Shown: one piece after another, positions 1-64,000 of the stretch
How positions within the stretch are numbered: the stretch's first letter is position 1
Layout: every line of letters starts with the position of its first letter
The notes under the pieces: model-generated
Databases searched by the model: none
What the model was told of the DNA's origin: nothing
What the model saw: the letters and a program-made list of their open reading frames with translations, nothing else
Origin: Prevotella sp.
Lineage (GTDB): Bacteria; Bacteroidota; Bacteroidia; Bacteroidales; Bacteroidaceae
DNA length: 64,000 bases
Direction: 5' to 3'
NCBI GenBank assembly: GCA_017475265.1
Contig: JAFVFY010000072.1
Coordinates: forward strand, 1-64,000
Made by a program: the position numbers and the translations under genes

Positions 1-520
1 ACAAAACCAGTGCTTTTCTACTACAAACCCACCCACTTACTACCATTAGACTGGCTGGTTGGCTCAAAAAAGGCCTCAATGGATGCCTCGAACACCCTTT
101 TTCGGGGTATTTCCCAACCGCGAAAAACACCAGTTTTAAGCGAAATAGAGGCAAACAAGTGTTAAGTTTATGTAATTTTAAGTCGCTTTCTGCACAAAAG
201 AGGGAGATTTGTGCAGGGTTATGAAGCGCGATTCCTGCAAAAAACAGCCAGTTTGGGCAGGTTCTTGCGCTAGATGGTCATCTTTTAGGAACACTTTTTT
301 CTGTACTTTTTCTTTACATTTTGGCAAAATAGTTTGGCAAACTTTTCCTATGGGCGCTTCGCTCAAAATTATATAAAAATTAAATCGAAAAATTATAGGC
401 GCTCGGCTTTCTTGCTCTGGCAAGCGTCTCCTATCGTCGCCGAGCGGCCGCTTTGCTTGCAAAGAACTATGCAGCCAGAAGAAAAACACGTTTTCCTTTG
501 GTTCTTTGTTCGCTTATTCG
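1..520. other. Region without a supportable gene
   Basis: No convincing coding sequence is visible on either strand. Open frames of about 100 codons occur on both strands around 178-636, but they have low-complexity, charge-skewed products, no recognisable domain, and no promoter or start context. The last part leads into the promoter of the pseudogene that follows. It may be decayed flank of that gene. Confidence 0.5.
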
Positions 521-528
521 TACCTTTG
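521..528 (+). promoter_or_regulatory. Bacteroidota-type -7 promoter box, TACCTTTG
   Basis: This is an exact match to the TAnnTTTG box used by the primary sigma factor of Bacteroidota. It lies 28 bases before the ATG of the AAA-ATPase-like pseudogene, so the broken gene may still be transcribed. Confidence 0.7.
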
Positions 529-556
529 CACCGACAAACCAAAACAACCGACGATT

Positions 557-1662
557 ATGGCACAGAAGAGAAAATACCCCGTGGGCATCCAGAGCTTCGA
601 GAGCCTTCGCATGGACGGCTACGTGTACGTCGATAAGACCCCGCTCATCTACAAGATGATTACTGAGGGCAAGCCCTACTTCCTCAGCCGCCCGCGCCGC
701 TTCGGCAAGTCGCTGCTGGTAAACACGCTGGCCGCCGTCTTCGAGGGCCGTCGTGACCTGTTCGAGGCGTTCACCACGAAGCAGGGCATCGAGCAGCCGC
801 AGCTCTTCATCGCCCGTACGGACTGGGAGTGGGAGAAATACCCCGTACTGCGCTTCGACTTCAGCAAGGACCTGCTGGGCATCGGTCAGCTGGATCTATT
901 GATAGACAAGATGCTGGAGCGCTATGAACAGCAGTACGGTATCACGCCCGCAACTCCGGACACCTTCCTCCGCATGGACACGCTCGTGCGCAAGGCTCAC
1001 GAGGACACAGGCAAGCGCGTGGTGCTGCTCGTCGACGAGTACGACAAGATGATGCTCCACAGCATCGGCGACGAGGAGATGGCCGCGGACGTCAAGGCCC
1101 GCTTCAAGAACCTCTTCAGCCCGCTGATGGATCTGGATGAGCACCTGCAGTTCGTCTTCTAGACATGTACACCCTGGGCTTCCCCAACGTGGAGGTGCGC
1201 ACAGGCTTTTCCGGCTGCCTCTACAGCTATGTCACCAACACTACGCCAGACAACCGCGACCGCAATGTTTTGAAGAAAGCCTACAAGATGTTCGAGCGCA
1301 ACGACGACCTCCCCACATTCATCGAGGCCATCAAAACATTCTACTCCGGCGTGCTTGTGCCCCCTAAGTTAGGGGGCTTTGACGCCCTGCTCTACACCCT
1401 ACTCACGGCTTTCGGTGCCGACGTCCGCGCCGAGGAACCGACGGCCAAGGGTTGCAGCGACATCACCTTGTTCATGCCCCGAAGCATCTACGTCATGGAG
1501 CTGAAGTACAACGACACCGCCGAGGCTGCCCTCGAACAGATCAACCGCAAGGGCTACGCCGACAAGTACGCCCTCGACGGCCGTCCCGTCACGAAAGTCG
1601 GCATCGCCTTCTCCTCCGAGGAGCGCAACATCACCGACTGGAGCAGCGAGCCGAAGGCTTAA
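557..1662 (+). pseudogene. AAA-ATPase-like / PD-(D/E)XK nuclease family protein, broken (internal deletion plus frameshift)
   Basis: The first part (557-1162, about 201 codons) is the N-terminal AAA-ATPase_like domain found with DUF1703 nucleases: a YVDKTPLIY entry motif, a P-loop-like segment with RRFGKSLL, and a Walker B-like VVLLVDEYDK. It stops at a TAG after DEHLQFVF. The second part (about 1165-1662) is in another frame and resumes much further along the family, ending with the C-terminal nuclease region (TLLTAFGADVRAEEPT, then an ELKY motif with the nuclease Glu/Lys). Intact members are usually near 520 residues, so about 150 central residues are missing. A 19-bp palindrome at 1359-1377 interrupts the C-terminal part and is translated as a PPKLGG stretch. 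Intact homologues are common and often multicopy in Prevotella and Bacteroides; their role is not settled. Confidence 0.8.
1359..1377. repeat. Solo palindrome of the CCCCCTAAGTTAGGGGG family inside the pseudogene
   Basis: The palindrome core is identical over 17 bp to the outer palindromes of the inverted-repeat element in the cysK leader (3728-3852). Here it stands alone, inside the reading frame of the C-terminal half of the pseudogene, where family members have a different sequence. Confidence 0.75.
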
Positions 1663-1681
1663 TGTAGAGATTCGTGGATTT

Positions 1682-2233
1682 TCACAACTTGTCAATGATT
1701 CTGTGCAGCGTCACGCCCAGACTGTTGTTGTTTAGCACTTGTCCAAACTGACGGACGTTCATTCTCAGTGCTTGCCTGAGGCATTTGAAGCCTTCCTTGT
1801 CGTGGAGCGTATTTAGTTTCTGTGGAGTCATATAGTGAAGCAGTAGGCGGAAGAACTCCGACTGTCCGCTGCCCTTTGGTATGTTGATGTAGCAATCCCC
1901 CTTTGCGTTTACCTGCCACTCTATCTTGTTGGCAGTGAGCAGTTCGGTCAGTCGGTCGCAGAACTCCTCGCGCCTTTTGAAGTCGATATATTGTGCGAAG
2001 AGCGAACGGATGCAGTTTGCCTGCTGGCGGAATTGTTTCTCCATGGTGAGGCTTTTGACAGAATCCATGTCGGTGATGCGTATTATTACTTGTCTCAGGT
2101 AGCGTCCGTCTTTCGACATGCTGCTGTACACGACATGTTCTGATGACACCTCTCCGCATGTCGGTAGTGATGGTAGGGGGAACGTTGCTCCCCCTGCCAC
2201 CAAGCGGCTGAGTGTGTCATCTTTCTTTGCCAT
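1682..2233 (-). CDS. Conserved hypothetical protein, 183 residues
   Basis: I do not recognise a named family. The product begins MAKKDDTLSRL, has a basic, helix-rich body (FRQQANCIRSLFAQYIDFKRREEFCDR) and ends LGVTLHRIIDKL; it has no signal peptide or membrane segment. The ATG at 2233 is preferred to an in-frame TTG two codons upstream. A TACCTTTG box on the same strand at 2604-2611 would give an unusually long leader of about 360 nt. A DNA- or RNA-associated accessory protein is possible from the basic composition, but that is a guess. Confidence 0.6.
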   Translation of the reverse strand: MAKKDDTLSRLVAGGATFPLPSLPTCGEVSSEHVVYSSMSKDGRYLRQVIIRITDMDSVKSLTMEKQFRQQANCIRSLFAQYIDFKRREEFCDRLTELLTANKIEWQVNAKGDCYINIPKGSGQSEFFRLLLHYMTPQKLNTLHDKEGFKCLRQALRMNVRQFGQVLNNNSLGVTLHRIIDKL

Positions 2234-2603
2234 AGGCAATGAACGTTTTTAATTGTTATGTACATGCTTCATTGTTGCTGCCCCTGATACACGCTGCGCC
2301 AGTGTCTGCCAACGCTACGCCACTCAGTAATGTGGATGCATAAACACAGTGAGATTCACTCCACTGTGTGCCCGCACACTTTTGGGGGCAAGTTTTTTTT
2401 TATTTTCATCCCAACAGCCCATTTCGGATGCTTTATTCTTTTCGTAAAGAAGTGCTGGGCTGAACGCTTTCGCAGATGAAACCCTAGTGCTGTGTCGTTT
2501 TTTCGACTGGCTCAGAGGCTCTGCGTGTTAACGTACACTTCTATGTAAACCGAAGTCGCGGAAACCCGTCCGACAAATGACTGAAACCCGTTCAATCACC
2601 TTG
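2234..2603 (-). other. Long putative 5' leader of the 183-residue gene
   Basis: No gene is seen here. Between the minus-strand promoter box and the ATG the sequence holds a perfect 8-bp hairpin with 10-nt loop (ACACAGTG / CACTGTGT, about 2344-2369) and a longer-range 7-bp pairing (CAGCCCA / TGGGCTG). On the plus strand a GCCC/GGGC pairing is followed by a run of T residues near 2395, which could also act as a terminator in that direction. Confidence 0.4.
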
Positions 2604-2611
2604 CAAAGGTA
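2604..2611 (-). promoter_or_regulatory. -7 promoter box TACCTTTG on the minus strand
   Basis: The plus strand reads CAAAGGTA, the exact complement of the Bacteroidota box. The only gene on this strand downstream is the 183-residue hypothetical gene. Confidence 0.6.
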
Positions 2612-2825
2612 CTAAAAAATTGGTTCGGTTGTATCTGGAATCGTGATTATTTAACAAAAACTAACTGCAATCTCAGTAGACTGCTTCAACACAGAGAACA
2701 CTGAGGAATGATTAAACTGCACAGTACGCAAAGGTGGGCGTGCTGGCCATTGACACAGCACGCCCATCGAAGTCTTCATCGTTCAGCCAGGCCCAGGACC
2801 CGGCAACATGAAGGAGGACTAGGCA

Positions 2826-2987
2826 ATCAGTGTGGAGCGGGCACAACTGCTGCTCTTCACCACCGACAAGGCGGTGAAGGAAGTGGCCTACACCCTGGGC
2901 TTCAGCGACGAGAACTACTTCATCCGTCTGTTCCGCAAGCATACGGACACCACTCCACAGGAATACCGCCGAAGGCTGCGACGGTAG
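2826..2987 (+). pseudogene. AraC-family transcriptional regulator, C-terminal fragment only
   Basis: This frame encodes 53 residues that match the second helix-turn-helix of AraC regulators: [18 protein letters not shown], then [17 protein letters not shown], then a stop. No start codon or upstream DNA-binding or sensor region is present in any frame nearby; upstream the frame closes at once. It is a decayed end of a regulator, with no remaining function likely. Confidence 0.75.
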
Positions 2988-3070
2988 AGAAAACGGCCCC
3001 AAAGGATGGCATACCGAAGGAAGGCCGATAAGAAATATTCGTTTTTTTTTGCAGTTCTGTTTTTTCTTCG

Positions 3071-3078
3071 TACCTTTG
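3071..3078 (+). promoter_or_regulatory. -7 promoter box TACCTTTG
   Basis: Exact consensus 32 bases before the ATG of the phosphatase pseudogene. Confidence 0.65.
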
Positions 3079-3110
3079 CAGCGGTCAAATAACTGTTAGT
3101 TATTAATGTT

Positions 3111-3646
3111 ATGAAGAAAAAGCTGTGTTTGATATCCCTTGTGCTCCTGTTGCTGTCAACGGGAGCCATTAGTGTTTGGGCTGAAGAGACACTCCCGCCC
3201 AAACTCCAAAAACTCACCGATGAGACCTATCATTATTATAGTTCTCGCGCGACGGACGAGTTTTTTGAAACTGTGAATGCGGTGAAAGATGCCACCGAGT
3301 TCTCCAACTATCAGGAGACCTATTACCGGGCTTGCCTCTGCTCAACGGCGAATACATGAAGATAGAGTCGAACGCACCCATCGGGCTGTGGCCGGAAGTG
3401 GAGTTCGAAGGAGAGGAGGTGGATGACATGCACGGAAAGACACTCTTTGTGTATACCGACGGCATTAACGAAGCTGAAAACATCCATCAGGAGCAGTTCG
3501 GCGATGCCCGCCTGCAAGCGTTGTTGCGGAAAGACTTGGGCGATGCACGTCAGACTGCTGAGACCATCCATAAGGCCGTGGAGGACTTTGTTGGTGGGGC
3601 CGAACCTAGCGACGACTTAACCAAAATGTGTATCAAAATGAAGTGA
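3111..3646 (+). pseudogene. SpoIIE/PP2C-type phosphatase with N-terminal sensor region, broken by a large internal deletion
   Basis: The first frame (3111 to about 3330) encodes a signal peptide (MKKKLCLISLVLLLLST) and the start of a periplasmic helical-repeat region. The second frame (about 3332-3646) encodes the last 100 residues of a SpoIIE-type phosphatase: NAPIGLWPEVEFE, LFVYTDGINEAEN and the C-terminal SDDLTKMCIKMK, which carry the typical TDG and DD(L/M)T motifs. Intact proteins of this layout are around 600-700 residues, so most of the sensor, the membrane helix and half of the catalytic domain are gone and the frames no longer match. This is the third broken regulatory or accessory gene in 3 kb. 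Confidence 0.75.
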
Positions 3647-3709
3647 ATACCAAACTTGTGGTATATAGAATGACATGAAAAAGGGATTGTGGGAGTGAGG
3701 AAATCGCCG

Positions 3710-3717
3710 TACCTTTG
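3710..3717 (+). promoter_or_regulatory. -7 promoter box TACCTTTG for cysK
   Basis: Exact consensus. The start of transcription would fall near 3724, immediately before the inverted-repeat element, so the whole element would be in the cysK leader. Confidence 0.65.
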
Positions 3718-3727
3718 CACCGTCATT

Positions 3728-3852
3728 AGCCCCCTAAGTTAGGGGGATGGGGGTCTGAACGGACCAAAAGCAAAATGGGAAAGTGATTTTTTTACATTAT
3801 TATTAATTAACGGGTGGTCGTTCAGACCCCCAACCCCCTAACTTAGGGGGCT
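3728..3852. repeat. 125-bp inverted-repeat element (REP/MITE-like) in the cysK leader
   Basis: The arms 3728-3761 and 3819-3852 are reverse complements over 34 bases with one mismatch. Each arm begins with a nested palindrome (CCCCCTAAGTTAGGGGG) followed by (A/T)TGGGGGT and CTGAACG. The 57-base centre is AT-rich and non-coding. There is no transposase. The same arm plan (short palindrome, then TTGGGGGT) occurs in the element at 49589-49701. Confidence 0.85.
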
Positions 3853-3868
3853 TAAAAAGGTAAGGATT

Positions 3869-4816
3869 ATGAGTAAGATTGCAAAGCAGCTGACCGAGCT
3901 CGTCGGCAACACCCCACTTCTGGAGCTCAACAAGTATTCAACGGCAAAGGGTCTGGAGACCCCAGTCATTGCCAAGGTAGAGTTTTTCAATCCCGGCGGC
4001 AGCGTGAAGGACCGCATCGCGCTGGCCATGATAGAGGACGCGGAAGCTAAGGGCATCCTGAAGCCCGGCGCCACCATCATCGAGCCAACGAGCGGTAACA
4101 CGGGCGTAGGACTGGCACTGGTATCGGCCGTCAAGGGTTACCATCTTATCCTTACCATGCCCGAGACCATGAGCGTGGAGCGCCGCAACCTGGTGAAGGC
4201 CTACGGGGCCGAGGTGCGCCTCACCTCTGGAAAGGACGGCATGCCTGGTGCCATCCGCGCCGCCGAGGAGCTGCGCGACTCGATTCCCGGAGCCGTCATC
4301 CTGCAACAGTTTGAGAACCCCGCCAACCCTGCCAAGCATTACGCCACCACGGGTTCTGAGATCTGGCGCGACACCGACGGCAAGGTGGACATCTTCGTAG
4401 GCGGTGTGGGTACCGGCGGCACCATCTCGGGTACGGGCAAGTACCTGAAGGAGCAGAACCCCAACGTGAAGATCATCGCCGTGGAGCCGAAGTCAAGCCC
4501 CGTGCTGAACGGCGGACAGAGCGGCCCGCACAAGATTCAGGGCATCGGCGCCGGCTTCATCCCCAAGACTTACGATGCCGCCATCATCGACGAAGTCTTC
4601 GACGTGGAGAACGACGATGCCATCCGCACTGGCCGTGAGGTGGCCCAGCAGGAAGGCCTTCTGGTTGGTATCTCAGCAGGTGCCGCCCTCTTCGCCGCCA
4701 TCGAGGTGGCCAAGCGTCCTGAGAACAAGGGTAAGAAGATTGTGGTGCTGTTGCCCGACACCGGCGAGCGCTACCTCTCCACCGTGCTCTACGCCTTCGA
4801 GGATTATCCCCTTTGA
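3869..4816 (+). CDS. cysK: Cysteine synthase A (O-acetylserine sulfhydrylase)
   Basis: This is a pyridoxal-phosphate enzyme that makes L-cysteine from O-acetylserine and sulfide in the cytoplasm. The 315-residue length is normal for CysK. Visible motifs are the Schiff-base lysine in [11 protein letters not shown] (about residues 37-47), the substrate loop PTSGNTG, the phosphate-binding [10 protein letters not shown] and the C-terminal [12 protein letters not shown]. The gene has its own promoter, but an inverted-repeat element lies between promoter and start, so the mRNA leader should fold into a long hairpin. Its last 13 bases overlap the end of the convergent transporter gene. No other sulfur-metabolism gene is adjacent. 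Confidence 0.97.
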
Positions 4817-5712
4817 TGAATTCTTCGTCTTGCCGACATGTACATGCCCGTGATGATGAGCACGGTGCCGACGAGGAACCACGACGTGATGCGCTCTGAC
4901 AGCACCATACGGGCCACGATGATGGTGCAGACAGGATTCAGGTAGACATAGTTGGTGGCAATGACGGCTCCCAGCCCCTTGATGACCCAGCTCCATGCCA
5001 GATAGCACAGCATGGAGGCTACACACCCCAGAAACAGCAGACCCGCCAGGATGTCGCTACGCAGCAACAGCGACAACGGGGGGAACTCGGGAAAGGCGAC
5101 ATAATAGGGAATCATGGTGAGCAGACCGTAGAAGAACACCTTCCGCGTGATGAACATCGAACTGTAACGCTGGCTTGCGGGGATCATCAGCAGGCTGTAA
5201 AAAGCCCAGCAGAGACACGCCCCGAAAGCCAGCGCATCGCCTATGGGCGAGAGATGCAGTACAAAGCGACCGTTCAGCACTACTACGCTTGTGCCCAGAG
5301 CGGCCATCAGCGACCCGACCGTCTGCAAGCGGGACATCCGTTCAGACTTGTAGAACAGCGCAATAATGAGGGCGGCAAAAAGAGGGCAAAGGCACACGAT
5401 CAGCGACGTGTTGGTCGTCGTGGTGTAGTTCAGCGCGTTGTTCTCGGTGAGGAAATACAGGGAGCCGCCCGTAATGCCCAGCCCCATCATCAGCAGCTCG
5501 TCCTTCCAGGAACTTGCCAGCCATCGGTGGTGTCCTCTCGACAGAGAGAACACCAGCATCAGCATGTAGGCAATCATAAAGCGCAGGGTGAAGATATGCT
5601 CTGCCGACAGGCCACCCAGAAGCAGCAGTTTCGTACTCACAAACGTTGAGCCCCATACCGCTACCGTAGCAAATGCCGTGAGGTGATACCAGAAGGAACG
5701 GTTTCTCTTCAT
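4804..5712 (-). CDS. EamA/DMT-family transporter (10-TM exporter-like)
   Basis: The 302-residue product is almost entirely hydrophobic, with about ten membrane helices in two EamA repeats; the first repeat starts [14 protein letters not shown] and the second includes [16 protein letters not shown] and the C-terminal [16 protein letters not shown]. Members export amino acids or other metabolites, or are of unknown substrate; nothing here defines it. I start at the ATG at 5712 ([11 protein letters not shown]) since the open frame upstream encodes an atypical hydrophobic leader. A TAATTTTG box (5719-5726) lies just upstream, giving an almost leaderless transcript. It converges on cysK. Confidence 0.85.
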
Positions 5713-5718
5713 GAGGCG

Positions 5719-5726
5719 CAAAATTA
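5719..5726 (-). promoter_or_regulatory. Possible -7 box TAATTTTG, near-leaderless
   Basis: It matches TAnnTTTG on the minus strand and ends only 6 bases from the transporter ATG. If used, the transcript would start at or next to the start codon. Confidence 0.35.
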
Positions 5727-5810
5727 CGGAATAAATGCGGATTGGCCAAGGGAAAGGGTGAAAAATTACAAAAAAGGAGAGCAAAATTTGCGCAGCACAC
5801 GGGAAATGCG

Positions 5811-5818
5811 TACCTTTG
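5811..5818 (+). promoter_or_regulatory. -7 promoter box TACCTTTG for lpxA
   Basis: Exact consensus about 100 bases before the lpxA ATG. Confidence 0.65.
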
Positions 5819-5918
5819 CAGCCTGTAAAGACTAATATGGCACGTTTCTATCATCCGATAAGGCCATATTTTTTCCTCACAACAATATCTTTTCCTGAAA
5901 CCAACAGAGTATTGAGAT

Positions 5919-6689
5919 ATGAACAAGATTCATGCTTTGGCAGTGGTAGACCCTGAAGCCATCCTTGGCGATAACAACGTGATAGGTCCCTTCTGCGTGA
6001 TAAACAAGAATGTTGTCATAGGCGACAACAACAAGTTCCTCAACAGCGTCACCGTGCACGAGGGTGCCCGCATTGGCTCGGGCAACGAGTTCTTCCCTGG
6101 TGCCAGCATCGCTACCAAGCCCCAGGACCTGAAGTTCCAAGGGGAAGAGACCATCTGCGTGATTGGCGACAACAACAGCATCCGCGAGAACGTCACCATC
6201 AGCCGTGGAACAGCCTCAAAGGGTAAGACCGTCGTGGGCAACGGCAACCTGCTCATGGAGAACATGCACATCGCCCACGACTGCGTCATTGGCAACGGTT
6301 GCATCATCGGCAACTCGACGAAGTTCGCCGGCGAGGTGGTGGTCCACGACAACGCCATCATCTCGGCCGAAGTGCTGGTACATCAGTTCAACAACATCGG
6401 TAGCTACGTGATGATACAGGGCGGCAGCCGAACCAGCCAGGACATTCCACCATACATCATCGCGGGTAAGGAACCCATACGCTTCGCCGGTGTGAACCTC
6501 ATCGGACTGCGTCGCCGAGGCTTTGCCAACGAGACCATTGAAATGATTCACGATGCCTACCGCATCATCTACGCACAGGGAATACTGAAGGACGGTATTG
6601 CCGAGGCACGCACGAAGTACCCTGATTCGAAGGAAGTGGAATATATCTGCTCGTTTATCGAGTCATCAAAGCGCGGCATCATCCGTTAA
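5919..6689 (+). CDS. lpxA: Acyl-ACP--UDP-N-acetylglucosamine O-acyltransferase
   Basis: LpxA catalyses the first step of lipid A synthesis in the cytoplasm. The 256-residue product is a left-handed beta-helix of hexapeptide repeats (IGDNNVIGPF, IGSGNEF, IGNGCIIGNS). The catalytic histidine is in NMHIAHDCVIGN (about residues 120-131), followed by VHQFNNIGSYVMIQGG and the C-terminal helical segment beginning GVNLIGLRRRGF. In many Bacteroidales lpxA follows lpxD and lpxC/fabZ; here it stands with its own promoter, and rho follows. The TAA stop is the first part of an 11-bp tandem array that fills the whole gap to rho. Confidence 0.97.
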   Translation: MNKIHALAVVDPEAILGDNNVIGPFCVINKNVVIGDNNKFLNSVTVHEGARIGSGNEFFPGASIATKPQDLKFQGEETICVIGDNNSIRENVTISRGTASKGKTVVGNGNLLMENMHIAHDCVIGNGCIIGNSTKFAGEVVVHDNAIISAEVLVHQFNNIGSYVMIQGGSRTSQDIPPYIIAGKEPIRFAGVNLIGLRRRGFANETIEMIHDAYRIIYAQGILKDGIAEARTKYPDSKEVEYICSFIESSKRGIIR

Positions 6690-6817
6690 CTCCCCCTTAA
6701 CTCCCCTTTAACTCCCCTTTAACTCCCCCTTAACTCCCCCTTAACTCCCCCTTAACTCCCCCTTAACTCCCCTTTAACTCCCCCATAACTCCCCCTTAAC
6801 TCCCCCTTAACTCCCCT
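6686..6817. repeat. Tandem array, 12 copies of an 11-bp unit (TTAACTCCCCY), filling the lpxA-rho gap
   Basis: Twelve consecutive 11-bp units, TTAACTCCCCC or TTAACTCCCCT with one ATAACTCCCCC, start inside the last sense codon of lpxA (the stop TAA is part of unit 1) and end 9 bases before the rho ATG. Because 11 is not a multiple of 3, the TAA in each unit rotates through all three forward frames. Confidence 0.95.
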
Positions 6818-6826
6818 ATAAATAAT

Positions 6827-8722
6827 ATGTATAACAAGGAACAATTAGAGAAGATGGAGCCCATCCAGCTCATGGAGATAGCCACATCGATGGGCATCAA
6901 AGTCACTCCCGACAGCCAGAAGGAGGCTGTCATCTACGACATACTCGACAAGGCTGCAGTAGACGTGGCCACCAGCGGACTGGTAGAAAAGCCCAAACGC
7001 AAATACACCCGCAGGGAAAAAAACGCAGAGAGCGCAGAGACGACAGAGACCGCAGAGGCCACGGAGAAACCTAAGCGCAAAGGACGCAAGACGAAGGCGG
7101 AAAAGGAAGCCGAAGCAGCTGCCCAGGCTGAAGAGGCTCAACAGCCAACAGCCACAGAGGCTCAGGAAGCCCCTGAAAAGCCTAAGCGCAAGGGGCGCAA
7201 GACGAAGGCCGAAAAGGATGCCGAAGCAGCTGCCCTGGCAGCCGCCAGCGTAGGGGCAGGCCCCGTGCCAGCCCGCGACAGCTCGTCTGACTCCGCCATT
7301 TCTGATGTCCCAGAAGCCGAAGACAGTACCGCTCTGCCCTTCAACGACGATACTCCCGACCCAGAGATGCTCGAACAGCTGCAGCAGAAGATGGAGTATC
7401 ATAATCAGGGCGTATGGGAGGGCGACCCCGGCGACGGCACCGACTTTATCGTCGTCACCGATATTCCCATTGAAGACAATGCCGCCTTGCCCACCCTCGA
7501 CATCTTCGACCGTCCCACCGCCAGTGCCCCTCAGATGCCTGTCGAACAGCCGAAGGCTCAACGCACCAAGAAAGAGGAAAAGGCAGAGGGCAACTACGAC
7601 TTCGGAGACTTCATCACCGGCAACGGCGTGTTGGAGATTGTGCAGGACGGCTACGGATTCCTCCGCTCCAGCGACTACAACTACCTCTCCTCGCCCGACG
7701 ACATCTACGTTTCACAGCAGCAGGTGAAGAAGTATTCGCTCAAGACGGGCGACGTCGTGGAGTGCACCGTGCGCCCGCCTCACGAGAACGACAAGTACTT
7801 CCTGCTCTCCACCGTGATGAGCATCAACGGGCGGCATCCCGCCGAAGTGCGCGACCGCGTGTCCTTCGAGCACTTGACGCCCCTCTTCCCCGAGGAGAAG
7901 TTCAACCTCACCGGCGACCCGCGGACCACCAATCCCTCGACGCGCATCGTAGACCTCTTCGCCCCCATCGGCAAGGGCCAGCGCGCCCTCATCGTGGCCC
8001 AGCCCAAGACGGGTAAGACCATCCTGATGAAGGACATCGCCAATGCCATCGCCGCCAACCACCCCGAGGCCTACATCATGATGCTGCTCATCGACGAGCG
8101 TCCCGAGGAGGTCACCGACATGAGCCGCACCGTCAACGCCGAGGTCATCGCCTCGACCTTCGACGAGCCTGCCGAGCGTCACGTCAAGATTGCCGGCATC
8201 GTGCTGGAGAAGGCCAAGCGCATGGTGGAGTGCGGCCACGACGTGGTCATCTTCCTCGACAGCATCACCCGTCTGGCCCGTGCCTACAACACCGTCAGCC
8301 CCGCCAGCGGCAAGGTGCTCACCGGTGGTGTCGACGCCAACGCCCTGCAGAAGCCCAAGCGTTTCTTCGGAGCTGCCCGAAAGATAGAAGGCGGCGGCTC
8401 GCTGACCATCATCGCCACTGCCCTCGTAGACACCGGCTCGAAGATGGACGAGGTCATCTTCGAGGAATTCAAGGGCACTGGCAACTCGGAAATCCAGCTC
8501 GACCGCATGCTCTCCAACAAGCGTATCTTCCCGAGCATCAACCTTGTGCAGTCGTCCACACGTCGCGACGACCTCCTGCAGGACCAGACCACCCTCAACC
8601 GCATGTGGATAGTCCGCAAGTTCATCGCCGAGATGAATCCCATCGAGGCCATGGACACCCTCCGCGACCGCATCATGCACAGCAAGAGCAACGAGGAATT
8701 TCTCATCTCCATGAACGGTTAG
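6827..8722 (+). CDS. rho: Transcription termination factor Rho with long charged N-terminal insertion
   Basis: Rho is a hexameric RNA-dependent ATPase that ends transcription. Of 631 residues, the N-terminal Rho_N-like helix region (1-50) is followed by about 190 residues of low-complexity K/E/A-rich sequence, including two copies of [13 protein letters not shown] (encoded near 7069 and 7180). The RNA-binding cold-shock-like domain starts about [17 protein letters not shown], and the ATPase core has Walker A in VAQPKTGKT, Walker B in [16 protein letters not shown] and the Q/R loops through [34 protein letters not shown]. Rho in Bacteroides thetaiotaomicron has a comparable disordered insertion linked to phase separation; a similar role here is inference. 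Confidence 0.97.
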
Positions 8723-8783
8723 GCCCTGAAGCGCCGACGTCCTCGTCAGCCAAAAAGACCTCATATACCTCTGAATACTATCA

Positions 8784-8861
8784 AATCACGTCGCGATTAC
8801 AACAAATCGCGACGTGATTTTAATGAATCCCGACGCGATTTTATCAAATCACGTCGGGATT
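8784..8861. repeat. Array of four 15-bp palindromic-type modules at exact 21-bp period, downstream of rho
   Basis: Modules of the form AATCnCGnCGnGATT start at 8784, 8805, 8826 and 8847. Modules 1 and 2 are exact reverse complements of each other (AATCACGTCGCGATT, AATCGCGACGTGATT); 3 and 4 are reverse complements with one mismatch. The region begins 60 bases after the rho stop. It could fold into two hairpins in RNA and help end transcription. Confidence 0.9.
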
Positions 8862-8883
8862 TTAACTTTGCCCCCTACCTTTC

Positions 8884-8899
8884 ACGGCTATAAAGCCGT
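8884..8899 (+). terminator. Small hairpin after rho
   Basis: ACGGCT-ATAA-AGCCGT forms a 6-bp stem followed by CTTTC. The T tract is poor, so it is a weak terminator candidate only. Confidence 0.3.
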
Positions 8900-8949
8900 C
8901 TTTCACCACCTTTTGCCCGTACCTTTCCAAAGAGGAAGACCATCCAGAA

Positions 8950-9750
8950 GTGCAGGATAAAGTGCAGGATAAATTCCCAGGGATATCGCAGTCTCATTGT
9001 CCGCATTGGCCGCAACAAGACCGGCCATTCGAGAGGACTGTCATTGACTGGGCTTGGAATGTGGCCTGTAAGGCTAACAAGCACATAGCCTACATCAAAC
9101 CACAACTCTCTAACTGCGATACAAAACTGTCCGATAAGCAGCAAAAGCTTGAACAAAAGATGGCAGAATTGGAGGATATCAAGGAGAAGGTGAACTACTA
9201 CGATGTGGCTTGTGTTCGCTTTGATGTGCCAGAGATTAAGGTGAAACCTCCAAAGATTACGGAACGCCCACCTCGCTTTGGGAACATTGACGACTGGATG
9301 AAGGCTCAGAACGCAACTATCAGCGAGCAATTCCATAATGCTCTCAATTCATTTGGCAAGACAGTCATAGATGCAGCCAAGAATAGCATTCTCGGAGAAC
9401 GAAAGTTTCGGTTGCTGAACCAGCGCGAGAGGGACGTTATCGGCGAAGAACTTCAGTCAATAAAATATCTCCGACATCAGCAGATACATGAAACGCTTGA
9501 ACTTCTCGCTCTCTTTGATAAACCTGACACTGCGAAACTGGTTCGAGAGGTCGCAGTTGCTCTCATGGGAGGTCGCTATGTCAACATACCTTGTGCGGGG
9601 GGAGGCTCAGTCAGTAGCGAGACTGGCTGGGACGGGCGCAAGAAAGACGAGGAGAACGAGGACTACCGACTACGTTGTTGGCTTCATGCAGCAAAGACCG
9701 TCAAGGCTTCGCGACATGTGCCAACAAAGAGGGAAGGGTATGCCCTTTGA
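8950..9750 (+). pseudogene. Mobilisation (MobV/Pre-like relaxase) C-terminal region, N-terminally truncated
   Basis: The 266-residue frame starts at a GTG (MQDKVQDK) and lacks a relaxase catalytic domain. A coiled-coil section (SDKQQKLEQKMAELEDIKEK) is followed by a region ending in a Gly-rich linker, GGGSVSSETGWDGRKKDEENEDY, and a Cys/Arg/Ala-rich tail, a pattern I associate with the C-terminal ends of Bacteroidales MobV/Pre-type plasmid recombination proteins. The match is by pattern only. If right, this is the remnant of a mobilisable element and marks the left edge of the accessory island. An intact small protein is the alternative. Confidence 0.45.
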
Positions 9751-9931
9751 CGTATTGCCGCCATCGTAACATTATATCAGCAAATAATGGAGCGCCCACA
9801 TCTGTAAATTCAGGTGAAGGCGCTTGCATTTAGTGGCGATTTCTGATAAACCGGGACTGATTTTAAACTATTCCAATAACATTTCTGTTAAAAATCGCTG
9901 ATTTTTGCCTTTTATTGATGTTATTTCAAAT

Positions 9932-9939
9932 TATATTTG
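9932..9939 (+). promoter_or_regulatory. -7 promoter box TATATTTG for the HipA-like cassette
   Basis: It matches TAnnTTTG and lies 52 bases before the ATG of the first gene of the closely spaced cluster 9992-12918. Confidence 0.5.
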
Positions 9940-9991
9940 TAATTTTGTGTTCAAAACATGACAATCTCAAACAAGGAAAGTCGGTATTAGA

Positions 9992-10402
9992 ATGAAGAAT
10001 CCATATATATCACAAGTCCTTTCTATTCAGGAAGAGGTCAAGAAGCAACTCCCCTATGGTCTTGAGACCACGGCTGATTTGCTGTTGGAGTTTATGAGTA
10101 AGAGCGAGGATGAGCAACAGAGAGATACTGCTGCCTTTATCAAAGTATCTAAGAAGATGCCAGAAATGGTCATGGTTTTCGATTTCGCCATGTCTTTGCT
10201 AAAACACGACGTCATTCCTATTCGTGAATCCATTTATGACACAGGCATTGATGGAATAAAAGAACTGAATGACCATTGGGCAGACAAGTATGGAATAGGT
10301 GAAAGCCATAAAGGCAATGCAAAAGCATACAATTTCTTCAGTTGGTTGGTTCTAAGATTGCCAGCGAAAGAGGAAATGAAGAAATTTGGACTAATTTATT
10401 AA
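9992..10402 (+). CDS. Hypothetical protein, first gene of the HipA-like kinase cassette
   Basis: The 136-residue soluble product is helix-rich, with no signal peptide or membrane segment and no domain that I recognise. The middle (PEMVMVFDFAMSLLKHDV) is hydrophobic and the end is a conserved-looking NFFSWLVLRLPAKEEMKKFGL. It ends 3 bases before the HipA-like kinase gene, so translation is probably coupled, and it likely acts with that kinase. Neither a toxin nor an antitoxin role can be assigned from sequence. Confidence 0.65.
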   Translation: MKNPYISQVLSIQEEVKKQLPYGLETTADLLLEFMSKSEDEQQRDTAAFIKVSKKMPEMVMVFDFAMSLLKHDVIPIRESIYDTGIDGIKELNDHWADKYGIGESHKGNAKAYNFFSWLVLRLPAKEEMKKFGLIY

Positions 10403-10405
10403 TTT

Positions 10406-11203
10406 ATGGCTAAAATACCAATATTAAATAGTATAGATGTTATTAGTAAGCAATACCCAACAGGTGAGACTCCTGTGTTGGTAATGTGTTCGGATATGAA
10501 TTTGTACATTTGTAAGTATATCCGTAACTCGGTTTCTGCTCAGAAATTGGCGTGTGAACTTATTGGCTCTAAATTGGCTACATCATGGGAACTGAATGCA
10601 CCACCAGTTTCATTTGTAAATATCAAATCTGAGCATTGGCCTAAAAGTTACATAACTCCTAAGGTGATGACTACTATGTTAGGAAGCAAATACCTTACCT
10701 CAGTTGATTACGTGCTACCATCGACATTCGACAAATTGGCTAAGACATCAGCGATGCTAAAACATTTGCTGAAAATAGCATTATTTGATTTCTGGGTAGC
10801 AAACGAAGACAGAAATGAAAACAATTCAAACCTGCTTTACGATGTAATCACTAAGACGTTTGTCCCGATAGATTTTGGCTGCATACTGAACAATGCAGAC
10901 TTCCAATCCTCGATGATGCAGTTAACAATTACAGATACCATCATCAATTCGTCATTATTCAAATATTTGACAGAAGGAAATGCCTCTCAAACTATTCAGA
11001 AACATATCACCAACCTAAAAGGAACATACGTTAACTATGTCAGTCAATGTCAAATGCAAATAGATGACATCGCTAATAATCTACCTTCAGATTGGAATAT
11101 TCCAACAAGTCTTGTAACAAATAAACTACTCCAGTTATTCGAACCAGGATGGACTGAAGCCGTTTGGAGTAATTTTGAAGAATGTTTAAACGATAATCTT
11201 TAA
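10406..11203 (+). CDS. HipA-like (HipA_2 type) kinase-fold protein
   Basis: The 265-residue product keeps the core kinase signatures of the HipA fold: a catalytic-loop-like DFWVANEDRNENNSNLL (about residues 130-146, with Asp and the metal-binding Asn) and a DFG-like VPIDFGC (about 153-158). It is much shorter than E. coli HipA (440 residues) and lacks the HipA N-terminal domain. Proteins of this compact class are frequently next to a DUF3037 gene, as here (5-base gap). HipA kinases phosphorylate translation factors or tRNA synthetases; the target here is unknown. A toxin or defence effector role is inference. Confidence 0.75.
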   Translation: MAKIPILNSIDVISKQYPTGETPVLVMCSDMNLYICKYIRNSVSAQKLACELIGSKLATSWELNAPPVSFVNIKSEHWPKSYITPKVMTTMLGSKYLTSVDYVLPSTFDKLAKTSAMLKHLLKIALFDFWVANEDRNENNSNLLYDVITKTFVPIDFGCILNNADFQSSMMQLTITDTIINSSLFKYLTEGNASQTIQKHITNLKGTYVNYVSQCQMQIDDIANNLPSDWNIPTSLVTNKLLQLFEPGWTEAVWSNFEECLNDNL

Positions 11204-11208
11204 GAAGT

Positions 11209-11559
11209 ATGAACAAACTAAGATATAGCATCATATATGCAGTCATCCGTCCAGAGATTTCAGAACAGATTAGCGTCGGTCTTATCTTTGTTGATGGTGA
11301 CAAGGTTGATATGCGTTATTCGAGCGAGAAGCTAAAAGCCTTACAAGGCTTGTTCCCAGAGGAAAGCTACAATTTCATTTCACGAGTCATCCGTTCTATG
11401 GGTCGCAGACAGGCAGAATACACCGCCGATACGATTGACTACCTGACACGCTATTCCAACAACATGATATCAATGTCCCCATTACAGTCTATGGACATTA
11501 CGCCTACCGAGCAAAACAAGGACAAACTCTATCGAAACTATGTGTATGGAGGAAACTAA
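11209..11559 (+). CDS. DUF3037-family protein, partner of the HipA-like kinase
   Basis: The product has 116 residues: LRYSIIYAVIRPEISEQISVG, then a short beta strand LIFVDGDKVDMRYS and a helical end. This start (a statement of strand pairs ending in a GxIxxxxD turn) is the pattern of DUF3037, a family of unknown function often encoded beside HipA_2 kinases. It follows the kinase by 5 bases. It could be the neutraliser or an adaptor of the kinase. Confidence 0.7.
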   Translation: MNKLRYSIIYAVIRPEISEQISVGLIFVDGDKVDMRYSSEKLKALQGLFPEESYNFISRVIRSMGRRQAEYTADTIDYLTRYSNNMISMSPLQSMDITPTEQNKDKLYRNYVYGGN

Positions 11560-11574
11560 TACGGGAAAAATGGT

Positions 11575-12645
11575 ATGCCACAAGAGAAAAAACAAACCAA
11601 TAAGGTTACTTTGACAACCTCTGACGGTAAGGCGGTAGAGGCTTTTGCCCCTGTAATTGTGTCTGCAAGCAGGGCCACCGATATTCCTGCGTTTTATGCC
11701 GACTGGTTCTTCAAACGGTTGGAGGAAGGCTATTCGGTCTGGAAGAATCCATTCAACGGTGTGTCGTCATACGTGGCATACCAGAATACGCGCTTCATCG
11801 TCTTTTGGTCCAAGAATCCCTTCCCCCTGCTCCAGCACTTAGACGAACTTGAAAGACGAAACATCGGCTGCTATATTCAGTACACGCTGAATGACTACGA
11901 GGCCGAAGGGCTGGAAAAAAACGTTCCTCCACTTCCCTTCAGAATTGACACATTCAAGAAAATGGTAGATCGGTTGGGCAAAGGTCGCGTCATCTGGCGT
12001 TTTGACCCTATGCTGCTCACTGACAACATTACAATTGAAAGCCTATTAGAGAAAGTAGAACGCATAGGCGACCAGTTGGTTGGCTATACGGAAAAACTGG
12101 TCTTTAGCTTTGCCGACATACTGAGTTACCGAAAAGTAAAAGCCAATCTCGACAAAAGCCACATCTCTTATCAAGATTGGACGGAACCTCAAATGCTGGA
12201 GTTTGCTGAACGCCTTGCTGCTCTTAACGAGAAATGGGGCTACACTTTGGCCACCTGTGGCGAGAAAATCGACTTAAAACAGCTTGGCATTGTGAAGAAT
12301 CGTTGCGTAGACGACGAGCTTATCATCCGTATCGCTTACGAAGACAAAGCCCTCATGGACTTCCTGAAAGTCACCATCCATCCCATGCCCGTTGCCGATC
12401 TCTTTGACAACGCCGCCCCACTTTCACCCGATGCCATTATCCTCCCCAACGGCACCTACGCCACTCACGGGGACAACCGAGACAAAGGCCAGCGCCAGTT
12501 CTGCGGCTGTATCAAGAGTAAGGATATTGGCGAGTACAACACCTGCCCGCATCTTTGCGAATATTGCTATGCGAATTCAAGCAAAGAGGCGGCAGTGAGA
12601 AATTGGAAGAAACATGAGAAAAATATATTTGGTGAAACAATATAA
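11575..12645 (+). CDS. DUF1848 family protein with C-terminal cysteine cluster
   Basis: The 356-residue product has the DUF1848 features: VSASRATDIPAFYADWF near the start, FWSKNPFPLL, YTLNDYEAEGLEKNVPP, VIWRFDPMLL and a C-terminal cysteine cluster (QFCGCIKSKDIG..., then CPHLCEYCYAN) that suggests an iron-sulfur cluster. The family is related in outline to radical-SAM or photoproduct-lyase-like barrels; its reaction is unknown. It begins 15 bases after the DUF3037 gene, so it may be cotranscribed, although DUF1848 genes are also found alone in related genomes. Confidence 0.85.
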   Translation: MPQEKKQTNKVTLTTSDGKAVEAFAPVIVSASRATDIPAFYADWFFKRLEEGYSVWKNPFNGVSSYVAYQNTRFIVFWSKNPFPLLQHLDELERRNIGCYIQYTLNDYEAEGLEKNVPPLPFRIDTFKKMVDRLGKGRVIWRFDPMLLTDNITIESLLEKVERIGDQLVGYTEKLVFSFADILSYRKVKANLDKSHISYQDWTEPQMLEFAERLAALNEKWGYTLATCGEKIDLKQLGIVKNRCVDDELIIRIAYEDKALMDFLKVTIHPMPVADLFDNAAPLSPDAIILPNGTYATHGDNRDKGQRQFCGCIKSKDIGEYNTCPHLCEYCYANSSKEAAVRNWKKHEKNIFGETI

Positions 12646-12657
12646 TACAATGAACTT

Positions 12658-12918
12658 ATGTGGATTGATAATTTCGATGATTTTATTGACTATATAGAAA
12701 CTGATGAGTTGGATGACCTCATATTGTCAGTAGGTTATACTAACGCTATGGGTGAGTATAATGAATTTGACATAACAGACATAACTGAGAGTGAACAGTA
12801 TGGAGAGAAATATATTGATGCTTTTTGCATTAACAAAGATGGTGAATATGAAGGGATTCAACGCACTTTCAAAATATGTCGATTTGATTCCATTGAGGTA
12901 AATTCTGATGAGGAATAA
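12658..12918 (+). CDS. Small acidic protein, possibly WYL-like fold
   Basis: The 86-residue product is strongly acidic in its first 40 residues (DNFDDFIDYIETDELDD). The second half, EKYIDAFCINKDG then QRTFKICRFDSIE, resembles the end of a WYL-type small beta-barrel, where an RTF(R/K)xxR strand follows a YxxAYC strand. This is a weak resemblance. It sits 12 bases after DUF1848 and 82 bases before the helicase fusion, so it may regulate or assist the latter. Confidence 0.5.
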   Translation: MWIDNFDDFIDYIETDELDDLILSVGYTNAMGEYNEFDITDITESEQYGEKYIDAFCINKDGEYEGIQRTFKICRFDSIEVNSDEE

Positions 12919-13000
12919 TTCTCACTTGAAGAGTTCTTAAAGGAAACAATGTAGCATAAAATAATAATAAGGTCTTGTTACAATTCATATTTGAACAGCA

Positions 13001-16000
13001 ATGTCGACATACCAAAATGTAATAAAGAGAATTGCTTCCGTCAAAATCGATGATATTATTTCGGCGGCAAGTTCTTGTGTACCTATTCAATATAGAACAT
13101 GTCCCTGGGTTCCAACGGAACATGGCAGAAAAGTTCTTAAGGAAGAATGGGAATTGGATTGCTATATGGCAGCATATGGTGAAATGCATAAACATAAACT
13201 ATTTGATGCCTTACAGCATTTTCCCTTTTCTGAATTAGATGATGATTTTGAGATCTATGACTGGGCTTGTGGACAGGGAATCGCTTCAATATGCTTCAAT
13301 GAGAGATTGAAAGCATTTAGGTGTAGTGGGAAACTAAAGAAAGTAACACTTATTGAACCCTCAAACGTAGCTATAGAAAGGGCACGTTTCAATATTGAGA
13401 AATCAATCCCCAATGTACGTGTTTCTATGAAAAAGTGCTATCTCCCATCTGATAACACTTCAAATGATTTTCAATACATTGATGAGATAAATGTTGAAAG
13501 TCCCATTGCAATTCATTTTTTCTCAAACATTCTTGATATTGCAAGTGTCAGTTTGAAAAAAGTGGCACAGCTGTTGTCACGTCCACATTGCAGGAGTTAT
13601 GTAATTTGTGTTGGTTATTACTCGGCTCAGAATCCTCGATTGAGATATTTTCACAATTGGTTTAATCTAAGTAAAGCAGAAATCTTTTATCAGGATGTAA
13701 AGCCCTGGATGGGAACACTTTCAAACGGACATAGTTATACAGGGGAAGTGTCTTGTTTCAAGATGACTCAAGGTGCGAATAACTCTGTATTGCTTCCTGT
13801 TGCGTTCTTCCCTGCAAAACAATTCAATGCAGCTTTCAGATTAGACCTAATGGAAGAATGGGAACGCATCAGCCGTAAGCATATTGTAAAGGATAACTCT
13901 TTCTTTGATGTCCTTGCCCCATTTGATATAGGAGCACACATTTACGATGATGTACACCCCATTCTTGCTGTATTGAATAACATTATCACAAGAGGGCTTC
14001 CAACCAAGGCGAGCCCGTTTGTGGAAGATACCTTTCAAAAAGAATTCAATTGCTCTCAGCTAAAAGAACATTTAGGAACATTGTTTTATCCTAAAAATGC
14101 AAATATAACTGAAACATCTGAGCAATTTTGTCTATTGTGGAAAGTTCCTATTTGTGTTGCACGTATCGAAAAAACGCTGATTGAAGCGTTAATCTGTGGC
14201 AAGTTGGATATTGCTGCCAAAGAGTGGAATATTATCGCAATTGAAAATGATTATCCATGTGTCGCATTGGCAATCGCAGAGATGAGCGAGATGCTTAATC
14301 GTCTGTCATCACTTACTGCTGATTATGAAGATTATCACTTGCCAGAAATCAATCTTACCATCGTAAACAAAAATTATGCAAACTCAGGGTTACATCTTGG
14401 CAACAAAGTATTCAAAAGTCCGACAAAAGCCATCCTTGCGAAGGAGTGGGATATGGTCATAGACCATTCTTTCAAAGAAACATCTGATGCACAGCATGTG
14501 TCCTTCTCTGAATACACTGCTAAAAACAATTGCTATTTCAACATTCGTTCTTCTAAAGCATATGTCGCAGAACGCATTATTTACACATCTGATAGAATTA
14601 AGTACAAGGCGTTGACATATAGGAATGAGCAAGGCGAATATGAGAACATTCCAGAGCATATTGATAATATAAGATATTTCCTTCGCCTATTGTTCCGCAA
14701 AAATGACTTTCGCCCAGGGCAGTTACCTATTTTATCACAAGCACTACAGCTACAGAGTGTAATAGGATTGTTGCCAACTGGTGGCGGTAAATCACTTACA
14801 TACCAACTGGCGGCATTGTTGCAACCTGGTGTCACAGTAATAGTAGACCCTTTGCGTTCATTAATGGCAGACCAATACGAGGGGTTGATAAAAAACGGCA
14901 TAGATTGCTGTACATTTATCAACTCGGCCATAGGCACTAGCGAACGTGAACAGCGTGAGACGATGATGGAATATTCAAGGTTGCTAATGGTATTCTTGTC
15001 ACCAGAACGACTTTGTATATACAAGTTCCGTCAACGATTGAAAAACATGCAGCAACTTGGAGTTTATTTCTGTTATGGTGTTATTGATGAAGTTCATTGT
15101 GTGTCTGAATGGGGACAAGATTTTAGATTTAGCTATCTGCATTTGGGAAGAAATTTATATCAATATGTACTACCAAAAGACAGTGATAGCCATTCCTCTC
15201 ATATTACTTTGTTTGGCTTAACTGCAACGGCTTCATTTGATGTTTTGGCCGATGTAGAACGTGAGCTTTCTGGGAACGGTGCATTCCCATTAGCAGAAGA
15301 CACTATTGTTCGGTATGAGAATTGTAACAGATTAGAATTGCAGTATAAAGTAGAAAGAGTTCCCGTTAGTTTTCAGCCAGATAGATTCTTTGTTGAGAAG
15401 ATTGAAAATGGTGGTATTGATTGGCCGTTACCATTCCCCATAGATACTTTCCATATGGGGGATGATGCCCAAAAGAGTAAGTCTGAGTTCTTGGTGTCTT
15501 ATATCAGAAAAGTTCCTGGATTTATTAGAGACTTGCAAACTTCACGCAGTATTGCACAGATAAAAGAACGTTTTAATGAAAGAGAAGCAGACCCAAATAT
15601 TGAATCTGCTGATTTAACCACGCAGTTGGATGATGTCTTTTATAAAAAACAGTTAAGCTATCAGCAAGCAGGAATTGTTTTCTGTCCTTATAGAGATGGC
15701 AGACCAATAGGCGTAAAAGTACTAGCACCAAAGCTTAAAGAAAGCATTCCTTTTGTGGCAACGTTTATGGGGAGTGGCAATACAGATGACATGGATGATA
15801 TGTCAATGGAATATATGAATATGTTTCGTGAAAACAAATCTCCATTGATGGTTGCTACAAAAGCATTTGGCATGGGCATTGACAAACCAAATGTACGTTT
15901 TACAATCAACATGAACTATTCAAGTTCGTTAGAGAGTTTTGTACAAGAGGCGGGACGTGCTGGACGTGACCGAAGAATGGCATTGGCTGTTATTCTGTTG

Positions 16001-17524
16001 ACAGATTACAAACTGGCAAAAATTAATAGAAACTTTAATGGCCCATATCCCATTGGACTTATTCGAAACAAGTGGTTTAAGTATGATGATTTACAAAAAA
16101 TAATCAGTCATTTTAATCTTGGAATACCAAAGAGTCAGATAGATATCTGCACTCCAAGTTCTGATATGATTAAGCTCCGTTGTACAATAGATAATAGATC
16201 ATTTGCATTCAACAAGTGTGGAGATTGTAAGCATTATCAATCTTGCAAGTTGCGATTGGTTGATTTGCAGTATCGAGGAACCTGGCTGTTCAATCAAGAC
16301 TTCCAAACCTATTTGAAACAATCTAAATTGCACATTTCGAAAGAGTCAATAGAGTATCTTTCTCCTGATTATGAGACCAATATGTATTTCTTTGACAACA
16401 ATTTCAAAGGAAGCTATGAGGAGAAAATGGCTATGCACACTATATTGAGTCTGAAACCAATACAATATTTCATTGGCGATTCAGAAGAAATGAAACCCAC
16501 AAAAGACTCTGTAGGTTTTCTTGCTCCGTTAAATCAACTTTCTGTAGGTGAACAACTGGTTATCTTTGTTAGATATACAAAGGATGATAGTTCAGATGTT
16601 GCAAAAGCTATATACAGAATGTGCTGTATAGGGCTTATTGATGACTTTACACAGAAATACGAAAGTAAAGATTGTGGGTACTACAGAATTGTTTCAACTA
16701 AGCAGTCAGAAGGTGGCTATTATGAGAAACTCAAAGGTTTCTTGATGCGCTACTATTCTGAGGCAAAGGCAGAACAGGAGATTGGCAAGGCAAAAGAAAT
16801 GAGAGGTGACAATGAAATCCATAAATGCCTAGCCTATCTCACAGAGTTTGTCTATGAAAAAGTAGCCATAAAAAGGAAGAACGCATTGGATGATATACGT
16901 GACTTCTGCATGAATGGTTCAAATCCAGAAGAACAATGGTTGGCAATGAATGAATCAATGAAGGATGATTTGTATTTCTATTTCAATTCAAAATATGCTC
17001 GTCATGATTACCATGCTCCTAACGGTGAACCATTTTCTTTGACAGATGATTTGGATGGTAAAGACGATGTGGAATTTGCAAACGTGAATGACTATTATGA
17101 AATGGTTGACAAATATATCAGAGTTGTTGATGATGACATAACAGGAACAGCAGGTTCTCCAATTGATAGTATCAAGCACTTACGTGGTGCCATACGATTA
17201 ATAACCCATCGCTCATTTAAAACGCCTCCCCCTTCTTTATTATTATTAAACGCTTATTGTCTGCTCTATCTTAAAGGTTATAATAATTCTGTTTTATACG
17301 AAGAAATGAAGAAAAGTTATATTAATGGATACAAGTCCTTTAAAGTTCTTACTGAAGATAAAGAGGTATTTCATAGAAATATGATTAAGTTCGCATGGGA
17401 TATATATCATCAAGGTGCAATGCCCCAAAGTTTTATTGGTAAATTAAAGGAATGGGGACTGGTCGCAGAGATAGAAGAGCAAACTGAGTGGCTTGAGACT
17501 TTCCGAAACAATTATTTGAATTAA
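13001..17524 (+). CDS. Methyltransferase-like domain fused to a RecQ-type DNA helicase, 1507 residues
   Basis: Residues about 80-260 look like a Rossmann methyltransferase: motif I YDWACGQGIAS (about 85-95), the acidic LIEPSNVAIERAR and HFFSNILDIAS. Residues about 575-1010 are a RecQ-family superfamily 2 helicase: RPGQLPILSQAL, Walker A LLPTGGGKS (Lys597), DEVHCVSEWGQDFR (motif II with RecQ aromatic-rich loop), LTATAS, and motifs V/VI with KAFGMGIDKPNV and QEAGRAGRD. A cysteine group at about 1070 (CGDCKHYQSC) may bind zinc as in RecQ. About 430 further residues have no clear domain. E. coli RecQ is only 609 residues. The ORF is AT-rich compared with flanking core genes and is followed after 15 bases by a membrane coiled-coil gene. 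Role unknown; a DNA-targeting defence complex is my inference. Confidence 0.85.
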   Translation: MSTYQNVIKRIASVKIDDIISAASSCVPIQYRTCPWVPTEHGRKVLKEEWELDCYMAAYGEMHKHKLFDALQHFPFSELDDDFEIYDWACGQGIASICFNERLKAFRCSGKLKKVTLIEPSNVAIERARFNIEKSIPNVRVSMKKCYLPSDNTSNDFQYIDEINVESPIAIHFFSNILDIASVSLKKVAQLLSRPHCRSYVICVGYYSAQNPRLRYFHNWFNLSKAEIFYQDVKPWMGTLSNGHSYTGEVSCFKMTQGANNSVLLPVAFFPAKQFNAAFRLDLMEEWERISRKHIVKDNSFFDVLAPFDIGAHIYDDVHPILAVLNNIITRGLPTKASPFVEDTFQKEFNCSQLKEHLGTLFYPKNANITETSEQFCLLWKVPICVARIEKTLIEALICGKLDIAAKEWNIIAIENDYPCVALAIAEMSEMLNRLSSLTADYEDYHLPEINLTIVNKNYANSGLHLGNKVFKSPTKAILAKEWDMVIDHSFKETSDAQHVSFSEYTAKNNCYFNIRSSKAYVAERIIYTSDRIKYKALTYRNEQGEYENIPEHIDNIRYFLRLLFRKNDFRPGQLPILSQALQLQSVIGLLPTGGGKSLTYQLAALLQPGVTVIVDPLRSLMADQYEGLIKNGIDCCTFINSAIGTSEREQRETMMEYSRLLMVFLSPERLCIYKFRQRLKNMQQLGVYFCYGVIDEVHCVSEWGQDFRFSYLHLGRNLYQYVLPKDSDSHSSHITLFGLTATASFDVLADVERELSGNGAFPLAEDTIVRYENCNRLELQYKVERVPVSFQPDRFFVEKIENGGIDWPLPFPIDTFHMGDDAQKSKSEFLVSYIRKVPGFIRDLQTSRSIAQIKERFNEREADPNIESADLTTQLDDVFYKKQLSYQQAGIVFCPYRDGRPIGVKVLAPKLKESIPFVATFMGSGNTDDMDDMSMEYMNMFRENKSPLMVATKAFGMGIDKPNVRFTINMNYSSSLESFVQEAGRAGRDRRMALAVILLTDYKLAKINRNFNGPYPIGLIRNKWFKYDDLQKIISHFNLGIPKSQIDICTPSSDMIKLRCTIDNRSFAFNKCGDCKHYQSCKLRLVDLQYRGTWLFNQDFQTYLKQSKLHISKESIEYLSPDYETNMYFFDNNFKGSYEEKMAMHTILSLKPIQYFIGDSEEMKPTKDSVGFLAPLNQLSVGEQLVIFVRYTKDDSSDVAKAIYRMCCIGLIDDFTQKYESKDCGYYRIVSTKQSEGGYYEKLKGFLMRYYSEAKAEQEIGKAKEMRGDNEIHKCLAYLTEFVYEKVAIKRKNALDDIRDFCMNGSNPEEQWLAMNESMKDDLYFYFNSKYARHDYHAPNGEPFSLTDDLDGKDDVEFANVNDYYEMVDKYIRVVDDDITGTAGSPIDSIKHLRGAIRLITHRSFKTPPPSLLLLNAYCLLYLKGYNNSVLYEEMKKSYINGYKSFKVLTEDKEVFHRNMIKFAWDIYHQGAMPQSFIGKLKEWGLVAEIEEQTEWLETFRNNYLN

Positions 17525-17539
17525 ATAAAAAAGTAAGAT

Positions 17540-17974
17540 ATGGAAACGAATGATTTAATGAAATCACTTGAAAGAATGAAATCTGTTCTTACAGATATTC
17601 AGTCGGCTAAGCAACAAGTAGAATCAACAGTGAATGCTTACAATACGCTGAGTGAAAAGGTTAGTGGACTCGTTGATTCTATAGATAATTTATCTGATAG
17701 CTTGTCTGGTATAGTAAATAATATACAAAAAGATTACCAAGGCAAGTTAAAACAAATGACGGCAGAATCCGACAAAATAGTTACATCATCCAACAATGCT
17801 ATTAGCAAACTTGACACTTCTATTGCGACATTCAATGAAGTTATTAGTCAGAAGATGAAAGAGCAGGAACAATATTTTATCGATACTGCAAAATGGCAAA
17901 AACGAGTTATCTATTTGTTATTTGTAAATATTGTTGTTGTTTCAATCTTATTGCTTAAGGTCTTCATTGGTTAA
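17540..17974 (+). CDS. Coiled-coil protein with C-terminal membrane anchor
   Basis: The 144 residues form a long predicted coiled coil (about 1-115; heptad-like VNAYNTLSEKVSGLVDSIDN and so on) and one C-terminal transmembrane helix (VIYLLFVNIVVVSILLLKVF, about 122-141). There is no signal peptide, so it is likely a tail-anchored inner-membrane protein with the coil in the cytoplasm. It begins 15 bases after the helicase fusion and would be cotranscribed. It could tether or signal for the helicase. No family is recognised. Confidence 0.7.
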   Translation: METNDLMKSLERMKSVLTDIQSAKQQVESTVNAYNTLSEKVSGLVDSIDNLSDSLSGIVNNIQKDYQGKLKQMTAESDKIVTSSNNAISKLDTSIATFNEVISQKMKEQEQYFIDTAKWQKRVIYLLFVNIVVVSILLLKVFIG

Positions 17975-18031
17975 AAATATAATGTTGCCATTCCGTGAAT
18001 GCAAAGTACATAGTATATGCGTAAATAAGAT

Positions 18032-18163
18032 ATGGAGAATTTAGATTTATTTGTAAAAGAACTCTGCAAACTCCCAGACGAAACGGGATGGGTGGAGTTT
18101 AAGCATAACAATGATGAGCCGCACATGATTGGTGAGGACATCAGTGCATTGGATACTATCTGA
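18032..18163 (+). pseudogene. AlbA_2/Schlafen-type ATP-binding protein, N-terminal remnant
   Basis: A 43-codon frame begins MENLDLFVKELCKLPDETGW, then VEFKHNN, GEDISAL, and stops. This matches the beginning of full-length AlbA_2-HATPase proteins (LPDETxWVEFKHN...GEYISALSN). The rest is missing; 23 bases later an intact relative starts. It may be a truncated gene or a very short decoy of its domain; truncation is far more likely. Confidence 0.65.
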
Positions 18164-18186
18164 TAAATGCGTAACGTTATAGAGAT

Positions 18187-19767
18187 ATGGACAAGAGTGA
18201 CATAAGGAAACTGTTACAAAAGGGCGAGCGGTTGACACTGGAGGCTAAACTGGCTAAAACAGATGTGCCTAAGTCGGTTTGGATGAGTTACTCAGCTTTC
18301 GCAAATACGATGGGCGGAACAATTCTGTTGGGCGTTTTTGAGGATTTGAAGGAGAAAGACCCGTCAAAGAGGTTTCGGATAGAAGGTGTTGATGATGCCG
18401 AAAAGATTCGTAAAGACTTCTGGAATACCATCAACAGTAATAAGGTGAGCGACAACATTCTGACGGACAATGACGTAGAAGTTGTGGATGTGAATGGTAA
18501 GTATGTTGTATGTATTCATGTGCCGATGGCAGATTGGCATGTAAAACCTGTCTATCTGAATGAGAATGTCTATAAGAATACGTACAAGCGCAATCATGAG
18601 GGTGACTTCCATTGCACGGAACAACAGGTGAGGGCAATGATTCGTGACTCCTACGAGGGAGGAAACGACGGAGCTCTGATGGAGCATTACGACATGGATG
18701 ACATTGATCCAGACACGCTGCGTAGATACCGCACATTATTTCAATTCAGAAATGAAGGACATGTTTGGAATGAAGTGGATGACAAGACCTTCCTGAAGAA
18801 TCTTGGTGGCTATATCGTTGACCGTGAAACTGGAAAAGAGGGATTGACAATGGCAGGCCTGATGATGTTTGGCAAGGGGCTTTCGATACAAGAGCGGTTT
18901 GCCAACTTCAGAATGGACTACATTGACTTCTGCAATCTGATAGGTGAAGAGCGTTATAGCGACCGATTGACCTACGATGGACGCTGGGAGAACAACTTGT
19001 ATCAGTTCTTTAGCCGCGTGATTCCAAAAGTAACCTTCGACCTTCCGCGTCCATTCCGGATGGAAGGTATTCAGCGAGTAGATGACACGCCCCTGCATAA
19101 AGCAGTGCGTGAGGCATTTACCAACGCCATTATCCATGCTGATATTATGCTGGAGGCGGGGGTGCTGCGGATAGAGAAGCATGAAGACCGACTGGTTTTC
19201 CGCAATCCTGGGTTGCTGATGCTGCCCCTGAAGGACATCTATGAAGGCGGTGTATCAAAAGCCCGTAACCCCAAGATGCAGAATATGCTAAGGATGATTG
19301 GCTATGGTGAGAACCTCGGATCTGGCTTCCCAATGATACTTAGTGCCTGGAAAGAGGCTGGTTGGGGTGAGCCTATTTTGGACAACCGCTTGGATGTGGA
19401 TGAGGTCGCCTTGGTGCTCCCCATTAAAAGAATTGAAGGCAGCAACCCCAAAAGTGGCCCCAAAAGTGGCCCCAAAAGTGGCCCCAAAAGTGGCCCCAAA
19501 AGTGGCCCCAAAAGTGGCCCCAAAAGTGGCCCCAAAAGTGGCCCCAAAAACAGAAAAAGTGACCCCAAAAAGTTGTCTCCGCAGGAACGACTTGATATGA
19601 TTATAGCTATTATCAAAAATAACCCGCGAATTACTCGTAAGGATATTGAAGATATGCTTGGTGTAGGTCATACTACCATACAAAATGATCTCCGAATTTT
19701 GAAAGAACAATATGGTGTACGCTACGAAGGGCCTAGCAAAACCGGCAAATGGGTAATAGATAAGTGA
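18187..19767 (+). CDS. AlbA_2 (Schlafen-type) / HATPase_c_4 putative transcriptional regulator with PKSG repeats
   Basis: The 526-residue product has an N-terminal AlbA_2 domain (LEAKLAKTDVPKSVWMSYSAFANTMGGTILLGV, about 18-51), a central region, a HATPase_c_4-type ATP-binding region (REAFTNAIIHADIM, about 310-323; GYGENLGSGFPMI near 380), a linker of eight perfect PKSG tetrapeptides encoded by 12-bp repeats, and a C-terminal winged helix (RKDIEDMLGVGHTTIQNDL). These proteins are common in Bacteroidales and are annotated as transcriptional regulators or RNA/DNA-binding proteins; targets are unknown. The next gene, a diverged relative, starts 3 bases after the stop. Confidence 0.85.
   Translation: MDKSDIRKLLQKGERLTLEAKLAKTDVPKSVWMSYSAFANTMGGTILLGVFEDLKEKDPSKRFRIEGVDDAEKIRKDFWNTINSNKVSDNILTDNDVEVVDVNGKYVVCIHVPMADWHVKPVYLNENVYKNTYKRNHEGDFHCTEQQVRAMIRDSYEGGNDGALMEHYDMDDIDPDTLRRYRTLFQFRNEGHVWNEVDDKTFLKNLGGYIVDRETGKEGLTMAGLMMFGKGLSIQERFANFRMDYIDFCNLIGEERYSDRLTYDGRWENNLYQFFSRVIPKVTFDLPRPFRMEGIQRVDDTPLHKAVREAFTNAIIHADIMLEAGVLRIEKHEDRLVFRNPGLLMLPLKDIYEGGVSKARNPKMQNMLRMIGYGENLGSGFPMILSAWKEAGWGEPILDNRLDVDEVALVLPIKRIEGSNPKSGPKSGPKSGPKSGPKSGPKSGPKSGPKSGPKNRKSDPKKLSPQERLDMIIAIIKNNPRITRKDIEDMLGVGHTTIQNDLRILKEQYGVRYEGPSKTGKWVIDK
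19446..19541 (+). repeat. Minisatellite, eight perfect 12-bp units coding for (PKSG)8
   Basis: The unit CCCCAAAAGTGG is repeated eight times without change and is followed by degenerate units. Each unit is four codons, so gain or loss of units keeps the frame and changes only the length of the linker between ATP-binding region and winged helix. Confidence 0.97.
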
Positions 19768-19770
19768 ATT

Positions 19771-21447
19771 ATGACCGAACCCGAATTACAACAATACCTG
19801 CTCCGCGAGTACCCGCAAGCGAATGCGCGGTGTGAGTGGAAGGAATTTAAGAATCTGAAGAACTCGTTCTGTGGGGACGAGAAGGATGATGTGATTTCCT
19901 ACGTGTCGGCTATCGCCAATATGGAGGGTGGTTTTCTTGTGGTGGGTGTACATGACAAGACTCTGGGGATTGTCGGCACAGACACCTATAACTATGACCG
20001 CCAGAAAGCAATCCTCCGATTGACGGAACGATGCACGAACCTGTCGAGCGAGGGACTGGACATCGAGGAATATATCACAGATGACACCCATAAGGTGGTG
20101 TGGGTGATTCATATTCCAAAACATCAACCCAAACGTCCTGTCTATGCTCACGATAAGGCATGGCAACGGATAGAGGACTCATTAGTGGAACTGACGCAGG
20201 AACGTTTGAATGCCATCTTGGATGAGCCTTTGTTCACAGATACCGACTGGTCAGCCGTAATCGTGCCCAATGCCACGATTGATGATTTGGATGAGGTGGC
20301 CATTGCCAAGGCAAAGGTAATGTTCAAGAAGGTGCACAGTCGTATTCCTGCAGCAGAGGTGAATGCGTGGTCGGTAGAGGAGTTTTTGAGTAATGCAGGA
20401 GTGATGATAGATGGTGGTATTACTCGTGCAGCTATTATTTTGCTGGGCAAGCCTGTTTCCGTGTTCAAACTCCGTCCTGCCGTAGTGAGAGTTACTTGGT
20501 CACTACGTGATGAACACGAAGATGTAATTGACTATGAACACTTCACTGCACCATTCATCTTGACAGTTGACCAGATACTCGCCAAGGTGCATAACCTAAC
20601 GATGCGTGAGATGCCAGGCGGCACGATGTTCCCGGATGTGATGCAGCAATACGATGACTATTCCATGCGCGAAGTGCTTCATAACTGCATCGCACATCAG
20701 GATTATACACTGCAAGAGAGAATCAATCTGGTGGAGAATCCAGGATTCCTATACTACGCCAATGGCGGCAGCTTTATTCCAGGATCTCTGCAAAAGGCTT
20801 TGGCTACACATGGCCCACAGCGCCACTACCGCAACGAGTGTCTTTGTAATGCAATGGTGAATTTCAATATGATTGACATCGTTGGACGAGGCATCCGCAA
20901 GATTTTTAATGAGCAGTGGAAACGCCATTTCCCCATGCCTGACTATGAGATTGACGCTGCCAATAAGGAGGTTGCCGTCCGTCTGTATGGTAACGCCATC
21001 AATGAGAAGTACACCAAGCTTCTGAAAGAGAACAAAGACTTGACGTTGGAGGACTGCATCCTGCTTGATGCAGTACAGAAAGGGCACCGATTGAGCGAAA
21101 TTGATGCCAAGAACCTATTGGAACGCGGATTGGTAGAGGGTGAATATCCTGACCTTACCATATCCCTGAGTATTGCAAGGCAAACGAAACAGTTGCCTGA
21201 ATACACCAAAGTGAAAGGACTTGAACGTGACAAGATAAAGCAGATGGCTTTGCAGTTCATCCAGAACGCTGACGAGGAAGGTACCCGACGAGAGTTTGTC
21301 ATTGAATACCTACGAGAGGCTCTTCCTGCAAGAAATACAAAGGAACAAAATCAAAGATTAGTAGGTAATATCTTGGCAGAAATGAGTAATGAAGGTTTAG
21401 TTATACAAAAGGATAGAAATTGGTATGCGACGACTAGTAAAGATTAA
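19771..21447 (+). CDS. Second AlbA_2 / ATP-binding protein
   Basis: The 558-residue product has an N-terminal AlbA_2-type domain (CEWKEFKNLKNSF, then ISYVSAIANMEGGFLVVGV) and a HATPase_c_4-like region (MREVLHNCIAHQDYT, about 298-312; VGRGIRKIFNEQW about 374). Its C-terminal 130 residues look like a winged-helix segment. It starts 3 bases after the preceding gene, so the two are probably one operon. The last codons (ACGACTAGT, TTS) belong to the GACTAG repeat region that continues past the stop. Confidence 0.8.
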   Translation: MTEPELQQYLLREYPQANARCEWKEFKNLKNSFCGDEKDDVISYVSAIANMEGGFLVVGVHDKTLGIVGTDTYNYDRQKAILRLTERCTNLSSEGLDIEEYITDDTHKVVWVIHIPKHQPKRPVYAHDKAWQRIEDSLVELTQERLNAILDEPLFTDTDWSAVIVPNATIDDLDEVAIAKAKVMFKKVHSRIPAAEVNAWSVEEFLSNAGVMIDGGITRAAIILLGKPVSVFKLRPAVVRVTWSLRDEHEDVIDYEHFTAPFILTVDQILAKVHNLTMREMPGGTMFPDVMQQYDDYSMREVLHNCIAHQDYTLQERINLVENPGFLYYANGGSFIPGSLQKALATHGPQRHYRNECLCNAMVNFNMIDIVGRGIRKIFNEQWKRHFPMPDYEIDAANKEVAVRLYGNAINEKYTKLLKENKDLTLEDCILLDAVQKGHRLSEIDAKNLLERGLVEGEYPDLTISLSIARQTKQLPEYTKVKGLERDKIKQMALQFIQNADEEGTRREFVIEYLREALPARNTKEQNQRLVGNILAEMSNEGLVIQKDRNWYATTSKD

Positions 21448-21564
21448 AACAACGACTAGTACACGACTAATAACGACTAGTAAATGACTAGTCGGAGGCT
21501 TCTAGTCGTAAAAGTAGTCATTTTTCGATAGTTTAGTCGAACTCATAACTTCGTTTAGTCGAAG
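21431..21564. repeat. Cluster of CGACTAGT-type octamers spaced 10-11 bp, with inverted copies
   Basis: CGACTAGT occurs at 21431, 21453, 21464 (as CGACTAAT), 21474 and 21485 (as TGACTAGT); inverted forms (CTAGTCG, GTAGTCA, TTAGTCGA) follow at 21502-21564, ending in a hairpin CTTCG-TTTAGT-CGAAG. The spacing equals one turn of DNA. It fills the gap between the AlbA_2 gene and the DUF6398 gene and could be operator, iteron-like or a relative of the 22-bp arrays elsewhere in this window. Confidence 0.75.
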
Positions 21565-21589
21565 TATAAAACGAGAAAACAAAATACTG

Positions 21590-22015
21590 ATGGATAAGCA
21601 ACAACTAAAAGAAAGAGAAGCAAGGGTTATAGAACTTGCCACAGCATTTTGCAAAGAGCACTTGGATGATGAGTGCGCTGAACTGTGTACAAAACTTGTG
21701 CAGAAATTGGGACGTAAGCGTTCCTGCCCATTACAGTCTGGAAGAGTAGAGATATGGGCTGCCGCTTCTGTATATACCATCTGTAGCATCAACTTCATGT
21801 TCAGTAAAAGTTCTCGGCTGAATACATCATCCGCCGAAATCGCAGACCATTTTGGGGCAAGCGGCTCAACAATAGCACAGAAATCGAGAGTCATCAAGGA
21901 CTTACTGAAGATAAGCAACGTCTTTGACCCAGATTTCTCTCTGAAGGAGATTGCCGATAACAATCCTTTCAATCATCTTGTGATGAGAAACGGATTCATT
22001 TTCTTTGATGAGTAA
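21590..22015 (+). CDS. DUF6398-family protein
   Basis: The 141-residue soluble product carries the pattern CPLQSGRVEIWAAASVYTIC followed by a helix-turn-helix-like segment SSAEIADHFGASGSTIAQKS, which I associate with DUF6398, a family of unknown function that reminds one of cyclin/TFIIB-type helical bundles. It lies just upstream of an XRE regulator gene and probably shares its transcript. Confidence 0.65.
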   Translation: MDKQQLKEREARVIELATAFCKEHLDDECAELCTKLVQKLGRKRSCPLQSGRVEIWAAASVYTICSINFMFSKSSRLNTSSAEIADHFGASGSTIAQKSRVIKDLLKISNVFDPDFSLKEIADNNPFNHLVMRNGFIFFDE

Positions 22016-22028
22016 AAAGTGTAAAGAT

Positions 22029-22310
22029 ATGATATTTGGAAAGAAAATAAGAGAGCTCAGAGATGAGCAAGGAGTGCTGCAACGACAGTTAGCTGCACTA
22101 TTAGAGATTGATACGCCGATGTTCAGCAAGATAGAGCGAGGTGACAGACGGGCAAAGCGCGAACATGTAATCAAGCTTGCAGAATACTTGCATCAAGACG
22201 AGAAGGAAATGCTGACGTTGTGGTTGGCAGATAAAGTTCTTGATGCTGTAGGCGATGATGAACTTAGCAAGGATGCAATCACAATTGCGCAAGAACAGAT
22301 TCAAAAGTGA
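22029..22310 (+). CDS. XRE-family helix-turn-helix regulator
   Basis: The 93-residue product starts MIFGKKIRELRDEQG and has a typical HTH_3 domain (LQRQLAALLEIDTPMFSKIERGDRRAKREHV). Proteins with nearly this N-terminal pattern are common in Bacteroidales and often lie by restriction-modification genes, but none is here. An upstream in-frame ATG at 22005 overlaps the preceding gene; 22029 is preferred since the HTH begins at once in the family. It closes the accessory island. Confidence 0.8.
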   Translation: MIFGKKIRELRDEQGVLQRQLAALLEIDTPMFSKIERGDRRAKREHVIKLAEYLHQDEKEMLTLWLADKVLDAVGDDELSKDAITIAQEQIQK

Positions 22311-22502
22311 TAACAGCATAACGGTAATTCGATGTGTTAACAACTGCAAATTGTGTTCCGTCGTAAAAAAATCTCATTGTAGCCCCTTGAACATCAATTG
22401 CCAGAGGTGTTATAGTTTGGGAACATTATGGCATCAGTGCATCAAGTGGTCGCCTGTAACATACTGATAATCAATATCAACAAAACATAATTCTGGCTCA
22501 AA

Positions 22503-22669
22503 CGTGGGTATCCACCTTCTGCTCATCCGCTAGTTGAGGCCTACCACAGCCCTGCATGCTGACGAACAGAGAGATACCCACGACCGAATTGCTGATACAC
22601 CCGAAAGTGTGCTATGAAGGCATGGTTAGCCTTCATGCACACAACGGGGATACGTAATCAGCATTCCCG
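22503..22669. ncRNA. Candidate structured RNA or single-stranded DNA site with pseudoknot-like pairing
   Basis: Stem 1 is 10 bp (22503-22512 with 22573-22582, CGTGGGTATC / GATACCCACG). A 14-bp hairpin with one bulged T runs 22607-22642 (GTGTGC-t-ATGAAGGC / GCCTTCATGCACAC). GCTGAT (22591-22596) can pair with ATCAGC (22657-22662), which lies in the loop of a 6-bp stem CGGGGA / TTCCCG (22645-22650 with 22664-22669), giving an H-type pseudoknot. No reading frame fits. Strand and function are unknown; an oriT-like site of the decayed mobilisable element is an alternative. Confidence 0.45.
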
Positions 22670-22895
22670 TGACATCAACTCTGCATTGTCTTTGGAATGC
22701 ATTGTTTAGTGGTAATTTCAACTAGCCAATCGACAAAGCATCGTGTGACGCTTTTCCATTATGTAGTGTTTGCCCAGTATGTTTGTTGCACCTCGACTGG
22801 AACCATGTCCGGGCAATACGGCTGCAAAATTACTAAATATTTGGGAAACGGAAAAGAAAGTTCAGGAAAAATTTGGTATTTTCCGAAAAAGTTGC

Positions 22896-22903
22896 TATCT
22901 TTG
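22896..22903 (+). promoter_or_regulatory. -7 promoter box TATCTTTG upstream of a short terminated transcript
   Basis: It matches TAnnTTTG, with TTTG-containing sequence about 20 bases upstream as a -33 element. No gene starts between it and the terminator at 22983-23012. Confidence 0.5.
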
Positions 22904-22909
22904 CAGCGT

Positions 22910-23012
22910 CAAACTTCAAGTTTGGCTACGCCGCTGAGTGCGGGGAGTAAGGCTTTACAGATACTGCTCCATTTGAATAAAGGCTGCATCAATAAGAGAT
23001 GCAGCTTTTCTA
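22910..23012 (+). ncRNA. Candidate small RNA of about 100 nt
   Basis: The segment lies between a promoter box and a strong intrinsic terminator and has no credible reading frame. It contains potential hairpins CAAACTT/AAGTTTG, CCGC/GCGG and GGAG/CTCC. It may be a trans-acting small RNA, or the promoter and terminator remains of a deleted gene. Confidence 0.35.
22983..23012 (+). terminator. Intrinsic terminator
   Basis: GCTGCATC - AATAAGA - GATGCAGC forms a perfect 8-bp stem followed by TTTTCTATTT. Confidence 0.75.
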
Positions 23013-23028
23013 TTTCTCGTATAGTTAA

Positions 23029-23119
23029 CTTGGATTATTCATACTCTTTTCAACAACGGATTTTACGGATTATACTGATTATAATGGATTTCACAGATTT
23101 CTTTCAGATTAGATGGTAA
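23029..23119 (+). repeat. Dispersed 91-bp repeat, copy A
   Basis: The first 44 bases are identical to the reverse complement of 54692-54735 and the similarity continues with small gaps to the end (GATTTCACAGATTTCTTTCA, then GATGGTAA). It has the CGGATTT-rich composition common in repeats of these genomes. No coding function. Confidence 0.9.
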
Positions 23120-23166
23120 GCGCTGATTTTCCTTCCGAAACTAAAATCTTTATATTTTGCCATATA

Positions 23167-23321
23167 AACGGTCACGGTCACAGCTGTGACCATGTGACCA
23201 TCAGCCTTCCCGTACGCCTCCGATTGGGTTACAAACGATTGATAATTAGCTTGTTAATTACAATTTGTTTAGCTTTGTTTACGTCTGCGGTCACATGGTC
23301 ACAGCTGTGACCGTGACCGTT
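23167..23321. repeat. 155-bp element with 33-bp perfect inverted repeats of nested palindromes
   Basis: The arms 23167-23199 and 23289-23321 are exact reverse complements, and each contains the palindrome GGTCACAGCTGTGACC plus further GGTCAC/GTGACC copies. The 89-base centre holds another imperfect palindrome around TAATTAGCTTGTTAATT. No transposase or gene lies inside. It may be a MITE, a REP-type element or a site for a dimeric protein. Confidence 0.9.
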
Positions 23322-23340
23322 GCCTGAGCGGGTGCCTCCA

Positions 23341-23450
23341 TACCAACCATGCTACTTAGACGTACCAACTATGCTACTTAGGCGTACCAACTATGCTACT
23401 TAGGCGTGCTAAGTATGCCATTTAGGCGTACTAAGTATGCTACTTAGGCG
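23341..23450. repeat. Array of five 22-bp units carrying a palindrome (CTAAGTATGCTACTTAG)
   Basis: Five units of exactly 22 bp start at 23341, 23363, 23385, 23407 and 23429. Units 2 and 3 are identical. In unit 5 the core is CTAAGTA-TGC-TACTTAG, a 7-bp inverted repeat. There is no spacer diversity, so it is not a CRISPR array. Confidence 0.95.
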
Positions 23451-23478
23451 TGGTCTACTGCCGAAGGGTAAAACCTAT

Positions 23479-23502
23479 ACTCCCGCTTCGGTGGGAGTTT
23501 TT
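23479..23502 (+). terminator. Intrinsic terminator after the 22-bp array
   Basis: ACTCCC(GC) and (GT)GGGAGT form a stem followed by TTTTTAG. The sequence CCGAAG just upstream (23461-23466) can pair with CTTCGG in the loop, so an alternative fold exists. Confidence 0.6.
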
Positions 23503-23601
23503 AGTACCTATGAGAATGAGAGATATGGGAAGGAAACAAGATAGTTGAGGGAAATTGTAAGAAAAAGGTTCGCAAAATTTGCGAATATCAAAGAAATGTA
23601 T

Positions 23602-23609
23602 TACCTTTG
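23602..23609 (+). promoter_or_regulatory. -7 promoter box TACCTTTG for the HigA-like gene
   Basis: Exact consensus 20 bases before the ATG at 23630. Confidence 0.65.
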
Positions 23610-23629
23610 CGCCCTATGTGAAACATATT

Positions 23630-23941
23630 ATGGGAAACTTAGGTTATGGGGCATTTCCCACACATCCAGGCGAGGTGCTCAAAGACGAGATTGAGGAGCG
23701 CGGCATTAGCCAGCGTCAGTTAGCCGAAAGTATGGGGCTGACATATTCTGTGGTGAACGAGATACTAAATGCCCGTCGGCCTCTGACCGCAAAAACAGCA
23801 TTGATGTTTGAGGCCGCCCTCGACGTACCGGCAGATTCTTTGATGTATCTTCAGACCAAGTACAATATGCAGACTGCACGTAAGGATTCTTCCATATTGA
23901 ATATACTCAAAGATATCAGGAAGGTTGCTGCTGTATTCTGA
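23630..23941 (+). CDS. HigA-family antitoxin-like XRE protein without a toxin gene
   Basis: The 103-residue product starts MGNLGYGAFPTHPGEVLKDEIEERG and has the HigA-type helix-turn-helix ISQRQLAESMGLTYSVVNEILNARRPLTAKTALMFEAAL. HigA normally follows a HigB RNase gene, but no HigB is found upstream; it may be a solitary regulator. I choose ATG 23630 because the promoter box leaves no room for the longer open frame. The epimerase-like gene follows after 27 bases and may be cotranscribed. Confidence 0.85.
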   Translation: MGNLGYGAFPTHPGEVLKDEIEERGISQRQLAESMGLTYSVVNEILNARRPLTAKTALMFEAALDVPADSLMYLQTKYNMQTARKDSSILNILKDIRKVAAVF

Positions 23942-23968
23942 AACTCATAATCAAGAAAGAATATAACT

Positions 23969-24841
23969 ATGATTGAACTGAAAAATGAAAAGCTGACCGT
24001 TAAGGTCGCAGAGATGGGAGCTGAGCTCCAGAGTATTATTGACAATGAGGGACGCGAGTACCTCTGGCAGGCCGACCCGGAGTACTGGCCGCGGCGCTCG
24101 CCGATTCTCTTCCCTATTGTGTGCAGCGTGGAGAACGACACGTACTACGTGGACGGAAAGGAGTACCACCTGCCGCGTCACGGCTTTGCCCGCGACACGG
24201 AGTTCACGCTGGTGAAGCAATCGGAAGAGAAGGTGGTCTTTGCCCTGCACGAGAGCGAGGAGACGCTGAAGGTCTATCCCTTCCACTTTAACCTGGGCGT
24301 GAGCTACCGCCTGGACGGCAACAAGATTCACGTCGTATGGCACGTGGAGAACACGGACAAGCGTGAGATGCACTTCCAGATTGGCGGTCACCCTGCTTTC
24401 TTTGCTCCCGGTTGCGAGGCCGGCAAACCGCTGAAGGGTGTATTAAGAGTTGACAATCCCGGCAAGCTGCAGGGTCTGAAGAGCCATATTGACGGTTCGG
24501 TAGAGATGGACGAGGTCGATATTGCTTCACAGGACGGTCTTATCCGCTTCGACGATGAGTTTTTCGCCCACGACTCTGTGAAGCTGCACAAGAACCAGAC
24601 CAGCAAGGTGGAGCTGCTCAACCCCGACGGCTCGGTAGCCGTGAGCCTCTCGTACAAGTGTCCTATCATCGCCTTCTGGAGCCCTTATCAGAAGAACGCT
24701 CCCTTCGTCTGCCTCGAACCTTGGTACGGTGTTGGCGACCCTCGTGGCTACAAGGGTGAGTTCAAGGATAAGCCCCTCATCAACCACCTGCTGCCCGGTG
24801 CCTCGTTCATGAGCGAGTATGTCATTGCCATCGGGGAGTGA
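23969..24841 (+). CDS. Aldose 1-epimerase family protein (galactose mutarotase-like)
   Basis: The 290-residue product is a soluble beta-sandwich of the aldose epimerase superfamily: MGAELQSIIDNEGREYLWQ (start of the fold), LPRHGFARDTEF (with the His typical of the sugar site), QIGGHPAFF and LEPWYGVGD. It is closer in length and pattern to LacX/YeaD-like hexose-phosphate epimerase homologues than to secreted GalM. Probable role is anomer interconversion of a sugar; substrate unknown. Confidence 0.88.
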   Translation: MIELKNEKLTVKVAEMGAELQSIIDNEGREYLWQADPEYWPRRSPILFPIVCSVENDTYYVDGKEYHLPRHGFARDTEFTLVKQSEEKVVFALHESEETLKVYPFHFNLGVSYRLDGNKIHVVWHVENTDKREMHFQIGGHPAFFAPGCEAGKPLKGVLRVDNPGKLQGLKSHIDGSVEMDEVDIASQDGLIRFDDEFFAHDSVKLHKNQTSKVELLNPDGSVAVSLSYKCPIIAFWSPYQKNAPFVCLEPWYGVGDPRGYKGEFKDKPLINHLLPGASFMSEYVIAIGE

Positions 24842-24901
24842 ATCTGAGCAAGTTTTTACAAAAAAAACTTTAATAATTTTTTGAATTTCATAATTATTCC
24901 A

Positions 24902-24909
24902 TACCTTTG
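24902..24909 (+). promoter_or_regulatory. -7 promoter box TACCTTTG for the secreted protein gene
   Basis: Exact consensus 29 bases before the ATG at 24939. Confidence 0.65.
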
Positions 24910-24938
24910 CACCGACTTAACTAAAACAACAAGTAATA

Positions 24939-27092
24939 ATGAAAACAAAATCTACTTTTTTGATGCTCATGCTGCTCTGTATGACACAGGGTGCATTGGC
25001 TGGTAACATGTCTTTCTCGGCTACGGGTATGCCTGAGTTATGGGAAGGAACGCTCACTGCCAAGACAGAAGGTGGCGAGGCTGTGGTGAATGGTCAGGCT
25101 GTTGCCGACGGTACGAAGGTGGTGTTCACCGCTCCAAAGGGTGTGGGCTACTATGTCGACTGGTACGTCAACAATGTCAAGGACGAGAGTGCCATGGACT
25201 TCACCTACACGCTGACGGTGTCTGGCGACGCTACGGTAGAGGCACGCTACGTGGAGTGCTTCAAGTTTATCTTCGAGGGCACACCGTTCGTGAAGTATGC
25301 CAACAGGCAAGGACATATCTATGTGGGTGGAAACTTCTACCACTACAAAGGTCCCCAGAACGGAGCCTACGGTACGAGCGTTTCTGCATGGACCGGCTCT
25401 GCCGTGAAGAAGGGTAAGACGGTGAACGTGACTTATAACGTTGACAACGTGCCCAACGACACCACGTTCACCAAGGACACGCTGGAGGCCAACGTGGTGC
25501 TCAAGCCGACCTACGTGGACAACGGCAACGACCTGGGCGATGCTACGGCTCTGGCAGTGTGGAACTTCTCTGCACCCGACAGCGTACCCACGTTCACCAA
25601 GTTCACTGGCGTGTGCCACTATGTCCAGCCGACAAACTTCAATGCCACTTACACCGATGTGTGCATGAAATGCGATGCCACTAAGGGTATGCTTGACAAT
25701 GCCCAGCGCGCAGGCATGGGAAACACCTACGTGAAGGCCGGCACGATGTTCCGCCTGCCTACTGTCTATGGTGCCGTGTTTAAGATTGCCGGCACCAACG
25801 AGTTCACTGCCACCACCATCAATGACCGTACGCCTGAGAAGGGCATGGAGGGCGACTACCATACGGCGTTTCTCTCTGTATCCGACCCCCGCAAGGACTC
25901 CATCGACATTGTGATTGGCGAGGACCAGTACATCAAGTATATCAGTGCGTCGTATCCCGGCGGAAACACCACGCTGACATGGAACACCAGCATCAAGACT
26001 GCCGAAAGCTCCATCAACACGGCATCGAAGACTGGTGAGGCTGGCGAAGTGCTCACCGGCATGACCGACATACAGAACGTGGGCGGCCTCACGGTGACCC
26101 CGGTATTGTGCGACACCCTGACATCCCACATACAGATGCTGGCAGCTAAGGACGAGACGAAGTATTTGCAGGTGGGCTTCAAGATGGCCGAGGACTTCAC
26201 CTTCAACGTGGGAACGATAACCGTGCCGGTGGCTCCTGTCGGCGCCGGCACTACGGCGAAAATCGAAGTATTGATAGAGGATGGCTTCGGCAACAAGCTG
26301 GACACCATCTTCAGCACCATTAAGACCGACTCTCTGAGCACGCTCACCGTGACGGCTCCGAAGAGGACTGCCACAGCCGACCCAGGCATATATCTCAAGG
26401 GCGACGTGACGATGAAGATATTCGCATACGGTGCCGATGCCAAGTTTGCGTTAGGCAATGCCATCACCATCGCCGGCGTGATTTGCGAGACGGTGACCTG
26501 TGGCGAGGGTAAGACTTGGGCAGCATACGTGACCAAGGGCGCACTCGACCTTGAGAAGCAGGTGGGTCTGCACGCTTACGCCGTGAACGGTGTCGACGAG
26601 GTAGAGCAGATTATCAATATGTACCCGCTGGAGGAAGGCCGCCAGTCGTCAATCATTCTGATTAACACAGACCAGCCCGGCGCCATCTACAACCTGCCTC
26701 TGACACGTGCCGACGATGCCTTTGCAGACCTCAGCATACTCTATGTCTCAGATGGCACCCAGGTGGGCTTGCCCGCCGTGGCCAAGCAGCCACTGCGCTA
26801 CAAGTTTGAAGGCATGGCCGACAACTATTACTTCAAACTGATTCCTGAAGGCGAGGTTATCCCGAAGGGTGAGGTATATCTGGAGTGCAAGACATTCTTC
26901 TGCCCGGATATATTCTACAAGGACATGAAGGATGTGCCCGTCGGCATACGCGAAATCAACATCAGAAAGATGGCAAGTCAGGGATTGCTCCCCTCCAACG
27001 CAGGTGCCTACTTGATGATGAAGGATGGCAAGTTGATCATCGTCACGCCTGACGGAAAGACCTACAACACGGCCGGCGCCCGAACCAGGTAA
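24939..27092 (+). CDS. Secreted hypothetical protein with InlB-like repeat domain
   Basis: The 717-residue product has a signal peptide (MKTKSTFLMLMLLCMTQGAL). A small repeat-like domain near residues 60-105 (FTAPKGVGYYVDWYVNN, then TYTLTVSGDATVEARY) resembles the divergent InlB B-repeats of Bacteroidales surface proteins. The rest is beta-rich without a recognised enzyme. The end (LIIVTPDGKTYNTAGARTR) is like the tails of many Prevotella secreted proteins (DGxxYNxxGxR). Likely extracytoplasmic and possibly surface-exposed; function unknown. Confidence 0.75.
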   Translation: MKTKSTFLMLMLLCMTQGALAGNMSFSATGMPELWEGTLTAKTEGGEAVVNGQAVADGTKVVFTAPKGVGYYVDWYVNNVKDESAMDFTYTLTVSGDATVEARYVECFKFIFEGTPFVKYANRQGHIYVGGNFYHYKGPQNGAYGTSVSAWTGSAVKKGKTVNVTYNVDNVPNDTTFTKDTLEANVVLKPTYVDNGNDLGDATALAVWNFSAPDSVPTFTKFTGVCHYVQPTNFNATYTDVCMKCDATKGMLDNAQRAGMGNTYVKAGTMFRLPTVYGAVFKIAGTNEFTATTINDRTPEKGMEGDYHTAFLSVSDPRKDSIDIVIGEDQYIKYISASYPGGNTTLTWNTSIKTAESSINTASKTGEAGEVLTGMTDIQNVGGLTVTPVLCDTLTSHIQMLAAKDETKYLQVGFKMAEDFTFNVGTITVPVAPVGAGTTAKIEVLIEDGFGNKLDTIFSTIKTDSLSTLTVTAPKRTATADPGIYLKGDVTMKIFAYGADAKFALGNAITIAGVICETVTCGEGKTWAAYVTKGALDLEKQVGLHAYAVNGVDEVEQIINMYPLEEGRQSSIILINTDQPGAIYNLPLTRADDAFADLSILYVSDGTQVGLPAVAKQPLRYKFEGMADNYYFKLIPEGEVIPKGEVYLECKTFFCPDIFYKDMKDVPVGIREINIRKMASQGLLPSNAGAYLMMKDGKLIIVTPDGKTYNTAGARTR

Positions 27093-27192
27093 GAGCCCCG
27101 AATTGACTGTGGCGCAGCTCGCACCATAGAGAAAATCGCTGCAAAAGGTAAACATTTTCCACGCTTTTATTGTTCAGTTTGTGGAAAATGTT

Positions 27193-27200
27193 TACCTTTG
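27193..27200 (+). promoter_or_regulatory. -7 promoter box TACCTTTG for thrS
   Basis: Exact consensus 33 bases before the ATG at 27234. Confidence 0.65.
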
Positions 27201-27233
27201 CACCCGTTTTTAAACCAAACATATATTGTAGAT

Positions 27234-29177
27234 ATGATTAACATTACTTTCCCGGACGGTTCTGTTCGCTCGTATGAGCAGGGCGTCACCGGGCTTCAGA
27301 TTGCCGAGAGCATTTCGCCGGCTCTGGCACGCAGCGTAGTAGCCTGCGGAGTGAATGGCGAGACCGTAGAGCTGAACCGCCCCATCAACGAGGACGCAAA
27401 GATTGAGCTCTATAAGTTTGACGATGAGCAGGGCAAGCACACCTTCTGGCACACCAGTGCCCACCTGCTGGCTGAAGCGCTCCAGGAGTTGTATCCTGGC
27501 ATTCAGTTCGGCTTTGGCCCTGCCGTGGAGAACGGTTTCTTCTACGATGTGCTCCTGCCCAACGGCGAGAGCATCAAGGAGAGTGACTTCCCCACTATTG
27601 AAGCAAAGATGAAGGAGCTGGCTGGCAAGAAGGAGCCGGTGGTGCGCCGCGAGGTGCCCAAGGCCGAGGCCCTGAAGGCCTTTGCCGCACAAGGCCAGAC
27701 CTACAAGTGCGAGCACATCGACCAGGACCTGGAGGATGGCTCTATCACCACCTATACGCAGGGTAACTTCACCGACCTCTGCCGCGGTCCGCACCTCGTC
27801 GATACTGGCGAGATTAAGGCCGTGAAGCTTACCGCTGTGGCCGGAGCCTTCTGGCGTGGCGATGCCACGAAGCAGCAGCTCCAGCGCCTCTACGGCATCT
27901 CGTTCCCCAAGAAGAAGATGCTCGACGAATATCTCGTCATGCTCGAAGAGGCCAAGAAGCGCGACCACCGCAAGATTGGCAAGGAGATGGAACTGTTCAT
28001 GTTCTCCGACAAGGTGGGCAAGGGACTTCCCATCTGGCTGCCGAAGGGCACCGAGCTGCGTCTGCGTCTGCAGGATCACCTGCGCAAGGTGCAAAAGCGT
28101 TTCGGATATCAGGAGGTAATCACTCCGCATATCGGTTCCAAGAACCTCTACGTCACCAGCGGACACTGGGATCACTACGGCAAGGACTCGTTCCAGCCTA
28201 TCCATACTCCTGAGGAGGATGAGGAGTATCTGTTGAAGCCCATGAACTGCCCCCACCACTGCGAGATCTTCGCCTGGAAGCCCCGCTCGTACAAGGACCT
28301 GCCGCTGCGTATTGCTGAGTTCGGCACCGTCTACCGCTACGAGCAGAGCGGCGAGCTGCACGGCCTCACGCGCGTGCGTTCATTTACTCAAGATGATGCC
28401 CACCTCTTCTGTCGTCAGGACCAGGTGAAGCAAGAGTTCCTCAACGTGATGGACATTATCGGTATCGTGCTCTCTGCCTTTGGTTTCAACTTCGAGGCTC
28501 AGATAAGTCTGCGTGACCCCAATAACCACGAGAAGTACGTGGGTACTGACGAGGACTGGGCACTGGCCGAGAAGGCTATCCAGGAGGCTTGTCAGGAGAA
28601 GGGTCTGAACGCCAAAGTTGAATATGGCGAGGCTGCCTTCTACGGCCCGAAGCTCGACTTCATGATTAAGGATGCCATCGGCCGCCGCTGGCAGCTGGGC
28701 ACCATCCAGGTGGACTACAACCTGCCGAAGCGCTTCCAGCTGGAATATACCGACGAGGACAACCAGAAGAAGACTCCCGTGATGATTCACCGTGCTCCCT
28801 TCGGAAGTATGGAGCGTTTCTGCGCCGTGCTCATTGAGCACACCAGCGGTCACTTCCCCCTGTGGCTCACGCCCGACCAGGTGGCCATACTCCCGCTGTC
28901 GGAGAAGTACAACGACTATGCCCAGAAGGTCTTGAAGCAGTTCGACCTGCAGGGTGTGCGTGGAACTATCGACCTGCGCAACGAGAAGCTGGGCCGCAAG
29001 ATTCGCGACAACGAGCTGAAGCGCATCCCCTACATGGTCATCGTAGGTGAGAAGGAAGAGGCTGAGGGTCTCGTCTCCATGCGTCAGCAGGGTGGCGGCG
29101 AGCAGCGCACCATGCCCATCCAGGAGTTCATCGACAAGATTAACGCCGAGGTGGCTGAGCAGACGAAGAACTTCTAA
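27234..29177 (+). CDS. thrS: Threonyl-tRNA synthetase
   Basis: ThrS charges tRNA-Thr. The 647-residue product shows a TGS domain ([17 protein letters not shown]), the editing domain [11 protein letters not shown] with its metal-site histidines, and the class II core with [10 protein letters not shown] (zinc Cys), [18 protein letters not shown] (motif 2) and [20 protein letters not shown] (motif 3), then an anticodon-binding domain. I start at 27234 since the upstream in-frame ATG would put part of the promoter in the gene. infC, rpmI and rplT, often next to thrS, are absent; a terminator follows, then SRP RNA and a tRNA-Thr gene. Confidence 0.97.
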
Positions 29178-29197
29178 GGTAATTGAACCAAGCTTTT

Positions 29198-29234
29198 GCT
29201 CCGTCCTCTCACCCAGAGAGGACGGAGCATTCTT
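29198..29234 (+). terminator. Intrinsic terminator of thrS
   Basis: The 13-base arms 29198-29210 and 29216-29228 (GCTCCGTCCTCTC / GAGAGGACGGAGC) pair perfectly around a 5-base loop and are followed by ATTCTTATT. Confidence 0.8.
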
Positions 29235-29310
29235 ATTGGCAAACTTGCAAAAGATGGTTAAAAACCATAAAATAATTGGACAAGAGGCACGGAATATAAA
29301 CATTAATTGT

Positions 29311-29318
29311 TACCTTTG
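29311..29318 (+). promoter_or_regulatory. -7 promoter box TACCTTTG for the SRP RNA / tRNA-Thr unit
   Basis: Exact consensus; expected start near 29325, some 60 bases before the SRP RNA stem. Confidence 0.65.
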
Positions 29319-29382
29319 CACCCGCTTTTGAAGAAAAGCCTGGGAAAGCGTCCCTGGTGAAGCGACAAAAACATTGAAACAT

Positions 29383-29478
29383 GGGCAAGTCCTGTACGGC
29401 CAGCTCCCGGGGAATCCTCCAGGACGGGAACGTAGCAAAGGTACTTGGTTGTAGCGGCGCGATGCAGACCGCTTGCCC
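29383..29478 (+). ncRNA. ffs: Signal recognition particle RNA (4.5S type)
   Basis: The ends pair perfectly (GGGCAAG at 29383-29389 with CTTGCCC at 29472-29478), as in small bacterial SRP RNA. The middle forms one long imperfect hairpin capped by the conserved apex AGGACGGGAACGTAGCA, equivalent to the Ffh-binding helix with its GNRA-like loop and AGCA side of the internal loop. The length of about 96 nt fits. Ffh binds this RNA to target membrane proteins. It lies directly upstream of tRNA-Thr and is probably cotranscribed. Confidence 0.75.
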
Positions 29479-29482
29479 ACCC

Positions 29483-29556
29483 GCCTCTTTAGCTCAGTTG
29501 GCCAGAGCACGTGATTTGTAATCTCGGGGTCGTTGGTTCGAATCCGACAAGAGGCT
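29483..29556 (+). tRNA. tRNA-Thr (anticodon TGT)
   Basis: The acceptor stem GCCTCTT pairs with AAGAGGC, the D arm is GCTC/GAGC, the anticodon loop TTTGTAA has TGT at 29517-29519, and the T arm is GTTGG-TTCGAAT-CCGAC (T-A, T-G pairs allowed). The discriminator base is T and CCA is not encoded at the exact end, so CCA would be added after transcription. One T-T mismatch is in the anticodon stem. Confidence 0.93.
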
Positions 29557-29582
29557 CACCAATGAAGCCGTAAGGCTCAAGG

Positions 29583-29635
29583 TTGGAACGATAAGAATAC
29601 ACACCAAGCTGGTTCTTATCGTTCCAATTAATTTT
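29583..29635 (+). terminator. Hairpin terminator after tRNA-Thr
   Basis: A perfect 15-bp stem (29583-29597 with 29613-29627, TTGGAACGATAAGAA and its complement) encloses a 15-base loop and is followed by TTAATTTT. Confidence 0.75.
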
Positions 29636-29653
29636 ATAAGACCAAAGATTCAA

Positions 29654-30085
29654 ATGATGAGAAATTTCTTCCTTACACTTCTGCTCGCCCTGCTCCCCTT
29701 GGCAATAATGGCCCAGAAGGCAGACGGCCCGTTTCGCACCAGCCTCTACAATGAGGAGTTCCAGCTGAGGATGCACATTAACTTCTACGACGAGGACATC
29801 ACCATCCCCGGCCAGGAGGCTTTCGGCCAGATGGCTGGCTACCTGACAAAGGACGGCAGCACCTACTGCTGGCTCATGGTGAAGGCCGACGTGGAGGACA
29901 ACAAGGCCAAGTTAATCATGAGCAACGACTATGGCAGCGAGGACTTGACCGCAGAATTGACCGTACAGGGAGACTCGCTCTACGTGCTCCACCACCTTAG
30001 CGGCTCAACGCTGAAAGTACCCAATAAGGGAAAATGGCTGAAATTGCCAAAGACAATAGAATTTAAGCGGAAAAAGACAAAATAG
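29654..30085 (+). CDS. Small secreted protein of unknown function
   Basis: The 143-residue product has a signal peptide ending near LLPLAIMAQ, then a beta-rich domain (EFQLRMHINFYDEDITIPGQ, TYCWLMVKADV, KLIMSNDYG) and a very basic end (KTIEFKRKKTK). I do not recognise the family. Likely periplasmic. It stands between the tRNA terminator and the sigma-factor promoter. Confidence 0.7.
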   Translation: MMRNFFLTLLLALLPLAIMAQKADGPFRTSLYNEEFQLRMHINFYDEDITIPGQEAFGQMAGYLTKDGSTYCWLMVKADVEDNKAKLIMSNDYGSEDLTAELTVQGDSLYVLHHLSGSTLKVPNKGKWLKLPKTIEFKRKKTK

Positions 30086-30171
30086 CAGCCCAAGGAACGT
30101 AAAAAAAGACAAAAAGACACGAGAAAGCAAAAAAAGACGACAAAAAATTTGGTCGTTACAATTATTTATCT

Positions 30172-30179
30172 TACTTTTG
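30172..30179 (+). promoter_or_regulatory. -7 promoter box TACTTTTG for the sigma factor gene
   Basis: It matches TAnnTTTG and leaves a leader of about 85 nt before the ATG at 30273. Confidence 0.6.
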
Positions 30180-30272
30180 CAGCCGATAAACCATAATAAT
30201 AACTCATAAAACCAACTATTATTGCCTATCGGAACACTTTTTACTTCATAAAAAAGTAAAAAACAAAGAGCA

Positions 30273-30872
30273 ATGAAAAAGTTTGAAGAATTGACCGACG
30301 AGCAGTTGGCCATCCTTTATGTAAAAGGCAATAACAGTGCGTTCGACGAGTTATTAACCCGTACCCAGACCAAGTTATTCACCTACATCATGTTCGTAGT
30401 CCGTGACCACGACCTTGCTGATGACATCTTCCAGGAGACCTTCGTTAAGGTCATCACGAAGCTGCAGCAGGGACAGTACACCGACTCCGGAAAGTTCATC
30501 TTCTGGCTCACGCGCATAGCCCATAACTGTATTATGGACTGGTATCGCACGCAGCAGGGCCGCCACTTGGTGGAGCCCAACGAGGACAATAACCTGGAGA
30601 ACCTGCAAGGGGCCTCGGTGCTCGACATCGACCATGAGTCGGAACTGGTGAACGAGCAAATCCTGCGCGATGTGAAGAAGATGATGGAGGCCCTGCCCGC
30701 GCCACAGCGTGAGGTGGTCTACATGCGTTTCTATCAGCAGTTGTCGTTCAAGGAGATTGCCGAACTGACGGGTGTGAGCATCAACACGTCGCTGGGACGC
30801 ATGCGCTATGCGCTCATCAACATGCGCCACATGGCCAAGAAGCACCAGATAGAGCTGGCACTCCAAAGCTAG
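30273..30872 (+). CDS. RNA polymerase ECF-type sigma factor
   Basis: The 199-residue product has sigma region 2 (ADDIFQETFVKVITKL, then FWLTRIAHNCIMDWYR) and region 4 (LPAPQREVVYMRFYQQLSFKEIAELTGVSINTSLGRMRYALINMR). There is no region 1 or 3, as expected for the ECF group. No anti-sigma gene is adjacent, unlike the FecI/FecR pairs common in Bacteroidota. mutL follows after 37 bases on the same strand. Confidence 0.92.
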   Translation: MKKFEELTDEQLAILYVKGNNSAFDELLTRTQTKLFTYIMFVVRDHDLADDIFQETFVKVITKLQQGQYTDSGKFIFWLTRIAHNCIMDWYRTQQGRHLVEPNEDNNLENLQGASVLDIDHESELVNEQILRDVKKMMEALPAPQREVVYMRFYQQLSFKEIAELTGVSINTSLGRMRYALINMRHMAKKHQIELALQS

Positions 30873-30909
30873 TAATCCGGGGGTTCCGAAATCCGTAATT
30901 TAGTATTCC

Positions 30910-32751
30910 GTGTCCGACATCATACAACTTCTGCCTGACAGCGTAGCCAACCAGATTGCGGCCGGCGAGGTGATACAAAGGCCTGCATCGGTCATCAAGG
31001 AGTTGGTGGAGAATGCCGTCGATGCGGGAGCTAATAATATCCGGGTGGTCATCATCGATGCCGGGCGCACGACGATACAGGTCATCGACGACGGTTGTGG
31101 CATGTCCGAGACCGATGCCCGTCTGGCCTTCGAGCGTCACGCCACATCGAAGATTCGACAGGCTGATGACCTCTTCTCCCTTCACACGATGGGCTTCCGT
31201 GGCGAGGCGTTACCGTCGATAGCTGCCGTAGCACAGGTGGAGCTGACCACACGCATGGCTACCGATGACATCGGCACACGACTCACGCTTCAAGGTTCGC
31301 GCGTCGTCAGTCAGGAACCAGTAGCCTGTCCCGTGGGCAGTAACTTCAAGGTGGAGAACCTTTTCTTCAACGTCCCCGCACGACGCAAATTCCTGAAGAG
31401 CAACACTACGGAGCTGAACAATATCCTTACGGCCTTCGAGCGCATCGTGCTCGTATACCCCAGCATCGCCTTCACCCTCTTCAGCAATGGACAGGAACTG
31501 ATGAACCTACGTCCAGGCAACCTGCACCAGCGCATCAGCGATGTCTTTGGCAAGAAACTCAGCCAGGAACTGCTGCCCGTAGAGGTAGACACGTCGCTCT
31601 GCCGCATTACCGGCTTCGTAGGCAAGCCTGAGTCGGCGAGGAAGAAGGGTGCCTCGATGAACTTCTTCGTCAACGGACGCTACATGCGCCACCCCTATTT
31701 CCACAAGGCCGTGGCCAACGCCTTTGAGCGGCTTGTGCAGGAGGGTATGCAGGTGCCTTATTTCATCTACTTCGACGTCAACCCCGCCGACATCGACGTG
31801 AACATCCACCCCACGAAGACGGAGATAAAGTTTGAGAACGAACAGGCCATCTGGCAGATTCTCTCCGCCGCCGTGCGCGATGCCATCGGCCGCTTCTGCG
31901 AGATTCCCACCATCGACTTTGACACGGAGGGTCGTCCTGAAATACCGCCTTTCGACCCTAGCCGCGACAACATCGCGATGCCCCGCGTCACCTATAATCC
32001 TAACTATAATCCCTTTGCAAGCAACGGTTCTCATGAGACCTATAAGCCTCATGGAGCCAGCAAAGCCCCTGCCGACTGGCAGACCCTATACGAAGGCGCG
32101 CTTTCCGATAACAGTAACTCTTTGGAAGGGACACAGACGGACTCCCCCGAACTCTTCCCCACCGCTCCAGAGAGCATCATCAGCGACAAGTCGCCCGCGC
32201 ACTACCAGTACAAGGGACGCTACATCATGACTGCCGTTAAGTCGGGCCTGATGATTATCGACCAGCACCGTGCCGACATCCGCATACGCTACGACCGCTA
32301 CATGGCGCAACGCGAGAAAAGCACGCCGAAGACCCAGCGTGTTCTCTTCCCCGAAATGATTGAGTTTTCGCCTTCCGACAATGTGGCCATGCAACGGTCA
32401 CTACCCGAACTGTCGGCCTTGGGCTTTGAAATCAGCGACCTGGGCGGCGGCAGCTATGCCATAAGTGGCGTGCCCGCCGACCTTGACGGTATGAATCCAG
32501 TCATGTTGGTAAGAAATATTGTGTCAGATGCCGCCGCTTCGCTACAGCTGTCATCGCAGTCACTCCACGAAGCTATGGCTCTTTCCATGGCCCGTCAAGC
32601 TGCCATACCACAAGGTCAGGTGCTTTCAAATGAGGAGATGGAGCGCGTGGTAAACGAACTATTTGCCTGTTCTAACGTGAACTACACCCCCGATGGCCAC
32701 GCTATCATCGCCATCCTGCCACAAAAAGACATAGAACAATTGCTGGGATAA
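30910..32751 (+). CDS. mutL: DNA mismatch repair protein MutL
   Basis: MutL is the ATP-dependent linker protein of mismatch repair. The 613-residue product begins at GTG ([20 protein letters not shown]) and has the GHKL motifs [26 protein letters not shown] and [15 protein letters not shown]. The C-terminal dimerisation domain starts about [21 protein letters not shown]. The nuclease motif DQHA(x)2E(x)4E of many MutL proteins is read here as [12 protein letters not shown], and a CPHGRP motif is not seen, so endonuclease activity is doubtful. Convergent with lptB. Confidence 0.95.
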
Positions 32752-32792
32752 CCCCTCCCCACACATTTTCATCCCAGCACCAATACTATACG

Positions 32793-32862
32793 TTTATTGG
32801 TTATTGTTTATTGTTTATTGGTTATTGTTTATTGGTTATTGGCTATTGTTTATTGTTCATTG
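32793..32862. repeat. Tandem array, ten copies of a 7-bp unit (KTTATTG) at the mutL-lptB junction
   Basis: Ten heptamers, mostly TTTATTG and GTTATTG with one GCTATTG and one TTCATTG, run without a break. The array enters the end of the convergent lptB frame: the lptB stop codon and its last four codons (DNEQ) are made of repeat. Confidence 0.93.
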
Positions 32863-33860
32863 TCCTTCTTGTGCCTCTCCTCCGACATCTTGGCGAAGTC
32901 TTTCTTCTTCAGGACAAACGAGTTAGAAAGATAGTTCTCGCGCACCACCTTATTGGCAGCCAGTTCCTCAGGCCGTCCCTCAAAGAGTATGCGTCCCTCG
33001 AAAAGCAGGTAGGCACGGTCGGTGATACAGAGCGTCTCCTGCACGTTATGGTCGGTGATGAGTATCCCGATATTACGTTGCTTCAAGTCCCAGACAATGA
33101 ACTGAATATCCTCCACAGCAATGGGGTCCACACCAGCAAACGGCTCGTCGAGCATGATGAACCGAGGACTGATAGCCACGCATCGGGCTATCTCACAACG
33201 ACGTCGCTCACCACCCGAGAGCTGGTCACCCAGGTTCTTACGCACTTTGTTCAGACGGAACTCGTGGATGAGGTCCTCCATCATCAGCCGCTTCCAGTCA
33301 TACTCTGTGAATTTCTCCGGACGGGGGAAAGCTGCCAACTGTTCCTTCAGCTCTGGCTTGTCATAGAGAGCACTCAGGTGGTCGATGGTCTCCTGCGAGA
33401 TGTCCTTCTTCAGCTTGCGCATCTCCAGGACGGAGAAGATGTTATCCTCAACGCTCATCTTGCGGAATACCGATGCCTCCTGCGCCAGGTAGCCGATGCC
33501 CACGTCGGTATGGGCACGCTTGTAGACGGGATAGTCGGTTATCTCCTTCCACTTCTGCGGGTCGCTATCATCCTTGGCCTCGTCAACCACGTACACACGT
33601 CCGGCGTTGGGCAGCACCAGACCTGTGGTCATATAAAAAGAGGTGGTCTTGCCAGCACCATTCGGCCCCAGCAGACCCACAATCTCACCCTGCGTGACGT
33701 TGAAATTCACATCGTTGACCACCGTACGCTTGCCATAGCGTTTCACCAGTCCCTTGGCTTCCAGCGTGCAGAAGCCCTCCTTGTGAGCCACCAGGTTAAG
33801 CTTGCCATTACTGCCATGAGCTAGCAGCTTATACAGTTCAGTTACATCTTTCTTCTTCAT
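32850..33860 (-). CDS. lptB: Lipopolysaccharide export ABC ATPase LptB, long form
   Basis: LptB powers LPS transport from the inner membrane with LptFG. The 336-residue product has Walker A GPNGAGKTT, Q-loop LAQEASVF, signature LSGGERRR, Walker B FIMLDEPFAGVD and switch DHNVQET, and the LptB-specific YPVYKRAHTDVGIGYLAQE. It is longer than the usual 240 residues because of about 35 extra N-terminal residues, an insertion after Walker A (DEAKDDSDPQKWKEI), one of about 40 residues before the signature, and a charged tail. A TAACTTTG box lies 22 bases upstream. Confidence 0.93.
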   Translation of the reverse strand: MKKKDVTELYKLLAHGSNGKLNLVAHKEGFCTLEAKGLVKRYGKRTVVNDVNFNVTQGEIVGLLGPNGAGKTTSFYMTTGLVLPNAGRVYVVDEAKDDSDPQKWKEITDYPVYKRAHTDVGIGYLAQEASVFRKMSVEDNIFSVLEMRKLKKDISQETIDHLSALYDKPELKEQLAAFPRPEKFTEYDWKRLMMEDLIHEFRLNKVRKNLGDQLSGGERRRCEIARCVAISPRFIMLDEPFAGVDPIAVEDIQFIVWDLKQRNIGILITDHNVQETLCITDRAYLLFEGRILFEGRPEELAANKVVRENYLSNSFVLKKKDFAKMSEERHKKDNEQ

Positions 33861-33882
33861 GGATAATAATTCCTTCGGCGTG

Positions 33883-33890
33883 CAAAGTTA
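33883..33890 (-). promoter_or_regulatory. -7 promoter box TAACTTTG for lptB
   Basis: Matches TAnnTTTG on the minus strand, 22 bases before the ATG at 33860. Confidence 0.55.
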
Positions 33891-33969
33891 CAACTTTTTA
33901 GCGAATACTCCAAAGAAAAACCACTTATTCTTTTATTTTATGCATACCAGATGTTAGGGATTTGTCATT

Positions 33970-34030
33970 ATTCCCATACTGGGAACGTTTCATTCCCACG
34001 GTGGGAACAAACCATTCCCACCGTGGGAAT
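33970..34030. repeat. Array of three palindromes (TTCCCAC-GTGGGAA type) at exact 22-bp period
   Basis: Units start at 33970, 33992 and 34014: ATTCCCATACTGGGAA, ATTCCCACGGTGGGAA and ATTCCCACCGTGGGAA. Each is an inverted repeat of TTCCCA with TGGGAA, the last perfect. It lies between the divergent lptB and miaA promoters, so it could be an operator for either. Confidence 0.93.
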
Positions 34031-34129
34031 TTTAGTAGAAAGTTATTATCGTGCTACCGTTTTCTTTTGTTCTTATTGGGTTCTTCAAACTTTTTCCTGC
34101 AACTGCTTTGTCGTTTCAAGAAAAAGTAG

Positions 34130-34137
34130 TATCTTTG
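34130..34137 (+). promoter_or_regulatory. -7 promoter box TATCTTTG for miaA, near-leaderless
   Basis: Matches TAnnTTTG and ends 8 bases before the miaA ATG, so transcription would start at or next to the start codon. Confidence 0.5.
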
Positions 34138-34145
34138 CCCGCACA

Positions 34146-35057
34146 ATGAGAAAAGTCATCACCATTCTCGGACCTACGGCCAGCGGAAAGACGAGCCTGG
34201 CCGTGGCATTGGCCAAGCGCGTGGACGGGGAAATACTCTCCGCCGACTCGCGACAGGTGTACCGGCGCATGGACATCGGCACGGGCAAGGACCTGAGGGA
34301 ATACGACGGCGTGCCCTACCACCTGATTGACATTTGTGAGCCGGGGACGAAATACAACCTCTTTCAGTATCAGGAGGACTTCGCCAAGGCATACGATGAT
34401 ATTTGCAGGCGCGGCCGGCAGCCCATCATCTGCGGCGGCACGGGGCTGTACATTGAGGCGGTGCTCAAGGGGTATAACCTCTCGCCGGTGCCACAGAACC
34501 CGGAGCTGAGGGAACGGCTGGAGGGAAAGCCGCTGGAGGAACTGACGGTGATACTGCGCGAGCTGAAGGAGCGCAACGGCTCTGTGATGCACAACACCAC
34601 CGACGTGGACACCGCCCAAAGGGCCATCCGCGCCATAGAAATAGAGACCTATAACCTGGAGCACCCTACGCCACTGCGCCAGATGAAGGCGTTGGACTCG
34701 CTGACAATAGGAGTGAACATAGACCGTGAGCTGCGGCGGGAGAAGATTACCCGGCGACTGAAGGCGCGTCTGGAAGAAGGCATGGCCGATGAGGTGCGCC
34801 GTCTGCTGGACGAAGGCATCACCCCCAATGACCTTATCTATTACGGTCTGGAATACAAATATGTGACGGAGTACGTTCTAGGGCGGCTTTCCTACGATGA
34901 GATGTTTCGCCAGCTCGAGATTGCCATCCACCAGTTTGCCAAGCGCCAGATGACTTGGTTCCGGGGTATGGAACGCCGTGGCTTCACCATCCACTGGATA
35001 GACGCCACGTTGCCGATGGAAGAGAAAGTGGCTACAATTAAGACCTTTGACGTATGA
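34146..35057 (+). CDS. miaA: tRNA dimethylallyltransferase
   Basis: MiaA adds a dimethylallyl group to A37 of tRNAs that read UNN codons. The 303-residue product has the P-loop LGPTASGKTSLA, the substrate loop SADSRQVYRRMDIGTGK, the ICGGTGLYIEAVL motif and the C-terminal QFAKRQMTWFRG. I start at 34146, the first ATG before the P-loop; the upstream open frame runs through the palindrome array and promoter. The stop overlaps the start of the next gene by 4 bases. Confidence 0.96.
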   Translation: MRKVITILGPTASGKTSLAVALAKRVDGEILSADSRQVYRRMDIGTGKDLREYDGVPYHLIDICEPGTKYNLFQYQEDFAKAYDDICRRGRQPIICGGTGLYIEAVLKGYNLSPVPQNPELRERLEGKPLEELTVILRELKERNGSVMHNTTDVDTAQRAIRAIEIETYNLEHPTPLRQMKALDSLTIGVNIDRELRREKITRRLKARLEEGMADEVRRLLDEGITPNDLIYYGLEYKYVTEYVLGRLSYDEMFRQLEIAIHQFAKRQMTWFRGMERRGFTIHWIDATLPMEEKVATIKTFDV

Positions 35058-35983
35058 ACAATAACGACCGCTGGGGTCTGCTTTACTGCCCGAAGAAAGG
35101 CATCCATGAGAGCAGCCGACGATGGGAACGGCTGAAACGCACACTCGACGAGCGCGGCGTGCTATACGACTTTGTGCAGAGCGAATCGACCGATAGCGTG
35201 GAGCGGCTGATGACCATGCTGCTGCATAACGGCTATACGACCATCATCATCGTGGGCGGCGACTCGGCACTCAACGATGCCGTGAACTGCCTCATGCATG
35301 AGGAGAAGAGTGTGCGTGAGCGGGTACACCTGGGACTGATACCCAACGGGGTGATGAACGACTTCGCCCGCTACTGGGGCTTCGACGAGAAGAACGATGC
35401 ACAGACCGTTGACTGGCTCATCGGCCACCGAGTACGCAAGATAGACCTGGGGCGTATCAGCTACGACAGTAAAGACAGCGGACATCAGGACCGCTACTTC
35501 CTCAACTGCGTGAACATCGGCCTCACCGCCGACATCATGCACCTGCGCCGGCAGGCACGCAAGGTGCTGGGCAGTAGTCACCTGGCCTTTCTCTCGTCGC
35601 TGGTACTCATGCTCTTCCACCGCCACGACTACAAGATGCGCATACAAGTGAACTACGAGGAGATAGACCGCATGGTGATGACCGTCTGCATAGGCAGCGC
35701 CCGAGGCTACGGACAGACACCGAGCGCGGTGCCCTACAGTGGACTGCTCGATGTCTCCGTGGTCTATAACCCGCCCGGACGGCAGTTCCTTGAAGGACTG
35801 TGGCTGCTCTTCACCGGCCGCTTCCTCAACCACCGCTCCGTGCATCCCTACCGCACCCGAGAACTGACTTGCGAGAGCGCCAAGGCCCGCGTGGGCATCG
35901 ACGGTCGACTGGCCGAACACCCCACCGGAGAATACCACATAAGGATAGAACCCGAAATCATCAACTTTCTGATTCCTAATTGA
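35054..35983 (+). CDS. Diacylglycerol kinase-like lipid kinase (DAGK_cat family)
   Basis: The 309-residue soluble product matches the YegS/DgkB fold: CPKKGIHESSRRW at the start, the nucleotide loop IIIVGGDSALNDAVN (about residues 63-77), GLIPNGVMNDFARYWG, and a C-terminal beta domain with SGLLDVSVV and VGIDGRLAEHPTGEY. The classical loop is GGDGTxxEV; here Gly is Ser and Glu is Asp. It may phosphorylate a lipid such as diacylglycerol or a sphingoid base. The ATG overlaps the miaA stop, so translation is coupled. Its stop lies in the heptamer array that leads to the next gene. Confidence 0.85.
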   Translation: MNNNDRWGLLYCPKKGIHESSRRWERLKRTLDERGVLYDFVQSESTDSVERLMTMLLHNGYTTIIIVGGDSALNDAVNCLMHEEKSVRERVHLGLIPNGVMNDFARYWGFDEKNDAQTVDWLIGHRVRKIDLGRISYDSKDSGHQDRYFLNCVNIGLTADIMHLRRQARKVLGSSHLAFLSSLVLMLFHRHDYKMRIQVNYEEIDRMVMTVCIGSARGYGQTPSAVPYSGLLDVSVVYNPPGRQFLEGLWLLFTGRFLNHRSVHPYRTRELTCESAKARVGIDGRLAEHPTGEYHIRIEPEIINFLIPN

Positions 35984-36048
35984 GAATTGAGAGTTGAGAG
36001 TTGAGAGTTGAGAATTGAGAGTTGAGAGTTGAGAGTTAAGAATTGAGA
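35979..36048. repeat. Tandem array, ten copies of a 7-bp unit (RTTGAGA), filling the gap to the next gene
   Basis: Ten heptamers (ATTGAGA or GTTGAGA, one GTTAAGA) begin inside the last sense codon and TGA stop of the lipid-kinase gene and end three bases before the next ATG. The complement, TCTCAAY, is the same heptamer family as in uxaA (53492) and upstream of rplS (58454). Confidence 0.95.
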
Positions 36049-36051
36049 ATT

Positions 36052-36870
36052 ATGATAGGAATTATTGTTTTTGTTGTAATTGTGGCTGCGGCAGCCATTG
36101 CGGTGGCCTTCTTGAAAGTAAAGAAACTGAAGGGCGACGTGGACAAACTGCGCGTCGTGGTAGACAACCAGGACAACTACACCTTCCTCATCGACCAGAC
36201 GTTTGAGGTGAAGGAGTCGAACGTGAAGCTGGCTGACGGGCAGCCCCGGCTGCTTGGCAACGTGCTCCACTGTAAGAACTCGCACGAGACGGGACATTGC
36301 GGCGAAGGCAAGCAATGCAAGCACTGCCCCGTGCGCTTCGTCATCAGCAAGTCGTTCGAGCGGCACGATGACTTCCGCAACCTGGAGGCCAGTATGCTCC
36401 TTGATGACAGCAACAAGGCAGAGTCTGACATCGACGTGAGCATCGACGGCAGCTTCGTGTGCATGAACGAGACTCCACACATGGTGGTGAACGTGAAGAG
36501 CATCGTTACCCGCGAAGGAGTAGTACTGCCGAAAGTGCTGTTCCTCTCGCAGAACGCTGCCCTTTACGACAAGGTGCGCATGGCACTAGGTATCTCCTAC
36601 CGCGTGCTCAGCGTGGACACCGAGCACCAGGCGCTGCACCGTCTGCTACACGCCGCCGACTATAATTTCTGCGCCGTAATGACCGACGCACAATTCTATC
36701 ACGCGAACAACGCCGTGTCCATCGTCCTCTCTGAACGGAAAGACAAACTGCCCGTCTTCGTCTTCGCCAAGAAGGAAGAGCGCGTGGCCGACTCAACGAT
36801 AAACTATCTGAACGAAAACATCAAGCCCGAAGAACTGCTGAAGCTGATTACAGCATCGGCAACAAAATAA
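36052..36870 (+). CDS. Membrane-anchored PAS-like / receiver-like protein
   Basis: The 272-residue product has one N-terminal membrane helix (MIGIIVFVVIVAAAAIAVAFL), then a PAS-like domain with a cysteine cluster (LLGNVLHCKNSHETGHCGEG, then CKHCPVRFVI) that could bind heme or a metal, and a C-terminal segment that resembles a degenerate response-regulator receiver (PKVLFLSQNAALYDKVRMAL ... LPVFVFAKKEE). No kinase domain. It may sense redox or a ligand and act through protein contacts; partner unknown. yicC follows after 11 bases. Confidence 0.65.
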   Translation: MIGIIVFVVIVAAAAIAVAFLKVKKLKGDVDKLRVVVDNQDNYTFLIDQTFEVKESNVKLADGQPRLLGNVLHCKNSHETGHCGEGKQCKHCPVRFVISKSFERHDDFRNLEASMLLDDSNKAESDIDVSIDGSFVCMNETPHMVVNVKSIVTREGVVLPKVLFLSQNAALYDKVRMALGISYRVLSVDTEHQALHRLLHAADYNFCAVMTDAQFYHANNAVSIVLSERKDKLPVFVFAKKEERVADSTINYLNENIKPEELLKLITASATK

Positions 36871-36881
36871 AAAAAGTTACT

Positions 36882-37757
36882 ATGATACAATCAATGACAG
36901 GCTACGGCAAGGCGGTCGTGGTCTACAACGGAAAGAAAATCAACGCCGAGATTAAGTCACTCAACTCTAAGCAGCTGGACCTACTTACACGCATCGCACC
37001 ACTCTATCGCGAGAAGGAGATGGAGATTCGCCAGATGATTTCTTCGCGCCTGGAACGCGGAAAGGTGGACTTTGCCCTGTGGATAGAAAAAGATGAGGGC
37101 ATAGACCCCACGCCCGTGAACGAATCGCTGATGTACAACTACTACCGTCAGCTGAAAGACATTGCTGCCCGTACGGGAATCCCCGAACCGCAGGACTGGA
37201 TGTTCACGCTGACCCGTATGCCCGACGTACTGACACGCACCGACACCGAGGTGCTCACCGAAGAGGAATGGCAGAAGACACGGCAAGCCGTGGTGGAGTC
37301 TATCGACGCGCTGGTGGACTTCAGAAAGCAGGAGGGTGCCGCGCTGGAACGTAAGTTTGCCGAGAAGATTGACAACATTGAGCGGTTGATGGCCGAGATA
37401 GAACCCTACGAAAAGCAACGTGTAGAGAAGATTCGCGGGCGTATCGTCGAGGGTCTGCTACAGATACCTGGCGTGGAATACGACAAGAACCGGCTGGAAC
37501 AGGAACTCATCTATTATATAGAGAAGCTCGACATCAGCGAGGAGAAACAGCGACTGGCCAACCACCTGCGATACTTCCGCGAGACCATGTCCGACGATCA
37601 CGGACAGGGAAAGAAACTGGGGTTCATCGCCCAGGAGATGGGACGGGAAATCAACACCACCGGCTCGAAGTCGAACCTCGCTGAGATGCAGAACATTGTC
37701 GTGCAGATGAAAGACGAGCTGGAGCAGATAAAGGAGCAGGTGCTCAACGCTCTTTGA
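36882..37757 (+). CDS. yicC: YicC/YloC-family endoribonuclease
   Basis: The 291-residue product starts MIQSMTGYGKAVV and has the typical INAEIKSLNSKQLDL and the C-terminal LGFIAQEMGREINTTGSKSN and VQMKDELEQIKEQVLN. Members are RNases that act on small RNAs in some bacteria. It is followed by gmk after 23 bases, a classical pairing (yicC/yloC-gmk) across bacteria. Confidence 0.93.
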   Translation: MIQSMTGYGKAVVVYNGKKINAEIKSLNSKQLDLLTRIAPLYREKEMEIRQMISSRLERGKVDFALWIEKDEGIDPTPVNESLMYNYYRQLKDIAARTGIPEPQDWMFTLTRMPDVLTRTDTEVLTEEEWQKTRQAVVESIDALVDFRKQEGAALERKFAEKIDNIERLMAEIEPYEKQRVEKIRGRIVEGLLQIPGVEYDKNRLEQELIYYIEKLDISEEKQRLANHLRYFRETMSDDHGQGKKLGFIAQEMGREINTTGSKSNLAEMQNIVVQMKDELEQIKEQVLNAL

Positions 37758-37780
37758 TTTGGAGTTAAGGATAATAGACC

Positions 37781-38383
37781 ATGGAAAAAAAGAAAGGAAA
37801 CCTTTTGATTTTCTCTGCCCCCTCTGGCAGCGGAAAGACAACGATAGTACAGTGGCTGATGCAGGAGCATCCGGAGCTGCGGTTGTACTTCTCTATATCG
37901 GCTACCTCGCGCCCACCAAGAGGCACAGAGCAGAACGGCGTAGAGTATTACTTCCTCTCGCCGGAGGAGTTCCGCCAAAAGATAGACAACGACGAGTTCC
38001 TAGAGTATGAGGAGGTATATGAAGACCGCTTCTACGGTACGCTTAAAGCACAGGTGGAACGACAGCTGGAGGCTGGGCAGAACGTGGTGTTCGACGTTGA
38101 CGTGAAGGGCGGTGTGAACATCAAGCGGTTCTACGGCGAGCGGGCCATGAGCATCTTCATCCAGCCACCATCGGTGGAGGAACTACGCCGCCGACTAGAA
38201 GGGCGTGGCACTGACACTCCTGAAGCCATAGAGAACCGCTTGGCCAAGGCTGAGTACGAGATGACCTTCGCCCCACAGTTCGACCATATCGTGGTGAACG
38301 ACGACCTGGCCACCGCCAAGGCTGAGACGCTGGAACTGGTGAAAGCCTTCTTCGACTGCCAAGGTACAGTATGTTGCGACTGA
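37781..38383 (+). CDS. gmk: Guanylate kinase
   Basis: Gmk converts GMP to GDP with ATP. The 200-residue product has the P-loop FSAPSGSGKTT, SATSRPPRGTEQNGVEYYF (GMP-binding Arg and Tyr), EYEEVYEDRFYGT and the LID with RRRLEGRGTDTPEAIENRL. Placed between yicC and nadD, whose ATG lies 24 bases after the stop. Confidence 0.97.
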   Translation: MEKKKGNLLIFSAPSGSGKTTIVQWLMQEHPELRLYFSISATSRPPRGTEQNGVEYYFLSPEEFRQKIDNDEFLEYEEVYEDRFYGTLKAQVERQLEAGQNVVFDVDVKGGVNIKRFYGERAMSIFIQPPSVEELRRRLEGRGTDTPEAIENRLAKAEYEMTFAPQFDHIVVNDDLATAKAETLELVKAFFDCQGTVCCD

Positions 38384-38406
38384 GTCGCAACAAACAATGC
38401 AAAGCG

Positions 38407-38985
38407 ATGAAAAAGACCATTGGAATCTTTGGCGGTAGCTTTAACCCCATCCACACTGGGCACATCACGCTGGCACGACAACTGAGAGAGGCAGCAGGTC
38501 TTGACGAAGTGTGGCTGATGGTGTCGCCACAGAACCCACTGAAGCAGGGCAGCAGCGACCTACTTGATGACCGGTTGCGTTATGCTATGGCCCGTTTGGC
38601 CCTGCATGGTGAGGAAGGCATCGTAGCCAGTGATTACGAGCTACACCTGCCACGACCCAGCTACACCTGGAACACACTACAGCACTTGAAAGAAGACTAC
38701 CCGTCATTTACCTTCGTGCTACTTATTGGAGAGGACAACTGGCAGCGTTTCCCACAGTGGTACAAGGCGGAAGACATTCTGCGAGAGTACCAGGTGATGG
38801 TGTACCCAAGAGAAGGGGAACAGAGGCTATACTCACGAGAAATGCCCGCCGGAGTCACCCTTGTAGAGGCAGAGCTGCTGCCTGTCAGCAGCACGGAAAT
38901 ACGCCAGCGGGTGAAAGCAGGGAAAAGCATTGAGGGGCTGGTACCGAAAATCATAGCACCACTGGTGAGACGGTGCTATTATTGA
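38407..38985 (+). CDS. nadD: Nicotinate-nucleotide adenylyltransferase
   Basis: NadD makes deamido-NAD from nicotinate mononucleotide and ATP. The 192-residue product has the nucleotidyltransferase motif GIFGGSFNPIHTGHI, the PSYTWNTLQHL segment, LLIGEDNWQRF and the closing ISSTE-like LPVSSTEIRQRV. I start at MKKTIGIFGG; a longer frame overlaps gmk. Confidence 0.95.
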   Translation: MKKTIGIFGGSFNPIHTGHITLARQLREAAGLDEVWLMVSPQNPLKQGSSDLLDDRLRYAMARLALHGEEGIVASDYELHLPRPSYTWNTLQHLKEDYPSFTFVLLIGEDNWQRFPQWYKAEDILREYQVMVYPREGEQRLYSREMPAGVTLVEAELLPVSSTEIRQRVKAGKSIEGLVPKIIAPLVRRCYY

Positions 38986-39132
38986 ATTTTTTCGCAAAAA
39001 CATTCATTTATATTCATTTTTGGGGCTGTTTTTGCATATTTTCCCAAAAAAGTTTTGTAGTCTGCATAAAATTTACGACCTTTGCACGCCGATTACAATA
39101 AACAAATATATAAACAAACAATTGCAAAACAA

Positions 39133-40974
39133 ATGGAAGTAAAAGAACTGGAACAAGTGGTTGTCCGGTTTTCCGGAGACTCCGGCGACGGCATGCAGCT
39201 GGCCGGAAACATTTTCTCCACGGTGAGTGCCACCGTGGGCAACGGCATTTCGACCTTCCCAGACTATCCCGCCGATATCCGCGCCCCGCAAGGGTCGCTG
39301 ACGGGCGTGTCAGGATTTCAGGTGCACATCGGCGCGGGTAAGATTTATACGCCTGGCGACAAATGCGACGTGCTGGTAGCTATGAATGCCGCCGCACTGA
39401 AGACACAGTACCGCTACGCCAAGCCCGGTGCAACGATTATCATCGACACCGACAGCTTTGGCCCGAAGGATCTGGAGAAGGCGAAGTTTACTAGCGAGGA
39501 CTACCTCGGAGAGATGGGCATCGACCCCGACCGCGTCATCCAGTGCCCGCTCACCACGATGGTGAAGGACACTCTGGCCGACAGTGGCATGGACAACAAG
39601 GCTATGCTGAAGTGCCGCAACATGTTCGCACTGGGACTGGTCTGCTGGCTCTTCGACCGCGACCTCTCATTGGTGAACAATTTCCTGCGCGAGAAATTCG
39701 CCAAGAAGCCCGCCATCGCCGAGGCCAACATCAAGGTCATCCAGGCCGGATGGGACTATGGCCACAACACACACTCGTCGACGATGAACGTCTATCGTGT
39801 GGAGACGAAGGTGAAGGAACCGGGCCGATACATGGACATCACGGGTAACAAGGCCACGGCGTATGGTCTCATCGCCGCTGCCGAGCGTGCCGGACTGAAA
39901 CTGTTCCTGGGCTCCTACCCCATCACACCGGCCACCGACATCCTGCACGAGCTGTCAAAGCATAAGTCGTGCGGCGTTATGACCGTGCAATGTGAGGACG
40001 AGATTTCAGGCTGTGCCTCGGCTCTCGGTGCTTCTTTCGCCGGAGCCCTGGGCGTGACCAGCACTTCCGGTCCCGGCATCTGTCTGAAGAGCGAGGCCAT
40101 GAACCTGGCCGTCATCGACGAGCTGCCACTGGTCATCGTCGACGTACAGCGCGGCGGTCCCTCTACAGGTCTGCCCACGAAGAGCGAGCAGACCGACCTG
40201 CTGCAGGTGCTTTACGGTCGTAACGGCGAGAGTCCCATGCCAGTCATCGCAGCACTCCACCCCTCCGACTGCTTCTACGCAGCTTTCGACGCTGCGAAGA
40301 TGGCTCTGGAACACCTCACGCCTGTCGTGCTGCTCACCGATGCTTTCGTGGCCAACGGCTCTGGAGCCTTCAAGCTCCCTGCATCGATGGACGCTCTACC
40401 CGCCATACAGCCGCACTACGCCACGCCAGAGATGAAGGGTAACTACACGCCCTACTTCCGTGACGAGGAGTCGAAGGTGCGCTACTGGGCCATCCCCGGA
40501 CAGGAGGGTTATACGCACATCCTCGGCGGCTTGGAGAAGGACGGCAAGACCGGAGCCATCTCTACCGACCCGGAGAACCACGACGAGATGTGCCGTCTGC
40601 GTGCCGAGAAGGTGGCTCGCATACCTGTGCCCGACCTCGTCGTAGAGGGTGACAAGGACGATGCCGACCTCCTCATCGTGGGCTTCGGATCGACCTACGG
40701 CCACCTCTTCTCCGCTATGGAGGAGCTGCGTGCAGCTGGCAAAAAGGTCGCTCTGGCTCAGTTCCGCTACATCAACCCGCTGCCGAAGAATACCGCCGAG
40801 GTGCTCATGAAGTACAAGAAGGTGGTAGTCGCCGAACAGAACCTCGGACAGCTTGCCGCCTACCTCCGCTCAAAGGTCGACGGCTTCGTCCCCGCACAGT
40901 TCAACCAAGTGAAGGGACAACCGTTTGTGGTCAGCGAACTGGTGGAATACTTCAAAACACTAATATACAATTGA
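39133..40974 (+). CDS. korA: 2-oxoacid:ferredoxin oxidoreductase, alpha subunit (gamma-alpha fusion)
   Basis: With KorB it oxidatively decarboxylates a 2-oxoacid, probably 2-oxoglutarate, using thiamine diphosphate and passing electrons to ferredoxin. The 613-residue product has the gamma domain first (RFSGDSGDGMQLAGNIF, then TFPDYPADIRAPQGS) and then the alpha domain (LFLGSYPITPATDILHELSK, TSTSGPGICLKSEAMNLAV, GLPTKSEQTDLLQVLYG). I start at 39133; the upstream part of the open frame covers the promoter region. The beta subunit gene is 660 bases downstream, beyond an inserted GxxExxY gene. Confidence 0.92.
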   Translation: MEVKELEQVVVRFSGDSGDGMQLAGNIFSTVSATVGNGISTFPDYPADIRAPQGSLTGVSGFQVHIGAGKIYTPGDKCDVLVAMNAAALKTQYRYAKPGATIIIDTDSFGPKDLEKAKFTSEDYLGEMGIDPDRVIQCPLTTMVKDTLADSGMDNKAMLKCRNMFALGLVCWLFDRDLSLVNNFLREKFAKKPAIAEANIKVIQAGWDYGHNTHSSTMNVYRVETKVKEPGRYMDITGNKATAYGLIAAAERAGLKLFLGSYPITPATDILHELSKHKSCGVMTVQCEDEISGCASALGASFAGALGVTSTSGPGICLKSEAMNLAVIDELPLVIVDVQRGGPSTGLPTKSEQTDLLQVLYGRNGESPMPVIAALHPSDCFYAAFDAAKMALEHLTPVVLLTDAFVANGSGAFKLPASMDALPAIQPHYATPEMKGNYTPYFRDEESKVRYWAIPGQEGYTHILGGLEKDGKTGAISTDPENHDEMCRLRAEKVARIPVPDLVVEGDKDDADLLIVGFGSTYGHLFSAMEELRAAGKKVALAQFRYINPLPKNTAEVLMKYKKVVVAEQNLGQLAAYLRSKVDGFVPAQFNQVKGQPFVVSELVEYFKTLIYN

Positions 40975-41000
40975 AGAATACTTTTTAAACACAAATTTTC

Positions 41001-41029
41001 ATGAATTAAACACGAATTATTCATAAATT
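41001..41029 (+). repeat. Left 29-bp inverted repeat flanking the GxxExxY gene
   Basis: This AT-rich sequence (with TTAAACACGAATTATTCATA at its core) is the reverse complement of 41556-41584 with one mismatch. It lies 26 bases after the korA stop. Confidence 0.9.
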
Positions 41030-41057
41030 GTTTATTATGAAATATTCATAAATTGAA

Positions 41058-41522
41058 ATGAATGCAAAAGTATATAAGGATGTAGTTTATAAAGTCATTG
41101 GTTCAGCAATGAAAGTGCACAGTGAATTAGGATGGGGATTATTAGAACCAGTTTACAATGAAGCTTTGCACCTTGAATTATTTGACCAAGGTATTAAGAA
41201 CGACCGTGAAAAACTGCTTCCTTGCTATTACAAGCACCATCAGATGGAGAAATACTACAAGATGGATATTGTTGTTGGTGACATAATCGTGGAATTGAAA
41301 TCAATAAAAGAACTTCTTTCTGCACACCGCGCACAGCTTTTCAACTATTTGCGACTGACAAAGAAGCCCATTGGCTTGCTCATAAACTTTGGCCAGAAGA
41401 GTCTACAAGGCGAGCGATATGCATATATTGAAGAGACAAACGAATGTATCCTTCTTGACAAAGACATGAATCTGATACGTCCAGAATATGCTTATGGTGA
41501 TGACGATATAGTTTATGAATAA
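41058..41522 (+). CDS. GxxExxY family protein
   Basis: The 154-residue product has the name-giving motif GWGLLEPVYNEAL (GxxExxY) and a nuclease-like core with MDIVVGDIIVELKSIKEL, in which D and ExK fit a PD-(D/E)XK fold. Function is unknown; family members are short and often associated with mobile or repeated DNA. It interrupts the korA-korB pair and is bounded by 29-bp inverted repeats. Its base composition is much more AT-rich than korA and korB, which supports recent arrival. Confidence 0.88.
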   Translation: MNAKVYKDVVYKVIGSAMKVHSELGWGLLEPVYNEALHLELFDQGIKNDREKLLPCYYKHHQMEKYYKMDIVVGDIIVELKSIKELLSAHRAQLFNYLRLTKKPIGLLINFGQKSLQGERYAYIEETNECILLDKDMNLIRPEYAYGDDDIVYE

Positions 41523-41595
41523 TTCATGTTTAATTCATGGTTATTCGTGTATAATAATTTATGAATAATTCGTGTTTAATTCGTGGTAATTCGTG
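41516..41595 (+). repeat. Two direct repeats (about 34 bp) after the GxxExxY gene; the second contains the right inverted repeat
   Basis: 41516-41549 and 41562-41595 are near copies (TGAATAATTC(A/G)TGTTTAATT and onwards), the first overlapping the end of the GxxExxY frame. Bases 41556-41584 are the inverted partner of 41001-41029. Confidence 0.85.
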
Positions 41596-41634
41596 TAAAA
41601 GAACAAGAATATTCGTGTAAAAACAAAAAAGGAT

Positions 41635-42642
41635 ATGAGTACATACACATTTAATGATTATAAGAAGGGACAGCCGCGGTGGTGTCCCGGGTGCGGTGAC
41701 CACTTCTTCCTGGCCTCGCTGCACAAGGCCATGGCCGAGGTTGGTGTGGCCCCTCACGAGATGGCCGTCATCAGTGGTATCGGCTGTTCGAGCCGTCTGC
41801 CCTATTATGTGAATACGTATGCCATGCAGACCATTCATGGTCGTGCGGCTGCCATCGCCACCGGCGCGAAGGTGGCTAACCCCAAGCTGTGCATCTGGCA
41901 GGTGTCGGGTGACGGCGACGGACTCGCCATCGGCGGTAACCACTTCATCCATGCTAACCGTCGCAACATCGACATTAACATCATCCTCCTGAACAACCGC
42001 ATCTACGGTCTGACGAAGGGTCAGTACAGTCCCACATCGCCCCGTGGCTTCGTCTCGAAGTCCAGCCCCTACGGCACCGTCGAAGATCCGTTCCGCCCTG
42101 CTGAGCTGTGCTTCGGCGCAAGAGGCAAGTTCTTCGCCCGTTGCGTGGCAACTGATGCCAAGGGAACCATCGACGTGCTCACCGCCGCCTACAAGCACAA
42201 GGGAGCAGCCGTGACCGAGGTACTGCAAAACTGCGTCATCTTCAACGACCACTGTCACGACATCGTGTATAACAATGAGGGTCGCAAGAAGAACGCCATC
42301 TACGTGCGCCACGGCGAGAAGCTCGTCTTTGGTGAGAACAACGAGTTCGGACTCGTGCAACAGGGCTTCGGCCTGAAGGTCATCACCATCGGCCAGGATG
42401 GCTACACCCTTGACGACGTGCTCACCCACGATGCCCACTGCGAGGACAACACCCTGCAGCTGAAGCTCGCCATGATGAGCCCGGAGGACGGATTCCCCAT
42501 CGCTCTCGGTGTCATTCGCGACGTGGAAGCACCCACCTATAACGACGCTGTACACCAGCAAATCCAGGAGGTAAGTGCACAGAAAAAGTACCACAACTTC
42601 ATGGAATTACTGGAGACAAACGACATCTGGGAGGTGAAATAA
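41635..42642 (+). CDS. korB: 2-oxoacid:ferredoxin oxidoreductase, beta subunit
   Basis: The 335-residue product carries the thiamine-diphosphate site (VSGDGDGLAIGGNHFIHANRRN ... LNNRIYGLTKGQ), the N-terminal cysteine pair RWCPGCGDH and the GIGCSSR motif that belong to the beta subunit and its iron-sulfur cluster. It acts with KorA. It now lies 112 bases after the GxxExxY gene, so korB transcription depends on read-through or a new promoter. Confidence 0.93.
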   Translation: MSTYTFNDYKKGQPRWCPGCGDHFFLASLHKAMAEVGVAPHEMAVISGIGCSSRLPYYVNTYAMQTIHGRAAAIATGAKVANPKLCIWQVSGDGDGLAIGGNHFIHANRRNIDINIILLNNRIYGLTKGQYSPTSPRGFVSKSSPYGTVEDPFRPAELCFGARGKFFARCVATDAKGTIDVLTAAYKHKGAAVTEVLQNCVIFNDHCHDIVYNNEGRKKNAIYVRHGEKLVFGENNEFGLVQQGFGLKVITIGQDGYTLDDVLTHDAHCEDNTLQLKLAMMSPEDGFPIALGVIRDVEAPTYNDAVHQQIQEVSAQKKYHNFMELLETNDIWEVK

Positions 42643-42706
42643 GAATACTTATTCATTTTTAACACATCGTTTAACAGCAAACTTTGGCCGTTTCGTTCTT
42701 TTTGCG

Positions 42707-42714
42707 TACATTTG
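42707..42714 (+). promoter_or_regulatory. -7 promoter box TACATTTG
   Basis: Matches TAnnTTTG, with a TTTGG about 20 bases upstream as a possible -33 element. It serves the small membrane protein and the OmpH-like gene. Confidence 0.55.
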
Positions 42715-42745
42715 CACCCGAATTGCAAGCATACGTAATAACAAT

Positions 42746-42943
42746 ATGACAGAAACGCTCTTAGTAAGCATCCTCCTGCTAGCCATCGGAATGGTCTGCC
42801 TGTGCGTGAAACTTATCTTCAAGCCAGGCAGCCATTTCTCGTCTATGCACATCCATGACTCCGAAGCCATGAGGCAGAGGGGTATTCACTGCGTCATAGA
42901 CCAGGACAGAGAAGAGAGGGAGAAAAGAGCGCTCCGGACATAA
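42746..42943 (+). CDS. Small single-pass membrane protein
   Basis: The 65-residue product has one membrane helix (LLVSILLLAIGMVCLCVKLIF) and a short charged tail with His and Arg (MHIHDSEAMRQRGIHCVIDQ). No family name is recognised, but the start and the promoter are clear. The OmpH-like gene follows after a 9-bp repeat array. Confidence 0.7.
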   Translation: MTETLLVSILLLAIGMVCLCVKLIFKPGSHFSSMHIHDSEAMRQRGIHCVIDQDREEREKRALRT

Positions 42944-42950
42944 TCCAATC

Positions 42951-43018
42951 CACAAACCCATTCAGCCCATTCAAGCCCATAAAACCCATTCAGCCCATAA
43001 AACCCACAAAACATCAAA
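42951..43018. repeat. Degenerate tandem array, about seven units of 9-10 bp (AnCCCATnn)
   Basis: The spacer is composed of units such as AACCCATTC, AGCCCATTC, AAGCCCATA and AAACCCATT. It starts 7 bases after one stop codon and ends about 10 bases before the next ATG. Confidence 0.8.
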
Positions 43019-43027
43019 TAACAAAAA

Positions 43028-43645
43028 ATGAAAAAGAACATTTTACGCGCAATGACGCTTGTGGCTATGGCCACACTGATTACCTCGTGCAACAACCAAG
43101 CCCCGAAGATGGACGACCAGCCCGTGGCTGCCGAAGACGGCGACATAACCTCAGGCATGAACATCGCCTTCATCGAGATTGACACGCTCACCTCGCAATA
43201 CGAGTTTGCCAAGCAGACAACGCTGGAACTGGAGAAGAAGGGTACCAACGCCCGCAATACCATACAGAGCAAGACGCAGCAGTTGGAGAAGAACGTCGCT
43301 GCCTTCCAGCAGAAGTTGCAGAGCAATGGTTTCACCAGCCGCGAACAGGCTGAGAACGCACAGGCAGCACTGCAGCGCGAGCAGAACAACATCGTGGCAC
43401 TGCAGCAGCGTCTGGAGGCAGAGCTGGCCAACGAGCAGCAGAAGTTCCTTGAAGCGTTCCAGGATAGCCTCGACCACTTCCTCACCGACTACAACGCCGA
43501 CAAGAAGTACGACCTCATCCTCAACAAGGCCGCCATCCTGCACGCCAGCCGTAAGTATGACATCACCGAGGAGGTGGTCAACGGTATGAACCGCCGCTAC
43601 AAGAAGGATGCTTCCGCAAAGGTCGACACTACAAAAACCAAGTAA
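43028..43645 (+). CDS. OmpH/Skp-like periplasmic chaperone, lipoprotein form
   Basis: The 205-residue product has a lipoprotein signal (LVAMATLITSC, Cys about 21) and a long coiled coil typical of OmpH/Skp: MNIAFIEIDTLTSQYEFAK, then a helical hairpin with QQLEKNVAAFQQKLQSNGF and ANEQQKFLEAFQDSLDHFL, and the closing strand YDLILNKAAILHASRKYDIT. Skp holds unfolded outer-membrane proteins. Here it would be anchored to a membrane by lipid. Confidence 0.85.
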   Translation: MKKNILRAMTLVAMATLITSCNNQAPKMDDQPVAAEDGDITSGMNIAFIEIDTLTSQYEFAKQTTLELEKKGTNARNTIQSKTQQLEKNVAAFQQKLQSNGFTSREQAENAQAALQREQNNIVALQQRLEAELANEQQKFLEAFQDSLDHFLTDYNADKKYDLILNKAAILHASRKYDITEEVVNGMNRRYKKDASAKVDTTKTK

Positions 43646-43660
43646 TGTCCCTCTTCTAAG

Positions 43661-43742
43661 GTTTCTCGCGCAGCCAAATCGTAAATTGTCAATTAGTTTC
43701 TCGCGCAGCCAAATCGTAAATCGTAAATTCGTAAATCGTAAA
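43661..43742. repeat. 26-bp direct repeat at 35-bp spacing plus TCGTAAA heptamers
   Basis: The 26-base sequence starting GTTTCTCGCGCAGCC is present at 43661-43686 and 43696-43721, followed by TCGTAAA units up to the nhaD start. The 35-base spacing equals five heptamers. Confidence 0.88.
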
Positions 43743-43747
43743 TTAAA

Positions 43748-45118
43748 GTGACTCTCATCATTGTCCTGATGCTCCTTTTGAGCTACTTGCTCATCGCCAC
43801 CGGCCACTTGACGGGGGTGAACAAGGCTGCTATTGCCATGTTCCTCGCCGCCATTGGATGGGTGGTGTACATCTGCTGGGGTCAGGACTTTGTGAATATG
43901 CTCCACCCCGGCCAGTATGCCGAGTTCCTGGCCGGGCGGGAGTCCACCACCGAGACGGTGAAGGATTTCATCTACGACAGCGTTTTCCTGAAACACGTGG
44001 GCAAGGCAGCCGCCATCGTCATGTACCTGCTGGCCACCATGTCCATCATCGAGATTCTGAACAACAACGGATGTTTCGACTTCGTCAGTGAGTGGATACG
44101 CACACGCAATCCCAACCGTCTACTGTGGACCATCACGCTGGCCACGTTCATCCTTTCGGCCAACCTCGATAACCTCACCACGACCATCGTCATGCTGGTC
44201 ATCATGCACCAAATCGTGAGAAGTCGACCGCAGCGCATGCTCATCGGTTCGGCCATTGTGCTGGCAGCCGTCTGCGGCGGATGCTTTACGGTCATCGGCG
44301 ACCCCACGGGCCTGTTGCTCTGGGCCAACGATGCCGTCACCGCCACGCAGTTCTCAGCCTATCTGGCCCTGCCTGCATTGGCCGCCTGGGTGGTGCCCAC
44401 GATGCTCATCAGCCATCAGCTGCCCTCGCGCATCGACATTGAGTGGCAGATGGCTCCTTACCGAGGTGATGATACAAGACTGAACCGCTGGCAGCGCATA
44501 CTGATGCTTGTTGTGGCCATAGGCGGTCTGTGGTTTGTTCCGACCTTCCTCAGCATCACCCGTCTGCCCGCCTTCCTTGGAGCACTGTGCGTACTTTCCG
44601 TGTTGTGGGTGGTCAACGAGGCTTTCAACCGTAAGCTTGACAATGCCGACCAGATGTCGCAGCGGCGCATACCGCGCGTCATACAGTATCAGGCCATCCA
44701 GCAGATGCTCTTCGTCATGGGCATCATGCTCGGCATCGGCGTAGTGACGGAGACCGGCGTGCTCACGGAAGTCGCCGACTGGATTGACAAGACCATCGAC
44801 TCCCTGTGGGTGGTGGGCATCGTCAGCGGACTGTTCAGCAGCGTCGTCGACTCGTTTATGATGGCAGTCAGTGACATCTCGCTCTACGATGTGTGGAACG
44901 CCGGAGACTACGCCCGCAACGGAACTTACTGGAAGGTCATCGCCTATTGCACCGCTGTCGGCGGATGCCTGCTCTCCATCGGAAATATCAGCGGCGTTGC
45001 GCTGATGAAGATGGAGCATATTCACCTTGGCTGGTACTTGAAGAACATCACGCCCAAGGTGCTAGCAGGCTATATCATCGGTCTCGCTATTCTCTTCGCT
45101 GAAACCTTGCTTTTCTGA
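43748..45118 (+). CDS. nhaD: NhaD-type Na+/H+ antiporter
   Basis: The 456-residue product is an inner-membrane protein with about 11-12 helices of the ion-transporter superfamily. Marks are the start LLLSYLLIATGHLTGVNKAAIAMFLAAIGWV, the motif TFILSANLDNLTTTIVML, and GGCFTVIGDPTGLLLWAND. NhaD exports sodium in exchange for protons. It starts at GTG directly after the heptamer repeats. An 18-bp perfect palindrome (CTTCTTCAATTGAAGAAG, 45139-45156) lies past the stop, in the end of the convergent porin gene. Confidence 0.92.
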   Translation: MTLIIVLMLLLSYLLIATGHLTGVNKAAIAMFLAAIGWVVYICWGQDFVNMLHPGQYAEFLAGRESTTETVKDFIYDSVFLKHVGKAAAIVMYLLATMSIIEILNNNGCFDFVSEWIRTRNPNRLLWTITLATFILSANLDNLTTTIVMLVIMHQIVRSRPQRMLIGSAIVLAAVCGGCFTVIGDPTGLLLWANDAVTATQFSAYLALPALAAWVVPTMLISHQLPSRIDIEWQMAPYRGDDTRLNRWQRILMLVVAIGGLWFVPTFLSITRLPAFLGALCVLSVLWVVNEAFNRKLDNADQMSQRRIPRVIQYQAIQQMLFVMGIMLGIGVVTETGVLTEVADWIDKTIDSLWVVGIVSGLFSSVVDSFMMAVSDISLYDVWNAGDYARNGTYWKVIAYCTAVGGCLLSIGNISGVALMKMEHIHLGWYLKNITPKVLAGYIIGLAILFAETLLF

Positions 45119-45142
45119 GTTTCGGAAGTTCCCAAGGCTTCT

Positions 45143-47551
45143 TCAATTGAAGAAGTTCCAGGAAATACCGAAATGCAGCACCTGATTATTCATGGGGTAA
45201 TGGGGCGTGAGGAACGACCGCTTATTGAACGACTCACCAAAGGCATTGGCCATCATCACGAAGAAGCGGGCATGCTTCAAGTGCAGATTGGCATAGAAGT
45301 CAATGAAGGGGAAATTGCCAAGCTCCACGCGTGACTCCTCATTCTGCTGGATGGCGAAGGTGTTCAGCGGCGTGCAGAAGTCGGGAGCATAGTACTTGCT
45401 GAACCACGTGGCACATCCTCCAAGTTCTATGAGTAGCACCTTCGCGTAGGTGAACTTCAGGTAGAGGTTGGAAAAGACATTCAGCTTTGGCAGCGGCAGC
45501 ACGTCCTGGTTGCTTGATGACTGATAGGTAACGATGTTTTCCCAGTTGAGCGGTCCCAAGCGGAAACGCTGCTCCAGCTGTGCAGTGAACACGTTGAGGT
45601 TACTGCTATACTGCTTGATACCAGCTGTGTAGCCCGACCTTTTCTCATCGGCACATGCGTAGCTCATACCCAGATAGGTGTAATTCTGTAGCTCCTCCAA
45701 GGCCACCCGCAGCGTCGTCATGGTTTTGTCGTAGGTGAAGGCCCCCTCTATGCGGGTGCGCGTCTCCTTACTCAAATCGTCGTTGTCCCACCAGAGGTAT
45801 TTAGAATGGAAATGCCGCTCTATGAACGAGGGATTCAGGCGGTAGAAGTGCGCTTTAGCGTCAAGGTGGACGGTATCGCCGAAGAGAGGGAAGTTAAGAT
45901 CGGCCATACCTATGAGCTTCAACTGACCGGCATCCCTGCCCACGACCCATGTCTCAACCTGTGCGTTATAGTGGAATAGAGTGCCCTGTGTGCGCTGAAG
46001 TTGTCCGCCGATGCTCACGTTATGCTCGTTCCATCGTCCCAGATAGGCGATGCCCGTAGAATCGGTCTCAGGCATGTCGTAGCGGCGTAGCTCATGGGTG
46101 ATGAAAGCCTTTAACCCCGCTGGGACATACTTATTGAAACCCTCAAGGAGCGCAATGGCGAAGGTGTTACGCAGGTTGAAGAGGCGAGTCTGGTCGTAAA
46201 TAGAATCTCTGGCATAGCCATCAATATTTTTGTCAAAATACTGGTCAGCATAATAGTTGGCCGGAGAATCGTAAGCCTGATAGATATGCTTCTTGTTCAT
46301 CAGCTCCAGGGTGTGGATGAAACTGGTGACAGGCACGAACTCCTTCTTGAATGTCGCGTCGATAGAGTCCTGTCGTGCTTTCTCGGCGAGCAGTGAGTCG
46401 GCCACTGCCTTCGATTCTACGCTGATACGTGTGGTATCGACGGGCACACTGTCGGACTTTGCCACCGTCGGCACATCGCCCACGACAACGGCATCGTCAG
46501 GACGACCAGCAAAGACTGTTTCAGAAGCCTTCTCGGACTTTTCCTTACGCTTCGACTTACGCGATGACTTGCCCTCACCATCATTTAGCCCCTCGTTAGC
46601 TTTCTTTGAGGCCTCGGCAAACTGACGGGCGGCAATCTCCTCGTCGGTCATCTTCACCTTGCGGTAGAAACCCACGGAATAGCGATGGGTGAGAAAGAAA
46701 TTCTGCTGGTCATTGCGGTTCCAGTTGTAGTCCAGGAACACGGGTATCTCGTTGTAGGCATAGTTCTGACTCGACTTCTCAGGGTGGAGGATGTATTCGT
46801 CATCGGTGATGCCGCCGCTCTCCGCATTCTTCTGGTGGTAGTTGTTGTAGAGAGCGTGCAGCTGATACTGGTCTCCGAGGTAAGAGGCATAGACGGTGGC
46901 ATTGAAGTGGCTCATGCTCTGGTTCTGGAAATATCCTCGCGCATAGAGATACTTCAGGTCGAAACCAAAGCCGAGACGCTTATTGACATTGGCAGCAAAA
47001 CGGGCATCGAAAAGGTCTTCGCCGTCGGTCTTGTCACCGCAAGTACCATAGCTCAGGTTGGTGATAGGTGAGAGGGTGTTGGTGAAATGCCACTGGTCAG
47101 GTGTCTGCAAAGCCTGGTCGAAGGCATCGGTGAAGATAAACTCTTGCTCCACAGGACGGTCAATGAAGATACGATTCTGACGTGCCGTGAAGTTCGACCC
47201 CGTGGTATTGAACTGCATGAAGCGTCCCGTGGCGAAAGTCGACTGCGGATAGAGGTGGGGCAGCGTGTCCACCTCGGCGGGCTTTATGTCGCCGAACTTT
47301 CGGTCTACCGTCCAGACATAGACGCCCTTGGGTATCTCCTTATTGTTACTGCTCGTGGTGTCGCGGTTATGGGGATTGAAGTTCCCATTCTGCTCGTCGC
47401 GCTGGGTGATGTTCCCAAACTCATCCATCTGGTTATAAGTCTGGGCCATACAGGGAGAAAGGAAGAAAGAAAAAGGAAAAATGAGAAATATGATTACCTT
47501 GCGAAGCAGGGAGTTAACAGAAGGGAGGGCACAGGTAATCATATTTATCAT
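45143..47551 (-). CDS. Putative porin (Putative_porin family)
   Basis: The 802-residue product has a signal peptide (VIIFLIFPFSFFLSPCMAQ) and a long series of amphipathic beta strands, ending in FGISWNFFN with the C-terminal aromatic expected for an outer-membrane beta-barrel. A charged, low-complexity insert of about 100 residues (about 310-410; SSRKSKRKEKSEKASE) would be an extended loop. The start of the mature protein (YNQMDEFGNITQRDEQNGNF) matches proteins annotated as Putative_porin in Bacteroidales. It is the last gene of a three-gene operon running leftwards. Confidence 0.85.
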   Translation of the reverse strand: MINMITCALPSVNSLLRKVIIFLIFPFSFFLSPCMAQTYNQMDEFGNITQRDEQNGNFNPHNRDTTSSNNKEIPKGVYVWTVDRKFGDIKPAEVDTLPHLYPQSTFATGRFMQFNTTGSNFTARQNRIFIDRPVEQEFIFTDAFDQALQTPDQWHFTNTLSPITNLSYGTCGDKTDGEDLFDARFAANVNKRLGFGFDLKYLYARGYFQNQSMSHFNATVYASYLGDQYQLHALYNNYHQKNAESGGITDDEYILHPEKSSQNYAYNEIPVFLDYNWNRNDQQNFFLTHRYSVGFYRKVKMTDEEIAARQFAEASKKANEGLNDGEGKSSRKSKRKEKSEKASETVFAGRPDDAVVVGDVPTVAKSDSVPVDTTRISVESKAVADSLLAEKARQDSIDATFKKEFVPVTSFIHTLELMNKKHIYQAYDSPANYYADQYFDKNIDGYARDSIYDQTRLFNLRNTFAIALLEGFNKYVPAGLKAFITHELRRYDMPETDSTGIAYLGRWNEHNVSIGGQLQRTQGTLFHYNAQVETWVVGRDAGQLKLIGMADLNFPLFGDTVHLDAKAHFYRLNPSFIERHFHSKYLWWDNDDLSKETRTRIEGAFTYDKTMTTLRVALEELQNYTYLGMSYACADEKRSGYTAGIKQYSSNLNVFTAQLEQRFRLGPLNWENIVTYQSSSNQDVLPLPKLNVFSNLYLKFTYAKVLLIELGGCATWFSKYYAPDFCTPLNTFAIQQNEESRVELGNFPFIDFYANLHLKHARFFVMMANAFGESFNKRSFLTPHYPMNNQVLHFGISWNFFN

Positions 47552-47572
47552 TTCTCACTACTCCTTTCTCAC

Positions 47573-47857
47573 TTAAATCTTAAGTATCCTCAACGCCAGC
47601 TCCACAAACTTAAAAACGCATGAGCCAAGTATAATCCAATAGGCCAGCTCCTTCTCCTCGGTGTAGAAATAGACGACGAGGCCGATGATGGCTCCCACAA
47701 GGAAGATGATGTTAAGCCAGAAGCGGAGCACACGCGTCTTCGCGGAGTCGCGAAACGGCTCCAGATTGTGGCGCTTCGGATGGGGAATATTGTCAGGTTC
47801 TACGTCTGGCACCGGAGGCCCGTAGAGCTCCACCACGTCATCTATTCTCTCGCTCAT
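47573..47857 (-). CDS. Small membrane protein, 94 residues
   Basis: After a polar N-terminal 40 residues (VVELYGPPVPDVEPDN), two membrane helices are visible (VLRFWLNIIFLVGAIIGLVVYF and LAYWIILGSCVFKFVELALRIL). No family is recognised. The start overlaps the DUF4468 stop by 4 bases and the stop lies 21 bases from the porin start, so all three are one operon. Confidence 0.75.
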   Translation of the reverse strand: MSERIDDVVELYGPPVPDVEPDNIPHPKRHNLEPFRDSAKTRVLRFWLNIIFLVGAIIGLVVYFYTEEKELAYWIILGSCVFKFVELALRILKI

Positions 47858-48465
47858 TTCTCCAGAAGCTTAGTGAAACGGTTGAAGAGATAGTCCTTGC
47901 GGTCGATAGTCTTGCGACGGAACTTTCCGCTGACACGCGCCAGCTTTGTCTGTTTCTTGTTCAGTCCCCACTTGTCGGTAATCCACTCCTCGGCCTTGTA
48001 GGTCAGGGCCAAGCGCTCCTCGTCGTAGAGGTAGTGTATGCGGGTGAGCTGGATAGTAGCCTCGCCATCGCGGCAGTCGGCGATGAGGGTATAGAAGAAA
48101 CGGGTACGGTCCAGGTTAAGCGGCTTGTTCTTGAACACGAGCCATTCCTGGTAGTTACCCACTACCTGCATCTTCACGGAGTCGGCAAGGGCGATGCGGC
48201 TCTGCTCAAACTGGTTGCTCTCCTTGGTGATGCGTTCGAAATCGGCCTTCAGCAGGTCGAAAATCTGCTTGGCACTCTTACCGGGAGCCTTGATAGTGGT
48301 TGTGAATACCACACGACCGTCTACTTCGGGAACGGCTCCAGCCAAGTATTTAGCATCGGGGTTACTGGCAGTGGCAGTCTTCTCCGGCTGTTCCCACGTG
48401 TTGTCTTGCGCAGCAACTGCCAGGGGCAGAAGCATCAGCATAGCTATAATAAACAGTTGTCTCAT
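47854..48465 (-). CDS. DUF4468 domain secreted protein
   Basis: The 203-residue product has a signal peptide (LFIIAMLMLLPLAVAAQ) followed by the DUF4468 domain: VPEVDGRVVFTTTIKAPGKSAKQIFDLL at about 45-72 and then alternating strands to RTRFFYTLIADCRDGEATIQLTRIHYLY. The domain is widespread in Bacteroidota secreted proteins and its function is unknown. It is the first gene of the porin operon, with a TACCTTTG box upstream. Confidence 0.85.
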   Translation of the reverse strand: MRQLFIIAMLMLLPLAVAAQDNTWEQPEKTATASNPDAKYLAGAVPEVDGRVVFTTTIKAPGKSAKQIFDLLKADFERITKESNQFEQSRIALADSVKMQVVGNYQEWLVFKNKPLNLDRTRFFYTLIADCRDGEATIQLTRIHYLYDEERLALTYKAEEWITDKWGLNKKQTKLARVSGKFRRKTIDRKDYLFNRFTKLLEK

Positions 48466-48525
48466 AATAATAATATGTCTTTATGTAGTTCTGTCAAAAA
48501 ATGTTCTTATGTCATACGACGGGGG

Positions 48526-48533
48526 CAAAGGTA
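48526..48533 (-). promoter_or_regulatory. -7 promoter box TACCTTTG for the DUF4468-porin operon
   Basis: Plus strand CAAAGGTA. It lies 60 bases before the DUF4468 ATG. Confidence 0.65.
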
Positions 48534-48578
48534 CGAAGATTATTTCTTCTGTGCAATTATCTTCACACTTTTTACACA

Positions 48579-50378
48579 TCACCTCTTTTTCTTAAGCTTT
48601 TTCATCCTGCGCTTGGCATCAGCAGCATCGGGATATAGCTCGAGTGCTTTCTCGTAGTTGCGGATGGCGGCATCGTTCATGCCTTCGTGCTCACACTCCC
48701 GGCCCATGAGGGTATACTCTGCGGCCAGTCGCTTCAGTGTTTCCTGACTTTTGGCGATGTCGGCTTTCAGAGAGATAATCTCCTCACGCTGGCGGTTGAT
48801 GATACCCAGCTTACGGCGAATATAGCGGCGGGCAACGGGTTTCTCGATGTCATAGCGACTGTGGATGGCCTTGAAGAAATTGTCTAGAAACGCCTGGAAA
48901 TCGCCTTGGTCGAAAGCTACGATGGCATCGTGATACTCACGGTCGGCCTTACCCTCCTGCATGACCTGAGCAATGAGTTGCTGGTCGTTATAGCGGCTGG
49001 CGAACTGTACCACCTCGGCACGGACGAAGATGTCCTGCTGACGGATAGGCGCCACGAGGGTGATACCCTGCAGCGACGTGCAGCGAGACAGGGCTACGTA
49101 AGTCTGACCGCCAGCGAACGCCCCACCAGTGAAGTCGATATTCACCTGCTGGAACGTCAGGCCCTGACTCTTGTGCACGGTGATAGCCCAGGCCAGGCGC
49201 AGCGGAAACTGCGTGTAAGTACCTAACAGTTCCTCCTCTATCTTCTGTTCCTTCTCGTTAAAAACATAGCGAACATTCTCCCACACCTCGCGCTCCACGT
49301 CGAAGCTGCGTCCGTCCTCGGTCTGCACACCAAGGATGCCAGCCTCCTCGTCAATATCGGTGATGGTGCCCAGCGTTCCGTTCACCCACCGCTTGTCCTT
49401 GTCGTTCTTCACGAAGATGACCTGTGCACCGGGTTTCATGCTCAGCTCCATAGGTGTAGGCATGGCCGTTTCGGGAAAGTCGCCCTTTACGATGCCATTG
49501 AAGATACTGGGACTGCCCGGCAGCTCGGCCAGCCGCTGCTCGTTGATATAGTCTACGGTGTCGCGGCGGGTGGCGAGGGTGATGCGAAACCCACCCCCAA
49601 CCCCTCCCGAGGGGAGGGGGGATAGGTAACATTTTCCATCGGAATCTTCAGCGGAAGAAGAATTTAAACTCCCCTCCCCTCGGGAGGGGTTGGGGGTGGG
49701 TACCCTCGCATTTAGCATTGCCAGGTCGGTGCCCGTTGCCCTGTTCTGCCTGATACGGTCAAGCATGGCGATAAACTGGTCGTCCTTCTGGCGATAGACC
49801 TTACGCAGTTCTATGGAGACGAGCCGCATCTCCTGCCATACCTTCGCATTGAAGAAATAGGCACTCTGATAGAAAGGCCGCAACAGCTGGCGGTCTTCCT
49901 CTTTCAGCACCGGCTCCAGCTGGTAGATATCACCCACGAGGAGCAGCTGCTTGCCGCCGAAAGGCTCGCTGCTGCGTGTATAGATGCGTAGCACTTTATC
50001 GATGAAGTCGATAATATCGGCACGCACCATCGAAATCTCGTCGATGATGATCAGCTCCACCTCTCGCAGCAGCTTACGCTGGGCACTGGTATATTTCTGC
50101 GTCTCCTTGATGTGACGACGGTCGTAGCGAGTATCATTGGGCAGCAAGGGGTGGAAAGGGAGCTTGAAGAAACTGTGGAGCGTCGCTCCACCGGCATTGA
50201 TGGCAGCAATACCCGTCGGAGCAAGGATGACGTGTTTCTTCTTCGTATGCTCAGAAACATAGCGCAGGAAAGTACTCTTCCCCGTCCCTGCCTTCCCGGT
50301 GAGGAAGAGCGAGCGACGGGTGAAGTTCACTATCTGGAGGGCATCCTGCCACTCCTTGTTCTGCAAGTCAAGTTCCAT
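48579..50378 (-). CDS. PIF1-like DNA helicase with an in-frame palindromic insertion
   Basis: The 599-residue product is a superfamily 1 helicase: Walker A SLFLTGKAGTGKSTFLRY, LAPTGIAAINAGGATLHSFF, Walker B ELIIIDEISMVRADI, LLLVGDIYQLEPV, and the C-terminal motifs AITVHKSQGLTFQQV and GGQTYVALSRCTSL. After the helicase comes a helical tail with a TPR-like NYEKALELYPDAADAKRR. About 37 residues between NARV and RITLATR (PTPNPSRGEGS to LPSGGVGGGF) are encoded by the inverted-repeat element at 49589-49701, which stays open in this frame. I start at the ATG 20 bases after the PBP1A stop. Confidence 0.92.
   Translation of the reverse strand: MELDLQNKEWQDALQIVNFTRRSLFLTGKAGTGKSTFLRYVSEHTKKKHVILAPTGIAAINAGGATLHSFFKLPFHPLLPNDTRYDRRHIKETQKYTSAQRKLLREVELIIIDEISMVRADIIDFIDKVLRIYTRSSEPFGGKQLLLVGDIYQLEPVLKEEDRQLLRPFYQSAYFFNAKVWQEMRLVSIELRKVYRQKDDQFIAMLDRIRQNRATGTDLAMLNARVPTPNPSRGEGSLNSSSAEDSDGKCYLSPLPSGGVGGGFRITLATRRDTVDYINEQRLAELPGSPSIFNGIVKGDFPETAMPTPMELSMKPGAQVIFVKNDKDKRWVNGTLGTITDIDEEAGILGVQTEDGRSFDVEREVWENVRYVFNEKEQKIEEELLGTYTQFPLRLAWAITVHKSQGLTFQQVNIDFTGGAFAGGQTYVALSRCTSLQGITLVAPIRQQDIFVRAEVVQFASRYNDQQLIAQVMQEGKADREYHDAIVAFDQGDFQAFLDNFFKAIHSRYDIEKPVARRYIRRKLGIINRQREEIISLKADIAKSQETLKRLAAEYTLMGRECEHEGMNDAAIRNYEKALELYPDAADAKRRMKKLKKKR
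49589..49701. repeat. 113-bp inverted-repeat element inserted in frame in the helicase gene
   Basis: The 31-base arms 49589-49619 and 49671-49701 are perfect reverse complements. Each holds a nested palindrome (CCCCTCCC-GAG-GGGAGGGG) and a TTGGGGGT motif, as in the cysK-leader element (3728-3852). The 51-base centre is AT-richer. There is no stop codon in the helicase frame, and helicase motifs continue on both sides. Confidence 0.95.
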
Positions 50379-50385
50379 TTTACGG

Positions 50386-50480
50386 GTTCTCCGGAATTTA
50401 CGGAGTTTCCGGACTCTCAGGACTATCCTGACTTTCCGGAACCTCCCGACCATCCGGGCTATCTGGACTATCCATACTTT
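50386..50480. repeat. Degenerate 9-bp tandem array coding the DSP-rich tail of PBP1A
   Basis: Units such as TTTCCGGAC, TCTCAGGAC, TATCCTGAC and TATCTGGAC follow each other without a break from the spacer before the helicase gene into the PBP1A frame. On the minus strand they encode the three-residue pattern DSP-DSP-DGR-EVP-ESQ-DSP-ESP. Confidence 0.8.
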
Positions 50481-52869
50481 CCTGCCCGCCCTCAGGCAGT
50501 TCGTCGTATTCATCGTAGAAATTGCCCAGGTGCAGACTATCGATAAAGTCTATGAGCGGTTCTTCATAGCCGATACAGTTATACATTTCAGGGGTGATGG
50601 TAGCGTCGTGGGGCGGAGCGAACTTGCCTCGGTAGTGTTTGAAGGCCGGATCGGCAAGCACCTGCTCGAAGAACCGTCCGCAGATGGGCAGAGCTGTACG
50701 ACTGCCCTGTCCCAACTGTCCCGTTCGGAAGTGTATGGCACGGTATTCGCCACCTACCCAGGCACCGCAGACCAGTTTTGGCGAGACACCCATGTACCAG
50801 GCATCGGAATGGTTGTTCGACGTTCCCGTCTTACCACCAAAGTCTGTATCAGAGAAGTTCCGGATATATTGCCACAGACGCATGCTCGTACCTCCCGGCT
50901 CGCGCAGTCCGGCCATGAGCATCTGCTGCATGAGGAATGCCGTGCGGTAGCTCAGGGCCTCGCGCTGCTCATCCGGTGCACGGTAGATTTCATGGCCGTC
51001 ACGGTCGAGAATAGCGGTCACAAACTGCGGGTCGTGGGCCTTGCCATCGTTGACCACCGTGGAATAGGCATTGAGCAACTCCAGCAGGTTCACGTCGCTG
51101 GCACCCAACACCATGGCGGGTGTCTCCTCCAGCGTACTGCGTATGCCCATGTCACGGGCCGTAGCGGCGATGTTGCTGATGCCCAGCTCCTGCCCCAGAC
51201 GGGCAGCAATGGAGTTCACGCTCTGTGCAAAGGCCGCCTTCAGCGTCATGTTCGCTTCGGTATAATATCCGTTGGCATTCGTCGGAATCCAGTATTTCGG
51301 TTTCTTGTTGTCTTCGTCGTCCAGCCTCAGGGCGAAATAAGTGTCCATGCGGTGCTCGCAGGGTGTGCAACCGCGCTTCATGGCCTCCGTGTAGACGAAA
51401 AGCTTGAACGTAGAGCCCGGCTGTCGCTGCGCCGTCACCTTGTCATACTTCCACGTCTTGAAATCCAGGTCGCCCACCCAGGCCTTCACCTGTCCGGTAT
51501 TGGGTTCCAGGGCCACAAAGCCGCAATGCAAGAAGCGCACCATGTAGCGGATGCTGTCCAGCGTGCTCATCTCCCGCTCTATGGGGCCGTCGTAGCTGAA
51601 GAGCTTCACCGTGTGGGGCTTATTCAGGTAGTAGGTGACGGAGTCGGGATTGTCGGGGAAACGGTTCTGCAGATGCTTGTAGATGGGCAGACGGCTGGCG
51701 ATGTTCTCTATAAAACCGGGAATCTCACGGTATTGCTCGTCCTGCCAGGGGTTCATGCCGCGCCAGTGCTCGTCGAAGGTCGCCTGCAGCGCCTTCATCT
51801 GTTCCAAGGCGGCCTTCTCGGCATAGCGCTGCATACGGGTGTCGATGGTGGTGTAGATGTGCAGTCCATCAGTATAGATGTCATAGCCGTAGTCGCGGCA
51901 CCACTGACGGATGTTATTCTTCAGCGCCTCGCGGAAATAGTCGGCATCGCCATCGTAGGCACTCTCTACATAGTACTCCAGTTTAATGGGTGCTTCCTTC
52001 AGGCTGTCGCACTCCACGCTGGTCAAATAACCGTGAGCCACCATGTTGTCGAGCACCACATTGCGGCGCCTCATGCTGTTGTCGGGGTGCAGACGGGGAT
52101 TATAAAAAGTGGTGGCCTTGAGCATACCCACAAGAACGGCGGCCTGCGAGGCGGTGAGCTCAGAGGGCTTTATGCCAAAATAGGTCTTGCATGCCGTCTT
52201 GATGCCGTAGGCATTGGAGCCGAAGTCCACCGTATTGGCATATTTCGTGAGGATCTCCTCCTTCGTGAAATGGCTCTCCAGCTTCACCGCCAGAATCCAC
52301 TCCTTCGTCTTCATAATGAGCATCTTCAGCCCCGGAACCTGTCCTAAGAGTCCCGTGCTGTACTCGGTGCGCACCCGGAAGAGGTTCTTGGCCAGTTGCT
52401 GGGTGATGGTCGAGGCACCACGGGCCTCACCGTGCATGATATAGTCCTTCAGCGCGGCGGCAAAGGCAGGGAAGTCGATGCCGAAATGCTGGTAGTAACG
52501 TTCATCCTCGGTGGAGATAAGTGCCTGCCAGAATACGGGATTCACATCGTCATACGCCACGGGCGTGCGGTTCTCGCTGAAGAACTTGCCTATCATCACG
52601 CTGTCGGCACTATATATCTCCGACGCCTGGGCAGGACGCGCATTGAGAATAGTGGCCATGCTCGGCGACTTGCCGAAGAGGTTGAAGAGGTTGATGTCCA
52701 CGGCGCCCAGGTAGAGCAGGAACGCCACGATGAGCGACAGAAAGGCCGAAAGGCACTTCACGTACCACGGACGGCCACGATAAAGACTACCATACCAATG
52801 GGCGCATTTCCTTACACCGCGCCACAACAGGGATAGCACCTTTAAGAGGATTCTTGCAATGTTCTTCAT
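50398..52869 (-). CDS. Penicillin-binding protein 1A (bifunctional transglycosylase/transpeptidase)
   Basis: The enzyme polymerises and crosslinks peptidoglycan in the periplasm. The 823-residue product has a cytoplasmic start, one membrane helix (about 37-57), the glycosyltransferase domain (STEDERYYQHFGIDF from about 119, GASTITQQLAKNLFR) and the transpeptidase domain with PGSTFKLF (SxxK), AQSVNSIAA (SxN) and FGGKTGTSNNH (KTG). The tail is a low-complexity DSP-rich stretch made by a 9-bp repeat. I start at 52869 (MKNIARILLK); an upstream in-frame ATG would place the promoter-like box in the gene. Confidence 0.94.
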   Translation of the reverse strand: MKNIARILLKVLSLLWRGVRKCAHWYGSLYRGRPWYVKCLSAFLSLIVAFLLYLGAVDINLFNLFGKSPSMATILNARPAQASEIYSADSVMIGKFFSENRTPVAYDDVNPVFWQALISTEDERYYQHFGIDFPAFAAALKDYIMHGEARGASTITQQLAKNLFRVRTEYSTGLLGQVPGLKMLIMKTKEWILAVKLESHFTKEEILTKYANTVDFGSNAYGIKTACKTYFGIKPSELTASQAAVLVGMLKATTFYNPRLHPDNSMRRRNVVLDNMVAHGYLTSVECDSLKEAPIKLEYYVESAYDGDADYFREALKNNIRQWCRDYGYDIYTDGLHIYTTIDTRMQRYAEKAALEQMKALQATFDEHWRGMNPWQDEQYREIPGFIENIASRLPIYKHLQNRFPDNPDSVTYYLNKPHTVKLFSYDGPIEREMSTLDSIRYMVRFLHCGFVALEPNTGQVKAWVGDLDFKTWKYDKVTAQRQPGSTFKLFVYTEAMKRGCTPCEHRMDTYFALRLDDEDNKKPKYWIPTNANGYYTEANMTLKAAFAQSVNSIAARLGQELGISNIAATARDMGIRSTLEETPAMVLGASDVNLLELLNAYSTVVNDGKAHDPQFVTAILDRDGHEIYRAPDEQREALSYRTAFLMQQMLMAGLREPGGTSMRLWQYIRNFSDTDFGGKTGTSNNHSDAWYMGVSPKLVCGAWVGGEYRAIHFRTGQLGQGSRTALPICGRFFEQVLADPAFKHYRGKFAPPHDATITPEMYNCIGYEEPLIDFIDSLHLGNFYDEYDELPEGGQESMDSPDSPDGREVPESQDSPESPETP

Positions 52870-52880
52870 AAATGAGACTG

Positions 52881-52888
52881 CAAAATTA
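52881..52888 (-). promoter_or_regulatory. Possible -7 box TAATTTTG for the PBP1A-helicase pair
   Basis: Matches TAnnTTTG on the minus strand, 11 bases before the PBP1A ATG; the leader would be only a few bases. Confidence 0.4.
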
Positions 52889-52982
52889 CTAACTATTTTA
52901 CAAACTAACGAAACAAAAGGCAAAAAGATTTCCTTTCTGGGTTAAAAAGTGTATTATTTGCTTCTGACAACCGAAAAATGCG

Positions 52983-52990
52983 TACCTTTG
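52983..52990 (+). promoter_or_regulatory. -7 promoter box TACCTTTG for uxaA
   Basis: Exact consensus 27 bases before the ATG at 53018. Confidence 0.65.
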
Positions 52991-53017
52991 CAACCTCACT
53001 AACTTAATGGATAAAAT

Positions 53018-54556
53018 ATGGAACAAGCTACATTCTTGAAAATCAACCCCGCAGACTCCGTCGTCGTCTGCCTACAGCCGAAGAAGAAGGGCGACATCAT
53101 AGAGATTGACGGAAAGACCGTGACCCTCAGCGAGGACACACCCGCTGGCCACAAGGTGCTCATCCGCGACGTGCGTCAGGGTGAGGACATCATAAAATAC
53201 GGCTACCCCATCGGCCATGCACGACAGGACATGAAGGCTGGCGACTGGGTGAACGAGAACAACCTCAAGACAAACCTCAGCGGTACGCTCGACTACACCT
53301 ACCAGCCCGTCGACGAGCCGCTCAACATCGCCCGTGAGAACCGCACCTTCAAGGGCTATGTCCGTAAGAACGGCGACGTCGGCGTCCGCAACGAAATCTG
53401 GATTGTCCCCACCGTCGGCTGCGTCAACGGCATCGCCGAGCGACTCGCTAAGCAGCTTCGGGAAGAAATTGGTTTGGAAAATGGCAACTTCAAATCCCAA
53501 ACCTCAAATCTCAAATCTCAAACCATTGACGCCGTCTACGCCTGGCACCACAACTACGGCTGCTCCCAGCTCTCCGAAGACCACGAGAACACCCGCAAGG
53601 TGCTCCGCGACATCTGCCTCCACCCCAATGCTGGTGCCGTCCTCGTCCTCAGCCTTGGCTGTGAGAACAACCAACCCGAAGACTTCATGGCCATGCTCGG
53701 CGACTACGACAAGGAGCGCATACGCCTCCTCGTCACCCAGCGCGTCGACGGCGACGAGGTGGAAGAAGGCATGAGGATTCTCCGCGAGCTCTACGATATC
53801 TGTAAGAACGACCGCCGCGAGAGCGTCCCCGTCAGTAAGCTGCGCGTAGGTCTGAAGTGCGGCGGTAGCGACGGCTTCAGCGGCATTACCGCCAACCCCC
53901 TCGTAGGAGAGTTCAGCGACTGGCTCGTCGCACAGGGCGGCACCAGCGTCCTTACCGAGGTACCCGAGATGTTTGGCGCCGAGACCATCCTCATGAACCG
54001 CTGCGAGACACGCGAGCTCTTCGACCAGACGGTCTCGATGATTAACAACTTCAAGAACTACTTCCTCTCCCACGGCGAACCAGTAGGTGAGAACCCCTCC
54101 CCGGGCAACAAGGCCGGAGGCATCTCCACCCTCGAGGACAAGGCCCTCGGCTGCACGCAGAAGTGCGGCCGTGCTCCCGTGAGCGGCGTCATGGAGTATG
54201 GCGACCGTCTTCAGCACAACGGTCTGAACCTCCTCTCCGCACCGGGCAACGACCTCGTCGCCGCCACCGCCCTCGCCTCCTGCGGCTGCCACATCGTCCT
54301 CTTCACCACTGGACGGGGAACGCCCTTCGGCACTTTCGTACCCACCATGAAGATTGCCACCAACCCTGTCCTTGCTGCCCGCAAGCCGACATGGGTCGAC
54401 TTCAACGCCGGACAGCTCATCGAGGGCCGCACCATGAAGGAGCTCGTTCCCGAGTTCATCGACAAAGTCCTCGCCGTCGCCAGCGGCGAACCAGCCCGCA
54501 ACGAAGAGAACGACTACCGCGAAATCTCCATCTTCAAAAACGGAGTCACCCTCTAA
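53018..54556 (+). CDS. uxaA: Altronate dehydratase (UxaA family)
   Basis: UxaA converts D-altronate to 2-keto-3-deoxygluconate in galacturonate catabolism. The 512-residue product has an N-terminal SAF-like domain (ILIRDVRQGEDIIKYGYPIGHA) and the C-terminal dehydratase core (FKGYVRKNGDVGVRNEIWIVPTVGCVN, AWHHNYGCSQLSEDHENT, LKCGGSDGFSGITANPLVG, FTTGRGTPFGTFVPTMKIATN). About 11 residues near 158-169 (FKSQTSNLKSQT) are encoded by a heptamer repeat, an insertion compared with the usual family pattern. Other uxa/uxu genes are not adjacent. Confidence 0.93.
   Translation: MEQATFLKINPADSVVVCLQPKKKGDIIEIDGKTVTLSEDTPAGHKVLIRDVRQGEDIIKYGYPIGHARQDMKAGDWVNENNLKTNLSGTLDYTYQPVDEPLNIARENRTFKGYVRKNGDVGVRNEIWIVPTVGCVNGIAERLAKQLREEIGLENGNFKSQTSNLKSQTIDAVYAWHHNYGCSQLSEDHENTRKVLRDICLHPNAGAVLVLSLGCENNQPEDFMAMLGDYDKERIRLLVTQRVDGDEVEEGMRILRELYDICKNDRRESVPVSKLRVGLKCGGSDGFSGITANPLVGEFSDWLVAQGGTSVLTEVPEMFGAETILMNRCETRELFDQTVSMINNFKNYFLSHGEPVGENPSPGNKAGGISTLEDKALGCTQKCGRAPVSGVMEYGDRLQHNGLNLLSAPGNDLVAATALASCGCHIVLFTTGRGTPFGTFVPTMKIATNPVLAARKPTWVDFNAGQLIEGRTMKELVPEFIDKVLAVASGEPARNEENDYREISIFKNGVTL
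53492..53524. repeat. Heptamer repeat (AAATCTC type) inside the uxaA reading frame
   Basis: AAATCCC, AAACCTC, AAATCTC, AAATCTC and a partial fifth unit follow in tandem and keep the reading frame. The unit is identical to that upstream of rplS (58454) and complementary to that before 36052. Confidence 0.92.
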
Positions 54557-54634
54557 TATACATTATTCACGGCAATATGGAAAAACAACGGATTAAAACT
54601 GATTTCACGGATTTTCACGGATTTTTATATTATA

Positions 54635-54735
54635 TTACCATCGAATCTGAAAGAAATCTGTGAAATCAATATATAATCTGTATAATCCGTGTAATCCGTA
54701 AAATCCGTTGTTGAAAAGAGTATGAATAATCCAAG
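54635..54735 (-). repeat. Dispersed repeat, copy B
   Basis: The reverse complement matches 23029-23119, with the first 44 bases identical. It fills most of the uxaA-mlaE spacer and ends 16 bases before the mlaE ATG. Further CACGGATTTT units lie beside it at 54606-54626. Confidence 0.9.
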
Positions 54736-54751
54736 CTAAAGAATCTGCTGT

Positions 54752-55495
54752 ATGATTATAAATTGGTTGTCAACCTTCGGGCGTTATCTGATGTTGATGG
54801 GCCGCACCTTCTCGGTCCCCGAGCGGTTCCGGATGTTCTGGAAGCAGTACGTCAAGGAGATGGCCCAGCTCGGTGTCGACTCCATCGGCATCGTCCTCCT
54901 CATCTCCTTCTTCATCGGTGCCGTCATCTGCATACAGATGAAGATGAACATCGAGAGTCCTTGGATGCCCCGCTGGGTGGCCGGCTACACCACCCGCGAA
55001 ATCATGCTCCTCGAGTTCTCCAGCAGCATCATGTGTCTCATCCTTGCCGGAAAGGTTGGCTCCAACATCGCCTCCGAGATAGGTACCATGCGTGTCACCC
55101 AGCAGATTGACGCCCTCGACATCATGGGTGTCAACTCCGCCTCCTATCTCATCCTGCCCAAAATCATCGGTCTGCTCACCATCATGCCCTTCCTCGTCAT
55201 CTTCTCCTCGACGATGGGCATCATCGGAGCCTACGGCACGGCCTACATCGGTCATATCATGGCTCCCGATGACCTCACCCTCGGCCTACAGCACAACTTC
55301 GCCCCCTGGTTCCTTTGGATGTCCATCATCAAGAGCCAGTTCTTTGCCTTCATCATCAGCAGCGTTCCCGCCTTCTTCGGCTACACCGTCGAGGGAGGCT
55401 CCGTAGACGTCGGAAAGGCCTCCACCGATGCCGTCGTCTGCAGCAGCGTCCTCATCCTCTTCAGCGACGTGTTCCTCACGCAGCTGCTGTCGTGA
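54752..55495 (+). CDS. mlaE: MlaE-family ABC transporter permease
   Basis: MlaE is the membrane part of a system that moves phospholipids between the outer and inner membranes. The 247-residue product has about five membrane helices and the family signatures LLISFFIGAVICIQM, LEFSSSIMCLILAGKVGSNIASEIGTMRVTQQIDAL and PAFFGYTVEGGSVDVGKAST. The ATPase (mlaF) and the MCE protein (mlaD), usually next to it, do not follow: a helicase gene starts 6 bases after the stop. They may be elsewhere in the genome. Confidence 0.92.
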   Translation: MIINWLSTFGRYLMLMGRTFSVPERFRMFWKQYVKEMAQLGVDSIGIVLLISFFIGAVICIQMKMNIESPWMPRWVAGYTTREIMLLEFSSSIMCLILAGKVGSNIASEIGTMRVTQQIDALDIMGVNSASYLILPKIIGLLTIMPFLVIFSSTMGIIGAYGTAYIGHIMAPDDLTLGLQHNFAPWFLWMSIIKSQFFAFIISSVPAFFGYTVEGGSVDVGKASTDAVVCSSVLILFSDVFLTQLLS

Positions 55496-55501
55496 AACCC
55501 C

Positions 55502-58444
55502 ATGCACAACAACATCCTACTCATACTGCGGCCGCTGGCCCAATGGGACATCGTCACCGCCGAGCTGAGGCGCGTGGCCGCCCTTGGGCGTTACATGGAA
55601 CCGAAAGCTGCCGTCAAGGCGCAGTGGGTGGACGACGAGGACGAGGAACTGCGACAACTGGCCACCGTCTGTGAACAGCTGCAGGCTGACAATATCTACA
55701 CGCGCTATGCCAACAAGAAGATATTCAAGCATATAGAGGACTTCTGGAATGCCGACAATGCCGCGCTACAGCAACACGTGAAGCACAAGAGTGACGAACG
55801 GCTGCTGAAGGCCGTACGGCTGGCACACGAGCTGGACATTCCTATGCTCTACCAACCCACCGACAACACGACGCTACACATCGAAGACCGGCTGACCTTC
55901 GTAGCCGATGCCGTGGCTATGCCCGTGATGTGCTTCCGTCGTCATGAGGAGGGCATCAGCTACACGATGAACCTCCGACTATCTGACACAACCTTACGGG
56001 CTGGCACGGGGACTACCCCTACAATACTCACAGGAACTGCGTTTGCAGGACATCTCACGGTGCTGGGTCACACACCTGGACTGTTCATCATCGACCAGCA
56101 ACTCATGGTGCTCGCCGACGGTTTCAGCGGCAAGCTGCTGATGCCTTTCACGAAGAAAGCCACGGTGGAGATACCACGCCGCATAGAGAACGACTACATG
56201 CACCGCTTCATCCTGCGCAACGTGGCAAAGGTGGAGATAGAGGCCGAGGGCTTCGACATCAGCGACACAGGCGACGAACCCCATCCACGCCTGCACACAG
56301 AGACTGCCATCGACGGGCGGCCACAGCTCACGCTACGGTTCCACTATGGCGATAATGAATATGCTCCCGACAACAAGTCCAACGGTCGCGTGACGCTCAC
56401 CGCCACCGACGACGGCGGTTTCAGGTTCACTCGCCAGATGCGCGACCGAGAGAAGGAGCAACAATACATACAGCTGCTGGCTTTAGTAGGCCACGCTTCC
56501 CAGCGTGGCAACAGCAACACCGCATCACCCCACACCTTAATATTCGACTCCACAACGGACATGGTCGACTGGCTGCGAGAGCATGCACCCAAGCTGAGAG
56601 AGAGAGGCTTCGACGTTGTGCAGCCCTCAGACAGCATGTACTACATCGGCCCACTGGACGTGGAGCAGAGCGACACCTGGCATGGCGACTGGTTGCAGAC
56701 CGACGTCACCATCGTGCTCAACAACGGGAGTCTACGTGTGCCCTTCCTCCAACTACGCGACACCATCCTCCGAGGCGAGCAGGTCTACATGTTGCCTACG
56801 GGCGAACTGCTCCTCATACCGCCCGAATGGCTGAAACGATACTCCCGGCTGCTGCTCCTGGGAACGCCTAAGGGCAACAGCCTCCAACGCCACCGCAGCC
56901 AGCTCTCAGCAACAGACGATGAGGAGGCCTATATGCCCGATGAGCCCCGTAAGCCCCATGAGCCTCATACTCCCCCATCACCTCCCCCTACCCTACGCGC
57001 TACCCTCCGCCCCTACCAGCTCACGGGTTTCCAATGGTTGTGGCAGAACTTTGAGGCACAGACTGGCTGCTGCCTTTCCGACGAGATGGGTCTGGGTAAA
57101 ACGGTACAGACCATCGCTATGCTGCTAAAGTACAAGGAGAAAAGCACGGTGATACAGGAGAAAAGGCAGCCCGGCCTGCTCTTCACCGAAGAAGAGATGC
57201 GCGGCGAACCATTATCCTCATCATCGATGCTGTCGGAGATTCCCCGTAAGACCTCCCTTGTCATTGCCCCATCCTCCGTGGTCCATAACTGGCGCAACGA
57301 ACTGACACGCTTCGCCCCGTCACTCACCGTGTGTACCTACACCGGCAGCATCGCCAACCGGCGCGATAAGCGCCCTTGCCTCATGCGCTTCGACGTGGTC
57401 ATCACCACCTACCGCACGATGGTAAACGACATCGACTACCTTGCCGAACAGCAATTCGGCATCGTCATTTTCGATGAGAGCCAGGCCTTCAAGACCGCCA
57501 CCTCGCAGGTACACCGCTCCGTGTCACGCTTACAGGCCATACACCGACTGGCACTCAGCGGCACGCCCGTGGAGAACAACCTCATGGAACTGTGGAGCCT
57601 GATGAACGTGCTCAACCCGCCCCTGCTGGGCAGCAAGGCCAACTTCAAAAAGGCATTTGTATTGCCCATCGCCCGCCAGATGGAGGAAGAGCGCACCAAG
57701 CTGCTGCGCCTCCTCATAGCCCCTTACTTCCTGAAGCGCACGAAGCAGGAGGTGCTTACCGACCTGCCCACACGGCAGGACGAGGTGGTGGTGTGCCCCA
57801 TGACCGACGAGCAGGAAAGCCTCTACGCCGAAGAGCTGTCGCGGGCACGAAACGAGCTGCTCGCCTCCGACGGTTCCCCCGTTGGAACCATCCCCACACA
57901 GTCACAACTGACTGAGAGCCAGCGCTTCCACGTCCTCGCTGCCTTACAACGCCTGCGCCACATCGCCAATGGCGAAGGTAAGATGAGCGCCATCTTCGAC
58001 CACCTGGAGTCGCTACGCGGCACCAGCCACAAGGTGCTCCTCTTCAGCGAGTATGTCTCCATGCTCGACCGTCTGGCAACAGAAATGAAACGGCGCGACT
58101 GGAGCTACGACATGCTCACCGGCCACACCCGTGAGCGGGAACAGGTGATAGACCATTTCCAAAAGAGTGACTCCTGTCAGTTCTTCCTCATATCGCTGAA
58201 AGCCGGCGGCGTAGGCCTCAACCTCACCGCCGCCGACTACGTCATGCTCATAGACCCCTGGTGGAACCAGGCCGCCGAGGAGCAGGCCATCGCCCGCGCC
58301 CACCGCATAGGTCAGCAGCAGCCCGTCTTCGTCTATCGCTTCGTCTCAGAGAACACCCTCGAACAGCAAATACTAGACCTCCAGGAACGCAAACAGACCC
58401 TCATAGACAGCGTCATGCCCTTCATTACCAATAAAAAATGTTAA
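55502..58444 (+). CDS. SNF2-family DEAD/DEAH helicase
   Basis: The 980-residue product has an N-terminal region of about 490 residues without clear domain, then the SNF2 ATPase: LRPYQLTGFQWLW, Walker A DEMGLGKTVQTIAML, SLVIAPSSVVHNWRNEL, motif II IVIFDESQAFK (DESQ in place of DEAH), LALSGTPVENNLMELWSLM, and the C-terminal LISLKAGGVGLNLTAADYVMLIDPWWN with ARAHRIGQQQPVFVYRFVSENTLEQQI. SNF2 proteins remodel or translocate along DNA. It starts 6 bases after mlaE, so cotranscription is likely but function need not be shared. Confidence 0.92.
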   Translation: MHNNILLILRPLAQWDIVTAELRRVAALGRYMEPKAAVKAQWVDDEDEELRQLATVCEQLQADNIYTRYANKKIFKHIEDFWNADNAALQQHVKHKSDERLLKAVRLAHELDIPMLYQPTDNTTLHIEDRLTFVADAVAMPVMCFRRHEEGISYTMNLRLSDTTLRAGTGTTPTILTGTAFAGHLTVLGHTPGLFIIDQQLMVLADGFSGKLLMPFTKKATVEIPRRIENDYMHRFILRNVAKVEIEAEGFDISDTGDEPHPRLHTETAIDGRPQLTLRFHYGDNEYAPDNKSNGRVTLTATDDGGFRFTRQMRDREKEQQYIQLLALVGHASQRGNSNTASPHTLIFDSTTDMVDWLREHAPKLRERGFDVVQPSDSMYYIGPLDVEQSDTWHGDWLQTDVTIVLNNGSLRVPFLQLRDTILRGEQVYMLPTGELLLIPPEWLKRYSRLLLLGTPKGNSLQRHRSQLSATDDEEAYMPDEPRKPHEPHTPPSPPPTLRATLRPYQLTGFQWLWQNFEAQTGCCLSDEMGLGKTVQTIAMLLKYKEKSTVIQEKRQPGLLFTEEEMRGEPLSSSSMLSEIPRKTSLVIAPSSVVHNWRNELTRFAPSLTVCTYTGSIANRRDKRPCLMRFDVVITTYRTMVNDIDYLAEQQFGIVIFDESQAFKTATSQVHRSVSRLQAIHRLALSGTPVENNLMELWSLMNVLNPPLLGSKANFKKAFVLPIARQMEEERTKLLRLLIAPYFLKRTKQEVLTDLPTRQDEVVVCPMTDEQESLYAEELSRARNELLASDGSPVGTIPTQSQLTESQRFHVLAALQRLRHIANGEGKMSAIFDHLESLRGTSHKVLLFSEYVSMLDRLATEMKRRDWSYDMLTGHTREREQVIDHFQKSDSCQFFLISLKAGGVGLNLTAADYVMLIDPWWNQAAEEQAIARAHRIGQQQPVFVYRFVSENTLEQQILDLQERKQTLIDSVMPFITNKKC

Positions 58445-58453
58445 ACTATCCCT

Positions 58454-58488
58454 AAATCTCAAATCTCAATTCTCAAATCTCAATTATA
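58454..58488. repeat. Heptamer array (AAATCTC) upstream of rplS
   Basis: AAATCTC, AAATCTC, AATTCTC, AAATCTC and AATTATA follow in tandem, just before the rplS promoter box and 10 bases after the helicase stop. Confidence 0.9.
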
Positions 58489-58493
58489 ATAAG

Positions 58494-58501
58494 TACCTTT
58501 G
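58494..58501 (+). promoter_or_regulatory. -7 promoter box TACCTTTG for rplS
   Basis: Exact consensus about 106 bases before the rplS ATG, leaving a leader of about 100 nt. Confidence 0.65.
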
Positions 58502-58607
58502 CAGCCGCTTTCCGCGTAACCGATGGCAGGAAGATAGGAGAGTTGCCTGTTATGTTGCGCATGGAACGATACAGCACTATTCAAAAATTTAAAGTTTTAA
58601 GATTAAA

Positions 58608-58976
58608 ATGGATTTAATTAAAGTTGCTGAAGAAGCATTTGCAACCGGCAAGAAGCACCCCCAGTTCAAGGCTGGTGACACGGTGACTGTCGCTTACAAA
58701 ATTATCGAGGGTTCTAAGGAGCGCATCCAGCTCTACCGTGGTGTCGTCATCAAGATCAGCGGACATCAGGAGAAGAAGCGCTTCACCGTACGCAAGATGT
58801 CGGGAACAGTGGGTGTGGAGCGTATCTTCCCCCTGGAGTCGCCCAACATCGAGAGCATCGAAGTGAACAAGGTAGGTAAGGTGCGTCGCGCCAAGCTCTA
58901 CTACCTCCGTAAGCTCACCGGCAAGGCCGCACGCATCAAGGAGAAGCGTTCGGGAATTGCCAAGAAGGAGGATTAA
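58608..58976 (+). CDS. rplS: 50S ribosomal protein L19
   Basis: L19 lies at the 30S-50S interface. The 122-residue product has [29 protein letters not shown] and [18 protein letters not shown] followed by [21 protein letters not shown], all standard for L19. It has its own promoter and terminator. The leader could host autoregulation, but I see no clear L19 site. Confidence 0.97.
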
Positions 58977-59018
58977 TCCGTAGGGACTTACTTTTCCTAG
59001 GAACAGTCTCAGAAATTG

Positions 59019-59056
59019 AACGGCTCAGACCCAAGCAAGGGTTTGAGCCGTTTTTG
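59019..59056 (+). terminator. Intrinsic terminator of rplS
   Basis: AACGGCTCA (59019-59027) pairs with TGAGCCGTT (59044-59052), with an inner ACCC/GGGT pairing, and TTTTTGG follows. Confidence 0.85.
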
Positions 59057-59108
59057 GAAGTGCATTTTCTTCCACAGTTTTTTCGTACGTATACCGCCAA
59101 TGTAAGGG

Positions 59109-61355
59109 CTAATCTATCAGCACCTTCATGCTTTTTTCGCCTATGCGTACAATGGCCGTGTCGCCCTTCTTCAGCGTAGTGGCGATGGAGGTCACTGCGC
59201 CGTTGGCCTTCGCCGATGACAGCCTTCGGCCCAACAAGTCACAGACCGTTATCATGTCGCCCGCTTCTGTGCCCTGAATGGTCAGCGTTCCGCCGTCGCT
59301 GCTTATCAGTACAGGCCGGGAAGAAATTACCGCCTCGTCGATGCCGATTTCCTCATCAATTCCCTTGGAAAGCCAGAAGAGCGTGGCCTTCACAGTCTCC
59401 GAATTCTTATAACCCTCACGCTTGGCGTAGGAAGTGATGATGTAGGATGCAGCCAGCTTGATATTCTCCTTATGTACCAGCGTGCCAACATCATCGCAGG
59501 TAATCGTCGTGACATACTCTACATCCTCTGTCTCGCACGTGAAAATCAGTTCGCCATTGTCAATGGCAATGGACGGCTTTGCACAGACTTTCTCCGACGG
59601 ATTCTCAGATGGAACAAAAGGTTCGCCTGTCTCCATATCCACAATGGTAAAATAAGACCAGGGATAGGTGTCGTGAAACAGCTGCTTGAGTTCATTAGGA
59701 ACGTGCAGGATGATGTCTGTTCGGGGGCTGTCTTTATAAAAGAAAGGAGTATGTCCAAATCCATCTTGGATTTCTGCCTCAAAAAAAGAGCGGCAATAGA
59801 TGTCTTTTAACTTATTCGCCCCAAGAAAGGCTACGTAGCCAAGCTTTTTCATCGTGGCAGGAAATGTAAAGGACTCCAATGCTTCACAGTTGATAAATGC
59901 TCCCCGACCAATCGTTTCCACTCCTTCAGGCAGATAAATCTCGTGAAGGCTGTAACAATTGGAAAACGCATGTTCCCCAATTTTATTCAACATTGAAGGC
60001 ATGTCAGGTGATGACAGGAATGAGAATGTCCGCAGAGACCGGCAAGCATTGAATGCGCGGTCTTCTATTTTTTCCACACTGCCTGGCAGTTCTATCGTCT
60101 CAAGACTTTCACATCCCCAAAACGTATCGTACCTGATGGCAGTTATTCCAGGGGGAATGTCGAAGCTCTTAACTCTTTTACATCTTTGAAAGGCTCCAGC
60201 ACCTATGTCTGTACAAGCTGTAGGGATATTGACTTCCTCCAAGTCTGTACATTCATAAAAGGCCCATTCAGGTATATAGGTAAGCGACTCCGGCAGCTTG
60301 GCAGATTTCAGTGACGTTTCTGCAAATACATACCTGCCCAGATCCACCAGTCTCTCTAAGAGTGGCAGCTCCTCTATGGCTGTATAGCGGAATACTGCCT
60401 CGCCGATGCTCTTCAGGCCTTTTGGGAAATTGATTTTCTTAAGGACCGGGCATTGACGACCAGTCCACCTGTCAAAGAACACCCCATCTTCAAGGATTTC
60501 CAGCGACTGTGGCAGGCTTACCTCCTCAAGGCTCTGGCATCCTGCAAACGCATATTGACCGATTGTCTTCAGTCCTTCGCCAAGCGACACGGACTTCAGG
60601 CTGTTGCAATCGTAAAAAGCCTTTTCGCTAAGTTTCTCTGTAGTATACTCCGCAATGCTCACGCTTTCGAGTGAGTCGGCATTGGTGAAGGCATTATTCT
60701 CAATGCACCCGACAGAACCCAGCGAAAGGGTTCTTAAGGACGAATTGGTAAAAGCCCCCTCTTCAATACGGTCAACACGCTCCAGTGAAAGGTCCTTGAT
60801 GCTGGTGCAGCCTTCGAAAGAACGCTCTGCAATTATTTCCAGACTTGACGGAAGCTCTATGGAAAAAGTACAATCCTTGAATGCCTCATACCCGATTTTC
60901 CTGACTCCTTTTAGTATGACAGACTGCAGCTCCGGATTGTATTGACTCCTGACTCCTCCAAAGAAGGTGACTGTGGCCGGACAGATGATGGTCTTAAGTT
61001 TTTGGGATTGCGAGACTCGTTTCACTTCCGTTACAGGATAATCCACACCTTTATACTGAATGTGGTCAGGTACTTCAAGTACCCCATCAAGATTGAAGCC
61101 ATAAAACTCCATGACACCATCTAAAGTGGCTCTGTTTTCTTCTAAGTATATAATATAACGAAGAAAGCTGTCAAAATGCACTTGATTTGGTGTGACAAAA
61201 AGGCCATTTCCCTCCTGATAGGAAAAGCCTTGATAAAAACACACCTCCTGGCTGTTTTTTTGCCAATATGTTTCGTGGTAATATTGCTCCTGTGCACTCA
61301 AAAGCGACGGGATGAGCAAGGTGCAGATAAAAACAAATAATCTCCAGTTCTTCAT
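59109..61355 (-). CDS. BspA-like leucine-rich repeat surface protein
   Basis: The 748-residue product has a signal peptide (LFVFICTLLIPSLLSAQ) and about 18 LRR_5/BspA-type repeats between about 90 and 530 (for example LKTIGQYAFAGCQSLEEVSL, ELPSSLEIIAERSFEGCTSI), then a C-terminal region ending GDTAIVRIGEKSMKVLID, a tail typical of Prevotella secreted proteins. BspA proteins bind fibronectin, other bacteria or mucosal surfaces. A TACCTTTG box lies 84 bases upstream. Confidence 0.93.
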   Translation of the reverse strand: MKNWRLFVFICTLLIPSLLSAQEQYYHETYWQKNSQEVCFYQGFSYQEGNGLFVTPNQVHFDSFLRYIIYLEENRATLDGVMEFYGFNLDGVLEVPDHIQYKGVDYPVTEVKRVSQSQKLKTIICPATVTFFGGVRSQYNPELQSVILKGVRKIGYEAFKDCTFSIELPSSLEIIAERSFEGCTSIKDLSLERVDRIEEGAFTNSSLRTLSLGSVGCIENNAFTNADSLESVSIAEYTTEKLSEKAFYDCNSLKSVSLGEGLKTIGQYAFAGCQSLEEVSLPQSLEILEDGVFFDRWTGRQCPVLKKINFPKGLKSIGEAVFRYTAIEELPLLERLVDLGRYVFAETSLKSAKLPESLTYIPEWAFYECTDLEEVNIPTACTDIGAGAFQRCKRVKSFDIPPGITAIRYDTFWGCESLETIELPGSVEKIEDRAFNACRSLRTFSFLSSPDMPSMLNKIGEHAFSNCYSLHEIYLPEGVETIGRGAFINCEALESFTFPATMKKLGYVAFLGANKLKDIYCRSFFEAEIQDGFGHTPFFYKDSPRTDIILHVPNELKQLFHDTYPWSYFTIVDMETGEPFVPSENPSEKVCAKPSIAIDNGELIFTCETEDVEYVTTITCDDVGTLVHKENIKLAASYIITSYAKREGYKNSETVKATLFWLSKGIDEEIGIDEAVISSRPVLISSDGGTLTIQGTEAGDMITVCDLLGRRLSSAKANGAVTSIATTLKKGDTAIVRIGEKSMKVLID

Positions 61356-61438
61356 AGCTTATAACATTTATTATGGTAAAACATTACTGTAAGTCGTTCT
61401 TTCAACGATAAGGCTTCTGCGTGACACACTTTCTGGCG

Positions 61439-61446
61439 CAAAGGTA
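61439..61446 (-). promoter_or_regulatory. -7 promoter box TACCTTTG for the BspA-like gene
   Basis: Plus strand CAAAGGTA. Confidence 0.65.
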
Positions 61447-61529
61447 CGCTTTTTCCATAACACCGCCAAATATTATGGCTTAATATTTTCACTAACGATT
61501 GTTAAAGATGCCAAGCAGATGGCAGATTT

Positions 61530-63749
61530 TTAAACGGTCAGTGCCACCCACGCGGTGCCACTCCACACATACTTTATGCCAGCACTATAGTCCTTGACCA
61601 TGAATCCCTTCTGCGCAGCACCGAACTGGTCATACTGTTTCCTGCATACTGTCGAGTCAATATATTCACCCCAGCAGACATTAACAGTAAATACTTCATA
61701 GTTGGTGCAATTCGACCGAATGTTGGATAGGTGGACTTGGGTGCCCACCATTCCAGGAACGCGATCTTCCAGATATATTGCACGTTTATAAATTAAATTA
61801 CTGCCTGTGATATTAGTACAGACGACAGTGATGTCCTTCAATGCAAGTGTTTTTGCAACATCGTTGTAGACATAGAAGCAACCGCCGAGACTTTTAAAAT
61901 CATCAGATTCAGGGATGGTTTCGTATACGAACTTTATGTTTTCAAGAGTCCACCGCCCCAAGTACTTGCGGAGCGGGAACCTACTGAAATTCTCTGCATG
62001 ACGGCAGATACAGTTCTTCATCGTCAGGTTCAGGATATGGATAAACTTCTCACAATCATCATCTTCGATACCCCAATCCTGCCCTTCTACGAGGACGTTC
62101 TTTATTGTTGAAGTAGCAGGCGGCTCTGCAAATTCGAGGTCGGCATCGTTGATGAGAATGTCACTGCTGGGAAAATGTTTATTCTTATAGTTGCAGGCAA
62201 TGAGCCTTCTCTTGTGATGTGCCCTAACCTTAAGTCCGTCAATGACGGATGAAGCGCCGTACATCGGCATGAATATGCCATTAGAATAACTATTTATAGC
62301 TCCTTCCGTATCATCGTATGTCACATTTTCAAACCTGATGTTCTCATTTGCGGGAAGGTAAACCGTCTGAGCACCAATCATGTGCAGGTCTCGTATGGTC
62401 ACATCGTCTGCATTAATGCTTGCAGGATAGAAGGTGGGATAGTTCGTTCCCGTTTCTTGATCGCTTGGAGTCCGGGCCGTTATACCGGTTACCTTGCTGA
62501 TAATGTTCTCCACCATTGTGTATCTCATAGCAGTCGCAAGCGTATAAGACCCGTTGTTGCTGGAAAAGCCTACGACACCCTCATAGTGTAGGTTTTTCAC
62601 ACTGGCATGCTTGAACCGGCTATATGAATTATTAAGCCCCACCAGACAGAGGAAATCAAGGTATTCATTTGTGCCGAAAACATTCCTTATGTTCACATTA
62701 CTACAGTCTGTCTTTACAAGGCGCTTTCCGAAATTGTGTCCCTGGATGTTTGTGATTTCAATGTGGTTATTAGACTCGCCGTTATAACCTTCCTTAAATG
62801 CAGAATGGACGAAGAGACCCGTAGCATCTTCGTACATGATGTGTTCCGCATCTGCTACAGTATAATAACAATGTATGTCTGAGAATCTGCATTGGTCAAT
62901 TTTCACATTGACCTTTGCGCCGGCATCCATATATACTTGAATTCCTGTCACAGACCCTTCCGGATCTGTTATATGTTCATTCCCTTTTTGCCAAAGACCG
63001 CTCAGGCGCACGTTCTTGATGGAGATATCACAGTTACAGCTAGTGGGGTCGTTGCCCACTTCGTTGTATTTGTTAATATAAAACCCTTTGATGTTACTAG
63101 TATTGATGGAATTGATGATGTTTATAACATTCACATTCTCTATCTTGATGTAGTCCTGACCGCTGTTATTGATGGTCAGGAAACCTGAAAATGGAGTGTT
63201 GTTTCCGTTGAAGGTAATTCCGCATAGTTCTTTCAGCACTGATGCTGATATGAGTACAAATGGAGCATCAGAATTTGTGGCACTGATAATAATGTCTTCC
63301 CCAATGATATGTTGAATATGCGAACAATAAATGGTTTTGTCATTGCCATTTGGAAAAGACAGTGAATAGTCCTCATCCAGAATGAGTGTAGGTACATTCA
63401 GTGAGAGCATTACCTTTAATTTATCTACATCGGTTTCCATGGTGGAGTATGATGACCTGATTGCAGTTGAGAAACTCCCTTCAAGGCGTTCCACCCTCAC
63501 ATTACCTGTCATACTCGTGTGGTTTCCCTTAATGGTTCCATTATAGAAACCGCCTCTCTTAAAAATCAAGGAACTTGTTTCTGGTATTTCAAGCAGACGG
63601 TTGTTCAGGTCAATGTCTCCATTAATGACATAATCTGCGTTTTCTGACAAGTAAGCATGTTGATTTGAATCTCTTGACTCAGTTCCTATAATGTTGCATT
63701 TCAAATCAGTGGAGTTTGAAATAATTATTTGGGTGTTCTTGACGACCAT
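61530..63749 (-). CDS. Right-handed beta-helix protein with C-terminal tail-fibre-like module
   Basis: The 739-residue product has no signal peptide and consists mostly of short strands and turns typical of a parallel beta-helix (ITFNGNNTPFSGFLTINNSG, IKIENVNVINI, VTIRDLHMIGAQTVYLP). The last 40 residues (QFGAAQKGFMVKDYSAGIKY, then VWSGTAWVALTV) resemble the C-terminal modules of Bacteroidota phage tail and surface proteins (GxxYWDTTxxKxxWWNGTAWV). I start at ATG 63749, preceded by an A-rich AAAAAAAGAAAG. A tail-spike, pectate-lyase-like or surface-adhesion role is possible. Confidence 0.7.
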   Translation of the reverse strand: MVVKNTQIIISNSTDLKCNIIGTESRDSNQHAYLSENADYVINGDIDLNNRLLEIPETSSLIFKRGGFYNGTIKGNHTSMTGNVRVERLEGSFSTAIRSSYSTMETDVDKLKVMLSLNVPTLILDEDYSLSFPNGNDKTIYCSHIQHIIGEDIIISATNSDAPFVLISASVLKELCGITFNGNNTPFSGFLTINNSGQDYIKIENVNVINIINSINTSNIKGFYINKYNEVGNDPTSCNCDISIKNVRLSGLWQKGNEHITDPEGSVTGIQVYMDAGAKVNVKIDQCRFSDIHCYYTVADAEHIMYEDATGLFVHSAFKEGYNGESNNHIEITNIQGHNFGKRLVKTDCSNVNIRNVFGTNEYLDFLCLVGLNNSYSRFKHASVKNLHYEGVVGFSSNNGSYTLATAMRYTMVENIISKVTGITARTPSDQETGTNYPTFYPASINADDVTIRDLHMIGAQTVYLPANENIRFENVTYDDTEGAINSYSNGIFMPMYGASSVIDGLKVRAHHKRRLIACNYKNKHFPSSDILINDADLEFAEPPATSTIKNVLVEGQDWGIEDDDCEKFIHILNLTMKNCICRHAENFSRFPLRKYLGRWTLENIKFVYETIPESDDFKSLGGCFYVYNDVAKTLALKDITVVCTNITGSNLIYKRAIYLEDRVPGMVGTQVHLSNIRSNCTNYEVFTVNVCWGEYIDSTVCRKQYDQFGAAQKGFMVKDYSAGIKYVWSGTAWVALTV

Positions 63750-63828
63750 AGTGCTTTCTTTTTTTATATGCTGAATTACATGTATAATAATTTCATAAAT
63801 TAGTCTCGGCGCAAATGCACACAAGATG

Positions 63829-64000
63829 TTACACTGTCAGTGCCACCCACGAGGTGCCACTCCACACATACTTTACACCAGCACTGTAGTCCTTGACCAT
63901 GAATCCCTTCTGTGCAGTACCGAACTGAGTATATTGGTATCTGTTAACTGTTGTGTCAACATATTCATCCCAACAGACGTTTGCCATGAATATCTCATAG
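63829..64000 (-). CDS. Beta-helix/tail-module protein, C-terminal end only (runs off the window)
   Basis: The last 57 codons are inside the window. They end FGTAQKGFMVKDYSAGVKYV then WSGTSWVALTV, nearly identical to the end of the preceding gene (61530-63749) at both protein and DNA level. The upstream part lies beyond base 64000. The two genes are tandem paralogues or share an exchangeable C-terminal module. Confidence 0.8.
   Translation of the reverse strand, partial: YEIFMANVCWDEYVDTTVNRYQYTQFGTAQKGFMVKDYSAGVKYVWSGTSWVALTV

Follow-up and report, generated by a model that had tools for sequence, protein, structure and literature searches.

A palindromic element that lies in frame in a PIF1-family helicase gene of a Prevotella genome probably belongs to a family of palindromic mobile elements as a short, non-autonomous copy resembling a MITE; longer members of the family carry a gene for a DUF559 endonuclease. 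Relatives of the element are dispersed in the same genome, including in-frame positions in other genes, different palindromes occupy the same protein loops in related species, and DUF559 genes are specifically bracketed by inverted arms. DUF559 is the best candidate for the mobility enzyme.

Structure of the element and its host gene

The stretch of DNA that was analysed (hereafter, the window) comprises 64,000 nt of a genome of 4.75 Mb in 135 contigs (the window lies in G000:C106). Its relevant features are listed in Table 1.

Table 1. Coordinates of the palindromic elements and the host gene in the window.
Feature	Position	Strand	Remarks
Left arm	49589..49619		C-rich foot and nested stem-loop (49601-49619)
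Spacer	49620..49670		51 nt between the arms
Right arm	49671..49701		Inverted repeat of the left arm without mismatches; contains a nested stem-loop (49671-49689)
PIF1-family helicase ORF, 644 aa	48579..50513	-	Element in frame; likely true start M46, ~50378
Second arm pair, another class (CCCCCTAAGTTAGGGGG)	3719..3861		Intergenic; the ATG at 3869 follows after 7 nt

A reading of the DNA made from the sequence alone had described perfect 31-bp inverted repeats with nested palindromes around a 51-base center. Exact comparison of the arms bears this out: they are 31 nt each, 100% complementary and 51 nt apart, and the nested hairpin inside each arm reads CCCCTCCC-GAG-GGGAGGGG. For both arm patterns, the observed number of matches was never attained in the dinucleotide-shuffled window. 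The very stable hairpin expected of the RNA within the coding region is also found by folding, with an energy of -99.7 kcal/mol and a z-score of -11.5 relative to shuffled sequences. The ends of the spacer look like a short tail that comes after arms at other places in the genome. By inspection, no target-site duplication was seen at the flanks of the element.

The minus-strand ORF stays free of stops through the element and matches PF05970 (PIF1) with an E-value of 5e-30. Solved PIF1 structures align on either side of the insert; hence, the sequence-only reading was right to place the element inside a helicase frame that continues on both sides. The gap between the two aligned blocks is 11 residues in 8bnv and 40 in the window helicase. 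In an AlphaFold model built on a 21-sequence alignment, residues 275-307 have pLDDT values <50 and the residues just outside have values of ~88-90, such that the insert is modeled as disordered between well-modeled parts of the helicase. Residues 1-47 are also below 50, and the consensus of helicase orthologues starts at M46; residues 1-45 are therefore probably not translated. The insert had been expected to add about 37 residues. The core peptide is indeed 37 aa long (residues 272-308), but the net gain is smaller because most of the host's own linker, which is ~10-20 residues long in most orthologues, is absent here.

Dispersed copies and their reading frames

Searching the genome with the element gave 66 DNA matches. 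Besides the window copy, seven of these cover the full 113 nt, five at 78-81% identity and two at 70-73%. The arm pattern, allowing two mismatches or fewer, occurs 60 + 61 times, as compared to 12 + 3 times for a reversed control. We assembled 60 loci, from most of the places among the matches listed, and added the window. A scripted scan of this set found 32 facing arm pairs, three of which are single short palindromes (44-45 bp) and one of which, a 369-bp pair, is doubtful. Of the 32 pairs, 22 lie in a frame without stops that extends for 60 codons or more to each side; one of these 22 (L172) is more likely to be at a gene start on the opposite strand. The genome search that had been suggested for the arms thus found dispersed relatives, many of them in open frames.

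Genic copies are about as frequent as expected by chance and are not enriched, since 1073 of 2000 random 113-bp segments of the sampled contigs also fall in a frame that is open for 80 codons on both sides. Among nine host proteins that were scanned, UvrA, Lon, DnaG (with two copies in one gene), Mfd and a Ca-ATPase scored above the family cut-offs; the helicase and the PEP-synthase-like, OlsH-like and galacturonidase-like proteins scored below them in that scan.

The phase of the insert was tabulated for 19 genic pairs, leaving out the 369-bp pair, the three short palindromes and L172. Phase 0 of the core (PTPNPS.. / LTPDPS..) is read in 15 of the 19; these include every one of the eight elements whose core is 111 nt long, irrespective of their strand. 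On average, 2.9 of the six frames are open in genic copies, as compared to 0.75 in eight intergenic pairs, a contrast that is partly built in because genic copies are recognized by their openness and have shorter spacers. Core length was considered as proof of selection and rejected: it is divisible by three in 14 of 19 genic pairs but also in 6 of 8 intergenic pairs, and hence does not discriminate.

All eight intergenic pairs start 0-12 nt from the stop codon of the upstream ORF. In five of them, the second arm is within the downstream ORF, whose N-terminal part there is signal-peptide-like; in the other three, it ends 3-6 nt 5ʹ of an ATG. At L103, L120, L121, L157 and L014, where the pairs span from the upstream stop, the predicted arm peptide LAPLxxGGVGGG is in or next to a putative signal sequence. 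The second arm pair in the window precedes an ORF (3869-4816) that we take to be cysteine-synthase-like. The arms of this pair match those beside DUF559 in L389 at 33/35 and 32/32 nt, and the DUF559 arms in L360 match as well.

Different palindromes in the same protein loops

The closest named orthologues of the window helicase are from rumen Prevotella MAGs. Our orthologue set consisted of 86 loci (57 + 29), of which 5 were unanchored and 81 anchored, the latter including one (L060) that was mis-anchored. A segment common to all orthologues would have argued against insertion; the whole window segment is present in none of the 81 anchored loci. One orthologue (L029) has an arm of the same kind as the window's, at the right end of its insert only. 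Palindromic inserts, defined as having inverted repeats that match exactly over 9 nt or more, occupy the same loop in frame in 11 of the 81 orthologues and are of several unrelated kinds, although those in L027 and L177 are identical in sequence. Most of the other anchored orthologues have a short linker at this site. The closest orthologue (L026; 89%) has a different insert, of the GGGAGGGG type, and the insert in genome G072 (L177) is of the TTAATAGTGAACAG type. In other Prevotella (L040, L045, L027 and L042), we observed unrelated, partly tandem palindromes of the GGAGTGTGGAGTG, TTAATAGTGAACAG and GGTGGAGGG types in the helicase loop.

The pattern is similar for DnaG (at two sites), UvrA and Lon: among 29 orthologue loci each, related species have different inserts, and most have short linkers. 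In the helicase, UvrA and Lon, inspection indicates that the ancestral linker is mostly gone rather than interrupted by the element. Judged from these alignments, the missing linker points to replacement of the host linker by the element, or to insertion with later loss. The empty site lacking exactly ~114 bases that had been predicted was not found among the helicase orthologues; linker lengths vary, and the element replaces most of the linker.

DUF559 genes between inverted arms

The only DUF559 gene detected in the window's own genome (L168) lies between facing class-A arms that are 476 bp apart (C99:15693-16168), and its ORF continues in frame through an arm into a YgbB (IspF) domain. Across the genus, DUF559 is present in 87 of 150 genomes. 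To score bracketing, we set the borders of DUF559 with an HMM built for this study and required an inverted repeat with a score of at least 13 between the 260-bp flanks; shifted windows served as controls. At the 30 best-scoring places in the genus, one per genome, together with the own locus, 27 of 31 DUF559 loci are bracketed, as compared to 2 of 244 control windows. A second genus set of 20 places, picked for long fused ORFs or from G072 and sharing five places with the first set, gave 12/20 (8/15 for the new loci) against 5/157 controls. In a phylum sample of 30 loci, 12 of the 27 that were testable are bracketed (controls, 3/208). The HMM-bordered test supersedes a pilot flank test with a regular-expression border (30/31 testable), the extension of which missed many loci.

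The arms at DUF559 loci resemble those of the short elements. The right arm in the window agrees at 35/35 nt with an arm next to DUF559 in L353, and the left arm has 3 mismatches in 43 nt relative to the own-genome DUF559 arm. Arm classes C and D of the own genome match arms at other DUF559 loci, and scripted alignment of class B arms with DUF559 arms succeeded only with gaps; one shuffled query for each comparison, used as a control, gave scores of 11.5 or less. The repeat flanking DUF559 in L378 reads like class B in reverse orientation. As in a MITE, the ends of the short element are common to a longer, gene-bearing element. Beyond the tail, no origin of the short spacer in the ends of the DUF559 gene was visible: by inspection, the likeness is confined to the arms and short tails.

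DUF559 was found in 31 of 34 genomes with at least five class-A arms, in 20 of 32 with 1-4 arms and in 36 of 84 with none (Fisher p 1e-6 between the extreme classes, with genomes counted without phylogenetic correction). Hence, it was not seen in 3 of the 34 arm-rich genomes and is present in 36 of the 84 without class-A arms.

DUF559 is itself found in frame inside host proteins. Pfam matches place it in LeuRS, directly before the editing domain; in MetH, between two B12-binding domains; in HsdR, between the N-terminal and SWI2/SNF2 domains; in two DegT aminotransferases, a two-ABC ATPase (presumably ABC-F) and an AAA ATPase; and in fusion with YgbB. Several of these positions recur. In LeuRS, three genomes have DUF559 at equivalent positions (L383, L398 and L401; L398 and L401 are LeuRS-like by inspection and belong to other families), and in MetH two do (L418 and L424, the latter a MetH-like ORF by inspection). 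Two species have a DUF559 unit fused in frame to the beginning of IspF (YgbB): L168 in the own genome and, by inspection, L393 in G106. No protein-splicing (Hint) domain was found at E≤1e-5 in the eight DUF559 fusions that were scanned.

Seven acidic, His or Arg positions (E24, D55, E66, D68, H72, D81 and R84 in alignment numbering) are kept in 79-81 of 81 DUF559 domains, and this conservation suggests that DUF559 is an active nuclease. The DUF559 protein matches 3r3p, a mobile intron protein, weakly (E 0.068), which tentatively ties DUF559 to the EDxHD enzymes. The protein also matches RecA chains (E 2e-5). DUF559 has been described as a domain of Vsr-like PD-(D/E)XK endonucleases (PMC12907096), and EDxHD enzymes as a homing endonuclease family (PMC3943268). 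Judging by titles and the starts of abstracts, none of the open-access papers with DUF559 that our search listed concerns repeats.

Other repeats

Several other repeats were observed. At 53486-53522 in the window, a short CAAATCTC-like repeat is in frame, as FKSQTSNLKSQ, in an ORF (53018-54556) that is presumably altronate-dehydratase-like; this looks like another in-frame repeat family. A separate inverted-repeat family at ~78-88 kb of G000:C103 (L327-L330) encodes VVAHASQRG..LGSVTYY peptides, with several copies in open frames of adjacent genes. The window also contains tandem arrays of a 12-bp unit, CCCCAAAAGTGG (19446-19549; x8.7, 100% matches), and of an 11-bp unit, TTAACTCCCCC (6686-6816; x11.9).

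Origin of the element and alternative explanations

How might such an element arise and spread? We propose that each end of the element is an arm consisting of a C-rich foot, a stem-loop and a short tail, and that two arms face each other. In longer members, the arms enclose the gene for a DUF559 (Vsr-like PD-(D/E)XK) endonuclease; short members consist of the arms and a spacer of ~50 nt. DUF559 would drive movement, perhaps by cutting DNA that is then copied by repair, a mode that would fit replacement of the linker better than clean insertion. Copies persist in unconstrained spacers and in open-frame, variable protein loops, where they would be translated as disordered peptides rich in Pro, Gly and Ser. 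The peptide in the helicase is likely to be made and harmless.

An alternative explanation is that the element is REP/BIME-like and is spread by a RAYT (Y1 tyrosine) transposase, with DUF559 as no more than a frequent passenger. The arms do have the form of REPs, being stem-loop units that occur in many copies, singly or as facing pairs, and Y1_Tnp has three matches in the own genome and is present in 64 of 100 genus genomes. However, RAYT genes flanked by the same repeats were not found: the nested hairpin is present at none of 35 Y1_Tnp loci (32 distinct, since the three own-genome genes were counted twice), and it is DUF559 that is bracketed instead, in 27 of 31 loci. The base frequencies next to 94 arms gave no GTAG/CGTC tag 5ʹ of the hairpin and a weak GTAG-like tail 3ʹ of it. 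Mobilization by RAYT is therefore unlikely. Two Y1_Tnp loci (L312 and L322) have one lone, loose foot match each. By inspection, the Y1_Tnp gene at L154 (G000:C37) seems to be flanked by a different repeat of its own (..SPEGATDYRRGCKPPA..). It is less probable still that the insert is kept for a function in the helicase or its mRNA, as a useful linker or a regulatory hairpin, and that its mobile origin is incidental. The RNA fold (z -11.5) and the repeated occupation of the same loops would be consistent with such a role, but the corresponding site in related species has either a short linker or palindromes of other, unrelated kinds, and the insert is disordered in the model.

We give very little credence to the idea that the insert is missing from the mature protein, whether by translational bypass or by RNA or protein splicing. 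The great stability of the RNA hairpin could favor skipping, and untranslated coding palindromes are described for a yeast mitochondrion (PMC6649704). Yet skipping would call neither for inserts that keep an open frame in the helicase loop of different species nor for the preference for one phase, and the fusions that were scanned have no reported splicing domain. Formation of the palindromes in place, by template switching or local repeat expansion, is just as improbable. Some same-loop inserts are tandem-like (L040 and L045) and an exact empty site was not found, but the same arm sequences occur at many unrelated loci in the own genome and in others. We therefore favor a short, non-autonomous copy of a DUF559-associated palindromic family as the probable origin of the helicase insert.

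Comparison with known systems

The sequence-only reading likened the insert to the palindromic elements of Rickettsia (RPEs), in a different phylum, and the related copies dispersed in frame in other genes agree with this. RPEs are palindromic inserts of ~100-150 bp that are translated in frame in unrelated, often housekeeping, proteins (PMC10969869, PMC6649704). The Prevotella elements are likewise in-frame palindromic inserts in unrelated proteins, with translation predicted from the frames; they differ in phylum and in the associated nuclease gene. Their sequences are presumably also different from those of RPEs.

Intragenic REPs with GTAG/CGTC tags and associated RAYTs form facing stem-loop units in genes that include uvrA, and in two Xanthomonas species, different REPs have been reported at nearly the same position in recB (PMC3733652). 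The Prevotella arms are similar in forming facing stem-loop units inside genes, including that for UvrA, but differ in the absence of the tag from the REP position, in the absence of hairpins beside RAYT genes and in the association with DUF559. MITEs are likewise short and non-autonomous, and a longer relative that carries a gene has matching inverted ends; here, in contrast, the candidate autonomous gene encodes an endonuclease rather than a known transposase, and no target-site duplication was seen. With Vsr-like/EDxHD homing endonucleases, the DUF559 units appear to share a nuclease domain with conserved catalytic residues. They differ in being surrounded by palindromic arms and in not being in an intron or intein, with no splicing domain reported. 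Perfect inverted repeats in translated coding sequence are also described for mitochondria of Nematomorpha (PMC6649704), where both arms encode conserved residues in place; those of Prevotella are dispersed inserts in variable loops.

Coding palindromes are thus a known kind of sequence, since RPEs and intragenic REPs are already in print. Within the open-access literature that we searched, we found no precedent for the Prevotella families described here, for loops that are occupied repeatedly, and on such a scale, by different palindromes or, most notably, for DUF559 units with the same arms on either side. With rather less confidence than we have in the origin of the helicase insert, we lean toward regarding DUF559 palindromic units as a class of mobile element undescribed in that literature: an arm-bracketed Vsr-like endonuclease that would enter coding sequence in frame, remain there in translated, unspliced form (in LeuRS, MetH or HsdR even with the nuclease domain complete) and seed swarms of short coding palindromes such as the one in the helicase.

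Significance

We know of no mobilizer of protein-coding palindromes such as RPEs. An endonuclease that is linked to coding palindromes is a testable candidate for this role. The families described here also provide a natural record of protein loops that tolerate insertions, and they suggest a route by which bacterial proteins may gain disordered linkers and even whole nuclease domains.
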